In this document: piece by piece, positions 1 to 64,000 of the stretch
How the letters are laid out: the number at the start of each line of letters is the position of its first letter
Position numbering within the stretch: position 1 is the stretch's first letter
Assembly: GCA_015231755.1 (NCBI GenBank)
Contig: JADGAZ010000003.1
Location: forward strand, 124,001-188,000
Direction: 5' to 3'
DNA length: 64,000 nt
Source of the DNA: Magnetococcales bacterium
GTDB taxonomy: Bacteria; Pseudomonadota; Magnetococcia; Magnetococcales; Magnetaquicoccaceae
Notes under the pieces: model-generated
What the model was told of the DNA's origin: nothing
Seen by the model: the letters and a program-made list of their open reading frames with translations, nothing else
The model's database searches: none
Program-made: the position numbers and the translations under genes

Positions 1-1824
1 AACCGCATCGTGCTGTATGGCCATCACTTCGCGGCCATCGCCGGGGCCGGTCCCCTGGTGGGTCCGGTGCTGGCGGCCCAAATGGGCTATCTGCCGGGTC
101 TGTTGTGGATCCTGGTGGGGGTGGTGCTGGCGGGAGCGGTGCAGGACTTTTTGATTCTGTCGTTTTCCATGCGTCGCGGGGGACGCTCCCTCGGGGAGAT
201 CATCCGCTCGGAGATGGGAGCCATCCCCGGCAGCGTGGCCATGATCGGCATCTTCGGCATCATGACCATTCTGCTGGCGGTCTTGAGCCTGATCGTGGTC
301 AAGGCCATGGCGGAAAGCCCCTGGTCGGTGTTCACCGTGGTCATGACCATCCCCATCGCCTTGTTCATGGGGATCTACATGAAAAAACTCCGGCCAGGAC
401 ACGTGGCGGAAATCTCCGTCATCGGCGCGGTGTTGCTGATCGTGTCCATCATCGGCGGAGGGCATGTGGCCACCCATCCGACCCTTGGCCCCCTCTTCAC
501 CCTCACCGGACCCCAGGTGACCGCCGGATTGATCGCCTATGGGGCACTGGCCTCGATCCTGCCGGTGTGGATGATGCTCTGTCCCCGGGATTACCTCTCC
601 ACCTTCTTGAAAATCGGCACCATCGTCCTGCTGGCCATCTGCGTCTTCGTGGCCGCGCCTGCGCTCAAGATGCCCGCCACCACCGTGTTCATCAACGGCA
701 CCGGACCGGTGTGGAGCGGAGAACTGTTTCCGTTTCTGTTCATCACCATCGCCTGTGGCGCCTGCTCCGGATTCCACTCCCTGATCGCCTCCGGCACCAC
801 CCCGAAAATGATCGCCAGCGAAGGCGATGCCCGTTTCATCGGCTACGGAGGCATGCTGATGGAGTCCTTCGTGGCCATTATGGCCCTGTGCGCCGCCTCC
901 ATCCTGGAACCCGGCGTCTACTTCGCCATGAACGCCCCGGCGGCGGTACTCGGAACCACCCTCGAAGGCGCGGTCACGATCATCCGCGAATGGGGCTTCG
1001 TGGTCACCCCGGAGATGATCACCCAACTCACCCGCGACGTGGGCGAACACTCCCTGCTCTCCCGCACCGGCGGCGCCCCCACCCTGGCGGTGGGCATGGC
1101 CCACCTGCTGTCGGTGTTCGGCGGCACGGCCTGGATGGGCTTCTGGTATCACTTCGCCATCCTGTTCGAGGCCCTCTTCATCCTCACCGCCGTGGATACC
1201 GGCACCCGGGCCTGTCGTTTCATGGTCCAGGACATGTTCGGCGTGGTTTTCAAACCCCTGGCCCGCACCTCCTCGTGGCTTTCCAGCGTGGTGGCCACCG
1301 CCATCGTGGTCAGCGCCTGGGGCTATATCCTCTATCAAGGGGTGATCGATCCTTTCGGCGGCATCAACAGCCTGTGGCCCCTGTTCGGTATCTCCAACCA
1401 GATGCTCGCCGGCTGCGCCATGATCCTGGCCACGGTGATCCTCTTCAAACTCAAACGTCACAAACTGGCCTGGGTGACCATTCTCCCCGCCATCTGGCTG
1501 ATCGTCTCCACCATGACCGCCAGCTTCCAGAAAATCTTTTCCGCCAACACCAAAATCGGCTTTCTGGCCCACGCGGACAAATATCAACAAGCCCTGGACA
1601 AAGGAACCATCCTCGCTCCGGCCAAAACCCTCGAACAGGTGGCCCGGGTAGTGGCCAACGATCGCCTGGACGCGATTCTGGCCCTGTTCTTCATGAGCAT
1701 TGTCCTCATTCTGCTGATCTTCGGAGTGCGGGCCTGTCTCCAGGCCCTGCACAACCCGCTGGTCACCGCCCGGGAGGACGAACCGCCATCCGGGGTGTGC
1801 AATCCCATCACCCGCTGCTGTTGA
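1..1824 (+). CDS. cstA: CstA-family peptide/pyruvate transporter (5' partial)
   Basis: Polytopic inner-membrane protein of the carbon starvation CstA family, which takes up peptides or pyruvate. The open frame runs in from the left edge with no stop, and the visible part starts inside the conserved N-terminal segment (NRIVLYGHHFAAIAGAGP), so roughly the first 80 residues of a protein of about 690 are missing. The frame shows more than a dozen hydrophobic segments, the conserved CGACSGFHSLIASGTTPKM segment near residues 250-270, and a long C-terminal run of membrane helices ending in TGA at 1822. It is followed by the metW promoter, so it probably ends its own transcription unit. Transport substrate cannot be told from sequence alone. 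Confidence 0.93.
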   Translation, partial: NRIVLYGHHFAAIAGAGPLVGPVLAAQMGYLPGLLWILVGVVLAGAVQDFLILSFSMRRGGRSLGEIIRSEMGAIPGSVAMIGIFGIMTILLAVLSLIVVKAMAESPWSVFTVVMTIPIALFMGIYMKKLRPGHVAEISVIGAVLLIVSIIGGGHVATHPTLGPLFTLTGPQVTAGLIAYGALASILPVWMMLCPRDYLSTFLKIGTIVLLAICVFVAAPALKMPATTVFINGTGPVWSGELFPFLFITIACGACSGFHSLIASGTTPKMIASEGDARFIGYGGMLMESFVAIMALCAASILEPGVYFAMNAPAAVLGTTLEGAVTIIREWGFVVTPEMITQLTRDVGEHSLLSRTGGAPTLAVGMAHLLSVFGGTAWMGFWYHFAILFEALFILTAVDTGTRACRFMVQDMFGVVFKPLARTSSWLSSVVATAIVVSAWGYILYQGVIDPFGGINSLWPLFGISNQMLAGCAMILATVILFKLKRHKLAWVTILPAIWLIVSTMTASFQKIFSANTKIGFLAHADKYQQALDKGTILAPAKTLEQVARVVANDRLDAILALFFMSIVLILLIFGVRACLQALHNPLVTAREDEPPSGVCNPITRCC

Positions 1825-1849
1825 CGCGGCCCAGGCTTCGGGCTAGACT
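1821..1849 (+). promoter_or_regulatory. sigma70-type promoter of metW operon
   Basis: TTGACG at 1821-1826 and TAGACT at 1844-1849 with a 17 bp spacer. The -35 box overlaps the stop codon of the upstream transporter gene. A start site near 1856 would give a leader of about 40 bases before the metW start. This is a pattern match only. Confidence 0.5.
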
Positions 1850-1894
1850 GAAAACAGGCATGGCACCAATGGCACCACAACCACGAGGTCCACG

Positions 1895-2536
1895 TTGCAT
1901 AAACTCCGCATCGATCAAGCCGTCATCGCCGATCTGGTGACCGAAGGGGCGCGTGTACTCGATTTGGGGTGCGGAGACGGCTTGCTGCTCGACCACCTGA
2001 TCCGCCGCAAACACGCCCGGGGCTTCGGGGTGGAAATCTCCCACGAAGGGGTCCACGCCTGCATCGCCCATGGTCTGCCGGTCTATCAGGGGGACATCGA
2101 CCAGGGGTTGAGCGATCATCACGACGACTCCTTCGATTACGTCATCCTCTCCCACACCCTTCAGGCGGTCCACCGGCCCGAATACGTGCTGAAGGAAATG
2201 CTCCGAGTCGGCAAAAAGATCATCGTCTCCTTTCCCAATTTCGGCTACTGGCGGGTACGCTTCAGCCTGCTGCTCTACGGACGCATGCCCCGCACCCGGC
2301 TGCTGCCCTACCGCTGGCACGACACCCCCTATATCCATCTGTGCACCATCCTGGACTTCGAGGATCTGTGCGCCGAACTCGACATTCGCATCCTGCGACG
2401 CATTCCGCTTTCCGCTGACAAACATCCGGCGCACCGCACCATTCTGCATCCCCTGTCCCAATGGCTCGTCCCCGGAACCACCGCCAATCTGCTCGCTCCG
2501 GTGGTGGTCTTTCTGCTCGAAAGGAACACCCGATGA
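1895..2536 (+). CDS. metW: MetW methyltransferase-fold protein
   Basis: Class I SAM-dependent methyltransferase fold of the MetW family, which assists MetX in homoserine acylation for methionine synthesis in many proteobacteria. Motif I (LDLGCGDG) lies at residues 22-29, and the protein has the typical MetW stretches VSFPNFGYWRVR and TPYIHLCT. It is 213 residues long, normal for the family. The start is TTG at 1895, chosen because GAGG at 1885-1888 is well spaced and no in-frame ATG lies nearby. Its usual partner metX is not next to it; here metW heads an operon with hpt, gph and hisG and overlaps hpt by ATGA. Family assignment is firm, the physiological role is inferred. Confidence 0.9.
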   Translation: MHKLRIDQAVIADLVTEGARVLDLGCGDGLLLDHLIRRKHARGFGVEISHEGVHACIAHGLPVYQGDIDQGLSDHHDDSFDYVILSHTLQAVHRPEYVLKEMLRVGKKIIVSFPNFGYWRVRFSLLLYGRMPRTRLLPYRWHDTPYIHLCTILDFEDLCAELDIRILRRIPLSADKHPAHRTILHPLSQWLVPGTTANLLAPVVVFLLERNTR

Positions 2537-3063
2537 GACCCCTTGTGGAACCAATCCTCTCCGACGAACTGATCCAGGGCCGCATCGACGCCCTGGCCCA
2601 GGAGATGGCCCCGGCGCTGCGGGACGACGTGGTCATGGTCACCTTGATGACCGGAGCGTTCCTGTTCGGGGCGGATCTGGCCCGCGCCCTCTCCCGGATC
2701 GGACGCCCCCTGACCCTCGATTTCATGGTGCTGTCGTCGTATGGCGCCGGAACGGAAACTTCCGGCCAGATCAACACCCGTCTGGATGTGCGGGAAAATC
2801 TCTCCGGTCGTCAGGTGCTGCTGGTGGATGACATCCTCGACAGCGGTCACACCCTGCAAATGGCCATCGCCCACCTCAAGGGAAAAGGGGCCGACTCCAT
2901 CCTCACCTGCGTGCTGCTGGACAAACCCGCCCGTCGCCGGGTGCCGGTCCAGGCCGACTTCGTGGGCTTCGAGATTCCGAATGTGTTCGTGGTGGGTTTC
3001 GGCATCGATTACAACCAGATGTTCCGGGAGTTGCCCTACGTGGGCCATGTGCGCACCCCATGA
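2533..3063 (+). CDS. hpt: hypoxanthine(-guanine) phosphoribosyltransferase
   Basis: Purine salvage enzyme that joins hypoxanthine or guanine to PRPP. The PRPP-binding motif VLLVDDILDSGHT is at residues 95-107 and the SSYGAGTETSG flexible loop at about 68-78, both diagnostic of HPRT. The 176-residue length is normal. The start is the ATG at 2533, which forms an ATGA overlap with the metW stop and implies translational coupling; a longer in-frame extension inside metW exists but lacks a reason to be used. Its own stop forms another ATGA overlap with gph. Guanine versus hypoxanthine preference cannot be decided here. Confidence 0.94.
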   Translation: MRPLVEPILSDELIQGRIDALAQEMAPALRDDVVMVTLMTGAFLFGADLARALSRIGRPLTLDFMVLSSYGAGTETSGQINTRLDVRENLSGRQVLLVDDILDSGHTLQMAIAHLKGKGADSILTCVLLDKPARRRVPVQADFVGFEIPNVFVVGFGIDYNQMFRELPYVGHVRTP

Positions 3064-3776
3064 GCAAACCCATCGTCTGCCGCGCCCTGCTGTTCGATCT
3101 GGACGGCACTCTGGTGGATTCCGCTCCGGACCTGTGGCGAGCCATGAACCATGTCCTGGCCCTGCGGCAACACCCTCCCCTGCCCCTGGAGCGGGTACGC
3201 CATCTGGTGGGCCACGGCGCCCGCGCCCTGCTGGCCCGGGGACTGTTCGACGAAAACACCGACCCTCCCGCCGACGATCCCCTCTTCGAGCAGGCGGTCA
3301 CCGCCTTTCTGGATTACTACCGGGATCATCTCACCGATCACTCCCGCCCGTTTCCCGCGGTGATCCCGGTGCTCCAATCCCTGGCTGACCAGGGTTACGC
3401 CATGGCGGTGGTCACCAACAAGCCGGAACACCTCGCCCGGGCCATGCTGGAACAACTGGATCTGGACCGATTCTTCTCCGTGGTCATCGGCGGCGAGACC
3501 CTGCCCCGACGCAAACCCGATCCCCTGCCGATACAACACGCCCTGGCGCAACTCGACATTCCGGCCACGCTCGGGGTGATGATCGGCGATTCGGAAACCG
3601 ATCTCCAGGCCGCCCGCAACGCCCAGATCCCGGTCATTCTGTACGCCCATGGCTACAACCGTGGGCAGCACGTACGCGCACTCCATCCGGACCGCGTCAT
3701 GGACCACTTCGGCCAACTGCCGGAGTTTCTTCATTTATCCAGGGAAACAAGGATTGGATCACCATGTCACAACTGA
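3060..3776 (+). CDS. gph: phosphoglycolate phosphatase (HAD family)
   Basis: HAD-superfamily hydrolase of the Gph type, which removes 2-phosphoglycolate formed in DNA repair or by Rubisco. All HAD motifs are present: DLDGT at residues 13-17, VVTN near 117-120, Lys in RRKPDP near 152, and MIGDSETD near 174-181. The cap domain lies between the first two. Length is 238 residues. It begins in an ATGA overlap with hpt and its last 13 bases overlap the hisG start, continuing a chain of coupled genes. Related HAD enzymes act on other sugar phosphates, so the substrate is the less certain part. Confidence 0.88.
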   Translation: MSKPIVCRALLFDLDGTLVDSAPDLWRAMNHVLALRQHPPLPLERVRHLVGHGARALLARGLFDENTDPPADDPLFEQAVTAFLDYYRDHLTDHSRPFPAVIPVLQSLADQGYAMAVVTNKPEHLARAMLEQLDLDRFFSVVIGGETLPRRKPDPLPIQHALAQLDIPATLGVMIGDSETDLQAARNAQIPVILYAHGYNRGQHVRALHPDRVMDHFGQLPEFLHLSRETRIGSPCHN

Positions 3777-4642
3777 AACTCGGCATCCCCAAGGGAAGCC
3801 TGGAACAAGCCACCATCGAACTGTTCTCCCAGGCGGGCTGGCGCATTTCCCCCAGTTCACGCAACTATTTTCCCAGCATCGATGATCCGGAGATCGTCTG
3901 CTCGCTGGTCCGTCCCCAGGAGATGGCCCGCTACGTAGCCGACGGCACCTTGGACATGGGCCTGACCGGCCTGGACTGGATCCTCGAATGGGAGTGCGAA
4001 GATAAAGTCGCGCAAATCGGCGCCCTGGAATACTCCAAAAGCTCCAACCGTCCCTGTCGCTGGGTGCTGGTGACCCGTCAGGACTCCCCGATCCAAACCC
4101 TTGCGGATCTCCAGGGCAAACGGGTGGCCACGGAACTGGAACAGTTCACCCGTCGTCATCTGTCCCAGTTGGGCATTCAGGCCGAAGTGATCTTCTCCTG
4201 GGGAGCCACGGAGGCCAAAGTGGTGGAAGGACTGGTGGACGCGGCGGTGGAGATCACCGAAACCGGTTCCACCATCAAGGCCCACGGCCTGCGCATCGTG
4301 GCGGATCTACTGGAAACCCGCACCATGATCATCGCCAATCACGACGCGGTGCGGGATGCGTGGAAAAAAAACAAGATCGATCAGATCACCCTGCTGTTGA
4401 ACGCCGCCCTGACCGCCCGTCACAAGGCGATCCTCAAAATGAACGTCCCGGTGGCCCGTTCCGCCGAGGTGCTGGCCCTGTTGCCCAGCCTGCAATCCCC
4501 GACCATCAACACCTTGTCCGATCCGGCTTGGCAGGCGGTGGAGACCGTGGTGGACCGCTCCGAGGTTCGCGACCTGATTTGGCGATTGAAACAGGCCGGA
4601 GCCGTCGGCATCCTGGAATTTGACCTCAAGAAAGTGGTATGA
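3764..4642 (+). CDS. hisG: ATP phosphoribosyltransferase, long form
   Basis: First enzyme of histidine biosynthesis, condensing ATP with PRPP. At 292 residues it is the long form, with a C-terminal ACT-like regulatory domain that normally gives feedback inhibition by histidine without HisZ. Visible features are the N-terminal KLGIPKGSLE, the DMGLTGLDWI stretch, and EVVE/ITETGSTIKAHGL in the phosphate-binding region. The ATG at 3764 lies inside the end of gph and has AAGGATTGGATC upstream. No other his genes are in the window, so hisG stands apart from the rest of the pathway. With Hpt, it is the second PRPP user in this operon. Confidence 0.95.
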   Translation: MSQLKLGIPKGSLEQATIELFSQAGWRISPSSRNYFPSIDDPEIVCSLVRPQEMARYVADGTLDMGLTGLDWILEWECEDKVAQIGALEYSKSSNRPCRWVLVTRQDSPIQTLADLQGKRVATELEQFTRRHLSQLGIQAEVIFSWGATEAKVVEGLVDAAVEITETGSTIKAHGLRIVADLLETRTMIIANHDAVRDAWKKNKIDQITLLLNAALTARHKAILKMNVPVARSAEVLALLPSLQSPTINTLSDPAWQAVETVVDRSEVRDLIWRLKQAGAVGILEFDLKKVV

Positions 4643-4686
4643 TGGATCCGACTGTTCCATTCCACACCCAACCGAGGAGTTACTGC

Positions 4687-4893
4687 ATGCCGCTTACCGA
4701 GACGTGGACCGGTGATCTTCCCTGGATGGCCCTGCTTCTGGGGCTGACAAGCATGGTGACACTCTTGCTGGTCGCCCTTTTTCCGGCCGCCCGTCCGGTG
4801 CGTGCCCTTGTTCCAATCCCGGTCCGCTCCCGCGAGGGGCAACAACGCGCAGCCATGGTCCACAACCAACGCCGGCGCCTGTTCAACGACTGA
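4687..4893 (+). CDS. small single-pass membrane protein, unknown
   Basis: A 68-residue protein not recognised as any known family. Residues about 10-33 form one hydrophobic segment (WMALLLGLTSMVTLLLVALF), followed by a basic tail rich in Arg with QRRRLFND at the end, suggesting an N-out/C-in single-pass protein. The ATG at 4687 is chosen over one at 4639 because GAGGAG at 4674-4679 sits 7 bases upstream. It lies 44 bases after hisG on the same strand and may belong to that operon. Real gene status rests on the ribosome site, codon use and clear membrane segment. Confidence 0.5.
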   Translation: MPLTETWTGDLPWMALLLGLTSMVTLLLVALFPAARPVRALVPIPVRSREGQQRAAMVHNQRRRLFND

Positions 4894-4899
4894 CGCACA

Positions 4900-4914
4900 T
4901 CAGGTCAAGCCTGA
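4900..4914. repeat. short hairpin upstream of hpf
   Basis: Inverted repeat TCAGG-TCAAG-CCTGA, followed by CATTTTAAATTTT. It sits between the small membrane protein and hpf. It could be a weak terminator or a regulator site; the stem of five base pairs is too short to decide. Confidence 0.3.
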
Positions 4915-4943
4915 CATTTTAAATTTTGAAAGGGGTTTAAATC

Positions 4944-5249
4944 ATGGAAGTGAAAATTGAAGGACGCCAGGTTGACATCGGAGACGAGTTGCGGGATCGC
5001 ATCCAAAAGCAGTTCGACAACCTCGATCAACGCTTCGGACCCTTGACCCACGGTCGCATCTCCGTGGAACGCAAGGCCCACAACAACGAGCAACGCGCCT
5101 CGGTCAAAACCGTGGTCAACGTGGCGGGCAAAACCATCTCCGCCGCCAAAGAGGCCTCCACGGTGATCGGAGCGGTCAACGAGACCCTCGATACCCTCAC
5201 CGAAGAACTGCTGACCCACGCGGAAAAAAGCAAAAAGAGTCACCGGTAA
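4944..5249 (+). CDS. hpf: short ribosome hibernation promoting factor
   Basis: HPF/RaiA family protein of 101 residues, the short form that binds the 30S decoding region and helps form 100S ribosome dimers in stationary phase. The N-terminal strand MEVKIEGRQVDIGDELRDRI and the region around VERKAHNNEQ fit the family's beta-alpha-beta fold, and the basic C-terminus (HAEKSKKSHR) is typical. The ATG at 4944 follows AAAGGGG at a normal distance. In many proteobacteria hpf follows rpoN; here it does not. It is upstream of, and convergent with, a kinase-like gene. Confidence 0.87.
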   Translation: MEVKIEGRQVDIGDELRDRIQKQFDNLDQRFGPLTHGRISVERKAHNNEQRASVKTVVNVAGKTISAAKEASTVIGAVNETLDTLTEELLTHAEKSKKSHR

Positions 5250-5260
5250 CGGCTGCTCCT

Positions 5261-5298
5261 CGACCCTGCCTGGCGAGCAATCTGATCAGGCGGGGTCG
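5261..5298. repeat. long hairpin between convergent genes
   Basis: A 12 bp stem (5261-5272 with 5287-5298, one G-T wobble) around a 14-base loop. It lies between the ends of hpf and the minus-strand kinase-like gene. No T-run follows on either strand, so it may stabilise 3' ends rather than act as a classical intrinsic terminator. Confidence 0.45.
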
Positions 5299-5434
5299 AA
5301 ACGCTCCTTGCCGGATTTCCGGCCCGTTCCACCCCCCGCACCACATCCCCCACCCAATCCGCTTGACGCGCCACTCTGTTTGTTTCCGACCGGATCCCAC
5401 GGACCTCCAGGCCAATCATGGCCAACCTCTATCC

Positions 5435-7375
5435 TCAAAGCGTCGGATGGCTCAACACGATCGCCTCGTCCCGCGCCCACTCCTGCAACAGCACCAGACA
5501 GGTATCGAAATCATAATCCATCAACGCCTTGCGCATGGCCCCGATCCGCTCCTTGCGGACCATGCCCGGCGCCAAAGGCAGCATCTGCTCCACCACCGTA
5601 TCCACAGAGGAGTCGAACGCGCACAACAAGGACTCGACCTGCCGCATCAAAGGCGCCAAACCCGCCGGAGCCGGGGCCAAGTCGTCATCATCCCCAGTCG
5701 CTTCCGCCCCTGACACCGCCAACTCCGCCTGTTGCAAACCGGTCAAGACTCCCGCCACAATCCGTTGCAGCTCTCTGGCGGTCTCCCCCAGAAGATCCCC
5801 CAGCCTGTCCAGTCTCTCCTCCTCCTTGGCCCGCAGTTCGATCCGCTTGGCCAAAGCCGACAAACTCTGGGCACCGATCAAGGCCGCAACCCCTTTCAGG
5901 GTGTGGGCGGTACGTTCCAGACCCGCCGGATCACCCCCGGCCATCTGCTGCTCCATTCTCACACAGGCATCCCGCTGATTGCGCACAAATTTGGACAACA
6001 CGCTCCGATAGATCGCCTCTTTGCCCCCCACATTGTGCAACCCGGTCACCACATCCACCCCGACACCAAAATCCCCGGGCCGGGTCTGCTGCCCCCCCGG
6101 CGTATTCTCTTCAACCGGTTCCCCATCCACCCCAAAAAGACGGTCCGCCTCGATCCGGGCAAAATCCACCCGTGACTCCAGCACGTGCAACAGATTGCCG
6201 GCAGTATGATGGATGGCGCTCACCCATTCGTGTTGCCGGGGCGTCAACCCGCTTTGCAAACACTCCCAGGCCAATCCGAGGAGCGCGTTCAACGGGGTCC
6301 GGATCTCCCGGCTCACGTTGGTCAGAAAATCCCCCTGGGCCCGGCGGGACTGGACGGCCTGTTGATTCAGCGCCTCGGTATGGGCGGCGGACTGGGTCAA
6401 ACGCAACTGCCTTTCCTCCAGGATGGCCTGTTGCGCCTTGCGAAGTTCCGAAACATCCCGCATCACCCCCACGGTTCCCAGATAGGAACGGAACCGAATG
6501 GTTGAATCGTCACCCGGATCGCCATACAAACCGGAACTGTTCACCTCCACACTCACGCAGCCCCCGTCCCCCCAGCGGCCCGGATCCCCCTCGCCCGTGG
6601 GGCGGCCTTGAGTCCGGACCCGGATCCCCAGTCCCATGGTGATGCGGGGCGTGGTACGTCGTTCGTCGAACACCTTCTGCCCTGGATTGACCAACCCCCC
6701 ACCCCGTTCCAGCACCCGCTCCAGACTCACCGCCGGCAGATCCTCCGGATCGACGATTTCGGAAAAATGCCGACCCAGCAACTCGGAAGGATGATAGCCC
6801 AAGCACTCCACCGTCTGACTCAGGAAAGTGAAACGTCCCTCCACATCCAACTTGAAAACGATATCCGGGAGGATCTGGACCAGACCCCGCAAACACTCAT
6901 CCGAAGAGAACAACAACTGTCGGCTTTCGTTCAGCCGTTCGTCCAGGGCGAACAGACGCCGGTTTTTTTCCTCCAACCGACGCTGCAACCGACGCAAGGT
7001 GATCTGGGTGCGAATGCGCGCCTTGACGATGCCCGGACTGATGGGCTTGGTGATGTAATCCACCGCCCCCATGGACAAACCATCCCGTTCATCCAGATCA
7101 CCGGCCCGGGAAGTGACAAAAATCACTGGAATTTCACGGGTGCGGGCATCGGCTTTGAGTATACGGCACACCTCGTATCCACTCATTCCCGGCATCGTGA
7201 TGTCCAAGAGGATCAAATCCGGCTGAGGATCCAAGAAGGCCAACCGCAACGCCAAGGTTCCATGAATGGCCGGACGCACCATGTATTCATCCATCAAGAT
7301 GTTCTTGAGAACATCGAGATTTTCCGGACCGTCATCGACGATCAATATGATCGCTTTTCCCGAGTCTTCAGCCAT
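5435..7375 (-). CDS. REC-PAS-degenerate HisKA-Hpt protein without ATPase domain
   Basis: A 646-residue phosphorelay protein. Order: receiver domain (phospho-acceptor D58 in [11 protein letters not shown] Lys retained), coiled coil, PAS domain at about 170-310, a HisKA-like helix pair, and a C-terminal Hpt domain with H491 in AHTLKGVAA. The H-box reads [11 protein letters not shown], with Arg356 (codon CGG at 6310-6308) where the phospho-His should be, and no HATPase N or G boxes follow. It therefore cannot autophosphorylate but can receive and pass phosphate. The ATG at 7375 overlaps the stop of the upstream MHYT kinase by 8 bases, which suggests that the kinase is its partner. Confidence 0.88.
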
Positions 7376-10300
7376 CCACGGCCTCCAGATCAAGTGCAAT
7401 GGTTCTGGATAACGCGACAAGCGTATTCCTGGCTCCATCGAAATCGTATTGGGAGATTTGTTCATCCATCCGGGTCAACCATCCCAACAGCTCTGAAGTC
7501 CCGAAATGCTCAAGAATGGCGGATAAGGTCAACTCCGCCTCGGCGTCAAAGATCGCCAATTGATCATGCAACTTCTTCAACAACTGATTACGACGCAACA
7601 GGGTTTCCGGGGAGTGGTCCACAGGCGGCGCCAGACGGGGTACGCTCTCCTTGTGGCTCACCAGGGGTGCCAGACGCCCGCTCAAGCCCACCAGATCCTC
7701 GGCGGTTTCCCGCACCAAGGCCTCGATCACGTGGCGCTCTTCGGCGTTGCGGATGGCCAGTTCCAACTGGGCCGCCTTCTGGGACAATCCATTGGCCCCG
7801 ATGGTGGCGGCCACCCCTTTCAAGGTGTGGGCCAACCGCTCCGCGGAGCCATGATCTTCGGCGATCAAAGCCTGCTGGATCAAACCGGTCACTCCGCTCT
7901 GGTTGGAGACAAAACGACCCAACACACCCAGATAGGCGGGAAGATTGCCGTTCAAACGCCGCAGACCCGCCACGGTATCCACACCCGGAATCTCCGGCAA
8001 CTCCGATGCCAAAGTGGAACCGGATCGACTCCGCAGCCGGTTTTCCCCCTCTCCCGGCAACGGCAGAGAGGTGGCGGGTTTGATCCAACGGGCCATGATG
8101 GCAAACATTTCCACCGGATCCACCGGCTTGCCGATATGATCCTGCATCCCCGCCGCCAGACACAGATCCCGATCCCCGGACATGGCGTTGGCGGTCATGG
8201 CGAGAATCGGCAATGGGGCAAAACGCTCCTGCTTGCGGATTTCACGGGTGGCGGTGATGCCATCCATGACCGGCATCTGCACATCCATCAACACCCCATC
8301 CAACCGCTCCGTGGCGATCCTGTCCAACGCCTGTTGACCATTCTCCGCCACCACCACGGTGACATTGGCCTGTTCCAAAAGCTCCCGGGCCACCTGCTGA
8401 TTGATTTCGTTGTCTTCCACCAGCAGGATCCTGGCTCCGGAAAGAGCGGCCCGATCCGCCCGGCTGCTGTCGTGACGCGACGAAAACGGTCGAACCCCAC
8501 CGGATCCCGCCCGGCCCAACGCCTCCATGATGGATTCAAACAACAGGCTTTGATTGATCGGCTTGACCAGGAAATGATCGATTTGCGCCTCCTGCCGGGC
8601 GCGTTTCACCACCCCGTCCTCCCCATAGGCGGTGGCCATGATCATCACCGGAATACGGTTCAATCCCAGCTCATGCCGAATCTTCGCCGCCGCGGTGATG
8701 CCGTCGAGTTCCGGCATGCGGTAGTCCATCAAAACCAGATCATAAGACTCCCCGGCGAGATCCGACTGCTCCACCACCCGGATGGCCTCCTTGCCATCCC
8801 CCGCCTTGCTGACACGGAAACCAAACGAAGTCAAATACTCGGCCATAATGTTGCAAGCGCTTTCGTTGTCATCCACCACCAGCACCCGCTTACCCCGCAG
8901 CTCCACAGAAGCCACCAGGGAGGACTTGACCACCCGGTCGGACAGACCCAGACGCACATCAAAGATAAACCGGCTGCCTTTTCCGAAGGTACTTTCGGCG
9001 CGGATGCTCCCTCCCATCATCTCCACCAGACGTTTGGAAATGGTCAGTCCCAGTCCCGTGCCCCCATACTTGCGGGTCACGGAGGCGTCCGCCTGGGTGA
9101 AGGCATGAAACAGTCCGGCAACCTGTTCGGCGGTCATGCCGATGCCGGTATCCCGCACCGTGAACCGCAGATGGATGGACGACTCCCCTTTTTCCAGCAT
9201 TTCGGTCACCACCACGATTTCACCGGATTCGGTAAACTTGATGGCGTTGTTGGTGAGGTTGAGCAGAATCTGTCCCAGCCGGAACGGATCCCCCACCAGT
9301 CCCGACGGAATGTCCACCGCAGTCTCCATGAGAAATTCGACCCGCTTCTCCCAGGCCTTCATGGCCACCATGGAAGCCATGTTGCCCAACACCTCTTCCA
9401 GGGTGAATTCGATGGACTCCATGTCCATGCGACCCGCCTCGATCTTGGAATAGTCCAGAATGTCATTGATGATGCGCAACAACGAGGTGGCGGCGTGATG
9501 GACCTTGCGGATGTAATCCTTCTGTCGGGCATTCAGGGGGGTTTGCAGACACAAATGACTCAAGCCGATGATGGCGTTCATGGGGGTACGGATTTCATGG
9601 CTCATGTTGGCCAGAAATTCGCTTTTGGCCATGGCCGCAGCTTCCGCCAGTCCCTTGGCCCGGATCAATCCCGCCTCCAGATCCTTCATGGCGGTGACAT
9701 CCGTGCGGATGGAGACATATTGAAACGGTTTGCCCCGTTCGTTCAAGAAAGGAACCACCGTGGCCTGCACCCAATAGGGCGTTCCCTGCTTGGAGAGATT
9801 CTGCACCTCCCCATGCCAGATGCGACCCTGGGCAATGGTGGTCCACAACTCCCGATAAAAGGCCGGAGAGTGGGCGTCGGACTTGATCATACGATGATTG
9901 TTACCGATCAACTCGGCGCGGCTGTAACCGCTGATGGCCACAAACTTGTCGTTGGCGTAGATGATCTTCCCTTTGACATCCGTGGCCGAAACAATGGCAT
10001 GCTCGTCCAAAGCCAACTTTTGAAACTCCAAGGTCCGCAACGCCTCGGCTTCGCTTTGTTCCATGCGGCGCCGGGACAATACCACCAGCGTCCCTCCCCA
10101 CGCCAAAAAAAGCCCCAGCAGAATCGCGCCATACAAAATGGTGGCAAAGACCGGACGATCGTGCAAAGTCTGGAAGGAAAACGGCGTATGGGGAAAACGA
10201 ATGACCACGGTCCAGGGGCCGAGTCCGCCGCTGAACACGGATTGGACCGTCTCCGGCACCGCCACCATCCAATCTTCAAACAGGAACTGCCCTTCCAGGG

Positions 10301-11909
10301 TACGGAAGGAACCGGATCGATTGGTTTGCAAAAATCGCCACAGGACGGGAAAAAGGTCCCCGAACGTGCGAGAGGGCGGCGCGTTTCCCTCCGGGATGCT
10401 TGCCGAAAGCGGGTTTAAAAGGAAATTTCCCTCGTGATCGATCACAAACCCATCACCACCAGATCCACGCACCCCCTCCCGAACCCAATCCAGCAGCATC
10501 CCCGCCAGATAATCGAGGACCATCACCCCTCTTTTGGTCCCAGAGGCGTCGAACACCGGGGCGGAAAAACGCAAAATCGGTTGAGACGGATGGCCATCCG
10601 GAAGGTCGCTCCGGTTCAGCTCCAAACGGGACAGCTGGATGCCTCCCTTGTCCAGGGCCCAGGCATTCCGAAAATAGTCCCGATCCCCCCGGTTCTGGAG
10701 TTGCTCCTCCGGCACCACGACCCCATGCCCGCGGTCACCCTGGACCCGCACCCACTCCATGCCCTGCTGGTCAATCAGGCGGATCTGCTCGTAAACCCGG
10801 CGTTCCCGCACCAGCGTGGAAAAATGGCGAATCAAACCTTGCCGGGCACCCGGATCGTTGCGGTCAAACAAAGCGTCCAATTCTCCGCTGCCCAGCAGCA
10901 GATTCAGGTCCGCCACCACGGTTTGGAAATCATGGGCCACGCCCTTCACGATTCGTTCCAGCAGGATGCGACTGGCGGACTCACGATTCCCGGATCCCAT
11001 GGAATCATGAAAAGAGGCCACCATCCAGCCCACCAGCAGGATCACAACCTGGATCAGCACCAGATGCTTGAAAAACATCATCCGGTTTCCCGGCAGAAAC
11101 ACATGGCTCAGCGGTTGCAACCGCCGTCCGGATTCGATCCGTTTCCGTCCCAGGTACAACGCCAGCAAAAAAAACAAAATCAACAGAAAATACAACACCG
11201 CCAACCCCATCACCATCCCGTCCGGATTCCAGAACAGTTCGGGGGCGTGATGATCCATGCGGCTGGGGAGAAACAGAGTCGCGGACATGGCGATGTAATG
11301 CATGCCGGAGAAGGCCAAGGCCATGATCACAGGAGCCAGCAACCGTCCCATGCCCTGATCGGGCTTCAGGCCCAATCTGCCGGAAAAGGAGTGGGCCAGG
11401 ATGGCCAGTACCGCCAAAACCAACACAAACAGCAAAGAGACCACAAACAGCAGGGGATCATAGGCCATGCGGGCTTCTTGATGCATGGCCATCATCCCGA
11501 TGAAATGCATCAAGCCGATGCCGACCCCCACGATGACCCCACCGATCCAGAGGCTGCGGCCATGGGCCTGACTGCGGCCCACCAGATGCAGCATCCAGCC
11601 CGCCGCGAAAATTGCCGGCACTGCGGCCACGGCGGTCACGCCCAGATCGTAATGGACCTCGATCGGCAGCTTGTAGGCGAGCATGCCGATGAAATGCATC
11701 AAAAAGACACCACTCCCCAAAGCCATGGCCCCGAACAGCAACCACAGGTGACGCCGCAGCCCCTGAAGGCCGCGTAAAGGATCGATGGTGGAAAGAGCGG
11801 AGAAACAGCCGAGCAACACCGCCAGCAGAGAAATCACGACCAGAACGGGATCGTAAAAGCCGGGATAAGCCTGGGATTGGACAAGACTTGCAGCAATGAA
11901 ATCCATCAT
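7368..11909 (-). CDS. MHYT-domain hybrid sensor histidine kinase
   Basis: A 1513-residue membrane sensor kinase. The N-terminus is an MHYT domain: seven predicted membrane helices with MHFIGM at 71-76, MHFIGM at 134-139 and MHYIAM at 203-208, a fold proposed to bind copper and sense O2, CO or NO. An extracytoplasmic Cache-like sensor (about 310-580) follows between two more membrane segments, then PAS, HisKA (H771 in [10 protein letters not shown]), HATPase, two receivers (D1062 and D1209) and Hpt (H1361). The start has GAGAGGG about 10 bases upstream, with two adjacent ATGs. It is followed by the ATPase-less phosphorelay gene. Output target is unknown. Confidence 0.92.
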
Positions 11910-11982
11910 GGGATCCGGACCCTCTCAACTCCCACAGCCATGCGGCGGGGTCTGGATGCCAACACCGTTCACCCCATGGGGG

Positions 11983-12201
11983 TCAACACCACACATCCCT
12001 CCTGGTCGATCTGCCGACAAGAACACACTCCGGAATTCGCGCCCAATCCAGCCGATCCAGCCGCAATGGACAGACGCTCTCCTCGAAGGCCGCCCGCGAG
12101 GCGGACAAGGCGGACAAAGCGCTCACAGGACGATTCAGCCCCTTGGGATCCCGGGACACCAGATCCAAACCGCTGGCCTGATGCCGGTCATGCAGGGTCA
12201 T
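11983..12201 (-). CDS. possible small coupled protein, unknown
   Basis: A 72-residue frame that starts in a perfect ATGA overlap with the stop of the CheY-like gene, on the same strand. Third codon positions are mostly G or C, as in neighbouring genes. It has two cysteines in the middle and end and no recognisable domain. No membrane segment is seen. Coupling and codon use favour a real gene, but the length is within what chance gives in GC-rich DNA. If not real, this 288-base gap between the receiver gene and the MHYT kinase holds nothing else I recognise apart from a CCCCATGGGG palindrome. Confidence 0.35.
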   Translation of the reverse strand: MTLHDRHQASGLDLVSRDPKGLNRPVSALSALSASRAAFEESVCPLRLDRLDWARIPECVLVGRSTRRDVWC

Positions 12202-12587
12202 CCCGGCTGTCCTGTCTGGAGGGCCAACGCCTCTTGCACCACATCCAGGGCCTGACTGCGGCCAAACGGTTTCACCAGCAGACGGGTGGCCCCGAAATCC
12301 TGGGCCATGCGCAGATTGAAAGCAGCATCCAGTCCCCGCCCGCCCCCGGACATGGCCACGATGCGGATTCCGGGATTGACCTCTTTCAACTCCATGATCA
12401 ATTCGACCCCATCTTTTTCCGGCATGAGGATATCGGTCATCACCAGATCCGGATGGTACTGCTTGAAACGCCGCAAACCGGCGCGCCCATCCGGAGACTC
12501 CTCCACCTCGTGCCCCTCTTCCACCAGAATCTCGCGCAGCAGGGCGCGAATGGAGGCGTCATCATCAATCACCAGGATGCGTGCCAT
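12198..12587 (-). CDS. CheY-like single-domain response regulator
   Basis: A 129-residue stand-alone receiver domain. The acidic pocket (IDDD at residues 7-10), phospho-acceptor D52 in TDILMPEKDG, the Ser in AMSGG and Lys in LVKPFG are all present, so it should be phosphorylatable. There is no output domain. It lies between an unknown 124-residue protein and the MHYT hybrid kinase, on the same strand, and is a likely partner of the phosphorelay encoded downstream. The start has GAGGAA about 9 bases upstream. An insertion (GGGRGLDAAFNLRMAQ) before the last Lys is somewhat longer than in classic CheY. Confidence 0.88.
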   Translation of the reverse strand: MARILVIDDDASIRALLREILVEEGHEVEESPDGRAGLRRFKQYHPDLVMTDILMPEKDGVELIMELKEVNPGIRIVAMSGGGRGLDAAFNLRMAQDFGATRLLVKPFGRSQALDVVQEALALQTGQPG

Positions 12588-12614
12588 GGAATCTATTCCT
12601 CGTCAGCTTTTCAA

Positions 12615-12989
12615 TCAGGATTGAGTTTGTGAAAGTCGATAGGCCTGTTGCGCGGAGTCGCTCACCTCGCGGATCATGGCCTCTTTCAAAGAGACCAACA
12701 ACTCCATGGGCAGGGCCAAGTCCTTGGCGATCCCCTTGAGCCGTTCGCCGCCCTGGAAATGGCGTTCGGCCAGAATCACCTTGAGACAGTCGTCCTCGAC
12801 CACGGACTTGAATCCGGCATCGTCCATTTTGAGCGCCCGGCTCGCCTCGGCCCAGGTGGAACCGGCGGCCAAGGACTCGCGCAACTGGGCGATGGCCTGG
12901 GTATGCAGCCGGTCCTGTTCGGCGCTGAACTCCGGGGAGACCACCTGGAACCGGAGATCGTAATCGTCGCTCGATGAAGTGTTGGACAT
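12615..12989 (-). CDS. conserved-looking soluble protein, unknown function
   Basis: A 124-residue protein I do not recognise. It is predicted soluble and mostly helical, acidic in the N-terminus and without cysteine clusters or signal peptide; residues 60-110 look like a helical bundle. GCGGGAAC precedes the ATG at 12989 by about 7 bases. It sits between secF and the CheY-like receiver with small gaps, so it may be co-transcribed with either. Location suggests an accessory of the signalling group rather than of protein export, but that is a guess. Confidence 0.6.
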   Translation of the reverse strand: MSNTSSSDDYDLRFQVVSPEFSAEQDRLHTQAIAQLRESLAAGSTWAEASRALKMDDAGFKSVVEDDCLKVILAERHFQGGERLKGIAKDLALPMELLVSLKEAMIREVSDSAQQAYRLSQTQS

Positions 12990-13016
12990 GTTTTAAGTTC
13001 CCGCCGCGCCGCTGGG

Positions 13017-13934
13017 TCAAGAGGAGGTTTTGGATCCACGCCACCGCTCCCACTCCAGCACGATGGGACTGGCAACATAAATGGAAGACCAGGTGCCCAC
13101 GACCACCCCCAACAACAAAGTGATGGCAAAATCGTGGATCACTTCGCCACCGAAGAAAATCAAAGCCACCAAAACCAATACCACGGTCAAGGAGGTGATG
13201 ATGGTTCGCGACAAGGTACGGTTGACCGCTTCGTTGATGATCATCTCCAACGGCTGCTGACGCAACCGTTTGGTTTCGTCACGAATGCGATCGAACACCA
13301 CGATGGTGTCGTTGATCGAGTAGCCGATAATCGTCAGGACCGCCGCCACCACCACCAACGAAAACTCCTTCTGGGTGATCGCGAAGAATCCAATGGTGAT
13401 GAACACATCGTGTACCAGGGCCAGCACGGCCCCGAAGGCGAAACGGAACTCGAAACGCACCCCCACATAGATCAAAATCGCCAGCCAGGAATAAATGACC
13501 GCCCAGATTCCGTTGACCGTCAATTCATGTCCCACCTGCGGCCCGACGAATTCGACACGACGCAGCTCCACCTTGCCGGTTTTGGCCAGAGGGGTGATGG
13601 CGTCCATGATCTTTTGCGCCACCTTGGAGGCTTCGTGTTCCTTGGAATCCTTGTCCTGATGGAGACGGATCAGGATCTCCTCCGGCGCTCCGAACTCCTG
13701 GATCACAGCCGCCCCCAGGCCGATATGAGCCAACGCGGTACGAATCTCGCCGATGGGGGCCGGACCCGGAAAACGCAGTTGCATCACGGCACCACCGGAG
13801 AAATCGAGTCCGAAGTTCAACCCTTTGGTCACCAGGAAGCCAAGACTGACAAGCAACGTGGCCAACGAAATCACATAGGCCCATTTCCGGAAGCCGACGA
13901 AGTCGATATTCAGCTTTGAACTGATGAGTTCCAT
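13017..13934 (-). CDS. secF: protein translocase subunit SecF
   Basis: Inner-membrane Sec accessory subunit that, with SecD and YajC, uses the proton motive force to pull secreted proteins out of the SecYEG channel. It has the family N-terminal helix, the GLDFSGGAVMQLRF motif, a periplasmic P4-like domain and five C-terminal helices with VVVAAVLTIIGYSINDTIVVFDRIRD. The chosen ATG gives 305 residues, the usual length. A TTG at 13964, overlapping the secD stop as TTGA, would add ten residues and cannot be excluded. It is the third gene of the yajC-secD-secF block. Confidence 0.95.
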   Translation of the reverse strand: MELISSKLNIDFVGFRKWAYVISLATLLVSLGFLVTKGLNFGLDFSGGAVMQLRFPGPAPIGEIRTALAHIGLGAAVIQEFGAPEEILIRLHQDKDSKEHEASKVAQKIMDAITPLAKTGKVELRRVEFVGPQVGHELTVNGIWAVIYSWLAILIYVGVRFEFRFAFGAVLALVHDVFITIGFFAITQKEFSLVVVAAVLTIIGYSINDTIVVFDRIRDETKRLRQQPLEMIINEAVNRTLSRTIITSLTVVLVLVALIFFGGEVIHDFAITLLLGVVVGTWSSIYVASPIVLEWERWRGSKTSS

Positions 13935-13960
13935 AATAGCATCCGTTACTGAGAGTTTGA

Positions 13961-15544
13961 TCAAAGACTCAATTTTTGCACACGACGATTGCGCAGGATG
14001 TAATACAACATCATCCGGGTCAACGTGATCGACGTGAACAAAGAAGAAACGATACCGATAATCAAGGTGACGGCAAAGCCCCGCACGGGTCCGGTGCCAA
14101 ACTGGAACAGAATCATCGCCGTGGCCAGGGTGGTCACATGGGAGTCCAGAATGGTCATGAAGGCCTTGTCATAGCCCTGATCGATGGCGGCGTAAGGGGA
14201 TTTGCCCAACCGGATTTCCTCGCGAATGCGCTCGATGATCAGCACGTTGGCATCCACGGCGATACCGATCAGCAGCACCACCCCGGCGATTCCCGGCAGG
14301 GTCAGGGCGGCCTGCAACGCGGCCAGGACCGCCAACACGATGAAAATGTTGAACACCACGGCAATGTTGGCCAGCCAGCCCAAGCCTTTGTAATAGATCC
14401 CCATGAACAGGATCACAAAGAAACCACCGATCAACGAGGAGTGCACCCCCTGATTGATCGAGTCGCTGCCCAGGGTCGGACCCACGGTGCGCTCTTCCAG
14501 GATGGTGACCGGAGCGGGCAAGGCGCCGGCCCGCAACACGATGGCCAGATCGTGGGCGTCTTCCATGGTGAAGTTGCCGGTGATCTGGGCCCGTCCGCCT
14601 TCGATCTTCTCACGCAGCACCGGGGCGGAATAGACCTTGTCGTCCAAGACGATGGCCATGCGCTCTCCCACGTGTTCCCCGGTCAACTGGGCGAACTTGC
14701 GGGCCCCTTGGTGGTTGAAGGTGATGGAGACCATGGCCTCGCCGAACTGATCGAAATTGACCCGGGCATCGGTGAGCAAATCGCCGGTCAGGTTGGTGCG
14801 TTTTTTGAGCAGAAGCGGTTGACGCACCGGTTTTTGACCTTTTTTCCCGCCCCGCTCCTCATAGAGCAGTTGATCGTCCGCAGGAACATTGCCCGCCAGG
14901 GCCGCGGCCAGATCGCCTTTTTCGTCCACCAGCTTGAATTCGAGCCGGGCGGTGCGACCGATGAGGGTTTTGGCCCGGGCCGGATCGTTGAGTCCGGGCA
15001 GTTGCAGCAGGATCCGCTCCTCTCCTTGTTTCTGCAACGAGGGTTCGGAGACGCCGAACTGGTCGATGCGGGAACGGATGGTCTGAATGGATTGATCCAC
15101 CGCAAACTTGCGCAGGTCGATCACCTCCTTGGGTGACAGACGCAGACGGGCGCCATCCGGGGTCTCCTCGGCCACGGAATTGCGAAAATCATCTTTCAGA
15201 ATTTTGATGACCTCGGCCTTGGCCACATCCGCCGGGAGTTTGACATCCACCGTGTCCCGACCTTCCCGCTTGATCGACTGATAACGCAGCTTGCCCTTGC
15301 GCAAGGCAAGACGAACCTCGTCCACCAGATTTTCAGCCGCCTGCTCCACCGCCTTGTCGGTTTCGACATTCAGCAGAAGATACAATCCACCTTGCAGGTC
15401 CAATCCACGATAGACGGTCTTGGCAGGAAGCCATGCCGGCCACCAGCTCGGCACTCCGCCCATGAGGGTGGGCAGGGAGTACACCATCGAGATCAAAACG
15501 ATCACGATGGAAAGAATGGTTTTCCAAAGCGGGAACTGTCGCAC
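13961..15544 (-). CDS. secD: protein translocase subunit SecD
   Basis: The 527-residue large partner of SecF. Visible features are the N-terminal membrane helix, GLDLQGGLYLLLNV (D1 motif), the periplasmic P1 domain with SRIDQFGVSEPSLQKQG, and the C-terminal six-helix region including GIAVDANVLIIERIREE, which carries the conserved charged residues of the proton pathway. The start follows the yajC gene after 38 bases. Its stop reaches to within 27 bases of the chosen secF start. Length and order match the standard operon. Confidence 0.96.
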   Translation of the reverse strand: MRQFPLWKTILSIVIVLISMVYSLPTLMGGVPSWWPAWLPAKTVYRGLDLQGGLYLLLNVETDKAVEQAAENLVDEVRLALRKGKLRYQSIKREGRDTVDVKLPADVAKAEVIKILKDDFRNSVAEETPDGARLRLSPKEVIDLRKFAVDQSIQTIRSRIDQFGVSEPSLQKQGEERILLQLPGLNDPARAKTLIGRTARLEFKLVDEKGDLAAALAGNVPADDQLLYEERGGKKGQKPVRQPLLLKKRTNLTGDLLTDARVNFDQFGEAMVSITFNHQGARKFAQLTGEHVGERMAIVLDDKVYSAPVLREKIEGGRAQITGNFTMEDAHDLAIVLRAGALPAPVTILEERTVGPTLGSDSINQGVHSSLIGGFFVILFMGIYYKGLGWLANIAVVFNIFIVLAVLAALQAALTLPGIAGVVLLIGIAVDANVLIIERIREEIRLGKSPYAAIDQGYDKAFMTILDSHVTTLATAMILFQFGTGPVRGFAVTLIIGIVSSLFTSITLTRMMLYYILRNRRVQKLSL

Positions 15545-15582
15545 GCCGGGTCACTCCTGGAATCGGTGTCCAAAAAAAACGA

Positions 15583-15963
15583 TCACTCCTTGGGCTTGTC
15601 CGCGGGCTCTTCGGGTGCGGGGGCGCTGGCCTTGGCCGACATCTCGGCAACGGCCACGCGACGCACCTTGACCCGCACGGGCTTGAACTGCCGGGCCGAC
15701 ACCTCGACTTCTCCCAGTTCGATGATCACGTGATCCTCTTCCACCCGATGGATCCGTCCCATCAATCCGCCCCGGGTCTCCACCGCGTCGCCCCGTTGCA
15801 GGTTTGCGACCATTTCCTTGTGCTGTTTCACCTGTTTTTGTTGCGGACGAATCAACAGAAAATAAAAAATGCCGAACAGCAAAATCATGAACACAATGTT
15901 GCCAATGGCCGCCTCGGAGCCCGGGGCGGACTGGGCATAGGCGGGGGTGATCCAATCGATCAT
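15583..15963 (-). CDS. yajC: preprotein translocase subunit YajC
   Basis: Small Sec accessory protein of 126 residues. One membrane helix (about 22-40) is followed by the family signature IRPQQKQVKQHKEMVANLQRG and the GDAVETRGGLMGRI region. The C-terminus is an Ala/Pro/Glu-rich tail, longer than in E. coli YajC. It starts the yajC-secD-secF group. In many bacteria queA and tgt lie just upstream; here a PilZ-like gene is upstream and tgt is almost 9 kb away. Confidence 0.94.
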   Translation of the reverse strand: MIDWITPAYAQSAPGSEAAIGNIVFMILLFGIFYFLLIRPQQKQVKQHKEMVANLQRGDAVETRGGLMGRIHRVEEDHVIIELGEVEVSARQFKPVRVKVRRVAVAEMSAKASAPAPEEPADKPKE

Positions 15964-16023
15964 GGGTCAATCTCTCCGTGGGTTTTGATTCGAGAAAAAG
16001 GACATGGACAAAGTCGGGCCGGA

Positions 16024-16803
16024 TCAAATCGCCGTGGTCAGACGATAACTTTCCGCGGAGATCACCGAAGCGCGAAACCATCCATGGGAACTGCTGCTGA
16101 TCTTGCCAAAAAAACGACGAAAACTTTCAGGATCGGCCATGCCGGTCACATGCAAGCTATGACGATGACGAATCACCACCCCTCCCGGCTGGGGTTCCCG
16201 ACCCGAAAAACGCAACACGCCGGTCAATTCGATGGGAAGATCCCCCTCCGAGGAAGGAATCAGCCGAACCCGAACCGTCGCGTTCACCGGAATCGCCACC
16301 GGATTGTCCCCGGCGTTTCCCTGGTCCAGAAAGGAGAGTCCCTCGGGATTGATATCCTGCAACTCCCCGGAAATTACCGTCTGGTCGAGGATCATTTCCA
16401 CCTGACAGGTCATGTTCATCGGCACCGTGAAACGGCTCACCTGACGCTTGGAGTGTACCCGAAACATGGCCGGATACCCCACCCGCAACTCAAGGGGACC
16501 GACAGGTCCCAGACACTCCAGTTTCGACTCCAGGGAGTATCCACCCATGTGAAAATAGATCACCACCGGCATTCCGCTGCTCAACGGCCCGTTGCCGGAC
16601 TCGGAATCCAGCACAGTCAGGGTCAGGGAGTCTCCCGGGACCATGGCGGTCAAAATGGCCTGACGCACCGGTCGTCCGGATCCGGCATGGAGTTCCAAAG
16701 GACGTTTCCCCGCGCACGCCGAAGCCAGGACCGAACGGATTTCCGCCTTGTCCAACAGCAGATCGGTGTTTTTCAACAAGCCCTGAACCGTGGCGTGGGT
16801 CAT
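16024..16803 (-). CDS. YcgR-like PilZ-domain c-di-GMP receptor
   Basis: A 259-residue protein with two beta-rich halves. The C-terminal half holds the two PilZ signatures: RQVSR (RxxxR) near residue 140 and DINPEG (variant of DxSxxG, with Asn for Ser) about 33 residues later. The N-terminal half resembles the YcgR_2/PilZN module. Family members bind cyclic di-GMP and alter motility or secretion. The ATG at 16803 is chosen; a TTG at 16824 adds seven residues, and neither has a strong ribosome site. It lies 60 bases upstream of yajC and may be cotranscribed with the Sec genes. The Asn in motif 2 may weaken ligand binding. Confidence 0.7.
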   Translation of the reverse strand: MTHATVQGLLKNTDLLLDKAEIRSVLASACAGKRPLELHAGSGRPVRQAILTAMVPGDSLTLTVLDSESGNGPLSSGMPVVIYFHMGGYSLESKLECLGPVGPLELRVGYPAMFRVHSKRQVSRFTVPMNMTCQVEMILDQTVISGELQDINPEGLSFLDQGNAGDNPVAIPVNATVRVRLIPSSEGDLPIELTGVLRFSGREPQPGGVVIRHRHSLHVTGMADPESFRRFFGKISSSSHGWFRASVISAESYRLTTAI

Positions 16804-17031
16804 GAGAGTGTACGATATCCGCAAATCAAAGAAAGACGAAACCGACTGACAGTACGAAAATTTCCACTCCTTGGCAAGGCGTCAATTCGCCCCGGATTGA
16901 TTCCATTGGTGCCAATCTTGCACACAATGCCAAATGAGTGTCATCCATCCATAAAAATGGTTGACCCGACAGGCCATCTTGGCCCACATTGACCCATTAT
17001 TGCGCCTCACATACCCAACCGACGGTGAACC

Positions 17032-17922
17032 ATGGGGCATTCCAAAAAGAAACTGCTCAACCTCGTAGACGGTATGCCGGCCTTTCCGCCGAGCGTCTAC
17101 CACATTCTCAAGCTCACCGCGGACATCAACTGCGCCCCCAAAGCTTTGGTGCGGGTCATCGACCTGGATCCGGTGTTGACCATCAAGCTGTTGCAACTGG
17201 TCAACTCCCCTTATTTCGGCCTCTCCCGACAGATCGGCTCCATTCGTCAGGCCGTGGTTTTCGTGGGCATCAACACCATCAAAAACCTCGCCCTGACCAT
17301 CGCTCCCATGGAGATGCTCAGCCGCGACACCCTCAACACCCCTTTTCTGGAAGGGTTGCTCTCTCACGCCATCGCCGTGGGGGTGGTGGCCCGCCATCTG
17401 GCCCGCCGCAGTGGCATCTCCGAGGTGGAATCCACCGACTTCTTCGTGGCCGGACTGCTCCACGACTTCGGAAAAATCGCCCTGCACCGCTTTTTCCCGG
17501 AAAAACACGCCAAGGCTTTGGCGCTGGCCAGCAAAAAACAGATCCCCCTCCACGTCGCCGAACAGGAAATCCTCAACCTCGACCACGCCCAGGTCGGCGC
17601 CCTGCTGGCCGACAAATGGCAACTGCCCCCGGGCTGTCAGGCCAGCATGGGCCAGCATCACAACTGGAAACATTGCGGGGATTCGGCGGTACTCGATTGT
17701 GTCTTTGCGGCCAACATCATCGCCAAAACCATCGGCGTCGGCCACTCCGGCAATCCCGTGATCGACCACCACCTCCCCCCCGAAGTGGAACATCGCCTGG
17801 GCGGCAATCTGTCGGATTTGATCGGCACCCTGGGAGACATCTCCGGAGAGATGCACAAGGTGCAACTTTTTATCCACTCCTGGCAAACCGATTCACCTCT
17901 CAACCCCACAGAGCCCACATGA
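17032..17922 (+). CDS. HDOD-domain signalling protein
   Basis: A 296-residue protein made of one HDOD domain, a degenerate relative of HD phosphohydrolases used in regulatory scaffolds. Residues 10-210 show the typical pattern: LPxFPPSVYHIL, DPVLTIKLLQLVNSPYFGL, and the internal GLLHDFGKIAL where HD-like residues remain (HD at about 144-145). It is divergent from the PilZ gene, and its stop forms an ATGA overlap with the following metallo-beta-lactamase-fold gene, so the two are translated as a unit. Target of the signalling is unknown. A second HDOD gene lies at 48.2 kb. Confidence 0.88.
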   Translation: MGHSKKKLLNLVDGMPAFPPSVYHILKLTADINCAPKALVRVIDLDPVLTIKLLQLVNSPYFGLSRQIGSIRQAVVFVGINTIKNLALTIAPMEMLSRDTLNTPFLEGLLSHAIAVGVVARHLARRSGISEVESTDFFVAGLLHDFGKIALHRFFPEKHAKALALASKKQIPLHVAEQEILNLDHAQVGALLADKWQLPPGCQASMGQHHNWKHCGDSAVLDCVFAANIIAKTIGVGHSGNPVIDHHLPPEVEHRLGGNLSDLIGTLGDISGEMHKVQLFIHSWQTDSPLNPTEPT

Positions 17923-18806
17923 AAATCAAATTCTGGGGCGTGCGCGGTTCCATCGCCACGCCGGGGGCCTCCACGGTCCGCTATGGTGGCAACACCACCT
18001 GCATCGAAGTGCGCAGCGACGACAACGACCTGATCATCCTCGACGCCGGCACGGGCATCTTCCCCCTGGCCCTGACCCTCTTTTCGGAACTGCCCCTCAC
18101 CTGCCACCTGTTCATCACCCATACCCACTGGGACCATATCCAGGGATTGCCCTTTTTCATTCCCAATTTCATTCCAGGCAATACCTTGCGCATCCATGGC
18201 GCCTACGATCCCATCGCCCGCCGGGACATCCGCGACATCCTCTCCGGACAATTGCAATACTGCTATTTCCCGGTGCGGGAAGCCGAACTCAAGGCCAGAC
18301 TGGAATATGTCACCCTGCGGGAACGGCAAACCGTGGTCACCGGCAGCGCCACGGTTACCAATATTCTCATGAATCACCCGGTGCTCAACTTCGGCTATCG
18401 GATCGAATGCCAGGGGAAATCGGTCTTCTTCACCGGCGATCACGAACATCTGTACAACATCTACGAACCGGATGACGAAGAGTTCACCGAATATGGCCTC
18501 TTCATGAACCAGAAAAATCAATCCATCATCGATTTCATCCGTGGCGTGGATGTGCTGATCGCCGATACCTCCTACACCCTGGAAGACTATCCGGCCAAAA
18601 AAGGCTGGGGCCACGGCACCTTCGATGCCAACATCGCCCTGGCCCGGGAGGCGGGGGTCAAGACCCTGTTCTTCACCCATCACGAACCCACCCGCTCCGA
18701 CGACGCCCTGGAACGGGCTCTGGCCGAGGCCATGGCCCGCAATCCCCGTCGCCCCGGCGATCCCCAGTTTCTGCTGGCCCGGGAAGGATTGGTGTATGAG
18801 TTGTGA
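17919..18806 (+). CDS. metallo-beta-lactamase-fold hydrolase
   Basis: A 295-residue MBL-fold protein. It opens with the characteristic KIKFWGVRGSIATPG and RYGGNTTC segment, has the metal motif HTHWDH (HxHxDH) at about residues 66-71, a further His in TGDHEH, Asp in IADTSY and His in FFTHHEPT. Relatives include class II-like cyclic-nucleotide phosphodiesterases and proteins fused to signalling domains, so a role in removing a cyclic-nucleotide signal is plausible but not shown. Start is the ATGA overlap with the HDOD gene. Metal ligands are complete, so it is probably an active enzyme. Confidence 0.85.
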   Translation: MKIKFWGVRGSIATPGASTVRYGGNTTCIEVRSDDNDLIILDAGTGIFPLALTLFSELPLTCHLFITHTHWDHIQGLPFFIPNFIPGNTLRIHGAYDPIARRDIRDILSGQLQYCYFPVREAELKARLEYVTLRERQTVVTGSATVTNILMNHPVLNFGYRIECQGKSVFFTGDHEHLYNIYEPDDEEFTEYGLFMNQKNQSIIDFIRGVDVLIADTSYTLEDYPAKKGWGHGTFDANIALAREAGVKTLFFTHHEPTRSDDALERALAEAMARNPRRPGDPQFLLAREGLVYEL

Positions 18807-18840
18807 GGGGATTGATGGATAAAGAAAACAAGCACAATCC

Positions 18841-18876
18841 TGGGGGAGGAATCCCCCAGACCCCCGCTTTTTTTCA
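18841..18876 (+). terminator. probable terminator between convergent genes
   Basis: TGGGGG-AGGAAT-CCCCCA hairpin at 18841-18858, followed by GACCCCCGC and a run of seven Ts. It lies 35 bases after the MBL-fold gene and just beyond the end of the converging kinase gene. The gap of nine bases between stem and T-run is longer than usual, so efficiency is uncertain. Confidence 0.5.
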
Positions 18877-18887
18877 ACAATATGTCA

Positions 18888-21800
18888 TTATGTTCGGCAA
18901 TAGGCTCCCAGGGCCGCCATGACCCGCGCCGACTCCGCTTCCAACCGCACCGCCAGATCCTTGGCTCCGAGCAAGGATCCCTGACGGGTCAACGTATCCA
19001 ACTCCGTGGCCAACGCGCTGAACTGAATCGCTCCCAACTGACGCGAAGGGCTTTTCAACGGATGGGTCACCAAATGCACGCCTTCCGCGTCTCCCCCCGC
19101 CAAAGCCTCACGAATGGCCGCCAACCGCTCCGGCAGGATGTCCAGAAAAGCCTGCGCCACCTCCCGCACCGCCTCCTCCCCCAACACCTCCCGCAACTGC
19201 TCCAGAATGCGCCCATCCAAACACTCCGCCTCTCCCACCGGACCGCCTCCCGGACCCGCCGACACCATCAACGGCGCTTCCGAAGCGCACCCCAGCAACC
19301 AACGGGATAACGCGTCTTTAAAACTATTAAAATTCAAAGGCTTGGCAAGATAGTCATCCATGCCCGCCGCCAGACACCGCTCCCGGTCTCCCTGCAAGGC
19401 AAACGCCGTCACCGCCACGATGGGGGTGTGATGCGCCCCCCCGGTGGCAGCCTCCCATTGACGCCATTGGCCCGTGGCCGTGAAACCATCCATCACCGGC
19501 ATCTGACAATCCATCAACACCAGATCGAAAGGCATGGCGCGCAATTTCTCCAACGCCTCCGCCCCGTTTTCAGCGGTCTCGAATCCGATCCCCAACTTGC
19601 GCAGCATGACACTCACCACCTTGCGATTGACCGGATCATCCTCCACCAACAGCAATCGCACATCCGGCCCGAACGCCCCACCGGAGGCAGTCGGCATCGC
19701 AGGGGAGAGATCCGATCGGCCATGCTCACACTCCCCGGCGACCACATCCACCAACGGCAAGGTGAAATGAAACCCACTGCCCACACCCACGGTACTTTCC
19801 ACCCACAACCGCCCACCGGTCTGCTCCACCAACCGCCGACACAAGGCCAATCCCAAACCGGTTCCCCCGAACTGTCGGGAATGGGAGGAATCCACCTGGG
19901 TGAACGGATCAAAAATCACCGCCAACTTGTCCGGAGGAATGCCAATGCCCGTATCCCGAACCGTGAACCGGGCCATGCGTCCCCGTGAGGTTTCCTCCCC
20001 CGCGTCCACTTCCAGCCCCACCATCCCCTCCCCGGTGAACTTGACCGCGTTGCCCAACAAGTTACGCAACACCAGTCGCAACGCCTTTTCCTCGCCCCTG
20101 GCCTGCTCCGGCACGCCGGGACCGATCCGGGTTTCCAGTTGCAACCCCTTGCGACGGGCCTGCACCCTGGAGGCCGCCGCCAACTCTTCCACCAGACCCG
20201 CCACCCGGAAAATAGTCCCCTCCGAAACGCTTTTCCCGGACTTGGACCAGGCCCACTCCAGCATGTCGTTGATCAATCCCACCAAGCCCCGACTCGCGGT
20301 CAACACCCCGTTGACCCACTCCCGCTGCTCCCCATCCAACCGGCTCGACGCCAACAGATCGGAAAAACCGATAATGGCGTTCATCGGGGTACGGAACTCA
20401 TGACTCATGACCGCCAGGAATTCACTCTTGGCCCGATTGCCCGCTTCGGCCTCCTCCTTAGCCCGTCGCAACTCCTCTTCGCTGCGCTTGCGCTCGGTGA
20501 TGTCTTGCACCGTGCCCACCATGCTCATCGGACGCCCGGACGCATCATGGGTCACCTCTCCCACCTCCACCACCACCCGGACCACTCCATCCGGTCGCAC
20601 AATACGATGTTCGACCACATAAGGAATGTCTCCGTCCTCCAAGGAGAGGGCCACCGCATGACGCACCCGCAAACGATCCTCGGGATGCACCGTCCCCTCG
20701 AACCACTCGTAATTGGCCACACTCTCCCCGGGACGCACCCCGAAGATCCGATACACCTCATCCGACCAGGTCAACCGGTCCTGCTCGATATCCCACTCCC
20801 AGCTCCCCAGATGGGCCAACTCCTGGGCCTTGGCCAGATTCTCCCGACTTTTGCGCAGCACGTCCTCGGCCCGCTTGCGCTCGGCGATATCCCGCAGCAC
20901 CGCCGCGAAAAAAAGTCGCCCATCTCCGTCGGTCCAGGAGGCGATGGAAATTTCGATGGGAAACTCCCGCCCATCCCGATGCCGCCCAAAGGCCTCGAAG
21001 GTACGACCGACCGGCAGAGCATCCCGGGCAGCGTGCAACAAATGCATGCCTCGGACATGCCCATCCAACAGCCGCTCCGGAACCATCATGGCCATGGGCT
21101 GCCCGATCACCTCTTCCCGTTTGTAGCCGAAAATGGTCTCCGCCGCCCGATTCCAAAAAAGGATCAGACCCTTTTCGCTGACGGAAACAATGGCATCGTG
21201 CAAAGCCTCGGTGATGGTCCGCAGTTGATCATCCACATGCTGCCGATGACGCATCTCGGTGACCAGCTCGGCGGTACGGGCCACCACCAGGGACTCCTGA
21301 CGTTCGTTCTCCGATTGCAACCGCAGCATGGTGGTGCGCATCTGCATCAGCAGCAGCAACGACAGGGCGCTCCAGAACAACCAAGCCACCCCATGATAAA
21401 TCAACACCACCCGTTTCTGATCGGTCATGGCATCCAGGATGTCTGCCGCCGGAAAGGTGATGCTCAATCCCCCCCGCACATCCCCCACCCGATACCCCTG
21501 ATGGGCATGACACGCCAGACACGACTCCCGGGTTATCAGCGGGGCCATAAAACGGAATCGGGGGGGAGCATCGTCAAGCAGGGAAATTCGTTCCCGCACA
21601 CCGGTCTCAAAGGCCCGCAAGGCCTCTTTTTCCCAGGAGTCCGGGGCATTTTCGGGGCGCAAAGGCAACAAACTGGTCAGGTGCAAGGACATGTAGCCGG
21701 TTTGCAAAGCCACTTCGCCGATCTGACGGGTCATATAGGCGGGATTGAGCCGGGTGAGCCGTTCTCCCTTGTCGGTGATCAGAGTACGATCCCCCGGATC

Positions 21801-22037
21801 CAGATAGGCATTGGGCGGAGTCGTTTCGGTGGTCGGCACAAACACGCCGCCATGCTGAGCGTTCCATACCCGCACCGTCTCCACGAACTGAAACACCATC
21901 CGTCCCCGATTGACCCCCAGATCGATCCCCTGACGATCCAGATTCCCCACATTCCACCAATAAGAAGCAACCAGAATCCCGGTCCAGATCAAAAAAGGCA
22001 CGATCCAATAACGCCGACGCAGCAGAATGCCCTTCAT
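18888..22037 (-). CDS. DUF3365 (c-haem type) hybrid sensor histidine kinase
   Basis: A 1049-residue sensor kinase. After one membrane helix (about 10-28) comes an extracytoplasmic DUF3365-type domain with CLACH (CxxCH at residues 173-177), a c-type haem attachment motif, then a second helix. Two PAS domains follow (about 275-400 and 400-520), then HisKA (H546 in MSHEFRTPMN), HATPase, receiver (D843 in LMDCQMPVMDG) and Hpt (H992 in THPLKS). The ATG at 22037 follows GGGAGGGGTGGAG; a longer frame start at 22085 lacks this. Haem suggests sensing of redox state or diatomic gas. It lies downstream of the CHASE4 kinase, separated by a 489-base gap. Confidence 0.88.
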   Translation of the reverse strand: MKGILLRRRYWIVPFLIWTGILVASYWWNVGNLDRQGIDLGVNRGRMVFQFVETVRVWNAQHGGVFVPTTETTPPNAYLDPGDRTLITDKGERLTRLNPAYMTRQIGEVALQTGYMSLHLTSLLPLRPENAPDSWEKEALRAFETGVRERISLLDDAPPRFRFMAPLITRESCLACHAHQGYRVGDVRGGLSITFPAADILDAMTDQKRVVLIYHGVAWLFWSALSLLLLMQMRTTMLRLQSENERQESLVVARTAELVTEMRHRQHVDDQLRTITEALHDAIVSVSEKGLILFWNRAAETIFGYKREEVIGQPMAMMVPERLLDGHVRGMHLLHAARDALPVGRTFEAFGRHRDGREFPIEISIASWTDGDGRLFFAAVLRDIAERKRAEDVLRKSRENLAKAQELAHLGSWEWDIEQDRLTWSDEVYRIFGVRPGESVANYEWFEGTVHPEDRLRVRHAVALSLEDGDIPYVVEHRIVRPDGVVRVVVEVGEVTHDASGRPMSMVGTVQDITERKRSEEELRRAKEEAEAGNRAKSEFLAVMSHEFRTPMNAIIGFSDLLASSRLDGEQREWVNGVLTASRGLVGLINDMLEWAWSKSGKSVSEGTIFRVAGLVEELAAASRVQARRKGLQLETRIGPGVPEQARGEEKALRLVLRNLLGNAVKFTGEGMVGLEVDAGEETSRGRMARFTVRDTGIGIPPDKLAVIFDPFTQVDSSHSRQFGGTGLGLALCRRLVEQTGGRLWVESTVGVGSGFHFTLPLVDVVAGECEHGRSDLSPAMPTASGGAFGPDVRLLLVEDDPVNRKVVSVMLRKLGIGFETAENGAEALEKLRAMPFDLVLMDCQMPVMDGFTATGQWRQWEAATGGAHHTPIVAVTAFALQGDRERCLAAGMDDYLAKPLNFNSFKDALSRWLLGCASEAPLMVSAGPGGGPVGEAECLDGRILEQLREVLGEEAVREVAQAFLDILPERLAAIREALAGGDAEGVHLVTHPLKSPSRQLGAIQFSALATELDTLTRQGSLLGAKDLAVRLEAESARVMAALGAYCRT

Positions 22038-22526
22038 GACGGCTCCACCCCTCCCGCGTCCGGGAATGCCCACAACAGCCACCACCCACGGCTTCCAAAG
22101 CGCGCCATGGTGACAACAACCAATCCACCATCCCGATTCACAAGACCATCATACACGGTGTGCGGTCTCATTTCTGCTCCAGGAATGTACCTTGTAGACC
22201 CCTCACCTTTTCTCCAAACCCCACCTGAAATCAAAAAAGGACCCTTTATGGAACCAGTCCGGTTTCCGGATGCCATGGAACACACCTTGACTGAATCGTG
22301 ACGGCTCCATCACACAGCATGATGCAAGAATATTGAATTGCTTCCCCCCCGGCAACTCAAAAATGGATGATCTTATTTCAAGCCATTCTTCCTGAGTGTT
22401 GCGGTGCCGATCCGGATTTACGAAAAGATCGGATTGCAATTCTTTAAATCATATCAAAACACACGACTCTCCCAGACCAGGCAACCAACGATTCATTCCC
22501 CGCCATCCAAACAATCCTTGGATGCC
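22038..22526. other. 489-base intergenic gap
   Basis: The only gap above 300 bases without an accepted gene. It is less GC-rich than its surroundings. Minus-strand frames of 78 and 83 codons exist but lack ribosome sites and resemble nothing known. A run of six A at 22233-22238 next to a weak imperfect hairpin could be a minus-strand terminator for the CHASE4 kinase gene. No tRNA, repeat or clear promoter was seen. Confidence 0.4.
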
Positions 22527-25909
<3,383 letters not shown>

Positions 25910-26983
25910 TCAGCCATCTCCATCCGGAAACAACAAATTGGCGTCCCCATACGAGTAGAACCGATAACCCGCTTCCACGGCATGGGCATAATCCCGTTCC
26001 TGTCTGGCCTTGCCGGTGAACGCGGCCACCAGCATCAGCAAGGTGGATTTGGGCAGATGAAAATTGGTGATCAGCAGATCCACAGCACGGAAGCGATATC
26101 CCGGCAAAACGAACAATCCGGTTTCGCAACGCATCGGCTCCACCGCTCCGGATGCTCCTACCGCCGACTCCAGCATGCGGGCCACGGTAGTGCCCACCGC
26201 CACCACCCGTCCCCCGGCGCGACGGGTGGCGTTGACCTGGTGGGCGGTCTCGGGGGGCAAAGAGAACCATTCCCGATGCATCACATGCCCGGACAACGCC
26301 TCATGGCGCACCGGCTGAAAAGTCCCCAGTCCCACATGCAAGGTGCCCATGGCGGTTCCGATCCCCTGGGCCTGAAGGGTGGCGAGCAGATCCGGGGTGA
26401 AATGCAGCCCGGCGGTAGGCGCGGCCACCGCACCGGGGTGACGGGCAAACACCGTTTGATACCGCTCCCGATTCTCCTCCACGTCCGACCCGACGATGTA
26501 GGGGGGCAAGGGCAGTTCCCCGTGACGCTCCAAAGCCTGCCCGACCCCACCCGACTCCGCCCGCAACCGCACGAAAAACCGCTCCTCCTCCCGCCCTTCC
26601 ACCTCAGCGGCGAACCCCGCTCCCAGGGTGATCACACTTCCGACCCGCACAGGCCGATTGCTGCCGATCAAGGCTTCCCAAAGGTCCGTCTCCCCGGCCA
26701 CAGGACGGGACAACAGCACCTCCACCCGCCCTCCGGTGGCTTTGCAGCCGTTCAGACGGGCCGGGATCACCCGGGCGTCGTTGAGTACCAGCAGATCTCC
26801 GGCCCGCAACCAGGCGGTCAGATCCGTGAACACCCCGTCGGTGATCCCATCGGACCGACTCACCAACAAACGGGAGGCATCCCGGGGGGTGACGGGACGC
26901 TGGGCAATGGCAGACTGGGGCAACGGGTAATCGAAATCACTCAGTTGCCAATCCCGACCCGTCTGGCCCCTGGAAGCGCTCAT
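25910..26983 (-). CDS. queA: S-adenosylmethionine:tRNA ribosyltransferase-isomerase
   Basis: Adds the epoxycyclopentane ring precursor from SAM to preQ1-tRNA, the step after Tgt. The N-terminal FDYPLPQSAIAQRPVTPRDASRL motif, GDLLVLNDARVIPARL, VAAPTAGLHFT and THVGLGTF-like segment (LHVGLGTFQPV) are family signatures. Starting at ATG 26983 gives 357 residues and forms an ATGA overlap with the upstream PilZ-like gene; a longer frame start at 27064 lies within that gene. Downstream is tgt. The pair belongs to a minus-strand operon that begins upstream of kdsB. Confidence 0.96.
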   Translation of the reverse strand: MSASRGQTGRDWQLSDFDYPLPQSAIAQRPVTPRDASRLLVSRSDGITDGVFTDLTAWLRAGDLLVLNDARVIPARLNGCKATGGRVEVLLSRPVAGETDLWEALIGSNRPVRVGSVITLGAGFAAEVEGREEERFFVRLRAESGGVGQALERHGELPLPPYIVGSDVEENRERYQTVFARHPGAVAAPTAGLHFTPDLLATLQAQGIGTAMGTLHVGLGTFQPVRHEALSGHVMHREWFSLPPETAHQVNATRRAGGRVVAVGTTVARMLESAVGASGAVEPMRCETGLFVLPGYRFRAVDLLITNFHLPKSTLLMLVAAFTGKARQERDYAHAVEAGYRFYSYGDANLLFPDGDG

Positions 26984-27309
26984 GGGATGTGAATCACCAA
27001 CAGGCCCGGATCCCGTTCCACGATCTCCAGACCGGTCTGCCATCCCCACTCCCCATCCCGACAAAAAACCACCCGACAGCGATAGGCATCCACCCCATAC
27101 GCCTCGGAAACCTCCATCACCACCTCATGATCCTCGGGCAGACAGACCGGAGAGACCACACTCATGCCCCGCAGCCCCATATCCACCATTTCCACCTGAT
27201 GACGGGCCTCACCGATCACCAACACCCCATACCCGTGTCCATGTCCCGGGATCCGTTTGGATACCCGCACCCGACCTTTTTGCTGTGTTATCCGATGCAG
27301 CAGTTCCAT
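26980..27309 (-). CDS. small PilZ-like protein
   Basis: A 109-residue protein with a probable PilZ fold. RVSKR (RxxxR) at about residues 15-19 and DMGLRGMSV (DxGxxG, resembling DxSxxG) about 25 residues later match the c-di-GMP binding signature, with Gly in place of the usual Ser. The rest is beta-strand-rich with the expected Gly/aromatic pattern (GEWGWQTGLEI). A strong AAGGAG overlaps the end of kdsB, whose stop is three bases before this ATG. It overlaps queA by ATGA. The call is from motif pattern, not from close similarity. Confidence 0.6.
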   Translation of the reverse strand: MELLHRITQQKGRVRVSKRIPGHGHGYGVLVIGEARHQVEMVDMGLRGMSVVSPVCLPEDHEVVMEVSEAYGVDAYRCRVVFCRDGEWGWQTGLEIVERDPGLLVIHIP

Positions 27310-27312
27310 GGT

Positions 27313-28089
27313 TCACTCCTTTGCCGAGGACAAGGATAACCACTCCCTAGCCCGTTGCAGATCCTCCGGGGCATCCACCCCCCCCTTGACCCCAACGGAA
27401 CTCACCATCACGCGAATCCCGTAGCCATGTTCCAAGACGCGCAACTGTTCCAGCCGTTCCAGCCGTTCCAGAGGGGTGGGTTCCAACGTGGCGAAAATCC
27501 GCAGAAAATCGGCACGAAAGCCATACACCCCCACATGCCGCAACACCCCCGTCGGCATCGGACCGGCCACGCCTCCTCCCCCCGCGGACCACAGATCCCG
27601 ATTCCAGGGAATCGGCGCCCGGGAAAAATAAAGCGCCCGACCAACCCCATCACACACCACCTTCACCACATTGGGGTTGAACACCTCCTGCGGATCGGTC
27701 AACGGATGGGCCACCGTGGACATGGCAAAGGCGGAATCCTGCAACAAGGGGCTGGCCACCAGATCGATCAAGGCCGGATCGAGAAAGGGTTCATCCCCTT
27801 GCACATTGACGATCACGGTTTCTTGCAGGGTCTCGGCGGCTTCCGCCACCCGATCCGTGCCCGACAGGTGATCCGGGGAAGTCATGACCACCCGACCGCC
27901 AAAGGCCACCACCGCGTCACGAATGCGCCAGTCGTCGGTGGCCACCACCACCGAGCTGGCCCCGGAACGACCCGCCGCCTCGCACACCCATTGGATCATG
28001 GGTTTGCCACCCAGATCCAAAAGCGGCTTGCCCGGCAGGCGGGTGGAGCCGTACCGGGCGGGAATGACCACCGCGAAACCTTGTTTCAT
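27313..28089 (-). CDS. kdsB: 3-deoxy-manno-octulosonate cytidylyltransferase
   Basis: Activates Kdo as CMP-Kdo for lipopolysaccharide inner core, showing a Gram-negative envelope. N-terminal VVIPARYGSTRLPGKPLLDLGGKPMI is the CTP-binding signature, and QGDEPFLDP carries the metal Asp. The ATG at 28089 follows GGGGAGGGGGG; upstream in-frame Mets lie within the DUF3108 gene. Length is 258 residues. Near residues 205-215 the chain has LERLERLEQL, encoded by a 9-base direct repeat, which slightly lengthens the helix before LRVLEHG. It is third-last in a six-gene minus-strand cluster. Confidence 0.95.
   Translation of the reverse strand: MKQGFAVVIPARYGSTRLPGKPLLDLGGKPMIQWVCEAAGRSGASSVVVATDDWRIRDAVVAFGGRVVMTSPDHLSGTDRVAEAAETLQETVIVNVQGDEPFLDPALIDLVASPLLQDSAFAMSTVAHPLTDPQEVFNPNVVKVVCDGVGRALYFSRAPIPWNRDLWSAGGGGVAGPMPTGVLRHVGVYGFRADFLRIFATLEPTPLERLERLEQLRVLEHGYGIRVMVSSVGVKGGVDAPEDLQRAREWLSLSSAKE
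27447..27473. repeat. three 9-base direct repeats inside kdsB
   Basis: Three tandem copies of GTTCCAGCC/G at 27447-27473. They encode LERLERLEQ in KdsB and keep the frame. Copy number may vary between strains by slippage. Confidence 0.6.
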
Positions 28090-28102
28090 GCCCCCCTCCC
28101 CT

Positions 28103-28909
28103 CTATTTGGACTCCTTCCATTCCCGCTGCTCCCCCCGGCCATCGTTGAAGGAGACCAGATCGGCGGCAACGCTCTTCAAATTGATGTGGCTTTCCACCC
28201 GCACCGGCAAACGCCGGGCATCGTTGGTGAGCCAGACAGCAATCGACCCTTCCAAACGGAACAAATCCGAATTGCCCACCATCACGGTGAGGGGCAAGGC
28301 GTCATACAGTCCCACCGGAGTGGTAATCCGTTCCACCCGGCCCACCTGCACCCCGACTTGATAAATTTTCTTGCCATCCACCATGGGCACATAGATTTCG
28401 GCCCCGGGCACCAGAGCCGGACAGCCCCGCAAGGCATAAAAACCGGTCATCATGTCGTGGACACCCGGCGTGACCCCGCCGATGGTCTGGGGTTCCTCCC
28501 CCTCCTGGGTACGCAGAGCCTCACCCCATTCCCGGTCGAAGCGGTATTCGATCAAACGCTTCTGATCCCCGCGTTGCTGATGTTTGGCGTAATACCGGAC
28601 AGACATCCCCTTGGGGGTCACAGACCCCTCGGCCCGCAACAGATCGTTGATGGGGTGCAACATGCGGATCAATCCGATGGACTCCACCCCTGCCGCCAGG
28701 GCATACTGTCCGCTCTGGGCGGGTCTGACCTCCATGAAGGCGGAACCGGCGGGCATTCCCATCCAGTGGATGTTGTAGTTGAGCCGTTCTCCGGGAACCG
28801 CACCCAGGGTGCCAGGAGTTGGCTTGGCCGCGAAGGACGAGGTGGCACAGACCAGGAGAAAACACCCGACCAGCCAAAGGATGACCGGGACCGCGACACT
28901 TTTTTTCAT
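28103..28909 (-). CDS. exported DUF3108 protein
   Basis: A 268-residue protein with a cleavable signal peptide (basic MKKS, hydrophobic core about 6-24, cut after SFA). The mature part is a beta-rich DUF3108 domain, starting GERLNYNIHWMGMPAG and including DLLRAEG and LYDALPLTVMVGN. Members of this family are periplasmic and of unknown function; some lie near envelope biogenesis genes. It is upstream of kdsB, 13 bases away, on the same strand. An envelope role is inferred from export and neighbour only. Confidence 0.8.
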   Translation of the reverse strand: MKKSVAVPVILWLVGCFLLVCATSSFAAKPTPGTLGAVPGERLNYNIHWMGMPAGSAFMEVRPAQSGQYALAAGVESIGLIRMLHPINDLLRAEGSVTPKGMSVRYYAKHQQRGDQKRLIEYRFDREWGEALRTQEGEEPQTIGGVTPGVHDMMTGFYALRGCPALVPGAEIYVPMVDGKKIYQVGVQVGRVERITTPVGLYDALPLTVMVGNSDLFRLEGSIAVWLTNDARRLPVRVESHINLKSVAADLVSFNDGRGEQREWKESK

Positions 28910-29049
28910 GCGATTCCATCCATGTTGCGCGAACCGACGACCTGCCCGGTCCTTTCTGAAATGATCATCCTAAAACATGCCGTGGGAATGGCATGAACAC
29001 ACCCGACCAGGATATACCGGTGGTCCAGGGACACCCGCGCAACCACCCC

Positions 29050-29532
29050 TCACCCCGGAGGGGGATTCACCGGTTCCACCCGCAACGCCAGCCCTTCGAT
29101 CGCCGTCACCCGAACGCAGGCTCCCACGGGAAGATCCGGTCCAACCACTTTCCAGCTGGAGTCATCCACCCGGACCCGGGCCGCGCCACCCACCAGGGGG
29201 ACATCCAGGGTCAGCAGACGTCCCACCAGTTGCACCCCGCGCCGATTCAGCGTGGATGTTGACGGTTTGAAACGTCGCTTCCAAAACCCATGCCACACGA
29301 TCAACGACAGCAAAGACAGTCCGGCAAACCCGAACCACTGCAATCGCCAATCCAAAGCGGGAAACAGCGCCAGCACCCCCCCCACCACTAAGGCGGCGAA
29401 CCCCAGCCACAAACAAAAAAAGGCCGGAGAAAGCAACTCGAAAATCACCAGCAATACCGCTACCCCCCACCAGTGCCACGACTCCATCCGCTCCCAGGAT
29501 ACCGACAACACCGTCCAGGAGGCGGGATTCAT
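29050..29532 (-). CDS. NfeD-like membrane protein
   Basis: A 160-residue NfeD-family protein. Two or three membrane helices fill residues 20-85, followed by a C-terminal OB-fold domain (about 95-155) with [20 protein letters not shown] and RVDDSSWKV. Short NfeD proteins are typically encoded with, and bind to, SPFH/stomatin proteins in membrane microdomains. That holds here: its ATG overlaps the stop of the upstream SPFH gene by ATGA. No ClpP-like protease domain is present, so it is the short NfeD1b-type form. Confidence 0.87.
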
Positions 29533-30461
29533 GGGGAAGACTCCCCGCTCCGACCCGTGGCGGCCCGGGTCAACTCCGCCACCCCCCCCAAGGCTCCCAA
29601 CACTCCGGTGGCGTCCAGGGGCAGAAACACCACTTTCTGGTTGTTCGCCGAGGCGATCCGTCCCAGGGCATCCACATAACGTTGCGCGACAAAATAATTG
29701 ATCGCCTGGATATTGCCCGCCGCGATGGCCTCGGAGACCATGCGGGTGGCCCGGGCTTCCGCCTCCGCCTGACGCTCCCGTCCCTCGGCTTCCCGGAAGG
29801 CCGCCTCCCGCTTGCCCTCCGCCGCCAGGATAGCCGCCTGTTTTTCCCCTTCGGCCCGCAAAATCTCCGCCTGCCGGAACCCTTCGGCCTCCAGAATGGC
29901 GGCCCGCTTGGTGCGTTCGGCCTTCATCTGCCCGGCCATGGATTCCACCAGATCCTTGGGAGGAGTGATGTCCTTGATTTCGATCCGGGTCACCTTCACG
30001 CCCCAGGGATGGGTCGCGTCATCCACCACCGCGAGCAGACGGGCGTTGATCTCGTCGCGTTTGGAGAGCAGCTCGTCCATGTCCATGGAGCCCATCACCG
30101 TGCGAATGTTGGTGGTGGTCAAATTGTGAATGGCGTAAGAAAGGTTGCTCACCTCGTAGGCCGCCTTGGAGGCGTCCAGCACTTGAAAGAACACCACCCC
30201 ATCCACCCGAACCATGGCGTTGTCCTTGGTGATCACCTCCTGGGAGGGGACATCCAGCACCTGTTCCATCATGTTCATCTTGGTGCCGACCCGATCGATC
30301 ATGGGCACGATGACATTGAAACCCGGAGGCAGGGTGCGGATGTATCGACCCCAACGCTCCAGGGTGTACTCCTGGCCCTGGGGCACCACCCGCACTCCCA
30401 GCGCCACCAAAACGACCGCCAGCACCACGGTCAGTACCGCCAAACCCGAAATCGGTTCCAT
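29529..30461 (-). CDS. SPFH/stomatin-like protein (QmcA type)
   Basis: A 310-residue band-7 protein. One N-terminal membrane helix (about 5-25) is followed by the SPFH domain with [28 protein letters not shown] and [20 protein letters not shown], then a long Ala/Glu/Arg coiled coil (about 190-255) in which [17 protein letters not shown]-type repeats recur. Such proteins form membrane oligomers that scaffold proteases or lipids. The start at 30461 is chosen because it gives the standard N-terminus; 30524 would add 21 atypical residues. Coupled to the NfeD gene. Confidence 0.9.
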
Positions 30462-30645
30462 GCCCAACCCCACGAATGCGTCTGAAATAGGGATTTCCGA
30501 AAAACGCGCACAACGGCTGATCAATCAAAGAAATGGCTTGCGACTTTTCATCAACGACAAATGAAAGACCGAACAGGGGGATCAAAAGCCGGCCCTCCGG
30601 CCCAAAGAGAACCGGTACACACACAATCATCCGGAAAAAGAACAC

Positions 30646-30687
30646 AAAAAGACCGCATCCAGCCCTAAAACACAGCCGGATGCGGTC
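30646..30687 (-). terminator. intrinsic terminator of the DHH gene
   Basis: A perfect 10 bp stem (30651-30660 with 30678-30687) around a 17-base loop. Read on the minus strand it is followed directly by TTTTTGTGTTCTTTTT. It lies 16 bases after the stop of the DHH phosphoesterase gene. Confidence 0.8.
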
Positions 30688-30703
30688 GCGGCCCTTCTCC
30701 CGA

Positions 30704-31645
30704 TCAACCGTCCTGGTTGATCCGGGCAATCAACTCCTGAAGGGTCTGGCTGGCCATATCGTTGGCCACCTGACAGGTGCCGGCGTTCTGATGGCCGCCA
30801 CCACCATACGACAACGCCAGTTCTCCCACATTGGTCTTGGAACCCCGGTCCAGAATCGACTTGCCGATGGCGAACACGGTATTTTGTTTCTGGAATCCCC
30901 ACAACACATGGATGGAGATGTTGCACTGGGGATACAGGGCATAAATCATGAACCGGTTTCCGGCCCAGATGGTCTCCTCGTCCCGCAGGTCCAGCACCAC
31001 CAGGTTGTTGTAAACCGTGGAGCAACGTTGCAACTGATCTTTGAACTTGCCTTCGTGTTCAAAGTAGACATCCACCCGCTCTTTGACATCCGGCAGATCC
31101 AGGATCTGTTCGATGGTCATTTCCCGGCAGTTGTCGATCAATTGCATCATCAACTGATAGTTGGAAACCCGGAAACTGCGAAACCGTCCCAGCCCGGTAC
31201 GGGCATCCATCAGGTAATTCATCAACACCCAACCGGTGGGATTGAGAATCTCCTCACGGCTGAAACGGGCGGCGTCGCCTTTGTCCACCGCATCCATGAT
31301 CTCCTGGGAGATGCGATGAAAGGTGGTGGCGCCACCATAATAATCATACACCACACGGGCCGCCGACGGGGCGTCGGGATGAATGATGTGATTGTCGGGC
31401 TTTTCGGCACCCCGGCGAATGGTCTCGCTCAAATGGTGGTCAAAGGCCAGATGGACGCCTTCCACATAAGGGAGATTGGTGGTGATATCGCGATCGGTGA
31501 TCGCAATCTTGCCATCCTGCATATCCTTGGGATGGACAAATTTGATATCATTAATAATCCCCAGTTCCTTCAACAACACCGCACACACGAGGCCATCGAA
31601 ATCGCTCCGTGTCACCAGTCGAAACTCTTCCTTGCCACTCATCAT
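30704..31645 (-). CDS. DHH-family phosphoesterase
   Basis: A 313-residue protein of the DHH/DHHA1 superfamily. TRSDFDGLVCAVLL near residues 12-25, the DHH triad in AFDHHLSET near 68-70, and the DHHA1 glycine motif YGGGGHQNAG near the C-terminus are present. Relatives include exopolyphosphatase-like, nanoRNase and cyclic-dinucleotide phosphodiesterase enzymes. No membrane or GGDEF domains are attached. Two adjacent ATGs follow TGGAGGTGT; the second (31642) has better spacing. It has its own terminator and appears monocistronic. Substrate is not determined by sequence. Confidence 0.85.
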   Translation of the reverse strand: MMSGKEEFRLVTRSDFDGLVCAVLLKELGIINDIKFVHPKDMQDGKIAITDRDITTNLPYVEGVHLAFDHHLSETIRRGAEKPDNHIIHPDAPSAARVVYDYYGGATTFHRISQEIMDAVDKGDAARFSREEILNPTGWVLMNYLMDARTGLGRFRSFRVSNYQLMMQLIDNCREMTIEQILDLPDVKERVDVYFEHEGKFKDQLQRCSTVYNNLVVLDLRDEETIWAGNRFMIYALYPQCNISIHVLWGFQKQNTVFAIGKSILDRGSKTNVGELALSYGGGGHQNAGTCQVANDMASQTLQELIARINQDG

Positions 31646-31756
31646 ACACCTCCAGAAACGAAAATCCCAACACGAGCGGTTTACGCGACCCCGGAGCCGC
31701 GCTCATAAATTCTTGGATAATCTAACCGAATCACAAGACGAACGCCAAAAAAAATC

Positions 31757-33967
31757 TTACCCCCGGCCCCCATCGCGCCAAGAAAAACGCCAACAACTGT
31801 GAATGCGGGGATTGCCCTGAAAATCCGGTCCAATGGTCTCCCGGGTGATATCCTGGACAAACAATCCCTCGGGCAAAGCCTCCCGATCCAGCCGAAACCG
31901 ACGGGAGTTGTTGGAAAAAAACAATACACCATCCGGAGTGAGCAGTCGGGCGGCCAGACCGATCAAGGTCGGGTGTTCCCGTTGCAAATCGAAGGGCCGT
32001 TCCATACGGGCGGAGTTGGAAAAAGTCGGGGGATCCAACAAAATGATGTCAAACCGCTCACCGACTCCGGATTGCACCGACTCCGCCAGCCATTCGGCGC
32101 AATCCGCCCGCACCAGGCGATGGGCCAGACCGGCATAACCATTCAAAGCCAGATTGCGCCCCGCCCACTCCAGATAGTTGCAGGACAGATCCACCGTCAC
32201 CGTGGCCGAGGCCCCTCCGGCGGCGGCATAAACCGTGGCGCTGCCGGTGTAACCGAAAAGATTCAAAAAACGCTTGCCGGCGCTGGCATCCCGAATCCGC
32301 CGTCGCAACGGGGCGTGATCCAGAAACAATCCCACATCCAACGAGTCGGTGAAATTGACCAGAAAGCGCAATCCCCCCTCCTCCACGGTGACGAACTCCC
32401 CCAACTCTCCCATCTTGCGGTACTGTCCCCCGGCCCCTTCGGACTGACGGCGCCGGGTCTTGAAATGGATCTGTTCCGGAGCGATGCCCAAAGCCACCGG
32501 AATGGCCGCCAGCACCTCCCCCAACCGACGCCGGGCCACCTGGGGATCCACCTCCGCCGGAGGACGGTACTCCTGCAAATGGATCCAGGGACCATACACA
32601 TCCACCGCCACCGCATATTCCGGCATGTCCGCGTCATAGAGCCGATAACAGCTCACCTCTGAACGCTTCAACCAGCGATCCAGCCGTTTGCGGTTCTTGC
32701 GCAGACGATTGGCGAACATCACCGCCCCCGGAGCCTCCGGATCCCCGGGCTCGGGGGCGACGCTGGTCTCCTCCACCCCTTCGGGTCCCCGCACCACTTT
32801 GGGAAGAGCCACCGGATCCAACAGCAACAACCGACAGGGAAGCGCGCCATTGTACAAAGTCCGGGCCACACGGGGTTTCACCCCCAGGGCCTCGGCCAAC
32901 TCCGGAGCGGCGGTGAAAACCGCGGCCTGCCACCCCTGCAAGCGGGTACGCAACCGGTTGCCCAACAAGGCATAGGTGGACTGCAACCGCTCGATCTCCC
33001 CCTGGCGTTCCCCATAGGGGGGATTGACCGCCATCAGTCCCGCCACACCCATGGGCCGCTCCAGATGTTCCAGATCCCGCTTCTCCACCTCGATCCACTG
33101 GGACATCCCGGCACTGGCCACATTCTCCATGGCTGCCCCCACCGCCAACGGATCCTTGTCAAACCCGAAAATCGCCGGAATGGCTCCTCTTCCGGCCCTG
33201 GCCCGTTCTCTGGCCTCGGCGACAATCCCCCGCCAGATTCCCGGATCGTGTCCCAGCCATCCCATGAAACCGAAATGATCCCGGGACAATCCCGGCGCCA
33301 CATCCCCGGCCATCCACGCCGCCTCGATCAACAAGGTACCGGATCCGCACATGGGATCCAGCAAACGGCCTCCGGCGCGGGCGATCTCGGGCCAGCCCGC
33401 CAGCATCAAAATGGCCGCCGCCAGATTTTCCTTCAGCGGCGCGCTGCCCACCTGCACCCGATAGCCCCGACGGTGCAACGCCTCCCCGGACAGATCGATG
33501 CCAATATCCACCCCGCGTCCTTCCGTCAGACGGGCATGGATGCGCAGATCAGGCCGCTCGAAATTCACCGACGGACGCATCCCCGTGCGCTCTCTCAGCC
33601 GATCCACCACCGCGTCCTTGACCTTCACCGCCCCGAATCGGGTGTGGCGCACCACCGCATTGGTCCCGGAAAAATCCACGGCCAACGTGCCTTCGGGCCG
33701 CAGATGATCCTCCCAGGGCAACGCCAGCAACGCCTGATCCAACCCGTCGATATCGTCCGCCGGCACCCGCGCCAAAGGCAGCAGCAGCCGACTGGCCACC
33801 CGGGAGTACAGACACACCCGACACACCACCGAAAAATCCCCCTCGAAGGAGACTCCGGCGGTCAATGGCCGCACCCGACGGGCACCCGCCTGGCGCAACT
33901 CGTCGGCCAGCAGGGACTCCATGCCCCGGGGCGACGAAGCGAAAAGCGTCATCCAGGCCGCGCTCAT
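31757..33967 (-). CDS. rlmKL: 23S rRNA G2445/G2069 methyltransferase
   Basis: Bifunctional fused methyltransferase of 736 residues. N-terminal THUMP domain, then the RlmL domain with DPMCGSGTLLIEAAW (SAM motif I region) and NPPYGER (catalytic motif IV), then the RlmK domain with LNLFGYTGSATVYAAAGG and LDPPTFSNS. This is the E. coli RlmKL architecture. The ATG at 33967 has GGAAA upstream at usual distance; ATG 33973 is an alternative. A much longer upstream frame lies over the gapR-like gene and is not used. It follows that gene by 16 bases on the same strand. Confidence 0.94.
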   Translation of the reverse strand: MSAAWMTLFASSPRGMESLLADELRQAGARRVRPLTAGVSFEGDFSVVCRVCLYSRVASRLLLPLARVPADDIDGLDQALLALPWEDHLRPEGTLAVDFSGTNAVVRHTRFGAVKVKDAVVDRLRERTGMRPSVNFERPDLRIHARLTEGRGVDIGIDLSGEALHRRGYRVQVGSAPLKENLAAAILMLAGWPEIARAGGRLLDPMCGSGTLLIEAAWMAGDVAPGLSRDHFGFMGWLGHDPGIWRGIVAEARERARAGRGAIPAIFGFDKDPLAVGAAMENVASAGMSQWIEVEKRDLEHLERPMGVAGLMAVNPPYGERQGEIERLQSTYALLGNRLRTRLQGWQAAVFTAAPELAEALGVKPRVARTLYNGALPCRLLLLDPVALPKVVRGPEGVEETSVAPEPGDPEAPGAVMFANRLRKNRKRLDRWLKRSEVSCYRLYDADMPEYAVAVDVYGPWIHLQEYRPPAEVDPQVARRRLGEVLAAIPVALGIAPEQIHFKTRRRQSEGAGGQYRKMGELGEFVTVEEGGLRFLVNFTDSLDVGLFLDHAPLRRRIRDASAGKRFLNLFGYTGSATVYAAAGGASATVTVDLSCNYLEWAGRNLALNGYAGLAHRLVRADCAEWLAESVQSGVGERFDIILLDPPTFSNSARMERPFDLQREHPTLIGLAARLLTPDGVLFFSNNSRRFRLDREALPEGLFVQDITRETIGPDFQGNPRIHSCWRFSWRDGGRG

Positions 33968-33983
33968 GACCATTTTCCAGGTT

Positions 33984-34277
33984 TCATTCCATGCCCAACG
34001 CACGTTTGTAAAGATCGGTGAGGGTCTCTTCCTCCTCGATCTGATGGGGCTCCATGCTGCGCAAACGCACCACCTTGCGCACGATCTTGGGGTCGAACCC
34101 CATGGCCTTGGCCTCGGCGTAAATGGCCCGAATGTCGGCGGCGATGCCAAGTTTTTCCTCTTCCAGCCGCTCGATGCGCTCGACAACCCGACGCAGATCC
34201 TCGCTGGAAATCCCTCCCAGGTCGTCCGCCGGGGTGACACGGTCGTGTCCCGCGTTTTCCACCACTTTCAAGTTCAT
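33984..34277 (-). CDS. gapR: GapR-like DUF2312 nucleoid-associated protein
   Basis: A 97-residue DUF2312 protein. Caulobacter GapR binds overtwisted DNA ahead of replication and transcription forks. The core from GGISSEDLRRVVERIERLEEEK to GFDPKIVRKVVRLR is the recognisable family pattern: a long helix followed by a helix pair with conserved FDPKIxRKVVRLR. The ATG at 34277 is preceded by GAGGG at 8 bases; a GTG three codons earlier overlaps that site and is unlikely. The family is mainly alphaproteobacterial, and so informative on taxonomy. Confidence 0.85.
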   Translation of the reverse strand: MNLKVVENAGHDRVTPADDLGGISSEDLRRVVERIERLEEEKLGIAADIRAIYAEAKAMGFDPKIVRKVVRLRSMEPHQIEEEETLTDLYKRALGME

Positions 34278-34391
34278 GTTTTGCACCCTCTTTAAAGCCA
34301 GGAACCACCCCTGGCACCAAACCTCAGGTCAAAGAAGCAGAATACCCACAATTCCTCTGTCTTGACCAGCCTTTTATGCGACCACAAACCT

Positions 34392-34400
34392 TGCTACAAT
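34392..34400 (+). promoter_or_regulatory. extended -10 promoter
   Basis: TGCTACAAT, an extended -10 (TGn-TACAAT), 56 bases before the start of the CheZ-motif gene. No good -35 is found 17 bases upstream, as is normal for extended -10 promoters. Confidence 0.4.
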
Positions 34401-34456
34401 GAATCGCTTCCATTTTATGATGCGTTGGTTCTTTGCCCCTTTCCAGGAGTCGTCAG

Positions 34457-36193
34457 ATGTCCCAATCCGATACCGAATCGAATGCCTTCTCGCAACTGGA
34501 CAAGATTGTCGCCACCCTGGATCGGATGCCCATGATCTGTTCATCGGGTTTTCATGCCATCGTGGATCACATGGGTGGATTTTCCGCCAGCTTCGCTTCG
34601 AGCGCCAGCCGGGCCGCCGCCATCCGGGAACGCCACACGGTCAAAGGCAAAGCCCAGGGACTCACCCCACTGCAACAGGAACTGACCCGCATCCACCGGG
34701 AGGTCGAAGCCGCTCTGAAACGCATGGAATCGTTGATGGAGCAAACCCTCGCCTTCGTCAAGACCACCGACGGGCTGATCCTGTGGGCACTCACCTTGGA
34801 ACAAGACGCCTTCCTGCCCCTGATGACGGACCAGATCCTCAACCAGGGCAGCGACGCCCTGGAACGCCAGACCCAATGCGCCATCATCGACAGTCTCATG
34901 CGTCAGATCCGCCCCTTGATCCATGATCTGATCTCCTCCCTGCGGGACGCCTCCACCCTGATGCAACAGTTGGCCCGACGCATGGCCGCCGACATGGATC
35001 TATCCAGCCATCGACTCAAGGTGCTCAAAACCCGCATCCGGGATGTCATCGGTCGCATGGGTCACGCCATCAGCGCCATCGACGAGGCCTGTCAGAAGAT
35101 CGAAGGTCACGCCGAATCCAATAATGGGGTGTTGTTCGACATGATGCAAACCATGCAGTACGACGACATCACCGCCCAGCGTCTCGCCCATGTGAGCGAA
35201 GCCCTGCGCCAGGGGCGGGAAAAACTGGCCACGGCCAACGACGATCCCACCCCCATGCGCTGGTTTGCCATGGTGACCCGCATCTCCATCGAACAACTCG
35301 AAGAGACCGCCGGAGATCTGGTCACCGCGGTCCAGGCCATGCACCAACACCTGACCCGCATCTCCGATCTGGCGGAAGCCCAAAAGAAAACCATCTTCGC
35401 GGCCCGTAACGTCAGCATGGAATTTCAACAGGATGTGGCCGAAGCCGCCTATCATCTGGCAGCCATGCTCAAGCTGCCGATTCTCGACGACTCCCTGCTT
35501 TCCGAAATCCTCAAGACCCTCTCCCAGACGGAAAACACCCTGTTCATGGCCCACAAATCCATGGAAACCCTGGACAAAACCGCCCATCGCCTCGCCAGCC
35601 TCACCCGGGATGTCAACACCCGCGGTTTCGGCAAACTGGAAACCCTCACCGAGGCGATCCAGGAGTTGGCACGTCGGGTCCACGAGGAGGGCCATCAGAA
35701 AGGGGATGAACTGCTCCAAGCCGCCGAGTCGGTCCAAAACATCAACGGCGAATTCTCCGAACAAGGCGCCCCAAAAATCATGAGCGCCGGGGTGATGCTG
35801 CGTCGCGTGCCTCTGACCATCCGCCGTCTGGAGATGAGCAACGCGGATCTGGCCACCATCTTTTCCGAGTCCCTGGCGGAAACCCAGGCCACCTACAATC
35901 AGATCATGCTGTTGACCTCGGACATCACCTTTCATACCGCCATCCGCCACTCCTCGTCCCACATCATCCGGGAACTGAACACCATCCTGCAGGACCGGAC
36001 CGGAACCCTTCTGGCCACCCTGGAAAGCGAATGCGCCGCCATGGCCGACTCCTTCAAAGGACTGCGGGCCATCTATACCATGGAAAGCGAACGACGCATC
36101 CATGCCGCGCTCCTGGGCCAGGTCAGCGGAGGAGAGGAGAATGAAGAGAGCGGTCCGGCTCCCGAAGAAGACGACGGCTTCGAACTGTTTTAA
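34457..36193 (+). CDS. long helical protein with CheZ-like phosphatase motif
   Basis: A 578-residue protein without membrane segments, almost entirely helical with long coiled-coil stretches. Residues 237-241 read DITAQ inside MQYDDITAQRLAHV, matching the CheZ active-site pattern DLTGQ (Asp and Gln activate water on phospho-CheY). The C-terminus is an acidic linker ending EDDGFELF, similar in kind to the CheY-binding tail of CheZ. The rest resembles no domain I know, and the size is more than twice that of CheZ. The ATG at 34457 follows AGGAG. It is transcribed alone, divergent from gapR. A phosphatase for one of the receivers here is a hypothesis. Confidence 0.6.
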   Translation: MSQSDTESNAFSQLDKIVATLDRMPMICSSGFHAIVDHMGGFSASFASSASRAAAIRERHTVKGKAQGLTPLQQELTRIHREVEAALKRMESLMEQTLAFVKTTDGLILWALTLEQDAFLPLMTDQILNQGSDALERQTQCAIIDSLMRQIRPLIHDLISSLRDASTLMQQLARRMAADMDLSSHRLKVLKTRIRDVIGRMGHAISAIDEACQKIEGHAESNNGVLFDMMQTMQYDDITAQRLAHVSEALRQGREKLATANDDPTPMRWFAMVTRISIEQLEETAGDLVTAVQAMHQHLTRISDLAEAQKKTIFAARNVSMEFQQDVAEAAYHLAAMLKLPILDDSLLSEILKTLSQTENTLFMAHKSMETLDKTAHRLASLTRDVNTRGFGKLETLTEAIQELARRVHEEGHQKGDELLQAAESVQNINGEFSEQGAPKIMSAGVMLRRVPLTIRRLEMSNADLATIFSESLAETQATYNQIMLLTSDITFHTAIRHSSSHIIRELNTILQDRTGTLLATLESECAAMADSFKGLRAIYTMESERRIHAALLGQVSGGEENEESGPAPEEDDGFELF

Positions 36194-36265
36194 GCAAACC
36201 CGGAAATACCAACGAACCAAGCAGGAGAGGATCCGGCCACAATCGTGTGCCGGTTTCAAAAAAAA

Positions 36266-36310
36266 CGCCCTTGCAGTGAACCGTCAAGACAACCGTTCAC
36301 CACAAGGGCG
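36266..36310. terminator. bidirectional terminator (htpG / CheZ-like gene)
   Basis: Hairpin with CGCCCTTG (36266-36273) pairing CAAGGGCG (36303-36310) and an inner GTGAAC/GTTCAC pair. On the minus strand it runs into eight Ts, ending htpG; on the plus strand a weaker CTTCTTTTT follows, ending the CheZ-motif gene. Confidence 0.8.
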
Positions 36311-36339
36311 GACTCTTCTTTTTAAAATTCAAGACCTTT

Positions 36340-38280
36340 TCAGGCAGACTTGCCCGCCAGCAGCAGACCGTTGAGACGACGAACGAAATCCGCCGGATCT
36401 TCCAACTGTCCCCCCTCGCTCAACAGTGCCTGGGAAAACAGAATGTGGGAAAGATCGTCGAAACGTTGCGTGTTTTGCTCTTCTTTGAGGCGCTCCACCA
36501 AAGGATGGGCGGGATTGAGTTCCAGGGTACGCTTGGTGGACGGGGTTTTCTGGCCGGCCTCCCGCAGGATTCGCTCCATGGAAGCGCTCAGATCGTGTTC
36601 GCCGCTCACCAGACACGACGGCGAATCGGTAAGACGGTTGGTGACACGCACCTCTTTCACCAGCTCTCCCAGACCTTTTTGCACCCGCTCGATCAGATCC
36701 TTGAACTCCCCTTGATATTTCTCCAACTCCTTCTTGTCCGCCTCGTCTTCCAGCTCCCCGAGATCCAGTCCCCCCTTGGCCACGGAATGCAGCGGCTTGC
36801 CGTCGAACTCGTGCAGATGGTTCACCAGCCACTCGTCCACCCGATCGGTCAACAGCAGCACCTCGATGCCCTTCTTGCGGAAGATCTCCAGATGGGGATG
36901 GTGCCGGGCCGCCTCCAGGGATTCGCCATTGACGTAGTAGATCGCCTTTTGTTGCTCTTTCATGCGGGAGACATAAGCCTCCAGGGAGACATCCTGTACC
37001 TTGGAATCCGCATGGGTGCTGGAAAACCGCAACAGCTTGGCCACCCGCTCCCGATGGGCGAAATCCTCGATCACCCCTTCCTTGAGCACCACGCCAAAGG
37101 TATCCCAGAACTGCTGATACTTCTCGGCGTCGTTTTTGGCCATATCCTCCAGCAAGGAGAAGACCTTGCCCACCATCCCCTTCTTGATGGCATCCACCGC
37201 CGGATTTTTCTGCAAAATCTCCCGGGAGACGTTGAGGGGCAGGTCCGTGGAGTCCACCACGCCGCGCACGAAGCGCATGTAACGGGGCATTAGATCCTCC
37301 GCCCCTTCCATGATGAAGACCCGACGCACATACAGCTTGACCCCATGCTTGCGATCCCGATCCCACAGATCGAAAGGGGCGCGCTTGGGCACATACAGCA
37401 GCACGGTATATTCGTATTTGCCCTCCAGACGGGCATGGATGTGAGCCAGGGGATCTTCAAAATCATGGCCCACGTGCTTGTAGAACTCGGTATATTCTTC
37501 TTCGGTGATCTCGGACTTGGCACGGGTCCACAGGGCGGAGGCCTTGTTGACGGTCTCCCATTGCGGTTGTTTGTCTTCCGGAGTGGTGTCGGTCTTGTCT
37601 TCGTCCCCCTCTTCATCTCCGGAATAACCGGCGGATTGAAGCATCAGGATGGGCCAGGAGACATGATCGGAAAACTTGCGAATCGTGGAGCGTACCCGCC
37701 AGTCGTCGAGGAAATCCTTCTCCTCGGGCTTGAGGTGCAAAATCACATCCGTGCCCCGGGACTCCTTGGTGACGGTCTCCAGGGTGTATTCCCCGTTGCC
37801 CGCCGACTCCCAGCGCACCGCCTCACCGCTGGACGCTCCCGCCTTGCGGGTGACCAGGGTGACCCGATCGGCCACGATGAAGGCCGAATAAAAACCCACT
37901 CCGAACTGTCCGATCAGATTGGCATCCTTGGCCTGATCCGCGGCCAGGGACTGGAGAAACTCCTTGGTGCCGGAACGGGCGATGGTGCCGATGTTGGTGG
38001 TCACCTCGTCTGCGGTCATGCCGATACCGTTATCGGAAATCGTGAGGGTATTGGCCTCCTTGTCAAAGATGACACGGATGGCAATCTGGGAATCCCCCTC
38101 ATAGAGACCATCGTTGGAAATGGCCTCAAAGCGCAACTTGTCCGCCGCGTCCGAAGCGTTGGAGATCAATTCCCGCAAAAAAATCTCCTTGTTGCTGTAC
38201 AAGGAGTGGATCATCAGATCCAACAACTGCCGAACCTCGGTCTGAAACGCACGGGTCTGTTTGCCTTCCGACGTGCTCAT
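36340..38280 (-). CDS. htpG: HSP90-family chaperone HtpG
   Basis: ATP-dependent cytosolic chaperone of 646 residues. The GHKL ATPase motifs are clear: [30 protein letters not shown] and [11 protein letters not shown] in the first 130 residues, followed by the middle domain and the C-terminal dimerisation domain. A short acidic, Asp/Glu-rich insert ([16 protein letters not shown]) sits between N and middle domains. ATG 38280 follows AGGAG; a frame start at 38430 has no support. A sigma32-like promoter lies about 90 bases upstream and a hairpin terminator follows the stop, so it is probably a single heat-shock transcript. Confidence 0.97.
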
Positions 38281-38371
38281 AATGCCCAACTCCTCTTTTT
38301 CCTGGTTTTTGAACTTTTTATCCGCCGGATCCGGCGGGAACGCGCCCACAGCCGCGCCAAATTGTGCTTTG

Positions 38372-38400
38372 ATATGGGATTGCCTGTCCCAGGATGCAAG
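38372..38400 (-). promoter_or_regulatory. sigma32-like heat-shock promoter of htpG
   Basis: On the minus strand CTTGCA (38400-38395), a 15 bp spacer and TCCCATAT (38379-38372), close to the RpoH consensus CTTGAA-N13/17-CCCCATNT. It would start the transcript about 85 bases before the htpG start codon. htpG is a known RpoH target in E. coli. Confidence 0.6.
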
Positions 38401-38539
38401 GGGCAGGTCAATTTTTTCTCCCCGGAACACGGAAACGGTTTTTTTTTGGCGAGAAATGGCTTATCAATACTCTTTGGCTGTTAAAGAAACTTTTCCCCCG
38501 GACCAACCCCCATCCGCACGGCGCGAAAGCGGTCAGGCC

Positions 38540-38947
38540 ATGCCACTCGTCAAATCGATTCCCCTGTTCACCTTCATGCTGGCGATTCTCAACGGCATGA
38601 TTTTCGCGCACCCTCTCCACCCGGAGTTCAGCCCGGATACCAGACTGCTCACCCTGGCCTTGACCTCCGGCGCCCAGTTGACCTTCACCCTCTCCGACGT
38701 ACTGATCCTGGTCGGCGTGGCCGCCCTCTACATCGAAATCTTCAAGGCGACCCGCTCCGGCACCGAATCGATCGTCGATCACCTGTTTTCCATGGTGGTG
38801 TTTGTGGTCTTCTTGGTGGAATTTCTGATCTTCAAGCCGGCGGGCACCATCTTGTTTCTGACCATGACCGTCATGTCCCTCCTGGATGTGGTGGCGGGAT
38901 TCACCGTGACCATCTCCACCTCACGCCGGGATATCGGGCGCTCCTGA
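38540..38947 (+). CDS. small polytopic membrane protein, unknown
   Basis: A 135-residue protein with four hydrophobic segments (about 5-22, 48-66, 80-96, 98-120) and short loops, ending in a basic cytoplasmic tail. It is not assigned to a named family. The ATG at 38540 is chosen because the membrane helix begins immediately; an in-frame ATG at 38456 adds 28 polar residues and cannot be excluded. Divergent from htpG and nine bases before the Rpn-family nuclease gene, with which it may be cotranscribed. Confidence 0.65.
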   Translation: MPLVKSIPLFTFMLAILNGMIFAHPLHPEFSPDTRLLTLALTSGAQLTFTLSDVLILVGVAALYIEIFKATRSGTESIVDHLFSMVVFVVFLVEFLIFKPAGTILFLTMTVMSLLDVVAGFTVTISTSRRDIGRS

Positions 38948-38955
38948 ACCCCGCC

Positions 38956-40029
38956 ATGACCGATCTGGTCCAACCACACGACAAGCTGTTCAAGGCGTTG
39001 ATGTCCAACCCGGAAACCGCCGGGGCCTTATTGCGTGAACATCTGCCCCAAGAAATCGTCGCCTTGCTGGCTTGCGATCACCCGGAACTGGTCAAAGGTT
39101 CCTTCATCAGTCCGGAGTTGCGCCCTTATTTTTCCGACATGATCTTCAAAGCCAAAACGTTGAGCCTCAAGGATCTGTATTTCTATCTGCTGGTGGAGCA
39201 TAAAAGCTTTCACGACCGCAAAGTGGCTTGGCAGCTCGACCGTGGACGCCACCGCTTCATGGAACAAAAAGAAAAAGAAAATCCGGATTGGCTCACCCTG
39301 CCCGCCATCATCCCCTTCGTGTTGTATCACGGGGCACAGGAGTGGACCATTCCCACCGATTTTCTCTCCCTGGTGGACTGCGATGAGGCCCTGCGGCCAT
39401 GGCTGACCAATTTCACCTATGCGCTGGTCAACATTGGCACGATTCCCGATGACCAACTCTCCACCCATGCCCGGCTCAAAGCCGGTTTGTTGGCCTTGAA
39501 ATATGGAACCCGGGATGCCCAATCCCAAATGGAGGCCCTCGACAGCATCACCCGCGCCCTGATCGAGGCTCCAGAGCTGTTGATCCCGGTGATGATTTAT
39601 CTGTTGACCACCTTTGACTCCCTGGACCAAAATAGTGTGCAGGATATCGTCGTCCAGGTTTCACCACAGGAGGCTCCCATGATGCAATCCATCTATGCGC
39701 GCGAACTCATTGCTCAATACAAAGACACATGGATTCAGGAAGGACTGCTGGCAGGCATTCTGGAAGGCAAACAGGAAGGACTGCTGGAAGGCAAACAAGA
39801 AGGACTGCTGGAAGGCAAACAGGAAGGACTGCTGGAAGGCAAACAAGAAGGCAAACAGGAAGGATTGCTGGAAGGCAAAGCCGAAATGCTGCTCCAACTG
39901 CTTCAAGAACGTTTTGGCGTCATCCCCAAGTCCATTCAAGAACAGGTGACCAGCGCCGGACTGGACGACATGAAAGCCTGGACCAGCCGACTGTTCAAGG
40001 CCGAATCCTTGTCCGCTATTTTCCAATGA
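38956..40029 (+). CDS. Rpn-family recombination-promoting nuclease
   Basis: A 357-residue protein of the Rpn/YhgA family (PD-(D/E)xK nuclease fold). The N-terminus has DKLFKALMSNPETAGALLREHLP, and the active-site residues are seen in YFSDMI (Asp about 54) and YLLVEHKS (ExK about 77-79), as in active E. coli RpnA. The C-terminus holds tandem LLEGKQEG repeats, then a conserved end region LLxLLxERFG. Rpn proteins promote RecA-independent recombination and some act in phage defence. Repeat length probably varies by slippage. It is convergent with the polyferredoxin gene. Confidence 0.88.
   Translation: MTDLVQPHDKLFKALMSNPETAGALLREHLPQEIVALLACDHPELVKGSFISPELRPYFSDMIFKAKTLSLKDLYFYLLVEHKSFHDRKVAWQLDRGRHRFMEQKEKENPDWLTLPAIIPFVLYHGAQEWTIPTDFLSLVDCDEALRPWLTNFTYALVNIGTIPDDQLSTHARLKAGLLALKYGTRDAQSQMEALDSITRALIEAPELLIPVMIYLLTTFDSLDQNSVQDIVVQVSPQEAPMMQSIYARELIAQYKDTWIQEGLLAGILEGKQEGLLEGKQEGLLEGKQEGLLEGKQEGKQEGLLEGKAEMLLQLLQERFGVIPKSIQEQVTSAGLDDMKAWTSRLFKAESLSAIFQ
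39766..39879 (+). repeat. 24-base tandem repeat in the Rpn gene
   Basis: Four near-perfect copies of GGCAAACAGGAAGGACTGCTGGAA plus a 12-base half copy before the last one. Each full unit encodes eight residues (GKQEGLLE), so gain or loss keeps the frame. Confidence 0.9.
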
Positions 40030-40141
40030 CCAGCGGCCTTGGGGTTTCATACGGCAAACCGCTGGCTGACCGACCGTGGACGGTTGCACCCCAATCATCC
40101 ACCCCCCATGGGACATCGGAAACACGGTTTCTCCAGCCAGC

Positions 40142-41692
40142 TCACCCCAATCCTGTGTCAATCGTCCCCTCAATCCACCCGGATTGCTGATTCAACAGCA
40201 TCCGGTTGTCCCCGGAGCGGCTCTCCCCCACCGAAGAGACCCGAATGGCGGCCAGATCCGTCACCGGGCACTTGTTTTCACAGATTCCGCAGCCGATACA
40301 CAGTTCCGGCTGCACAAAAGGACGCTTGAGGGTCACCTTGCGCCCGTCCCGACTGGTGATGGCGACAGTTTCGTACCAGATGGCCTTGGGAGAGGTGGGA
40401 CAGGTCTCTTCGCAGACGATGCAAGGCACATCCATGGCCCAGGGCAAGCAGCGTCCCCGATCGAAAAAGGCAGTCCCCAGACGCACGGGTTTGGTGAAGG
40501 GAGGGGCTCCCACCTTTTCGGCCACGGAGAGGGGACGGATGGCGGCGGTGGGGCAGACCTGACCACACAAGACGCAATGGTGTTCGCAATAGCCGACGGC
40601 ATTCATCAGCAGCGGGGTCCACAACCCCTCGAAGCCGGCTTCGAGCAACGCGGGTTGCAACACGTTGGTGGGGCAGACCCGCATGCACAGACCGCACTTG
40701 ATGCAACGGGCGAGGAATTGGGCTTCCGGCAGAGATCCCGGAGGACGGATCACCTCGGGCGTGGGGGTGGAACGGGGGGACAGGGTGCTGCGGGTCATGG
40801 GAACCGCCACCACCGCGGCCAGGGCGACCTCCACCACCCGACGCCGGTTGAGATCCAACGGCCGCCCGATGGAACTGCGGGAGCCGGCCAGACCATAATG
40901 CAACGCCTGGGTACCACACGCCTCGATGCAGTTCATGCACAGGTGACACTCGGTGTGACGCAGCGCCCCATCCGGGTCCGCTGCGCCCTGACAGGCCCGC
41001 AGGCACTGTTTGCACTGGTTGCACCGGTCCACATCCCGGCGGATGCGCCACAGCGACCACTGGGCGCACCATCCCAGCAAGGCTCCCAGGGGACACAACG
41101 CCCGACACCAGAAACGGGTGATCAAACGGTTGGCCAACAAAATCGCCAGCAGCACCCCACCGATCAACACTCCCCCATGAAAAACCGCCGGCAGGGCGAA
41201 CCATCCCCCGCCACCGGCCCGATCCACGGCGGGCAACAGCGACAAGGTGAAGGAGCGGTAGATCAAGGCGATGGGATCAAGCAGGCCGGTCTGCAAGGAA
41301 CCCAACCCCGCGAAAACCAGCAACACCACCAGCAGGTAATACTTGACACGGTACACAGGGCGATACCGGTTCTCCTCCCACGACTCCACCGCTCGGCGCC
41401 GATGGAAGATGTGACTCAACACCTGATTGACGATCCCCAAAGGACAGATCCAGGAACAAAAAAAACGCCCCAGAAACAAAGTCGGAATCAGGATCAGCAA
41501 AGCCAGGGCCAACCCCTTGTAAAGGGTGTGACTGGTCAGGAATCCCCCCAAAGCGGTGAGTGGATCCAGTTGCAAAAACAGGCCGACCTCAAACCCCTTG
41601 AGGCGCTCGAACTCCCCGGCCCACAAAAGAAATCCAAACAGGCCCAGAAAGAAGGCCGCGTAAATCCGTCTGACACCCCGCAAACCGCCCAT
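40142..41692 (-). CDS. NapH/NosR-type membrane polyferredoxin
   Basis: A 516-residue integral membrane iron-sulfur protein. The N-terminal half has about five membrane helices and two CxxxCP signatures (FFCSWICPLG, FWCRALCPLG) of the NapH/NosR/RdxA group. At least six Cys clusters follow, among them CNQCKQCLRAC, CHLCMNCIEAC, CIKCGLCMRVCP and CIGCGICENKCP, enough for several [4Fe-4S] clusters; a further helix lies near residues 285-300. The role is likely electron transfer between quinol or the cytoplasm and exported redox partners. Last gene of a four-gene operon. The electron donor is unknown. Confidence 0.88.
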   Translation of the reverse strand: MGGLRGVRRIYAAFFLGLFGFLLWAGEFERLKGFEVGLFLQLDPLTALGGFLTSHTLYKGLALALLILIPTLFLGRFFCSWICPLGIVNQVLSHIFHRRRAVESWEENRYRPVYRVKYYLLVVLLVFAGLGSLQTGLLDPIALIYRSFTLSLLPAVDRAGGGGWFALPAVFHGGVLIGGVLLAILLANRLITRFWCRALCPLGALLGWCAQWSLWRIRRDVDRCNQCKQCLRACQGAADPDGALRHTECHLCMNCIEACGTQALHYGLAGSRSSIGRPLDLNRRRVVEVALAAVVAVPMTRSTLSPRSTPTPEVIRPPGSLPEAQFLARCIKCGLCMRVCPTNVLQPALLEAGFEGLWTPLLMNAVGYCEHHCVLCGQVCPTAAIRPLSVAEKVGAPPFTKPVRLGTAFFDRGRCLPWAMDVPCIVCEETCPTSPKAIWYETVAITSRDGRKVTLKRPFVQPELCIGCGICENKCPVTDLAAIRVSSVGESRSGDNRMLLNQQSGWIEGTIDTGLG

Positions 41693-41701
41693 GCCGTCCC
41701 C

Positions 41702-42712
41702 CTATCCCACCTGGGAGCGAACCACGTTCAGATCGCGCCAAGCGACCTTGCCCAATCCACGAGCCTCGGCCAGAGCCAGAAATGGCACCGCCTCGGGAGC
41801 AAGATCCAGAAAGCTCAAACAGAAGCTGTCCAAAGCCACCTCATCCAACGAGGCGATGATGGTCTCCTCCCGGGCCACATCCGCCGGATTGCCACCCGTG
41901 GGACCATTGCGTTTCAGCACCCGCGTGGCATCCATCACCGTCAAAGTGGGACGCACCGCCGCCGCCAGATCCACAATGGAGTCGTGAATGGACTGATGCA
42001 GCCGATTGCGTTGTCCGCCGATCACCCCATACCAGTTTTTCATGGCCAGGGTACATCCCGACAGGGAGTGATGCTTGACAATGGGCAGGTTGATCACCTT
42101 GTCCACCTCGTGGAAGAAACGGGCCACGGGCCACACCTTGAGTACCTTGCCACCCATCTCCGTGGCCACGAAGTCGTCCCGACCCGGCAGACGCACCTGC
42201 CCACCCCCGGCCACCGTGGCGGCCTCGATCCCCGAACGGGCAAAACAGCGTCTGGGATCGTTCAACGACACGTCCGTCACCCACACCGAGGCGGCTCCGG
42301 CCTCGCGACAGATCCGCACCATGGCCTCCACCAACTCCGGACCGGTATTGGCGGCCTGTTCCGGCTGCCGGTCCCAACCCACATTGGGTTTCAGCAACAC
42401 CCGATCCCCCCGTTGGATGAAACGGGCCACGCCTCCCAGCTTGCCCACCGACTCTTGCACCATGGCCTCGACCCGGGTGCCGCGCACCACGGCCATCACC
42501 GGTCGCAATGGATCCGGGGCCACGCGGAAATCCTTGAAACGCGCCACCTGCACCGCTCCCTGACGAATCGGCTGGTCGCTGTAGACGACATATCCCCCCA
42601 CCGCCAGACCGGCAGCGACACCGGTCAAACCCGCCGCCCGGCCCAGAAACGCCCGGCGGCTCAAAAGCGGTTCGGTCTCAAGAACGGGGTTCGTCGTGCT
42701 GCGTCTGGCCAC
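41702..42712 (-). CDS. Tat-exported DUF362 protein
   Basis: A 336-residue DUF362 protein. The N-terminus carries a twin-arginine signal (LSRRAFLGRAAGLTGVAAG, about 18-36), so the folded protein should be exported. The body has the family's KPNVGWDR near 108, VTDVSLNDPRR and NLPIVKHHSLSGCTLAMKN. DUF362 members often sit with ferredoxins, and some carry Fe-S clusters; here no ferredoxin motif is present, so the adjacent membrane polyferredoxin may supply it. Start is GTG at 42712 with AAGGAG upstream; it overlaps the upstream gene by 35 bases. Function unknown. Confidence 0.82.
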   Translation of the reverse strand: MARRSTTNPVLETEPLLSRRAFLGRAAGLTGVAAGLAVGGYVVYSDQPIRQGAVQVARFKDFRVAPDPLRPVMAVVRGTRVEAMVQESVGKLGGVARFIQRGDRVLLKPNVGWDRQPEQAANTGPELVEAMVRICREAGAASVWVTDVSLNDPRRCFARSGIEAATVAGGGQVRLPGRDDFVATEMGGKVLKVWPVARFFHEVDKVINLPIVKHHSLSGCTLAMKNWYGVIGGQRNRLHQSIHDSIVDLAAAVRPTLTVMDATRVLKRNGPTGGNPADVAREETIIASLDEVALDSFCLSFLDLAPEAVPFLALAEARGLGKVAWRDLNVVRSQVG

Positions 42713-43670
42713 GGTTCACAAACTCCTTCAACGGGGTCCATGCGGCATCCAGGGGAATCCCGAACGCGCCGATCACCTGCTCCTGGGTGCGCAGGAAAAA
42801 CCACTCCCCTTCATACGGGTCTTGCACCTGAAAAAGCACCAACCCCTCTTTTTCCAGCCGTTCCACGGGGATTTCCTCCCCCTTGAGGAAAGCCAGCAGT
42901 TTGGACTCCAGTTCCAGGTTCCGGGCCTCGGAACCCATCACCTGGAAAGCCTGAATGGTCTGATCGCCCCTTTGAAACGACCGTTCGACCACCTGATCGA
43001 AAAAATCCAATCCCCGATAATTCTCCTTGATGAAACGGGTGGCCAACGGTTTGCCGAACTCCGGAAAACGAAACCCTTGCGCCTTGGCCACTCCGGCCTG
43101 CCCCATGGCCTTGACCAGGGCCTGTCCCATGGCCTTCAGAGGCGCCCCCTCGTCGAAAGCGGTCATCTTGACGTAATAAGGACCGGAGATGAAACGCAAT
43201 CCCCGGGACTCGGCAAATCCCATCTCTCCCACTCCCGCCTCCGGTCCCCCGTCTCCGCCTTCCCCGGTCAACACGCCGAAGGCGAACAGCGGCTTGCCCA
43301 TGTCGTACAGATCCACCACCACCTTGGGGCGGGAGGCCTCCTGCGGCAGACCGTACTCCCCCACCACCAACTCCTTGAACCCGGCGGAGATGAAAAACTC
43401 CGCATGTCCATTGACATATTCATGCAGGCTTTCCCGATCGAAACGCCGGGTCTCCCCGAGGCGCGCCAATCCTTCGGCCCGCTCGGGAAACAGGGCGACC
43501 AGGGGAGACAACCGGGCCGCAGCGTTCTTGAAATCCAGCAGACCCGGATCATACCGCTGCCCCTCCCAATAGACTCCCCAGGCGATCAGCGGCAACAGGG
43601 CCAACAGTCCCACCCGCGCCCGACCCACGCCGACGGACTCCTGACGCGTCGCTCCCCGGATCCCGGCCAT
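42678..43670 (-). CDS. DUF6599-like anchored protein
   Basis: A 330-residue protein that I tentatively place in DUF6599, recalled rather than searched. One N-terminal hydrophobic segment (about 18-36) acts as signal anchor, and the remainder appears extracytoplasmic. Recognisable stretches are LHEYVNGHAEFFISAGFKEL and YVKMTAFDEG, seen in homologues next to Fe-S operons in other bacteria. No cysteines are present after the anchor, so it does not bind clusters itself. ATG 43670 begins one base after the aldo/keto reductase stop; the longer frame start upstream lies inside that gene. Probably a structural or regulatory part of the redox module. Confidence 0.65.
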   Translation of the reverse strand: MAGIRGATRQESVGVGRARVGLLALLPLIAWGVYWEGQRYDPGLLDFKNAAARLSPLVALFPERAEGLARLGETRRFDRESLHEYVNGHAEFFISAGFKELVVGEYGLPQEASRPKVVVDLYDMGKPLFAFGVLTGEGGDGGPEAGVGEMGFAESRGLRFISGPYYVKMTAFDEGAPLKAMGQALVKAMGQAGVAKAQGFRFPEFGKPLATRFIKENYRGLDFFDQVVERSFQRGDQTIQAFQVMGSEARNLELESKLLAFLKGEEIPVERLEKEGLVLFQVQDPYEGEWFFLRTQEQVIGAFGIPLDAAWTPLKEFVNRGQTQHDEPRS

Positions 43671-43671
43671 G

Positions 43672-44901
43672 TCAGGCGACCACCGGCTCCAAAGAGAGGG
43701 TACGATGGGCGGCCCGCAGTTTGGAACCCACCGATACACCATACCCACAGGCCCGATCGCAAGCCGCATCGGTGCAATCTGCGCACACTCCGGCATTGGG
43801 TTGCATGCTGGCATAGGCCTGCATGGCCCGTTTTTCGTCCCCGTAATCCTCAAAATACATCTGATGACGCAGAATCGTGGCCACATCCACCCCCTTGTCA
43901 CAGGCCTCCAGACAGTCGCCGCACCCGGTGCGGCAGTAGTCCGCGCCATGCAGGGCCGCATAGTGATCCAAAACCCGCTGATCCGCGGCGGTCAGCGGTT
44001 GACCCGAGGCAGGCAGGAACAGATCCAGATCCTGGGCCGACTGGATGGTGATCACCAATCCGCTGATTTCCGCATGGGACAAGGCCCACTTGAAGGCCGC
44101 CTGCTCGAACTGGCCGGCATCGAACTTCATGCCACTCTCTTTCGCCCCGGCCAACACCTTCATGGCCACCACCCCCACCCCTTTGGCCTTGGCCTCCTGG
44201 AGTACCTCTGGCACCTTGGGAAATTTCATGAAATTGAACGCCGGCATGATGTAATCGAAATGCCCCGATTGCACCGCTGCGGTCATGAGCCGTTCCATAT
44301 GGTTGGGACCGTGGGAGGAGGCCGCCAGAAAACGAATCTTGCCGGCTTTTTTCAAGGTTTCGGTGGCGGCGAGCATTTCCGGATCCAACAGCCGGGCCTT
44401 TTCCGCCTCGAAATCGGTGCTTTCGCCGATGGCGTGGACAAACACCGTATCCACATAGTCGGTACCCAGTCGCTTGAGGCTGTTTTCCACCGCCCCGATG
44501 TAGTCCGCCTGTTTGGAACCCACCTGGAGATGACTCTTGCCCGCCTGATAGGTGATGGGCTGACAATATTTGGAGGCGATATGAATCTTGTCCCGCCCCT
44601 TGGCCTTGCGGAGAGCCTCGCCGATCAGGTCTTCGCTCTGACCGTAATCCGGGGCGGTATCAAAATAATTCATGCCCCGGTCCATGGCCCGCAACACCAG
44701 GGAACTGGAGGCCAGCCGTCCGGCCCCGAAGGAAATATCGCTGATGTTCATGCCGGTTTTGCCCAAGGCGCGATAGGAACGTACCCGGGCCTTCTCCTTG
44801 CCGGCTGACCCATCGCTCTCTGCGGCGACCGCACGGGCGGCGACCGGCACTCCACTGGCCGCCAACAGGGCGGCGGATTGAATGAATGTCCTGCGTTTCA
44901 T
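43672..44901 (-). CDS. Tat-exported aldo/keto reductase with C-terminal Fe-S motifs
   Basis: A 409-residue protein: twin-arginine signal (KRRTFIQSAALLAASG), an AKR barrel with the catalytic tetrad D81, Y86, K111 and H156, and a C-terminal extension with two Cys groups, C323-C327-C330-C334 and C373-C376-C381-C385. The latter are suited to [4Fe-4S] clusters, so electrons could come from a ferredoxin rather than NADPH, which is absent in the periplasm. ATG 44901 follows GGGAGG. It is the first gene of the four-gene operon. A conserved AKR plus ferredoxin-like tail is known in bacteria, but its substrate is not. Confidence 0.88.
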   Translation of the reverse strand: MKRRTFIQSAALLAASGVPVAARAVAAESDGSAGKEKARVRSYRALGKTGMNISDISFGAGRLASSSLVLRAMDRGMNYFDTAPDYGQSEDLIGEALRKAKGRDKIHIASKYCQPITYQAGKSHLQVGSKQADYIGAVENSLKRLGTDYVDTVFVHAIGESTDFEAEKARLLDPEMLAATETLKKAGKIRFLAASSHGPNHMERLMTAAVQSGHFDYIMPAFNFMKFPKVPEVLQEAKAKGVGVVAMKVLAGAKESGMKFDAGQFEQAAFKWALSHAEISGLVITIQSAQDLDLFLPASGQPLTAADQRVLDHYAALHGADYCRTGCGDCLEACDKGVDVATILRHQMYFEDYGDEKRAMQAYASMQPNAGVCADCTDAACDRACGYGVSVGSKLRAAHRTLSLEPVVA

Positions 44902-45028
44902 GGCATTGAACCTCCCGAACCAGCCGTCACGTGAAAACCTTCCCTGGCCCTGAGTGTCCAACATCCCCACCCGATTTGTCCACTCCTGATTCATCCGGCA
45001 TGGCAGGAGCCGCGCAACCGTGATATAA

Positions 45029-45058
45029 ATATTACCCAATTCAATATTGATATTCCAA
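45029..45058 (-). promoter_or_regulatory. promoter of the aldo/keto reductase operon
   Basis: On the minus strand TTGGAA (45058-45053), 18 bp spacer, TAATAT (45034-45029). The AT-rich stretch contains AATATT repeats and lies in the divergent gap between the operon and the REC-ATPase gene. Confidence 0.45.
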
Positions 45059-45090
45059 CTTTGGCGACATCACCCCAAAACCAGGGCACC

Positions 45091-46026
45091 ATGGACCACC
45101 AACCAACCATTCTCGTGGTGGATGACGATCTGATCAATCGACAGATCCTCGTCTCCAATCTTGCGGATGCCGGTTATCGGACCCACACCGCCTGCGACGG
45201 GGTCGATGCCTGGAACACCCTGGAAAATAATCCGGAAGGCTATGCCGCCGTCCTGCTGGACCGGATCATGCCCAACATGGATGGCATGGAGGTTTTGTCA
45301 CGCATCAAGGCCCATCCCATTTTGCAGGGTGTCCCGGTGATCATGCAGACCTCCATGTCTTCGGAAACCGACACCCTGGACGGCATTCAGGCTGGAGCCT
45401 TCTATTATCTGACCAAACCCTTCGATCGTCGCACCCTGCTGGCCATCATCCGGGCGGCGGTGGCGGATTTCCTCCGGCATCGGGCCATGCGGAACGCGGT
45501 GCTGCAAACCCAGGACGCTCTGGAAATGATCTGGGAAGGGGAGTTCAGAATGCGCACCCTGGAAGAGGCCAAAACTCTGGCGGCCTCCCTGGCCCACATC
45601 TGTCCGGATCCGGATCAGGTGGTGATGGGACTTTCCGAATTGTTGATCAACGCCGTGGAACACGGCAATCTGGGGATCACCTACGAAGAAAAATCCCGGG
45701 CCATGACCACCCTCGATGGTTGGGATCATCTGGTGGAAGAGCGGCTCGCGCTGCCGGGAAACGCCCGCAAAGAGGTACACGTCTTCATCGAGCGTATGCC
45801 GGAAGCGATCCGTTTTCGCATCGTGGATCAAGGAGAGGGGTTCGACTGGCGGGCCTACGAGACCCTCAAACCGGAACGGGCCTTCGATACCCACGGTCGC
45901 GGAATCGCCATGGCGCGGATGTTCAGTTTCAGCACCGTGGAATTCCAGGGGCGTGGCAACGAGGTGGTGGCGACCATTCCGCTTGCCGAACCTCAAGCCA
46001 AGGAGACGAATCCAGTGCAATCATGA
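45091..46026 (+). CDS. receiver plus anti-sigma-type ATPase regulator
   Basis: A 311-residue protein with a receiver domain (D57 in LLDRIMPNMDG, DDD at 11-13, TKPF Lys near 116) joined to a HATPase_c_2 domain. The latter has the N-box LSELLINAVEHGNLG (about 188-202) and G box DQGEGFDW and GRGIAMARMF. This ATPase type is found in anti-sigma factors and stand-alone serine kinases, not in His kinases; no HisKA or SpoIIE domain is present. Start at ATG 45091, though TTG 45061 is in frame. Divergent from the redox operon, so it could regulate it, which is unproven. Confidence 0.82.
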   Translation: MDHQPTILVVDDDLINRQILVSNLADAGYRTHTACDGVDAWNTLENNPEGYAAVLLDRIMPNMDGMEVLSRIKAHPILQGVPVIMQTSMSSETDTLDGIQAGAFYYLTKPFDRRTLLAIIRAAVADFLRHRAMRNAVLQTQDALEMIWEGEFRMRTLEEAKTLAASLAHICPDPDQVVMGLSELLINAVEHGNLGITYEEKSRAMTTLDGWDHLVEERLALPGNARKEVHVFIERMPEAIRFRIVDQGEGFDWRAYETLKPERAFDTHGRGIAMARMFSFSTVEFQGRGNEVVATIPLAEPQAKETNPVQS

Positions 46027-46029
46027 CCC

Positions 46030-46062
46030 GAATCACCGGATTCCCCTGGAATCCGGTGATTC
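46030..46062. terminator. perfect 15 bp hairpin between convergent genes
   Basis: GAATCACCGGATTCC pairs with GGAATCCGGTGATTC around a 3-base loop, three bases after the REC-ATPase stop and 25 before the metF stop on the opposite strand. No T-run follows, but the very stable stem between convergent genes suggests a transcript end. Confidence 0.65.
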
Positions 46063-46087
46063 GATCCCACTGTTCACCCCGACATCC

Positions 46088-46978
46088 TCAACCCGGATAA
46101 AACTCCGGAGCCAGCTCCCGCAAAATTTTCGGTACCGCCTTGGATTGATTGAGGGTGAAGAAATGCAATCCCGGCGCCCCCCGATGCAGCAGATCCCGAC
46201 ACTGTTCGATGGCCAACTCCACTCCGGTTTGCAGCATCCGCTCCGGATCATCCCGGATCCCCTCGAAACGGGAGGTGAGCCATTCGGGCAGCACCGAACC
46301 GCACAATTCGGATAACCGCTTGATCTGCTTGAAGTCCGTCACCGGCATGATGCCCGGCAGAATCGGCACATGCACGCCTCGTTCCCGGCACGAGCCGACA
46401 AAACGAAAATAGACATCGTTTTCAAAGAAAAACTGGGTGACGGCGAAATCGGCTCCGGCTTCCACCTTGCGGCGGAAGTGGAGCTGATCCCGCTCCAGGT
46501 CCGGCGTTTCGGGATGGGCTTCCGGATAGGCGGCCACACCCAGGCGGAACTGGGGAAAATACTCCCGGATGAAGGCCACGAACGGCTCGGCATGCTGGAA
46601 AGCACCCCGCTCCAACACCCCCGGCTCCTCCCCTTTGGGGGGATCCCCCCGCAGGGCCAGAATCGAGGGAATACCGCACTCCTGATAAAAACGCAGCATG
46701 TCGGTCAAGGTGGCGCGGCTGGCCCCCACACAGGTGAGATGCGCCACGGTGTGCAACCCGGTACGCTCATGCACCTGTCTGACCAACTCGCCGCTGCCGG
46801 ACTGACGACTTCCCCCCGCTCCGCAGGTGATGGAGACGAAATCGGGTCGATAGGGAATCAAGGTTTCCAGGGTGTTCCAGAACAGTTTTTCCCCCTCGGC
46901 CTGCCGGGGCGGAAAAAATTCAAAGGAGAGTCCTGGACGACGGGCACCCCCCCCGTGATCTCCCGTTGGCGTCATCAT
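46088..46978 (-). CDS. metF: methylenetetrahydrofolate reductase
   Basis: Reduces 5,10-methylene-THF to 5-methyl-THF for methionine synthesis; an FAD enzyme of 296 residues in the bacterial short form. LSFEFFPPRQAEGE near the N-terminus, VSITCGAGG, HLTCVG, LALRGDPP and TQFFFEND are diagnostic barrel motifs. ATG 46978, the first of two tandem Mets, has AAGGGAG upstream; a GTG at 47008 would add ten residues. Together with metW at 1.9 kb it gives two methionine-cycle functions in the window, but they are not linked. It is convergent with the REC-ATPase gene. Confidence 0.95.
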   Translation of the reverse strand: MMTPTGDHGGGARRPGLSFEFFPPRQAEGEKLFWNTLETLIPYRPDFVSITCGAGGSRQSGSGELVRQVHERTGLHTVAHLTCVGASRATLTDMLRFYQECGIPSILALRGDPPKGEEPGVLERGAFQHAEPFVAFIREYFPQFRLGVAAYPEAHPETPDLERDQLHFRRKVEAGADFAVTQFFFENDVYFRFVGSCRERGVHVPILPGIMPVTDFKQIKRLSELCGSVLPEWLTSRFEGIRDDPERMLQTGVELAIEQCRDLLHRGAPGLHFFTLNQSKAVPKILRELAPEFYPG

Positions 46979-47012
46979 CACAACATCACTCCCTTTGTTC
47001 TTCCCCACAACC

Positions 47013-47036
47013 GTGACCGGATTGCACTCCGGTCAC
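47013..47036. repeat. 9 bp inverted repeat upstream of metF
   Basis: GTGACCGGA-TTGCAC-TCCGGTCAC, 35 bases before the metF start. It could be an operator or the end of the upstream lipoprotein transcript. No T-run follows on the minus strand, and the stretch is too short for a SAM riboswitch. Confidence 0.4.
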
Positions 47037-47075
47037 ACTCCTGGCCGCATCCACCCTGGCCGTCCCCAGCAGGCA

Positions 47076-47588
47076 TCAGTGACGATGCTCGCTTTCCGGG
47101 GCGGGCCGAGGGTCATTCACGCCGGCGGGAGTGGTGGGCATATCACATTTCTTGCCGGGTTTATTGTGCTGCGCTTTGTTGCATTTCGGCTTGGATTTGC
47201 AAGACTTTTTGCAGGATTTACCCGGATGCTTGCAGCATTTCTTGCACTGGCCGGACTTGTGGTTGCACTGGCCCGCCTTGGCACACTTGCCCTGTTTCAT
47301 CTCCGCAGGAGAGCAGGTTTTCTTGCAGCACCCTTTGCAATCGGCACATCCTTGACCACTTGAGGTCATATTACCCGCTCCCATGCCTGATTTACCCATT
47401 GCCGGGGCCTGTTCCGGCGCCATGACGGCCTGGGCGGAAGGCGCCGGATGGATGGGGGCAACCGCTTCAGGCGCCATGTTCACAGGCTCGGAATTGGTCT
47501 CGTTGGTTGCACATCCGGAGAGACCCAACACGAAAACAAGGCCGATCATGAACATCATGCGCGGCATCCACCCCTTGTTGCTGTTCAT
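47076..47588 (-). CDS. cysteine-rich lipoprotein
   Basis: A 170-residue protein with a lipoprotein signal (LGLSGC, acylated Cys26). A Pro/Ala/Met-rich linker is followed by a segment (about 95-155) holding 14 cysteines, many Lys and spaced as CxxC, CC and KSC groups: GCADCKGCCKKTC, QCKKCC, SCKKSC. Neither domain nor fold is recognised. Such density in an anchored lipoprotein suggests metal binding like a metallothionein, or a disulfide-rich module. ATG 47588 follows GGGAG. It lies between metF and a coiled-coil gene, on the same strand as both. Confidence 0.75.
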   Translation of the reverse strand: MNSNKGWMPRMMFMIGLVFVLGLSGCATNETNSEPVNMAPEAVAPIHPAPSAQAVMAPEQAPAMGKSGMGAGNMTSSGQGCADCKGCCKKTCSPAEMKQGKCAKAGQCNHKSGQCKKCCKHPGKSCKKSCKSKPKCNKAQHNKPGKKCDMPTTPAGVNDPRPAPESEHRH

Positions 47589-47766
47589 ACTTCAAAACTC
47601 CCGCTGTGTGATTGTCCCGCCATCCGCCCGCAACTGAAAAATCGAAGCAGCCGACCCATTCCAGCCGATCAAACGGAGGCGCACAAAATAACGATCCTGA
47701 AAAATCAAAGTGGAGGATCGGGTGAAGCCCCTTGCGGAGCCTGTCCTGATCATCGATTCCGAAAGA

Positions 47767-48141
47767 TCATTTCGCCTTCGGGGCCGCTTTCGACTCGTCC
47801 ACCGCGCCACCCATTTTGCGCAAAAGGGCGGCATTGCGGGAGGCCAATTGATCCATCTGCTCGGTGACCTTGCGCAACAACGCGGAATTGCGCTCGGACA
47901 ACTGGGCATCCCGTTCCGTGGTCATCCGCAGCAAGGCCGCCTGCCGGTCGGACAACTGACGGACCTGATCGGTGGTCTTGCGCAACAAGGCGGCGTTGCG
48001 CTCGGACAACTGATCCATCTTCTCGGACAACTGTTTTTCAATGCCGGAGATCCGCTTTTCCAGATGATCCAGGCGTGCGTCGTTTCCCCCCCTGGACCGC
48101 TTGACCAGGGATTTCGCTTTCGATTTTTTCTTCTGTGCCAT
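47767..48141 (-). CDS. coiled-coil protein with 18-residue repeats
   Basis: A 124-residue protein. The basic N-terminus (MAQKKKSKAKSLVKRS) is followed by a long coiled coil made of about four copies of an 18-residue unit with the core QLSERNAALLRK (residues about 45-115). A short Ala/Lys tail ends the chain. No membrane segment or signal peptide. ATG 48141 has GGGAGAA at 7 bases. No known family was recognised; regular Leu spacing suggests an oligomeric helical bundle, and the basic end could bind DNA or membrane. Confidence 0.7.
   Translation of the reverse strand: MAQKKKSKAKSLVKRSRGGNDARLDHLEKRISGIEKQLSEKMDQLSERNAALLRKTTDQVRQLSDRQAALLRMTTERDAQLSERNSALLRKVTEQMDQLASRNAALLRKMGGAVDESKAAPKAK
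47805..48024 (-). repeat. 54-base tandem repeat in the coiled-coil gene
   Basis: Four diverged 54-base units each encode 18 residues with core QLSxRNAALLRK. Coordinates are approximate. Confidence 0.6.
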
Positions 48142-48255
48142 GTCATTCTCCCAAAAAGGTATGGTCATGCTTTTGGTCACGCACCCGCCTGTCTGTATCG
48201 CGGCTTACCGACCGGATTAAAACACACTTTTCACAACAAATCCAACATTGCCGCG

Positions 48256-49140
48256 TCAAACCGGCTCCACGCCGGTGCGGACCTGTTCCAGCCGATGGGG
48301 TTCCAGGCCAAAAAACGCGGCAATTCCCTCTTCCACCGCTCTCCAGGCATGCCAGGACTCCCCACCGCACACCGACGCGGAAAGATGCAAAATGGCCCGC
48401 AACACCAATTGCTGACGATCCCGCACTTTTTCTCCGGGACGGTTGAAGTCATCGGTCCGATGATGCCCGCGCACGATGCGACACAAGGACTCGGGCAACT
48501 GCCAGCCCTGAAGCATCAGGTAACCGGTCAGACAATGGTTGGTGCCAAAACGTTCATTTTCCGCTGCCACCAGATCCACACCCCCCCGGTCGTGGACCTC
48601 GCGACAAAATCCCGCATAATCCGGAAATCCCCTCAACATGGCGATCAGGCCACAATCGTGCAACAAACCGGCGGCGTAGGCGTCATCCGGAGCCACGGCG
48701 GGCAGATATCCATTCAGGCAGTTGGGGGCGATACCGGGCAACTCCCGGGCCAAACGGGCCGCGGTACGCCCCGCCTCCACCGCCCGCAGCCGCAAGGTCT
48801 GCAAGGGACCATCCCGGGCCACCAGGGCCGCGCTCAGAAACTGCTCGGAGACGATGGTGCGCACCCGCTCGAAACCCAACAACGCCACGGCTCCTTCGAT
48901 GGAGATCACCTTGCGCTTCCAGCCTCCCAGTTGGGTGTTGGCCGCGTGCAACACCGCCGCCGACAGCGCCAGATCGGTGAGAATCAACTCGGTCACCACC
49001 ACCGGATCCGGGGCGAATCCGGATTGGGCCCGCATCACTTCCAGTAACACATCGGGCCGGGATGGCATGGTCAAATCCGTCAGCAGACTTTCGGCCCGCC
49101 GGAGCTGTTTTTTTTCCGTTTTGCTCTCCCTGACCTCCAT
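48256..49140 (-). CDS. HDOD-domain protein
   Basis: A 294-residue protein with one HDOD domain (about 15-220). Visible are LPS-like MPSRPDVLLEVMRAQ, ELILTDLALSAAVLHAANT and AAGLLHDCGLIAMLRGFPDY, where the HD pair remains at about 161-162; the region FGTNHCLTGYLMLQGWQLPESL is typical of HDOD. No receiver or GGDEF is attached. ATG 49140 with GAGGAG 6 bases upstream is preferred to the frame start at 49158. It is the second HDOD in this window; its partner is unknown. Upstream and divergent lies the YdjC-like gene. Confidence 0.86.
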   Translation of the reverse strand: MEVRESKTEKKQLRRAESLLTDLTMPSRPDVLLEVMRAQSGFAPDPVVVTELILTDLALSAAVLHAANTQLGGWKRKVISIEGAVALLGFERVRTIVSEQFLSAALVARDGPLQTLRLRAVEAGRTAARLARELPGIAPNCLNGYLPAVAPDDAYAAGLLHDCGLIAMLRGFPDYAGFCREVHDRGGVDLVAAENERFGTNHCLTGYLMLQGWQLPESLCRIVRGHHRTDDFNRPGEKVRDRQQLVLRAILHLSASVCGGESWHAWRAVEEGIAAFFGLEPHRLEQVRTGVEPV

Positions 49141-49438
49141 ATAGCTCCTCTCACCCACTCCTGCGCCAAGCGTTCACCGTTGGTTCTTTCATCATTGAGA
49201 ATAGACGCAATTCCACCAAAAGACCATGCCCCATCACAGGTCATGGCCTCTCGCCACAACCAGAACCGGAATCCTCCAACTACCCGCGGGCAAAAGGGTT
49301 GTCCCCCTTCATCCGCCTTTGACATTTGAGTTGTCCGAGGTCATGTTCCCCCTCACCGACCGAAGGGTCCATGATCCCCTCGACGCCCTCGCCCATGCCG
49401 TTGCCGCAATCCGTGTGGAAAAGGAGGCCACACCCGCC

Positions 49439-50335
49439 ATGGAGACCACCCCATTCCATCCCCCGGACCCGCGCCGCCGGGTCAAGGCGCTGATCGTCAA
49501 CGCCGATGACTTCGGACTCAGCGACGGAATCAATCGGGGCATCCTGGAAAGCCACCGCAATGGCATCGTCACCAGCGCCACCGTGCTGGCCAACGGTCCG
49601 GCCTTCGACCACGCCATGGAAGCCAGCCGTGAGTGTCCCGCTCTGGGGATCGGCGTGCATCTCAATGTGCTGCGGGGTGCGCCGCTGCTGGATCCGGCCA
49701 CCCTGCCCCACATCACCCGTCACGGACGCTTCCACCTCTCCTGGAAAAACCTGTCTTCCACCTTTCATCCCCGGGTGCTGGACGAAATCGAACGGGAATA
49801 CCGGGCCCAGATCGAACGGGTCTTGTCCCAGGGCATCCCGATCACCCATCTGGACGGGGAAAAACATCATCACCAGTTCCCGCCTGTGTTCCGGCTGGTG
49901 ATCCGGCTTTTGGAACGCTACCGGATTCCGGCGGTACGCTGCGCCCCGGAACCCCTCACCCTCCAATACGGCTTGACGAAAACACTCAAAGTCTCTATGC
50001 TCAATCTGATGATTTGGAACAATCTTCGTCAGTTGCAAGACCGGACCGTGGGGCGCGCCGATCACCAGACCGGCATCGCCATGACCGGCCACATGACCCC
50101 GATCAGCCTGGCAAACACCCTGCGTGCCCTGCCCTTCGGGGTCAACGAACTGTGCTGCCATCCAGGATGGGTGGACGCCGCCCATCGGCGCCAGACCGCC
50201 GATTTCGGCCCCTTCTACATCGATTCCACTCGGGAGTCCGAATGCAAGGCGTTGACCGCTCCCAACCTCCGGCAACTGTTGCACGTCACGGAAACCCGAT
50301 TGATCACCTATGCGGATTTGCCCCCCAAGGAGTGA
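49439..50335 (+). CDS. YdjC/HpnK-family carbohydrate deacetylase
   Basis: A 298-residue YdjC-family protein, a group with ChbG deacetylases, hopanoid-linked HpnK and Francisella NaxD. The metal motif NADDFGLSDGIN is at about 20-31, then GVHLNVL, and HLDGEKHHHQF supplies the further His ligands. No hopanoid genes are close. Instead it heads an operon with a GtrB/ArnC-like glycosyltransferase and a YfhO-like protein, which favours deacetylation of a polyprenyl-phosphate HexNAc, as in NaxD. Start at ATG 49439 is supported by AAGGAGG; an ATG at 49343 with a close GAGG is possible and would add 32 residues. Confidence 0.8.
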   Translation: METTPFHPPDPRRRVKALIVNADDFGLSDGINRGILESHRNGIVTSATVLANGPAFDHAMEASRECPALGIGVHLNVLRGAPLLDPATLPHITRHGRFHLSWKNLSSTFHPRVLDEIEREYRAQIERVLSQGIPITHLDGEKHHHQFPPVFRLVIRLLERYRIPAVRCAPEPLTLQYGLTKTLKVSMLNLMIWNNLRQLQDRTVGRADHQTGIAMTGHMTPISLANTLRALPFGVNELCCHPGWVDAAHRRQTADFGPFYIDSTRESECKALTAPNLRQLLHVTETRLITYADLPPKE

Positions 50336-50341
50336 CACGCC

Positions 50342-51298
50342 ATGTCCAAGGTCAGCATCGTCGTGCCCCTTTTCAATGAAGAGGAGATCCTGCACCGTTT
50401 TCACCAGGAACTGCTCCAGGCGCTCACCGATCCCGAATACCAATTCGAGGTGATCTACGTCAACGACGGCAGCCGGGATCAGACCAGCCGCATTCTCCAC
50501 GAACTGGCCCAGCAACCCCACACCGGGGTTGCGGTCGTGATCGCGGACTTCCGCAAAAATTATGGCCAAACCGCCGCATTGCAGGCCGGTTTCGACTTGG
50601 CCACCGGGGAAATCATCATCGCCATGGACGGGGACATGCAGCATCTCCCCTCCGAAATCCCCCTGTTCCTGAAAAAAATCGAGGAAGGCTACGATCTGGT
50701 CAGCGGCTGGCGCGCCAACCGCATCGACAATTTCTGGCTGCGTCGCCTCCCCTCCCTGATCGCCAACCGCATGATGGCCAAACTCTCCGGCGTCAAGCTG
50801 CACGATTTCGGCACCACCTTCAAAGCCTATCGGCGGGAACTGGTCCAGGAGATCAATCTCTACGGAGAGTTGCACCGCTTCATCCCGGTGCTGGCCGCCG
50901 AACGGGGAGCATCCATCTGTGAAATCCCCATCACCAATGTGGTCCGGGTCACCGGCCAGTCCAAATACGGCATCACCCGTACCTTCCGGGTGTTCTTCGA
51001 CGTGCTGACCCTGGCCTTTCTCAGCCGCTTCGGCACCCGGCCCATGCATGTGATGGGCTTGGCCGGCGCCACCTTTATGATCTCAAGCTTTACATTGATT
51101 CTTTATATCGTATTCGATTATCTGATCAATACCTCCGACATGCGGGGTACGCTGCAAATCGCCATCATGGTCTTCCTCTTCGGCAGCCAGTTGCTGGCCA
51201 CCGGACTGGTGCTGGAGCTGCTGGTGCGGGTGGGACACGAGGCCACGGGCAAAAAAATCTATACCATCCGCCACATCACCCGCTCCGAGCCCACCTGA
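50342..51298 (+). CDS. ArnC/GtrB-like polyprenyl-phosphate glycosyltransferase
   Basis: A 318-residue family 2 glycosyltransferase. N-terminal GT-A fold with IVVPLFNEEEIL, VNDGSRD and the metal motif MDGDMQHLPSEI, then the FGTTFKAYRRE segment seen in polyprenyl-phosphate glucosyl/mannosyl transferases, and two C-terminal membrane helices (about 230-255 and 265-290). Such enzymes place a sugar from a nucleotide donor onto undecaprenyl phosphate. ATG 50342 follows the YdjC gene by six bases with AAGGAG inside its end. The stop overlaps the next start (TGATG). Sugar identity unknown; a HexNAc is suggested by the deacetylase. Confidence 0.87.
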   Translation: MSKVSIVVPLFNEEEILHRFHQELLQALTDPEYQFEVIYVNDGSRDQTSRILHELAQQPHTGVAVVIADFRKNYGQTAALQAGFDLATGEIIIAMDGDMQHLPSEIPLFLKKIEEGYDLVSGWRANRIDNFWLRRLPSLIANRMMAKLSGVKLHDFGTTFKAYRRELVQEINLYGELHRFIPVLAAERGASICEIPITNVVRVTGQSKYGITRTFRVFFDVLTLAFLSRFGTRPMHVMGLAGATFMISSFTLILYIVFDYLINTSDMRGTLQIAIMVFLFGSQLLATGLVLELLVRVGHEATGKKIYTIRHITRSEPT

Positions 51299-53514
51299 TG
51301 CGCGTTCAACTGCTCCGGACTCTGCTCCTTCCCCCCACCCAAACCGATCCCCCTCCAGCCACCGGAGACCCAAAACTCCCCTGGCTGCTCTTCTGGCTCG
51401 GCTGGTCACTGCTGACCTCGGCCATCTACTGGATACTCGGTCCCCACTCCTATTTGCGCATCCAAGACAACGCGGATTTCAACATACCGTTGCGCATCAC
51501 CGCAGCCCGGGACATCCTGGATTACGGTCTGACCTTCTGGCAACCCAAATTCAGCAGCGGCATGCCCGCCCTGCTCCACCCCCAGGTGGACAGCTTTTTG
51601 ATCGATGGGCTGCCTTATCTGATGTTCCCGGCCTGGGCGGTCTACGGATTCGTCATGTGGCTGCAACGGTTTCTGGCGGGCTATTTCACCTTCCGGCTGT
51701 GCCGGGAGATCCTCAAGTTCGACACCACCGCCGCGCTCTTCTCCGGAATGGCCTTTTCGCTTTATTTCTGGAACGTCCAGGACGCGAAACTGGTGGAAGC
51801 GTTGGGTCTGCCCGCCGTGGCCCTGACCTTTTTGTGGTTCGAGGGCATCCTGGCCCTGCCCGCCAAACGGGGAATGTTGCTGGCCCTGCTGCTGGGACTG
51901 CTCACCGGACTGGTGGCCCAATCGGTCATCTATACCTTTTTCGTCATGATGGGACTGCCGTTTTGGTTCCTGATCGTGCGGGAGACCCGGCTCTCCCAGG
52001 GCTGGAGCCGATTCGTCTCCTTCGGACTGGGCATCACCCTCGCCGAAGCCCCGCAACTGCTGGCCTTGATGACCTACAGCCCCTCCACCACCCGTGGCCA
52101 GACGACGCTGTTTGAAATCCCCATACCCAGCCTCGCCGACATGACCCACCACGTCTGGACCATTCTGGGTTGGGCGACCCTGCCGCAAAACGGCCTGTAT
52201 TGGGGACTGTTCATCCTGGGGATGGTGGTGGCCCGGGGAGAAAAAAAATGGGCCTGGCGTCTGCTGGCCATCTCCTTGCTGTGCGGCATCGGCTCGGAGA
52301 TCGGACACTGGATCCAGTCCAGTCTGCCGCGCTTCATTCCCCCGTCACGGGGCAATTTATTGGACTTCAATCAATTTTTCATCTTTCTGGGACCGCTGCT
52401 GGGGGGAGCCGGGCTGCATCTGGCCCGCCGTCAGGCTCATGCCTGCGCCAAACCGGTCCGAACCCTGATCATCCTGGCCACGGGAATCGCCCTGCTAATG
52501 CCCCTTGTCGGCTGGAAGGAAATTACCCGCAAACTGCTGCACCGCCTCTCCACGGACAATTACGCCGTCCACTTTGAAAACCCGGTGATGCAGCGCCTGG
52601 GAGCCCTCAGCCGCCAGGAAACCACCCCGTTCCGGGTGGCGAGCGTCGGCACCTGGGCTCCCACCGTGGCATCCGCCTCCGGGGGACGAATCTATCCCGC
52701 GGTGGCCAACGCCTATGGCCTGGAAAGCGTGGATGGTTATTTCCGCCTGCACTCCGCCCGTTATCACCGTTTCTGGAGGCGTATCGTCGCCAAGAGTCTC
52801 GCCGTCTATCCGACCCTGCAAGACCGCACCATCAAATGGTATTATCTGTTCAAACAACCGGAAGAGCGGTTCGCCTCCCGGGCGCCGCTGGTGCTGGAAG
52901 ATTGGTTCAATCCGGAGTTGCTCTCTTTGGCCAATGCCCGTTTTCTGATCTCCCAATGGCCCCTGCGCCATCCGGCCCTGACCCTGTGGCACGAACCCAA
53001 AGCGGAACTGGCCGCCGGCAGAGCTTGGGAAGCCCTACGCCTGAGAGAAAAAATCTGGCGCGCCATGAAAGGCGATATGCCCGACAACGCCTTGTATGTC
53101 TATGAAAATCAATCCGTGGTGCCGCGGCTGTTCCTGCCTGCGTCCATCAGGATTTTCGATGGTCAAGAGGCGCTTCTGGACGCCATGGCGCAAACCGGCG
53201 CCAAGGATCTGGCCCAGACCGCCTTTCTGGAAGCCAACGACTTTCCCCAATGGACCCAAACCCCGCCACGGCTGACCCCAGGGGAAGCCACTTTCACCCG
53301 CTACACCCCGGATCACCTGGAAGTGACCACCCGCAGCACCGGTTCATCGATGCTGGTTTTGACCAACGCCTTCGATCCGTATTGGCGGGTCACGGTCAAT
53401 GGCACGCCCGGCACCATCCTGCCGGTGGATCACGCTTTTCAAGGAATCGTGCTGCCAGCCGGGGAGAATCGTCTGGTCTTGGATTATTACCCCCCCTATC
53501 GGCTCACACGATAA
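51298..53514 (+). CDS. YfhO-like GT-C membrane glycosyltransferase
   Basis: A 738-residue membrane protein with about 12 helices in the first 420 residues and a large extracytoplasmic C-terminal domain. Acidic residues in the first loop (QDNADF, about 53-58) are placed like the catalytic Asp of GT-C enzymes. The end segment (DPYWRVTVNG ... FQGIVLPAGEN) is the YfhO hallmark. In Bacillus, YfhO works with the GT2 CsbB to decorate lipoteichoic acid. Here it would transfer a lipid-linked sugar to an envelope acceptor in a Gram-negative. Start overlaps the glycosyltransferase stop. Confidence 0.75.
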   Translation: MRVQLLRTLLLPPTQTDPPPATGDPKLPWLLFWLGWSLLTSAIYWILGPHSYLRIQDNADFNIPLRITAARDILDYGLTFWQPKFSSGMPALLHPQVDSFLIDGLPYLMFPAWAVYGFVMWLQRFLAGYFTFRLCREILKFDTTAALFSGMAFSLYFWNVQDAKLVEALGLPAVALTFLWFEGILALPAKRGMLLALLLGLLTGLVAQSVIYTFFVMMGLPFWFLIVRETRLSQGWSRFVSFGLGITLAEAPQLLALMTYSPSTTRGQTTLFEIPIPSLADMTHHVWTILGWATLPQNGLYWGLFILGMVVARGEKKWAWRLLAISLLCGIGSEIGHWIQSSLPRFIPPSRGNLLDFNQFFIFLGPLLGGAGLHLARRQAHACAKPVRTLIILATGIALLMPLVGWKEITRKLLHRLSTDNYAVHFENPVMQRLGALSRQETTPFRVASVGTWAPTVASASGGRIYPAVANAYGLESVDGYFRLHSARYHRFWRRIVAKSLAVYPTLQDRTIKWYYLFKQPEERFASRAPLVLEDWFNPELLSLANARFLISQWPLRHPALTLWHEPKAELAAGRAWEALRLREKIWRAMKGDMPDNALYVYENQSVVPRLFLPASIRIFDGQEALLDAMAQTGAKDLAQTAFLEANDFPQWTQTPPRLTPGEATFTRYTPDHLEVTTRSTGSSMLVLTNAFDPYWRVTVNGTPGTILPVDHAFQGIVLPAGENRLVLDYYPPYRLTR

Positions 53515-53519
53515 AAAAA

Positions 53520-53544
53520 GGCCGGGGAATCAACCTCCCCGGCC
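53520..53544 (-). terminator. terminator of rubrerythrin-like gene
   Basis: A 9 bp GGCCGGGGA/TCCCCGGCC stem with a 7-base loop, followed on the minus strand by seven Ts. It also ends, without T-run, the converging YfhO-like transcript. Confidence 0.8.
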
Positions 53545-53598
53545 CCACACGATCATTCGGCCCCCCCAACCCGAATCCGGGTGGAACCGGTTTACGGA

Positions 53599-54081
53599 TC
53601 ACAAACCCGGACGATCCTCTTCCTCCATATCCAAAGAGCGCAGATGTTTGGTCAACGCCGAGGCGTGAATGTTTTCCTGCCGGACCAGATCCAGACAATA
53701 GGCCTTCACGTCCATATCCACGATCTCATCCGCCAGTTTGGCATAGGTCTGACCAGCCTTGGTTTCCAGATCGATGGCCAAACGCAACACGGTCCGGGCA
53801 TCGCCGTTCTCGATGATCGCCAACTCCTCGGCGGTCATGACCGGTCCGGAGGAACGTTCCAGCTCCTTGAGATAGGCCGGCAGATCCATATCCTGACCAC
53901 AGGTGGAATCTTTCAATTTCGCGACGAACGTGTCGGCATGATTGTCTTCCATGCCACCCAGTTCCAAAAACAGCATTCTGGATTCATCGTCCTTCGTCAT
54001 TTCCGCCGCCTTGGCGAAAAAGGCAGAGGCGTGGATTTCGTTCCGTAAAGCCTGCTTGATAAGATCGGTAACTGTTTCCAT
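53599..54081 (-). CDS. rubrerythrin-like ferritin-fold protein
   Basis: A 160-residue four-helix protein with the di-iron pattern of rubrerythrin and related ferritin-like proteins: NEIHAS (Glu15, His17), GMEDNH (Glu45, His48), DLETKAG (Glu about 105) and QENIHAS (Glu about 135, His138). It lacks the C-terminal rubredoxin domain of true rubrerythrin. A role in peroxide removal or iron handling is likely from the family, but not certain. ATG 54081 has AAGGAG at 7 bases. It is divergent from the radical SAM gene and followed by a strong terminator. Confidence 0.85.
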   Translation of the reverse strand: METVTDLIKQALRNEIHASAFFAKAAEMTKDDESRMLFLELGGMEDNHADTFVAKLKDSTCGQDMDLPAYLKELERSSGPVMTAEELAIIENGDARTVLRLAIDLETKAGQTYAKLADEIVDMDVKAYCLDLVRQENIHASALTKHLRSLDMEEEDRPGL

Positions 54082-54235
54082 ACTTCACTCCTTGACCAAA
54101 GGGATCCGCTGAGGGCTCCAGCGGGCAAACGCCCGACAAGATTGATCGCTATTAAGGCACAGATCCGATATGAATTCAATGTTTGGTTCGGTATGATGGT
54201 TTTGAATCCACCCCGAATCCCCAAGGAAAAAACCG

Positions 54236-55303
54236 ATGCCCGAAACCCGATTCTGGCGTACCCTCGACAACAGCAAGATCGTTTGTGAACTTTGTCCCCG
54301 TCACTGCGCGTTGAGCGAGGGACAACGGGGATTTTGTTTCGTGCGCGCCCGGGAGCAGGATCGACTGGTGTTGACCACCTATGGCCGCTCCAGCGGCTTT
54401 TGCGTGGATCCCATCGAAAAAAAACCGCTCTACCATTTTCATCCCGGTTCACCGGTGCTGTCCTTCGGCACGGCGGGATGCAATCTGGCTTGCAAATTTT
54501 GTCAGAACTGGGACATCAGCAAATCCCGCCAGATGGAGCGCCTCGCGGAGTTCGCCTCTCCCGAAGCCATTGCCCGTGCCGCTGTCCGCACCGGCTGCCG
54601 CAGTGTGGCCTACACCTACAACGATCCGGTGATTTTCGCCGAATACGCGGTGGACACGGCCATCGCCTGTCGGGAACAGGGGGTGGCCTCGGTGGCGGTG
54701 ACCGCCGGATACATGGAACCGGAACCCGCCGCTTGGTTTTTTTCCCACATGGACGCGGCCAATGTGGATCTGAAAGCCTTTTCCGAAGATTTTTATCACA
54801 AGCTGACCGGAGGCCATCTGCAACCCGTGCTGGACCTGTTGAAATATCTGGCCTGCGAAACCGAAGTCTGGGTGGAGTTGACCACGTTGTTGATTCCCGG
54901 CTGCAACGATTCCGACCCCGAACTGGACGCCCTGACCCGCTGGGTGGCCAAAGAAATGGGATCCGATGTACCCATCCATTTCAGCGCCTTTCATCCGGAC
55001 TGGCAGATGCGGGAACTGCCCCGCACGCCGCTGACGACCCTGGTGCGGGCGCGCCACATCGCCATGGCCAACGGACTGCGTTATGTCTACCTGGGCAATG
55101 TGCAGGACCGACGCGGGGGCAGCACCTGGTGTCCCGGATGCGGCCAACTGCTGATCGAACGCCTCGGATATACCCTGGGGAATTGGGGATTGACCGATGA
55201 TGGCCACTGTCGCCAGTGCGGCATGCGGATTCCCGGTCGGCTGTCGGGGGGCCCCGGTCAATGGGGCGCCCGCCGGGAGCCGATCCGGATCGGCAATCCG
55301 TAA
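54236..55303 (+). CDS. amrS: AmmeMemoRadiSam system radical SAM enzyme
   Basis: A 355-residue radical SAM protein of the AmrS family, predicted to act with AMMECR1 and MEMO1 domain proteins. The cluster-binding CNLACKFC is near residues 82-89, flanked by FGTAGCNL and QNWDISK; an extra N-terminal CELCPRHC (about 17-24) and C-terminal CPGCGQ ... CRQCG pairs are typical. TYNDPVIF and VDLKAF are barrel motifs. ATG 54236 follows AAGGAAAAA. Neither AMMECR1 nor MEMO genes are adjacent; the next gene is yjbQ-like. The reaction is still unknown for the family. Confidence 0.92.
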   Translation: MPETRFWRTLDNSKIVCELCPRHCALSEGQRGFCFVRAREQDRLVLTTYGRSSGFCVDPIEKKPLYHFHPGSPVLSFGTAGCNLACKFCQNWDISKSRQMERLAEFASPEAIARAAVRTGCRSVAYTYNDPVIFAEYAVDTAIACREQGVASVAVTAGYMEPEPAAWFFSHMDAANVDLKAFSEDFYHKLTGGHLQPVLDLLKYLACETEVWVELTTLLIPGCNDSDPELDALTRWVAKEMGSDVPIHFSAFHPDWQMRELPRTPLTTLVRARHIAMANGLRYVYLGNVQDRRGGSTWCPGCGQLLIERLGYTLGNWGLTDDGHCRQCGMRIPGRLSGGPGQWGARREPIRIGNP

Positions 55304-55369
55304 ACCGGCATTCCGGCTCCCCTCCACACCTCACCGTTAATTGCCATCGATACCGGATCTACAAACACC

Positions 55370-55789
55370 ATGCGCCAAACACACACCACCTTCACCCTGC
55401 GCACCCGGGGTCAGGGGCTGTACGAATTTACCTCGGAAGTCACCCGCTGGTTGCAGGCCGAACGGGCCAACGCGGGAGTGCTGACCCTTTTTTGTCGTCA
55501 TACCTCCGCGGGTCTCACCATCCAGGAAAACGCCGACCCGGACGTGCTCCACGACCTGACCGCCTTTTTCAACCGCTTGGTTCCGGAAGGCGCCTCCTGG
55601 TTCCGCCACACCGACGAAGGCCCCGACGACATGCCCGCCCACATCCGCGCCACCCTCTCCGGCGTCTCCCTCTCCATCCCGGTCCAGCAGGGACGGCTGG
55701 TGCTGGGCACCTGGCAGGGGATTTTTTTGTTCGAGCATCGGCAGATGCCCCATCACAGGCAGGTGGCGGGGTGTTTTGTGGGGGAATAA
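55370..55789 (+). CDS. YjbQ/UPF0047 family protein
   Basis: A 139-residue UPF0047 (YjbQ) protein, a beta-alpha fold family. LTLFCRHTSAGLTIQENADPDV and the C-terminal LGTWQGIFLFEHR are diagnostic, including His38-like and Glu residues that make the proposed metal/thiamine-phosphate site; members have weak thiamine phosphate synthase activity. Length is standard. ATG 55370 lacks a strong ribosome site. It follows amrS by 66 bases and may be cotranscribed. It is the last high-GC gene before the AT-rich island. Confidence 0.87.
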   Translation: MRQTHTTFTLRTRGQGLYEFTSEVTRWLQAERANAGVLTLFCRHTSAGLTIQENADPDVLHDLTAFFNRLVPEGASWFRHTDEGPDDMPAHIRATLSGVSLSIPVQQGRLVLGTWQGIFLFEHRQMPHHRQVAGCFVGE

Positions 55790-55912
55790 ATCAAAGCTAC
55801 AACATCAATCCAATCGAATAATTATTATCAAGATTAACAACAAATTAATCCAATTCAAAAGTATTTTATTGTTATTTTTAAAATTTAAGTTATTTTTGTT
55901 AGACTTTCATAA

Positions 55913-55941
55913 TTGACTTCAGATTTCAATTCAGCTAGCAT
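55913..55941 (+). promoter_or_regulatory. promoter of island gene
   Basis: TTGACT (55913-55918), 17 bp spacer, TAGCAT (55936-55941), about 60 bases upstream of the start codon. AT-rich surroundings raise the chance of coincidence. Confidence 0.4.
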
Positions 55942-56003
55942 CTTATCAATCATCATAATAATGATCAAACCAAACCCTAATGCAAACATAAGGTCAAATC
56001 ATC

Positions 56004-57038
56004 ATGAGCAACAATACAAACCATTGCGAAGCTGAAGAAAAGATTAACGGGATTGCTCTTTCTCTAAACAAATCAATTAATCTAGGATTTGTCAATAAAA
56101 TTTTATCACCTAGATCCGATCATGAAAAACTGTCAAGAGATGTTTATAAAAGATTGATGTACAGATACGCCATACTTCGATCTTCAGTTTGTTTGGAGCA
56201 GAAGATTCTTGCTGATTCAGCTGAGATACAAACAGCACAAACAGCACCAACGACACCAACAGCACCAACGACACCAACAGCACCAACGACACCAACAGCA
56301 CCAACAGCACCAACAGCACCAACAGCACCAACAGCACCAACAGCACCAACAGCACCAACACAAGGAAATATTAATTACAACAAACAATACGAGAACTCAT
56401 TGGCTTATAGACTCGCGGTAACAGACCTATTTGTTGAGAAAGCTTTAGCCTATCTAGAAGAACACGCAACAAAGTATGAAAAAGAAGGAAGAGGATCATT
56501 CAGAATCTCAGTGATAATTGTATTTTTCGGGGTACTTCTATCACTTTTCCAATCATACATTCCATATTGCTCCCCTACAAATAGCTGCCTCTTCGACATC
56601 AAATATACAGAACCAAAAGATGTATTATTATTACTTTCAGGATTCTCAAGATCATTCACTTTATATGGAATGATTGTTTTGCTCGCAGTACTCAACAGAA
56701 GATATGGAAGAGCCATGCTTGACCAAGCAGAAAGGCTCTTTGAGAGACGACATGCTCTACGGCAAGGAAGACTGTTTATCCATTTAAACCATCAAGAAAT
56801 CTCAATTGAACATCTTGAAAAAGCCTTCAATTGGAACGTTTCCGGATCAAATGCATTCAGCAACATACCTACAGATGAATCCGCTCCGTGGGGTTCATTA
56901 CTCAAAGAATATCCGAAAGCTTTTGCTGAATTGATAAAGACGGGGATTCAATTAAAAAATCAAGCAACCAATTCAAAAACGTCTTCTCAATCAAGCAACA
57001 CGCAAACACCCCCTCCACAAACAAACAGTTCACAATAA
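56004..57038 (+). CDS. two-TM protein with Thr-Pro-Ala repeat, unknown
   Basis: A 344-residue protein. Residues 1-75 are polar and helical, 76-120 are a TAP/TTP tandem repeat forming a flexible linker, about 165-190 and 208-232 are two membrane helices, and the C-terminal 110 residues are cytoplasmic. After the second helix comes an ordered segment with AERLFERRHALRQGRLFIHL and EHLEKAFNWN, which looks like a conserved functional part. Two-TM plus soluble flanks resembles SLATT-type membrane effectors, but I cannot confirm family. AAGG precedes ATG 56004. Alien base composition indicates horizontal origin. Confidence 0.7.
   Translation: MSNNTNHCEAEEKINGIALSLNKSINLGFVNKILSPRSDHEKLSRDVYKRLMYRYAILRSSVCLEQKILADSAEIQTAQTAPTTPTAPTTPTAPTTPTAPTAPTAPTAPTAPTAPTAPTQGNINYNKQYENSLAYRLAVTDLFVEKALAYLEEHATKYEKEGRGSFRISVIIVFFGVLLSLFQSYIPYCSPTNSCLFDIKYTEPKDVLLLLSGFSRSFTLYGMIVLLAVLNRRYGRAMLDQAERLFERRHALRQGRLFIHLNHQEISIEHLEKAFNWNVSGSNAFSNIPTDESAPWGSLLKEYPKAFAELIKTGIQLKNQATNSKTSSQSSNTQTPPPQTNSSQ
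56231..56361 (+). repeat. 9-base tandem repeat (Thr-Ala-Pro codons)
   Basis: About 14 tandem 9-base units of the form ACAGCACCA, with ACGACACCA variants in the first half. It encodes a T-A-P/T-T-P linker. Unit number is likely to vary. Confidence 0.9.
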
Positions 57039-57121
57039 CAAAGATAATTTCGTAAAACTGAAAACGAACACAAACAATCAACATAACAGAATGCATCACA
57101 CCAACAAAAACAAGATAAAAT

Positions 57122-57155
57122 AGGCAGGTTGCCGACGACAGCCGTCAACCTGCCT
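57122..57155. terminator. hairpin terminator at the island's right edge
   Basis: A perfect 10 bp stem (57122-57131 with 57146-57155). On the minus strand it is followed by TATTTTATCTTGTTTTTG, suited to end the DUF296 gene; it also lies 84 bases after the island gene on the plus strand. Confidence 0.7.
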
Positions 57156-57196
57156 GTCAAAACTTAAGACATGGTTAAAACAGCCTAATTTTCCCC

Positions 57197-57625
57197 TCAC
57201 CCCTCCTCCCCCCACAACGGCAACCCGGTCTCCTCATCCCATCCCCGGTGCAACTGTGTACCGGTAAACCCCTGAATCACCACCTCGGCGGCGAACACCT
57301 CGGTGCCGGGGGCCAGGTGTCCGCCGAAGGCGCGGCCCTCGTGATCGGCCAAGGTGATGTGGACATGGACAAACGGCTCTCCCTCCTTCATGGAGACATT
57401 GCCCACCAGTTGCACAATCTCCAAAGGCTGCGCGAAGTCGATAAAATCGTACTCCCGGCGGGTCTGATCGTAAAACCCGAGCCGGGCTTTTTTCACCGCG
57501 CCCAACCCCTCGATGCGTCCCAATCGGATGCCCTGTTCGCGACAGATCCGGTTCAGTGCCTCCAAAAGGTCGCACCCGTGGGGAAGGCGTCCCATCCAGA
57601 CTTCACCCGGCATAACGGTTTTCAT
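57197..57625 (-). CDS. PPC/DUF296-domain protein
   Basis: A 142-residue single-domain PPC (plants and prokaryotes conserved, DUF296) protein. Key segments are LNRICREQGIRLGRIEGLGAV, GEPFVHVHITLADHEGRAFGGHL with the conserved HxH and GGHL, and EVVIQGF. Bacterial members form trimers, and their biochemical role is unknown. The ATG at 57625 has AAGGA upstream; an in-frame ATG at 57640 and a long upstream frame are less likely. Divergent from gltB. Confidence 0.82.
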   Translation of the reverse strand: MKTVMPGEVWMGRLPHGCDLLEALNRICREQGIRLGRIEGLGAVKKARLGFYDQTRREYDFIDFAQPLEIVQLVGNVSMKEGEPFVHVHITLADHEGRAFGGHLAPGTEVFAAEVVIQGFTGTQLHRGWDEETGLPLWGEEG

Positions 57626-57744
57626 GTTTTTTTCCTTCATCTGGACCAGTGATTTTCCATCAATCACGAACCAGCCTATCATCTTTGCGTGATGAGGAAC
57701 ATACCCAGCCGCATCAGGATCTGGTTTTTGGCATGAACGCGCGG

Positions 57745-57774
57745 TTGACGGATGCCGGATCCATTTGCTACCCT
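57745..57774 (+). promoter_or_regulatory. promoter of gltBD
   Basis: TTGACG (57745-57750), 18 bp, TACCCT (57769-57774) preceded by TGC, an extended -10. The start codon of gltB is about 84 bases downstream, leaving room for regulator sites. Confidence 0.45.
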
Positions 57775-57857
57775 GACAGACGGATTCTTGTGAATCCCAA
57801 ACAAAGGATGGCGTTGGGTTGAAAAACCACGGTCTCGACACTCGTAAGGATACATGC

Positions 57858-60800
57858 ATGGCCAATCACGGTCTGCCCGCCAAACAGGGGCTTTATGATC
57901 CCGCGCTGGAACACGACGCCTGTGGCGTCGGCTTCGTCGCCCGGATCAATGGCAAAAAGACGCACGACGTGGTGCGCATGGGACTCAATGTCCTGGTCAA
58001 CCTGACCCACCGGGGAGCCGCGGGTGCCGATCCCCTCACCGGTGATGGCGCGGGCATCATGATCCAGATTCCGGACGCTTTTCTGCGCAACCACGCGACC
58101 CGGCTTTCCATCGAGCTTCCCCCGGAAGGAGACTACGGGGTCGGCATGATCTTCATGCCCAAGGACAAGGATCTCATGGCCTCGTGCCAACGGCTCGTGG
58201 AACAGATGACCACCGAGGAGGGACAACTCTTCCTGGGTTGGCGCAATGTGCCCATCAGCCGTCAGGCCCGCATCGGCTACACCGCCAAAGGGGCCGAACC
58301 GGTCATCCGTCAAGCCTTCATCGGCGTGCGCAACCGCCCCGAAAACGCCGATCCCATGTGGTTCGAGCGCAAGCTCTACATCATCCGGCGCCGGGTGGAA
58401 AACGCGGTCATGGGCTATGGTCAGGAAGAGGTAAAATCCTTCTACATCAGCAGCTTTTCCTCCCGCACCCTGGTTTACAAAGGCATGTTCCTGGCGGATC
58501 AGGTACGGGCCTACTATCCGGATCTGTCGGATGGCACCTTGGTGTCGGCCTTTGCCATGGTGCATCAACGCTATTCCACCAACACCTTCCCCACCTGGGG
58601 TCTGGCCCATCCGTTCCGCATGATCAGCCACAACGGCGAAATCAATACCCTGCGGGGCAACATCAACTGGATGCGCGCCCGGGAGGCGGCGTTGGCCTCG
58701 GACTTGTTCGGCGAGGACATCAAAAAGCTCTTCCCCCTGGTGCCGGAAGGACTGTCCGACTCCGCCAGCTTCGACCGCGCCCTGGAATTTTTAGTGATCA
58801 GCGGTCGTTCCCTGCCCCACGCCATGATGATGATGATCCCGGAAGCCTGGGAAAACCATCGCCACATGGATGATGCCCGCAAGGCCTTTTATCAATACCA
58901 CGGCGCCTTGATGGAGCCCTGGGATGGTCCTGCCGCCGTCACCTTCACCGATGGCCGCTACATCGGTGCCACCCTGGACCGCAACGGGTTGCGTCCGGCC
59001 CGCTATCAGATCACCAAGGGTGGATTGTGCGTCATGGCCTCCGAGGCCGGCACCATCACCTTTCCCCCGGAAGAAGAGGTCAAACTGGGCCGCTTGCAAC
59101 CGGGACGGATGTTCGTCATCGACCTCCAGGAAGGCCGGATCATCGACGATGCCGAAATCAAGGAAAGCATGGTCTCCCGCCAGCCCTATCGCCAGTGGAT
59201 CAACGACCATCTCACCTTGCTGGACAACCTCCCCCCAGGCGGCAGCGAAGCGGTGGAGGCCGAATCCTTGCGGGTGCGTCAACGGGTCTTCGGCTATACC
59301 GAAGAGGATCTCGCGGCCATTCTCGGCCCCATGGGGGTCGAAGGCCAGGAGCCGACCGGATCCATGGGCAACGACGCCGCCCTGGCGGTGCTGTCGGATC
59401 GACCGGTCTTGTTGTTCAACTATTTCAAGCAGCTTTTCGCCCAGGTGACCAATCCGGCCATCGACCCGATCCGCGAGGAACTGGTCATGAGCCTGTTCAC
59501 CCAACTGGGTCCGGTGGGCAATCTGCTGGAAGAAACCCCGCAACACATGGCGCGTATCTGGCTCAATCAGCCGATTCTGACCAACGGGGAACTGGAAAAA
59601 ATCCGGGCCGTGGATCGCGAAGGCCTCAAGGCCCGCACCCTTTCCACCCTGTTTCCGGCCAGCGAGGGGACCGACGGCATGAAGAGCGCCTTGACGCGGC
59701 TCTTTGAGGCGGTCTCCACCGCCGTGGACGATGGCGCGGGATTGATCATCCTGAGCGATCGGGGGGTGGGGCCCAATCTGGCTCCGATCCCGGCGCTGCT
59801 GGCGGTCGCCAGTGTGCATCACCATCTGATCCGCTCCGGAACCCGTGGTGCCGCCAGCATCATCATCGAAACTGGCGAGGCCCGGGAGGTGACCCATTTC
59901 GCCCTGCTGGTGGGATACGGGGCCGGCGCCATCAATCCCTATCTGGCCTTTGAATCCCTGGAAGAGCTGGCCAACCGGGGTCTGATCGAATCTCCGAAGG
60001 GAGTGGCGGGACTGCATGCCAATTATATCAAGGCCCTGGGCAAAGGCATGCTCAAGATTTTCTCCAAGATGGGTATTTCCACCCTACGCAGTTACTGCGG
60101 GGCGCAAATTTTCGAGGCCATCGGACTCAACCGGCGTTTCCTGGAACGGTATTTCACCGGCACCTTCTCCCGCCTCGACGGGGTGGGGCTGACGGACATC
60201 GCCAGAGAAACCCTGGAACGCCACAAACGGGCCTATACCGGCAACGCGGTGCTGATGGACAGCCTGGATGTGGGTGGAGAGTACAAATTCCGCCACGACG
60301 GCGAACGCCACATGTGGACCCCGGAGACCATCTCCAAGCTGCAACAGGCCACCCGCAACGACGATTACGCCCTGTACAAAGAGTTCGCCAAGCTCATCAA
60401 CCAGCAGGATAAGACCCATTGCACCCTGCGGGGTTTGTTCCTGCTCAAGGAGGCGGAAGAGCCTTTGGCCTTGAACGAAGTCGAGCCCGCCTCGGAGATC
60501 GTCAAACGGTTCGTGACCGGGGCCATGTCGTTCGGTTCGATTTCCAAGGAGGCCCACGAGACTCTGGCCATTGCCATGAACCGTCTGGGGGGACGCTCCA
60601 ACACCGGCGAGGGGGGAGAGGATCCGGAACGTTACAAGCCCCGTCCCAACGGAGATCTGGCCCGCAGTTCCATCAAACAGGTGGCGGCGGGACGCTTCGG
60701 GGTGTCGAGCCACTATCTGGCCAACGCCGATGAAATGCAGATCAAGATCGCCCAGGGGGCCAAGCCCGGCGAGGGCGGACAACTGCCGGGCCCCAAGGTG

Positions 60801-62396
60801 ACCGAAACCATTGCCCGCATCCGCAACACCACACCGGGAGTGACCCTCATCAGTCCCCCGCCCCATCACGACATCTACTCCATCGAGGATCTGGCCCAAT
60901 TGATCTTCGACTTGAAGAACGTCAATCCCCGGGCACGGGTATCGGTGAAGCTGGTTTCCGAAGTGGGGGTCGGTACCGTGGCCGCCGGTGTGGCCAAGGG
61001 ACACGCGGACATGATTCTCGTCTCCGGCGGCGACGGCGGCACCGGGGCCAGTCCCATGAGTTCCATCAAGCATGCCGGGGCACCGTGGGAATTGGGTCTG
61101 GCGGAAACCCAGCAGACCCTGGTATTGAACGACCTGCGGGGTCGGGTCCGCCTGCAAACCGATGGACAGTTCCGCACCGGTCGGGATGTGGTGGTGGCGG
61201 CGCTGTTGGGCGCCGAGGAGTTCGGTTTCGCCACCGCGCCGCTGGTGGTGTCGGGTTGCGTGATGATGCGCAAATGCCATCTGGACTCCTGCCCGGTGGG
61301 TGTGGCCACCCAAGAGTTGGAGCTGCGCAAGAAGTTCTCCGGACGGCCTCAGCATCTGGTGAATTATTTTTACTTCGTGGCTAACGAGGCCCGGGAAATC
61401 ATGGCCCGCATGGGCTTCCGCACCATCGACGAGATGATCGGCCAATCGGATCATCTGTTGGTCAACGAGGCCGTGACCCACTGGAAAGCCAAAGGTCTGG
61501 ATTTTTCGGCGCTGCTGGAAAAACCCGACGCCCCGGCGAACGTGGCCACCCGCTGCGTCCAGCCCCAGGATCACGGCATCGACAAGGTGCTGGATCACCA
61601 ATTGCTGGATCTGGCGGAACGGGTGTTCGAGAATCTGCGTCCCATCGAGATCCGCCTGCCGATCCAGAACACGGACCGGGCGGTGGGGGCGATGCTGGGT
61701 GGCGAGATTTCCCGGCTCTTCGGCGAGGGGGGATTGCCCAAGGGCACCATCAAGTGTCACTTCGAGGGTGTGGCGGGACAAAGCTTCGGCGCCTTCAACG
61801 TGCAGGGGGTTTCGTTGTACCTGGAGGGGGCGGGCAACGATTATGTGGGCAAGGGCATGTCCGGTGGACGGATCGTCATCCGGCCCCATCCCCGTTCCCC
61901 CCTGGTGGCCGAAGAGAACATCATCGCGGGTAATACCCTGTTGTACGGGGCCACGGGAGGCGAGGCCTTCATGCGCGGGGTGGTGGGTGAACGGTTCGCG
62001 GTGCGCAACTCCGGCGCCAAGGCCGTGGTGGAAGGAGTCGGGGATCATGGCTGCGAATACATGACCGGTGGTCTGGTGGCGGTGCTGGGGCCAACCGGAC
62101 GCAACTTCGCGGCGGGCATGAGCGGCGGTATCGCTTATGTCCTGGATGAACTGGGAGCTTTTCCCTCGTTGTGCAATCCCGCCATGGTGGCTTTGGAGGC
62201 GGTGGAGTCCGAAGAGGATCAGGAGCGTCTGAAGTCCATGGTGGAAGAGCATGCGCGGTATACCGACAGTCAGGTGGCCGCGCGGTTGCTGAAAGATTGG
62301 GAAAAAGCCTTGCGTTCGTTCGTCAAGGTGATGCCCCATGAATATCGGCGCGTGCTGGAGGAACAAAAAAAGCGGGAGCAAGCGACCAATGGGTAA
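57858..62396 (+). CDS. gltB: glutamate synthase (NADPH) large subunit
   Basis: Makes glutamate from 2-oxoglutarate and glutamine. At 1512 residues it is full length. The N-terminal Ntn amidotransferase domain begins with Cys22 (HDACGVGF), exposed after removal of a 21-residue propeptide. A central domain follows, then the FMN/synthase barrel with FGSISKEAHETLAIAMNRL, GEGGEDPERY, and the [3Fe-4S] cysteines in GCVMMRKCHLDSCPVG. The C-terminal GXGXG beta-helix (YVGKGMSGGRIVI, MSGGIAYVLD) is complete. ATG 57858 is preferred because TAAGGA is 7 bases upstream; ATG-like codons earlier lack it. Overlaps gltD by 8 bases. Confidence 0.97.
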   Translation: MANHGLPAKQGLYDPALEHDACGVGFVARINGKKTHDVVRMGLNVLVNLTHRGAAGADPLTGDGAGIMIQIPDAFLRNHATRLSIELPPEGDYGVGMIFMPKDKDLMASCQRLVEQMTTEEGQLFLGWRNVPISRQARIGYTAKGAEPVIRQAFIGVRNRPENADPMWFERKLYIIRRRVENAVMGYGQEEVKSFYISSFSSRTLVYKGMFLADQVRAYYPDLSDGTLVSAFAMVHQRYSTNTFPTWGLAHPFRMISHNGEINTLRGNINWMRAREAALASDLFGEDIKKLFPLVPEGLSDSASFDRALEFLVISGRSLPHAMMMMIPEAWENHRHMDDARKAFYQYHGALMEPWDGPAAVTFTDGRYIGATLDRNGLRPARYQITKGGLCVMASEAGTITFPPEEEVKLGRLQPGRMFVIDLQEGRIIDDAEIKESMVSRQPYRQWINDHLTLLDNLPPGGSEAVEAESLRVRQRVFGYTEEDLAAILGPMGVEGQEPTGSMGNDAALAVLSDRPVLLFNYFKQLFAQVTNPAIDPIREELVMSLFTQLGPVGNLLEETPQHMARIWLNQPILTNGELEKIRAVDREGLKARTLSTLFPASEGTDGMKSALTRLFEAVSTAVDDGAGLIILSDRGVGPNLAPIPALLAVASVHHHLIRSGTRGAASIIIETGEAREVTHFALLVGYGAGAINPYLAFESLEELANRGLIESPKGVAGLHANYIKALGKGMLKIFSKMGISTLRSYCGAQIFEAIGLNRRFLERYFTGTFSRLDGVGLTDIARETLERHKRAYTGNAVLMDSLDVGGEYKFRHDGERHMWTPETISKLQQATRNDDYALYKEFAKLINQQDKTHCTLRGLFLLKEAEEPLALNEVEPASEIVKRFVTGAMSFGSISKEAHETLAIAMNRLGGRSNTGEGGEDPERYKPRPNGDLARSSIKQVAAGRFGVSSHYLANADEMQIKIAQGAKPGEGGQLPGPKVTETIARIRNTTPGVTLISPPPHHDIYSIEDLAQLIFDLKNVNPRARVSVKLVSEVGVGTVAAGVAKGHADMILVSGGDGGTGASPMSSIKHAGAPWELGLAETQQTLVLNDLRGRVRLQTDGQFRTGRDVVVAALLGAEEFGFATAPLVVSGCVMMRKCHLDSCPVGVATQELELRKKFSGRPQHLVNYFYFVANEAREIMARMGFRTIDEMIGQSDHLLVNEAVTHWKAKGLDFSALLEKPDAPANVATRCVQPQDHGIDKVLDHQLLDLAERVFENLRPIEIRLPIQNTDRAVGAMLGGEISRLFGEGGLPKGTIKCHFEGVAGQSFGAFNVQGVSLYLEGAGNDYVGKGMSGGRIVIRPHPRSPLVAEENIIAGNTLLYGATGGEAFMRGVVGERFAVRNSGAKAVVEGVGDHGCEYMTGGLVAVLGPTGRNFAAGMSGGIAYVLDELGAFPSLCNPAMVALEAVESEEDQERLKSMVEEHARYTDSQVAARLLKDWEKALRSFVKVMPHEYRRVLEEQKKREQATNG

Positions 62397-63831
62397 GACC
62401 AAAGGGTTCATGGAAGTGGAACGGGAGACGCCTCGGCCCCGGTCGGTGGAGGATCGAATCCGGGACTGGAACGAATTGTATCAAAAGTTCCCGGTGGAAA
62501 AGTTGCAGGATCAAGCCTCGCGCTGCATGGATTGCGGCATTCCGTTCTGTCACAACGGCTGCACGCTGCACAACCTGATCCCGGCCTGGAACGATTGGGC
62601 CTATCGGGGACGCTGGGAAGAGGCGGTCAACACCCTGCATCGCACCAACAACTTTCCCGAGTTCACCGGTCGGGTCTGTCCGGCTTTGTGCGAAGCGGCC
62701 TGTGTGGTGGGGATCAACCGGGATCCGGTGACCATCCGGGAGATCGAACGCACCGTGGCCGAGGAGGGCTTTGCCCGTGGTCTGATCAAACCCCTGCCCC
62801 CCCGGGAACAGACCGGCAAACGGGTGGCGGTGATCGGCTCCGGACCCGCGGGCATGGCGGCGGCCCAACAACTGACCCGGGCCGGACACGCGGTGACCCT
62901 GTTCGAGAAAAACGAACGGGCCGGTGGTTTGCTGCGTTTCGGCATTCCCGATTTCAAGCTGGAAAAAACGGTGATCGATCGACGCTTGCAGCAGATGATC
63001 GCCGAAGGCCTGACCATCCGCACCGGGGTGAATGTGGGGGTGGATCTGCCGGTGGCGCAGTTGCGCGCCGACTTCGACGCCATTGTGCTCACCGGTGGCG
63101 CCGAGCATCCCCGGGATCTGCCGGTGCCGGGCCGGGATCTGATCGGGGTCCATTTCGCCATGGACTATCTGGCCCAACAAAACCGCCGCACCTTTGGCAC
63201 CGCCATTCCCACCACCGAGGCGATCTTCGCCGTGGGCAAGCGTGTGGTGGTGATCGGAGGTGGCGATACCGGGGCCGACTGCGTGGGCACCGCCATTCGT
63301 CAATGCGCGGCCAGCGTCACCCAGATCGAACTGCTCCCCAGACCCCCCAAGGAACGGGCGCCGGAAACCCCATGGCCCCTGTGGCCCAACGTGCTGCGCA
63401 CCTCCACCTCCCATCTGGAGGGGTGCGAACGTCGCTGGAGCGTGTTGACCCGGTCGTTCGAGGGAGATGGACGGCGGGTCAAGGGGGTCCACGGCATCAA
63501 ACTGCACTGGGCCGAACAAGAAGACGGCGGACGTCCCCGCATGAAGGAAATTCCCGGTTCGGAATTCTTCCTGGAAGCGGATCTGGTGTTGCTGGCCATG
63601 GGCTTTGTCCATCCGGTCAAAAGTGGATTGCTGGAAAATCTGGGGGTTGCCCTCGATTCCCGGGGCAATGTTCAGGTCAATGACCACTTCATGACCAGTC
63701 AACCCGGCGTGTTCGCCGCCGGAGACATGGCCACCGGTCAATCCCTGGTGCTCAAGGCCATCGACGGAGGACGCAAAGCCGCCGTGGCCGTGGATGGCTG
63801 GCTGCGTGGCGGAGAGTCGGTTTTGATCTGA
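62389..63831 (+). CDS. gltD: glutamate synthase (NADPH) small subunit
   Basis: The 480-residue FAD/NADPH partner that feeds electrons to GltB. The N-terminal double Cys motif (CMDCGIPFCHNGC and CPALCEAAC) binds two [4Fe-4S] clusters; VIGSGPAGMAAAQQL binds FAD and VVIGGGDTGADCVG binds NADPH. The C-terminal GDMATGQSLVLKAIDGGRKAA is the FAD pyrophosphorylase-like end. It starts at ATG 62389, eight bases inside gltB, with GGGAG upstream. Same family includes dihydropyrimidine dehydrogenase subunits, but context settles the call. Confidence 0.97.
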   Translation: MGKTKGFMEVERETPRPRSVEDRIRDWNELYQKFPVEKLQDQASRCMDCGIPFCHNGCTLHNLIPAWNDWAYRGRWEEAVNTLHRTNNFPEFTGRVCPALCEAACVVGINRDPVTIREIERTVAEEGFARGLIKPLPPREQTGKRVAVIGSGPAGMAAAQQLTRAGHAVTLFEKNERAGGLLRFGIPDFKLEKTVIDRRLQQMIAEGLTIRTGVNVGVDLPVAQLRADFDAIVLTGGAEHPRDLPVPGRDLIGVHFAMDYLAQQNRRTFGTAIPTTEAIFAVGKRVVVIGGGDTGADCVGTAIRQCAASVTQIELLPRPPKERAPETPWPLWPNVLRTSTSHLEGCERRWSVLTRSFEGDGRRVKGVHGIKLHWAEQEDGGRPRMKEIPGSEFFLEADLVLLAMGFVHPVKSGLLENLGVALDSRGNVQVNDHFMTSQPGVFAAGDMATGQSLVLKAIDGGRKAAVAVDGWLRGGESVLI

Positions 63832-63847
63832 ACCTACTTGGTCAGCC

Positions 63848-63876
63848 TTGACAGAAACAGGGCGGTTCTTTACTAT
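63848..63876 (+). promoter_or_regulatory. near-consensus sigma70 promoter
   Basis: TTGACA (63848-63853), 17 bp spacer, TACTAT (63871-63876): a full -35 match and 5 of 6 in the -10. It lies 17 bases after gltD and would drive the partial gene that follows. Confidence 0.65.
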
Positions 63877-63935
63877 CCAAGATAAGAGTGAAATCGTGTC
63901 GGTAACTTACTCAAGAAGGGACTCGGGACGTAACT

Positions 63936-64000
63936 ATGAATGGATCGACGATGGATCGCGATGACAAGCTGGCGGCCTCCCTGTCGGATCTGGAGCATCG
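63936..64000 (+). CDS. start of an unidentified gene (3' partial)
   Basis: An ATG at 63936 opens a frame that continues to the window edge without a stop. Only 21 complete residues are visible (MNGSTMDRDDKLAASLSDLE), polar and acidic, so no family can be assigned. An in-frame ATG at 63951 is an alternative start. Placement about 60 bases after a strong promoter supports a real gene. Confidence 0.45.
   Translation, partial: MNGSTMDRDDKLAASLSDLEH

Follow-up and report, generated by a model that had tools for sequence, protein, structure and literature searches.

The window, a 64,000-nucleotide stretch of the genome of a Magnetococcales bacterium, carries on its minus strand four contiguous genes encoding, in order of transcription, an aldo/keto reductase (AKR), a DUF6599 protein, a DUF362 protein and a polyferredoxin (Table 1). 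A single base separates the first two genes, the second and third overlap by 35 bases, and 9 bases lie between the DUF362 and polyferredoxin genes, as an earlier sequence-only reading of this DNA had described. The matches of the four ORFs to PF00248, PF20244, PF04015 and the Fer4 families are all above the Pfam cut-offs.

Table 1. Genes and sequence features of the four-gene operon (positions in the window; NPN, nickel-pincer nucleotide; fractions give the relatives in which a residue is kept)
Feature	Positions	Strand	Description
AKR	43672..44901	-	ATG start (44901-43672), 409 aa; PF00248 1e-30
Tat-type signal of AKR, MKRRTF...	44821..44901	-	R3 84/86, R4 85/86, F6 84/86; export predicted
AKR first four-Cys group, C323-x3-C327-x2-C330-x3-C334	43900..43935	-	each Cys 86/86
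AKR second four-Cys group, C373-x2-C376-x4-C381-x3-C385	43747..43785	-	85-86 of 86
DUF6599 protein	42678..43670	-	ATG start, 330 aa, signal-anchored (predicted), no Cys; PF20244 1.5e-25; AlphaFold pLDDT 90
DUF362 protein	41702..42712	-	GTG start, 336 aa, Tat-type signal (predicted); PF04015 6e-53; candidate NPN protein
H215 of DUF362, position of LarA catalytic His174	42068..42070	-	63/63, profile alignment
K225 of DUF362, position of LarA Lys184 (NPN tether)	42038..42040	-	63/63, profile alignment
H239 of DUF362, position of LarA nickel ligand His200	41996..41998	-	63/63, profile alignment
Polyferredoxin	40142..41692	-	ATG start, 516 aa, NapH-NapG-like, membrane; Fer4 families
Internal RRR (R283-R285) of polyferredoxin, ahead of last hydrophobic segment	40838..40846	-	R284, R285 44/44

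The AKR-DUF6599-DUF362-polyferredoxin operon is real and widespread, beyond what chance would produce. It is near-universal across the class Magnetococcia, where the gene order is kept in 18 of 20 loci; overall, all four genes were found at 48 of 80 loci, and many of the incomplete loci correspond to contig ends. The sequence-only reading had staked its interpretation on the conservation of these neighbours, and the same order indeed recurs outside the host genome in several phyla, i.e. in Nitrospirota, Nitrospinota, one Gammaproteobacterium and one deltaproteobacterial MAG. AKR-DUF6599 pairs also occur without DUF362 or polyferredoxin genes nearby (e.g. L145 and L147). Clustering of all neighbouring genes revealed no fifth conserved operon gene, only lar genes and lineage-specific neighbours. 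Many of the hosts are magnetotactic; a special link to the magnetosome was rejected, the module being also present in Nitrospirota not known as magnetotactic. Our literature search found no functional study of DUF362, DUF6599, PF04015 or COG2006.

The catalytic tetrad of the AKR (D81, Y86, K111 and H156) was found in all 86 relatives, as was C113, located two residues past the catalytic Lys. Together with the eight Cys of the two C-terminal groups, already noticed from the sequence alone, this tetrad is essentially invariant. NADPH-side residues facing the adenine and the amide are not kept (the adenine-side Glu-Asn is replaced and a Gln at position 219 is found in only 11 of 86 relatives), but a Lys or Arg at one NAD(P)H-binding position is retained in 70 of 86. 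Two AKR matches (G027 and G032) displayed an apparent in-frame TGA, which is likely the stop at the normal C-terminus, since the strand-correct matches (L034 and L035) extend to query residue 406 of 409.

Two of the four proteins had been credited with Tat signals, and a putative Tat-type RR-x-F motif is conserved in both the AKR and the DUF362 protein (for the latter, R20 in 63/63 and R19 in 62/63 sequences). The signal anchor proposed for the DUF6599 protein was also predicted here. The fold search with this protein gave one weak match, TP0453 (E 7e-4, TM 0.27), with DcrB- and Dip2269-like proteins ranked lower. The suggestion that the DUF6599 and DUF362 proteins are cluster-bearing parts did not hold, as the former is devoid of cysteine and this DUF362 protein of any ferredoxin motif.

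The polyferredoxin contains six groups of four Cys together with two CxxxCP motifs, kept in 44 relatives except for one His at C376, and gives partial matches to the NapG and NapH models of NCBIfam. It is a NapH/NapG-type polyferredoxin (NapH/NosR-like, with six or more Cys clusters, in the earlier reading) and could link the membrane to the periplasm. Its internal RR motif, absent from the earlier description, is predicted to be a second export signal, of Tat type. The organisation is that of dual Sec-Tat polyferredoxins: a NapH-like part, an RR motif before the last membrane segment, and a NapG-like part with four cluster motifs. In the MLMS-1 polyferredoxin, the internal RR signal is Sec and Tat dependent (PMC5449189).

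DUF362 and the DUF2088 domain of LarA both belong to Pfam clan CL0471 (PMC11770544). With the AlphaFold model of the DUF362 protein (pLDDT 91), PDB ranks 1 to 18 were all occupied by the LarA family, with a probability of 1.00 and E-values from 1.3e-6 to 1.5e-4, the first non-LarA hit having an E-value of 9.5e-3; TM-scores against LarA structures were moderate (0.39-0.48). The model thus predicts a LarA fold for a sequence that is highly diverged from LarA. A profile alignment, which needed widening of both alignments, pairs H215, K225 and H239 of DUF362 with H174, K184 and H200 of LarA (numbering from 5huq); by sequence this match is weak (E 2e-4 and a probability of 46% in an uncalibrated pairwise run), and the initial profiles, built from few sequences, had left the two families unlinked. 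The second catalytic His of LarA, H108, has no counterpart in DUF362, where DVSxND stands at that place. The Pfam scan gave PF04015 alone (180 bits for a cut-off of 24), with no match to the LarA N-domain PF09861, and a sequence search of solved structures with DUF362 returned nothing relevant.

The products of larC, larB and larE make NPN. These genes immediately follow the operon in two lineages of Magnetococcia and, as an independent case, in one Gammaproteobacterium, in an order that differs among the three lineages. At three loci (L283, L113 and L115), larC-larB-larE directly follow the polyferredoxin gene, with a 4-base ATGA overlap with larC; at two others (L096 and L099), larE follows it with zero gap; and in the Gammaproteobacterium (L097), it is followed by a divergent larC (33% identical). 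These neighbours scored above the NCBIfam cut-offs for LarB, LarC and LarE. The window's own genome carries larC and an adjacent larB on contig C32, larE being seen in relatives. More broadly, LarC was detected in 41 of 48 Magnetococcia, in 25 of the 27 high-quality genomes and in 25/25 of the high-quality genomes carrying the operon, and LarA (PF09861) in 0 of 48. The two high-quality Magnetococcia without LarC (G020 and G011) also lack the AKR, DUF6599 and DUF362; as the genes lie side by side in those lineages, a single gap or deletion could account for this joint absence. Among other Pseudomonadota, LarC was found in 8 of 251 genomes, and DUF362 and DUF6599 in none of the 251. LarC is present in 40 of 43 non-Magnetococcia genomes with the AKR, and in Nitrospirota it accompanies DUF6599 in 18/18 genomes vs. 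135/180 (75%) without DUF6599 (P = 0.008). Much of this co-occurrence is shared ancestry. Alongside the predicted fold, the lar linkage points to DUF362 as a putative NPN user in at least the Magnetococcia and the relatives sharing the module.

DUF362 could instead have kept the LarA fold with another cofactor or metal, in which case the lar linkage would reflect some other client of NPN or a common nickel/redox regulon. Such a reading would account for the control genome of Bacteroides ihuae, which has DUF362 and no LarC, and for Corynebacterium glutamicum and Methanocaldococcus jannaschii, where LarC occurs without DUF362 or LarA and for which other NPN clients must therefore exist. Moreover, the Parabacteroides DUF362 retains H215 and K225, with one His near the H239 position; given this and the B. 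ihuae protein, a DUF362 protein with the H/K/H residues does not necessarily bind NPN. Two further controls, Synechococcus elongatus and Haloferax volcanii, have LarC and DUF362 and no LarA. We nevertheless regard another cofactor as unlikely, as three lineages have lar genes next to the operon, in arrangements that differ, and the Magnetococcia with DUF362 have a single copy of it (two in G013), with LarC and without LarA.

The operon and its conservation, the DUF362 residues and the larC/larB/larE linkage, all read directly from the sequences, would be united if the operon encoded a redox module that is exported and linked to quinone, with NPN or a closely related cofactor on its DUF362 subunit. 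We consider this reading probable, if only just, and infer NPN binding, export and electron flow as follows. The NapH part of the polyferredoxin would sit in the membrane and its NapG part would reach the periplasm by the internal Tat signal, the protein letting the quinone pool and the periplasm exchange electrons. The LarA-fold DUF362 protein would be loaded with NPN or a close derivative in the cytoplasm, then exported folded by Tat; K225 would tether the cofactor, H239 would ligate the nickel and H215 would act as acid/base. Together with the DUF6599 anchor, the AKR and its two Fe-S-type groups would stay at the membrane, where the AKR would serve as an electron relay and/or a second active site for a carbonyl or hydroxy substrate. 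NPN in LarA hands back the hydride that it has accepted, resulting in racemisation; here, the Fe-S wiring would release that hydride as electrons, giving a net oxidation or reduction.

The sequence-only reading had placed the AKR at the centre of the module, as a periplasmic aldehyde/ketone reductase receiving quinol electrons via the polyferredoxin, with Fe-S clusters replacing NADPH and DUF362 and DUF6599 as accessories. The invariance of the tetrad and the eight Cys, the poor conservation of residues that hold NADPH in ordinary AKRs and the ability of AKR-DUF6599 pairs to stand alone are consistent with this. However, it leaves the larC/B/E adjacency, the predicted LarA fold of DUF362 and its invariant H/K/H unexplained, and cluster motifs are absent from both proteins said to bear clusters. 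We find it improbable, the strongest evidence pointing to DUF362, as a predicted LarA-fold protein linked to NPN genes, rather than to the AKR.

Lactate racemase feeds stereospecific dehydrogenases, and DUF362 might also be a periplasmic NPN racemase or epimerase acting on a hydroxy compound, redox-neutral like LarA, with the AKR and polyferredoxin then oxidising or reducing one isomer. Oxidoreductase and dehydrogenase genes accompany several groups of LarA homologues (PMC7583248), and the predicted fold and cofactor residues are shared; however, two-base racemisation requires two His, DUF362 lacks H108, and lactate racemase activity was absent from a LarA homologue that retains just one catalytic His (PMC12611868; there H174 is lost, not H108). 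We consider this reading unlikely.

The NPN-carrying redox module bears on a broader question. About 15% of analysed genomes make NPN without LarA, and the NPN-using protein there is an open question (PMC11796402). We tentatively suggest, with clearly less confidence than for the module itself, that DUF362 may be the missing second class of NPN enzymes, serving many larB/larC/larE genomes without larA, exported and quinone-wired, with NPN driving net redox chemistry outside the cytoplasm. If true, this would be the first functional lead for DUF362, a large domain of unknown function, and would place an organometallic cofactor in the periplasm. NPN, so far known only from isomerases, could then couple its hydride chemistry to respiration. 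The question of the NPN user in LarA-less genomes becomes testable through DUF362.

Compared with known systems, the polyferredoxin shares with the NapGH quinol dehydrogenase and the polytopic NapH-NapG fusion (PMC5449189) CxxxCP motifs and cytoplasmic clusters in the membrane part, an internal Tat motif and four periplasmic cluster motifs. Unlike in these systems, no nitrate reductase lies nearby; its partners are the AKR, DUF6599, DUF362 and lar genes, and PMC5449189 makes no mention of this setting. A Bacteroidota pair (Parabacteroides, L266) also combines a Tat-type DUF362 with conserved H/K and a NapH-NapG-like polyferredoxin whose internal signal reads SRRTFL, but without an adjoining AKR or DUF6599, and the one Bacteroides control genome lacks LarC. 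The AKR shares its catalytic tetrad with PF00248 enzymes and a C-terminal double Cys domain with cytosolic Fe-S AKRs. It differs from known AKRs, including the ferredoxin-like ones of the COG1453 type, by a Tat-type signal, an altered Cys spacing (CxxxCxxCxxxC), NADPH-side residues that are not conserved and the added invariant C113. Finally, DUF362 has in common with LarA (DUF2088; PDB 5huq, 6c1w, 9eia) the predicted fold, the His174/Lys184/His200 positions and the genomic link to larB/larC/larE, whereas it is shorter in its C-terminal part, has one catalytic His fewer, is not matched by PF09861, possesses a Tat-type signal and is tied to genes for Fe-S electron transfer.

The sequence-only reading had described a four-gene exported redox module, and when the window sequence was re-read, the four ORFs were found with the spacing and motifs that it had given. 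The window is part of the Magnetococcia genome G000 (contig C3). In an alignment of 86 relatives, the tetrad of the aldo/keto reductase (AKR; D81, Y86, K111, H156), its eight C-terminal Cys and a further Cys (C113), located two residues past the catalytic Lys, are essentially invariant. The AKR retains its catalytic tetrad, and the residues with which ordinary AKRs hold NADPH are largely not kept. DUF6599 contains no Cys and its confident AlphaFold model has no clear match in the structure search; we take this protein as an anchor or scaffold. The cluster Cys of the membrane polyferredoxin are kept across 44 relatives, with a single exception (His at C376), and an internal RR before the last hydrophobic stretch is found in 44 out of 44. 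This internal RR typifies the NapH-NapG fusion family, in which assembly by Sec plus Tat was demonstrated for the MLMS-1 protein (PMC5449189). Near the operon, we also observed a 170-aa lipoprotein-like ORF that looks metallothionein-like, with a tail very rich in Cys and Lys (CADCKGCCKKTCS...), and an ORF judged by eye to be of the Rpn/PD-(D/E)XK type, in which GLLEGKQE is repeated in frame; at locus L039, a relative (39%) forms an insertion separating the AKR and DUF6599 genes.

The grouping of the four genes proposed from the window recurs elsewhere, their full order (AKR-DUF6599-DUF362-polyferredoxin) being found in 18 of the 20 Magnetococcia loci read out. A collection-wide scan returned 80 loci, from Magnetococcales, Nitrospirota, Nitrospinota, a few Gammaproteobacteria and one deltaproteobacterial MAG; the complete ordered set is present at 48 of them, and a contig edge cuts off many of the remainder. 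AKR is present in 44 and DUF6599 in 43 of the 48 Magnetococcia genomes, mostly together; neither DUF6599 nor DUF362 was found by genome search in any of 251 other Pseudomonadota. The module seems to be made of two halves, because AKR-DUF6599 pairs exist without DUF362 and polyferredoxin beside them (L145 and L147, where 10 kb downstream were read; also L091, L138, L140 and L146), and because, at a Parabacteroides locus (L266), a gene for a Tat-type DUF362 protein precedes one for a NapH-NapG-like polyferredoxin, which has SRRTFL as its internal signal, and neither AKR nor DUF6599 is adjacent. Tandem duplications of the AKR gene at the operon head were seen at two loci, and AKR paralogues standing alone, which share about 50% identity with the module AKR, at L154, L155, L156, L157 and L160.

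Coordinates of the operon and of the other features (window or relative's locus)
Feature	Sequence	Position	Strand
AKR-DUF6599-DUF362-polyferredoxin operon	window	40142-44901	-
170-aa lipoprotein-like ORF	window	47076-47588	-
Rpn/PD-(D/E)XK-type ORF	window	38956-40029	+
Relative of the Rpn/PD-(D/E)XK-type ORF	L039	7870-8880	
Tandem AKR genes	L094	1300-3791	
Tandem AKR genes	L116	3692-5413	
Tat-DUF362 and polyferredoxin genes (Parabacteroides)	L266	5887-8424	

In Pfam, DUF362 belongs to the same clan as DUF2088 of the lactate racemase LarA (PMC11770544). Judged by profile, the DUF362 protein falls outside the LarA family. The first 18 structure matches of its AlphaFold model (pLDDT 91) are all LarA-family, with no other match below E 0.009, this fold resting on a predicted model with moderate TM-scores. 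In a profile comparison with broadened alignments (E 2e-4), H215, K225 and H239 pair with LarA His174 (catalytic acid/base), Lys184 (covalently linked to the nickel-pincer nucleotide, NPN; also PMC11796402) and His200 (nickel ligand) (PMC12611868). The H215-K225 spacing (10) equals that of His174-Lys184. These three residues are invariant in 63 module sequences; in four distant DUF362 proteins, His and Lys are retained at the first two of these positions, and a His occurs close to the third. The profile alignment gave no counterpart of the other catalytic His of LarA (H108). Given the LarA-like model and the aligned invariant residues, DUF362 probably uses a cofactor of the LarA kind.

Neighbour clustering revealed one recurrent extra gene set near the operon, encoding LarC, LarB and LarE (NCBIfam, over cut-offs), which make NPN. 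Loci of one genus in the window's family (L281, L283), and loci of the same type (L113, L115), have larC-larB-larE 3' of the polyferredoxin gene, with a 4-base stop/start overlap at the polyferredoxin/larC junction in three cases. In another family (L096, L099, L285), larE is directly 3' of the polyferredoxin gene, joined without gap in the first two, and larB/larC lie opposite. The third arrangement is that of a Gammaproteobacterium (L097): immediately 3' of the polyferredoxin gene is a divergent larC (33% identical), and larE and larB are about 4 kb further on. The occurrence of three lar arrangements in separate lineages argues against the linkage being a frozen accident. In G000 itself, larC and larB are together on contig C32 (L277).

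In counts and P values that all ignore the relatedness of the genomes, LarC is present in 41 of 48 Magnetococcia (25 of the 27 high-quality genomes), and the genome search found LarA in none of the 48. The two high-quality genomes without LarC (G020, G011) also lack AKR, DUF6599 and DUF362 (P = 0.003 Fisher test); this evidence is weakened because the genes are linked in just these lineages and because assemblies are incomplete. LarC is rare in other Pseudomonadota (8 out of 251), and 40 of the 43 non-Magnetococcia genomes with AKR possess it. In a Nitrospirota draw, LarC was found in 18 out of 18 DUF6599-positive genomes vs. 135 out of 180 others (P = 0.008). LarA occurs in 7 of 54 module-bearing genomes vs. 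5 of 8 Pseudomonadota that have LarC and lack the module. All Magnetococcia having DUF362 carry a single copy, except G013 (two). Among control genomes, LarC and DUF362 co-occur without LarA in Synechococcus elongatus and Haloferax volcanii, and LarC is present with neither DUF362 nor LarA in Corynebacterium glutamicum and Methanocaldococcus jannaschii. Since such LarC genomes exist, and since DUF362 occurs in Bacteroides ihuae in the absence of LarC, a rule that DUF362 implies NPN cannot hold universally.

In LarA, NPN takes a hydride from the hydroxy acid and then returns it. Here, the LarA-like DUF362 is encoded together with an AKR bearing two Cys groups and with a polyferredoxin of the quinone type; export or membrane attachment is predicted for every one of them. 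We infer that hydride equivalents may be exchanged in the form of electrons, with DUF362 (and/or AKR) at one end and the quinone pool at the other. As Tat exports folded, cofactor-loaded proteins, Tat export of DUF362 would fit NPN synthesis in the cytoplasm.

Within the one paper collection searched, no paper proposing DUF362 as an NPN user was found. About 15% of the genomes analysed in an earlier study have larB, larC and larE and no larA, and an NPN user other than LarA is expected, especially in cyanobacteria (PMC11796402).
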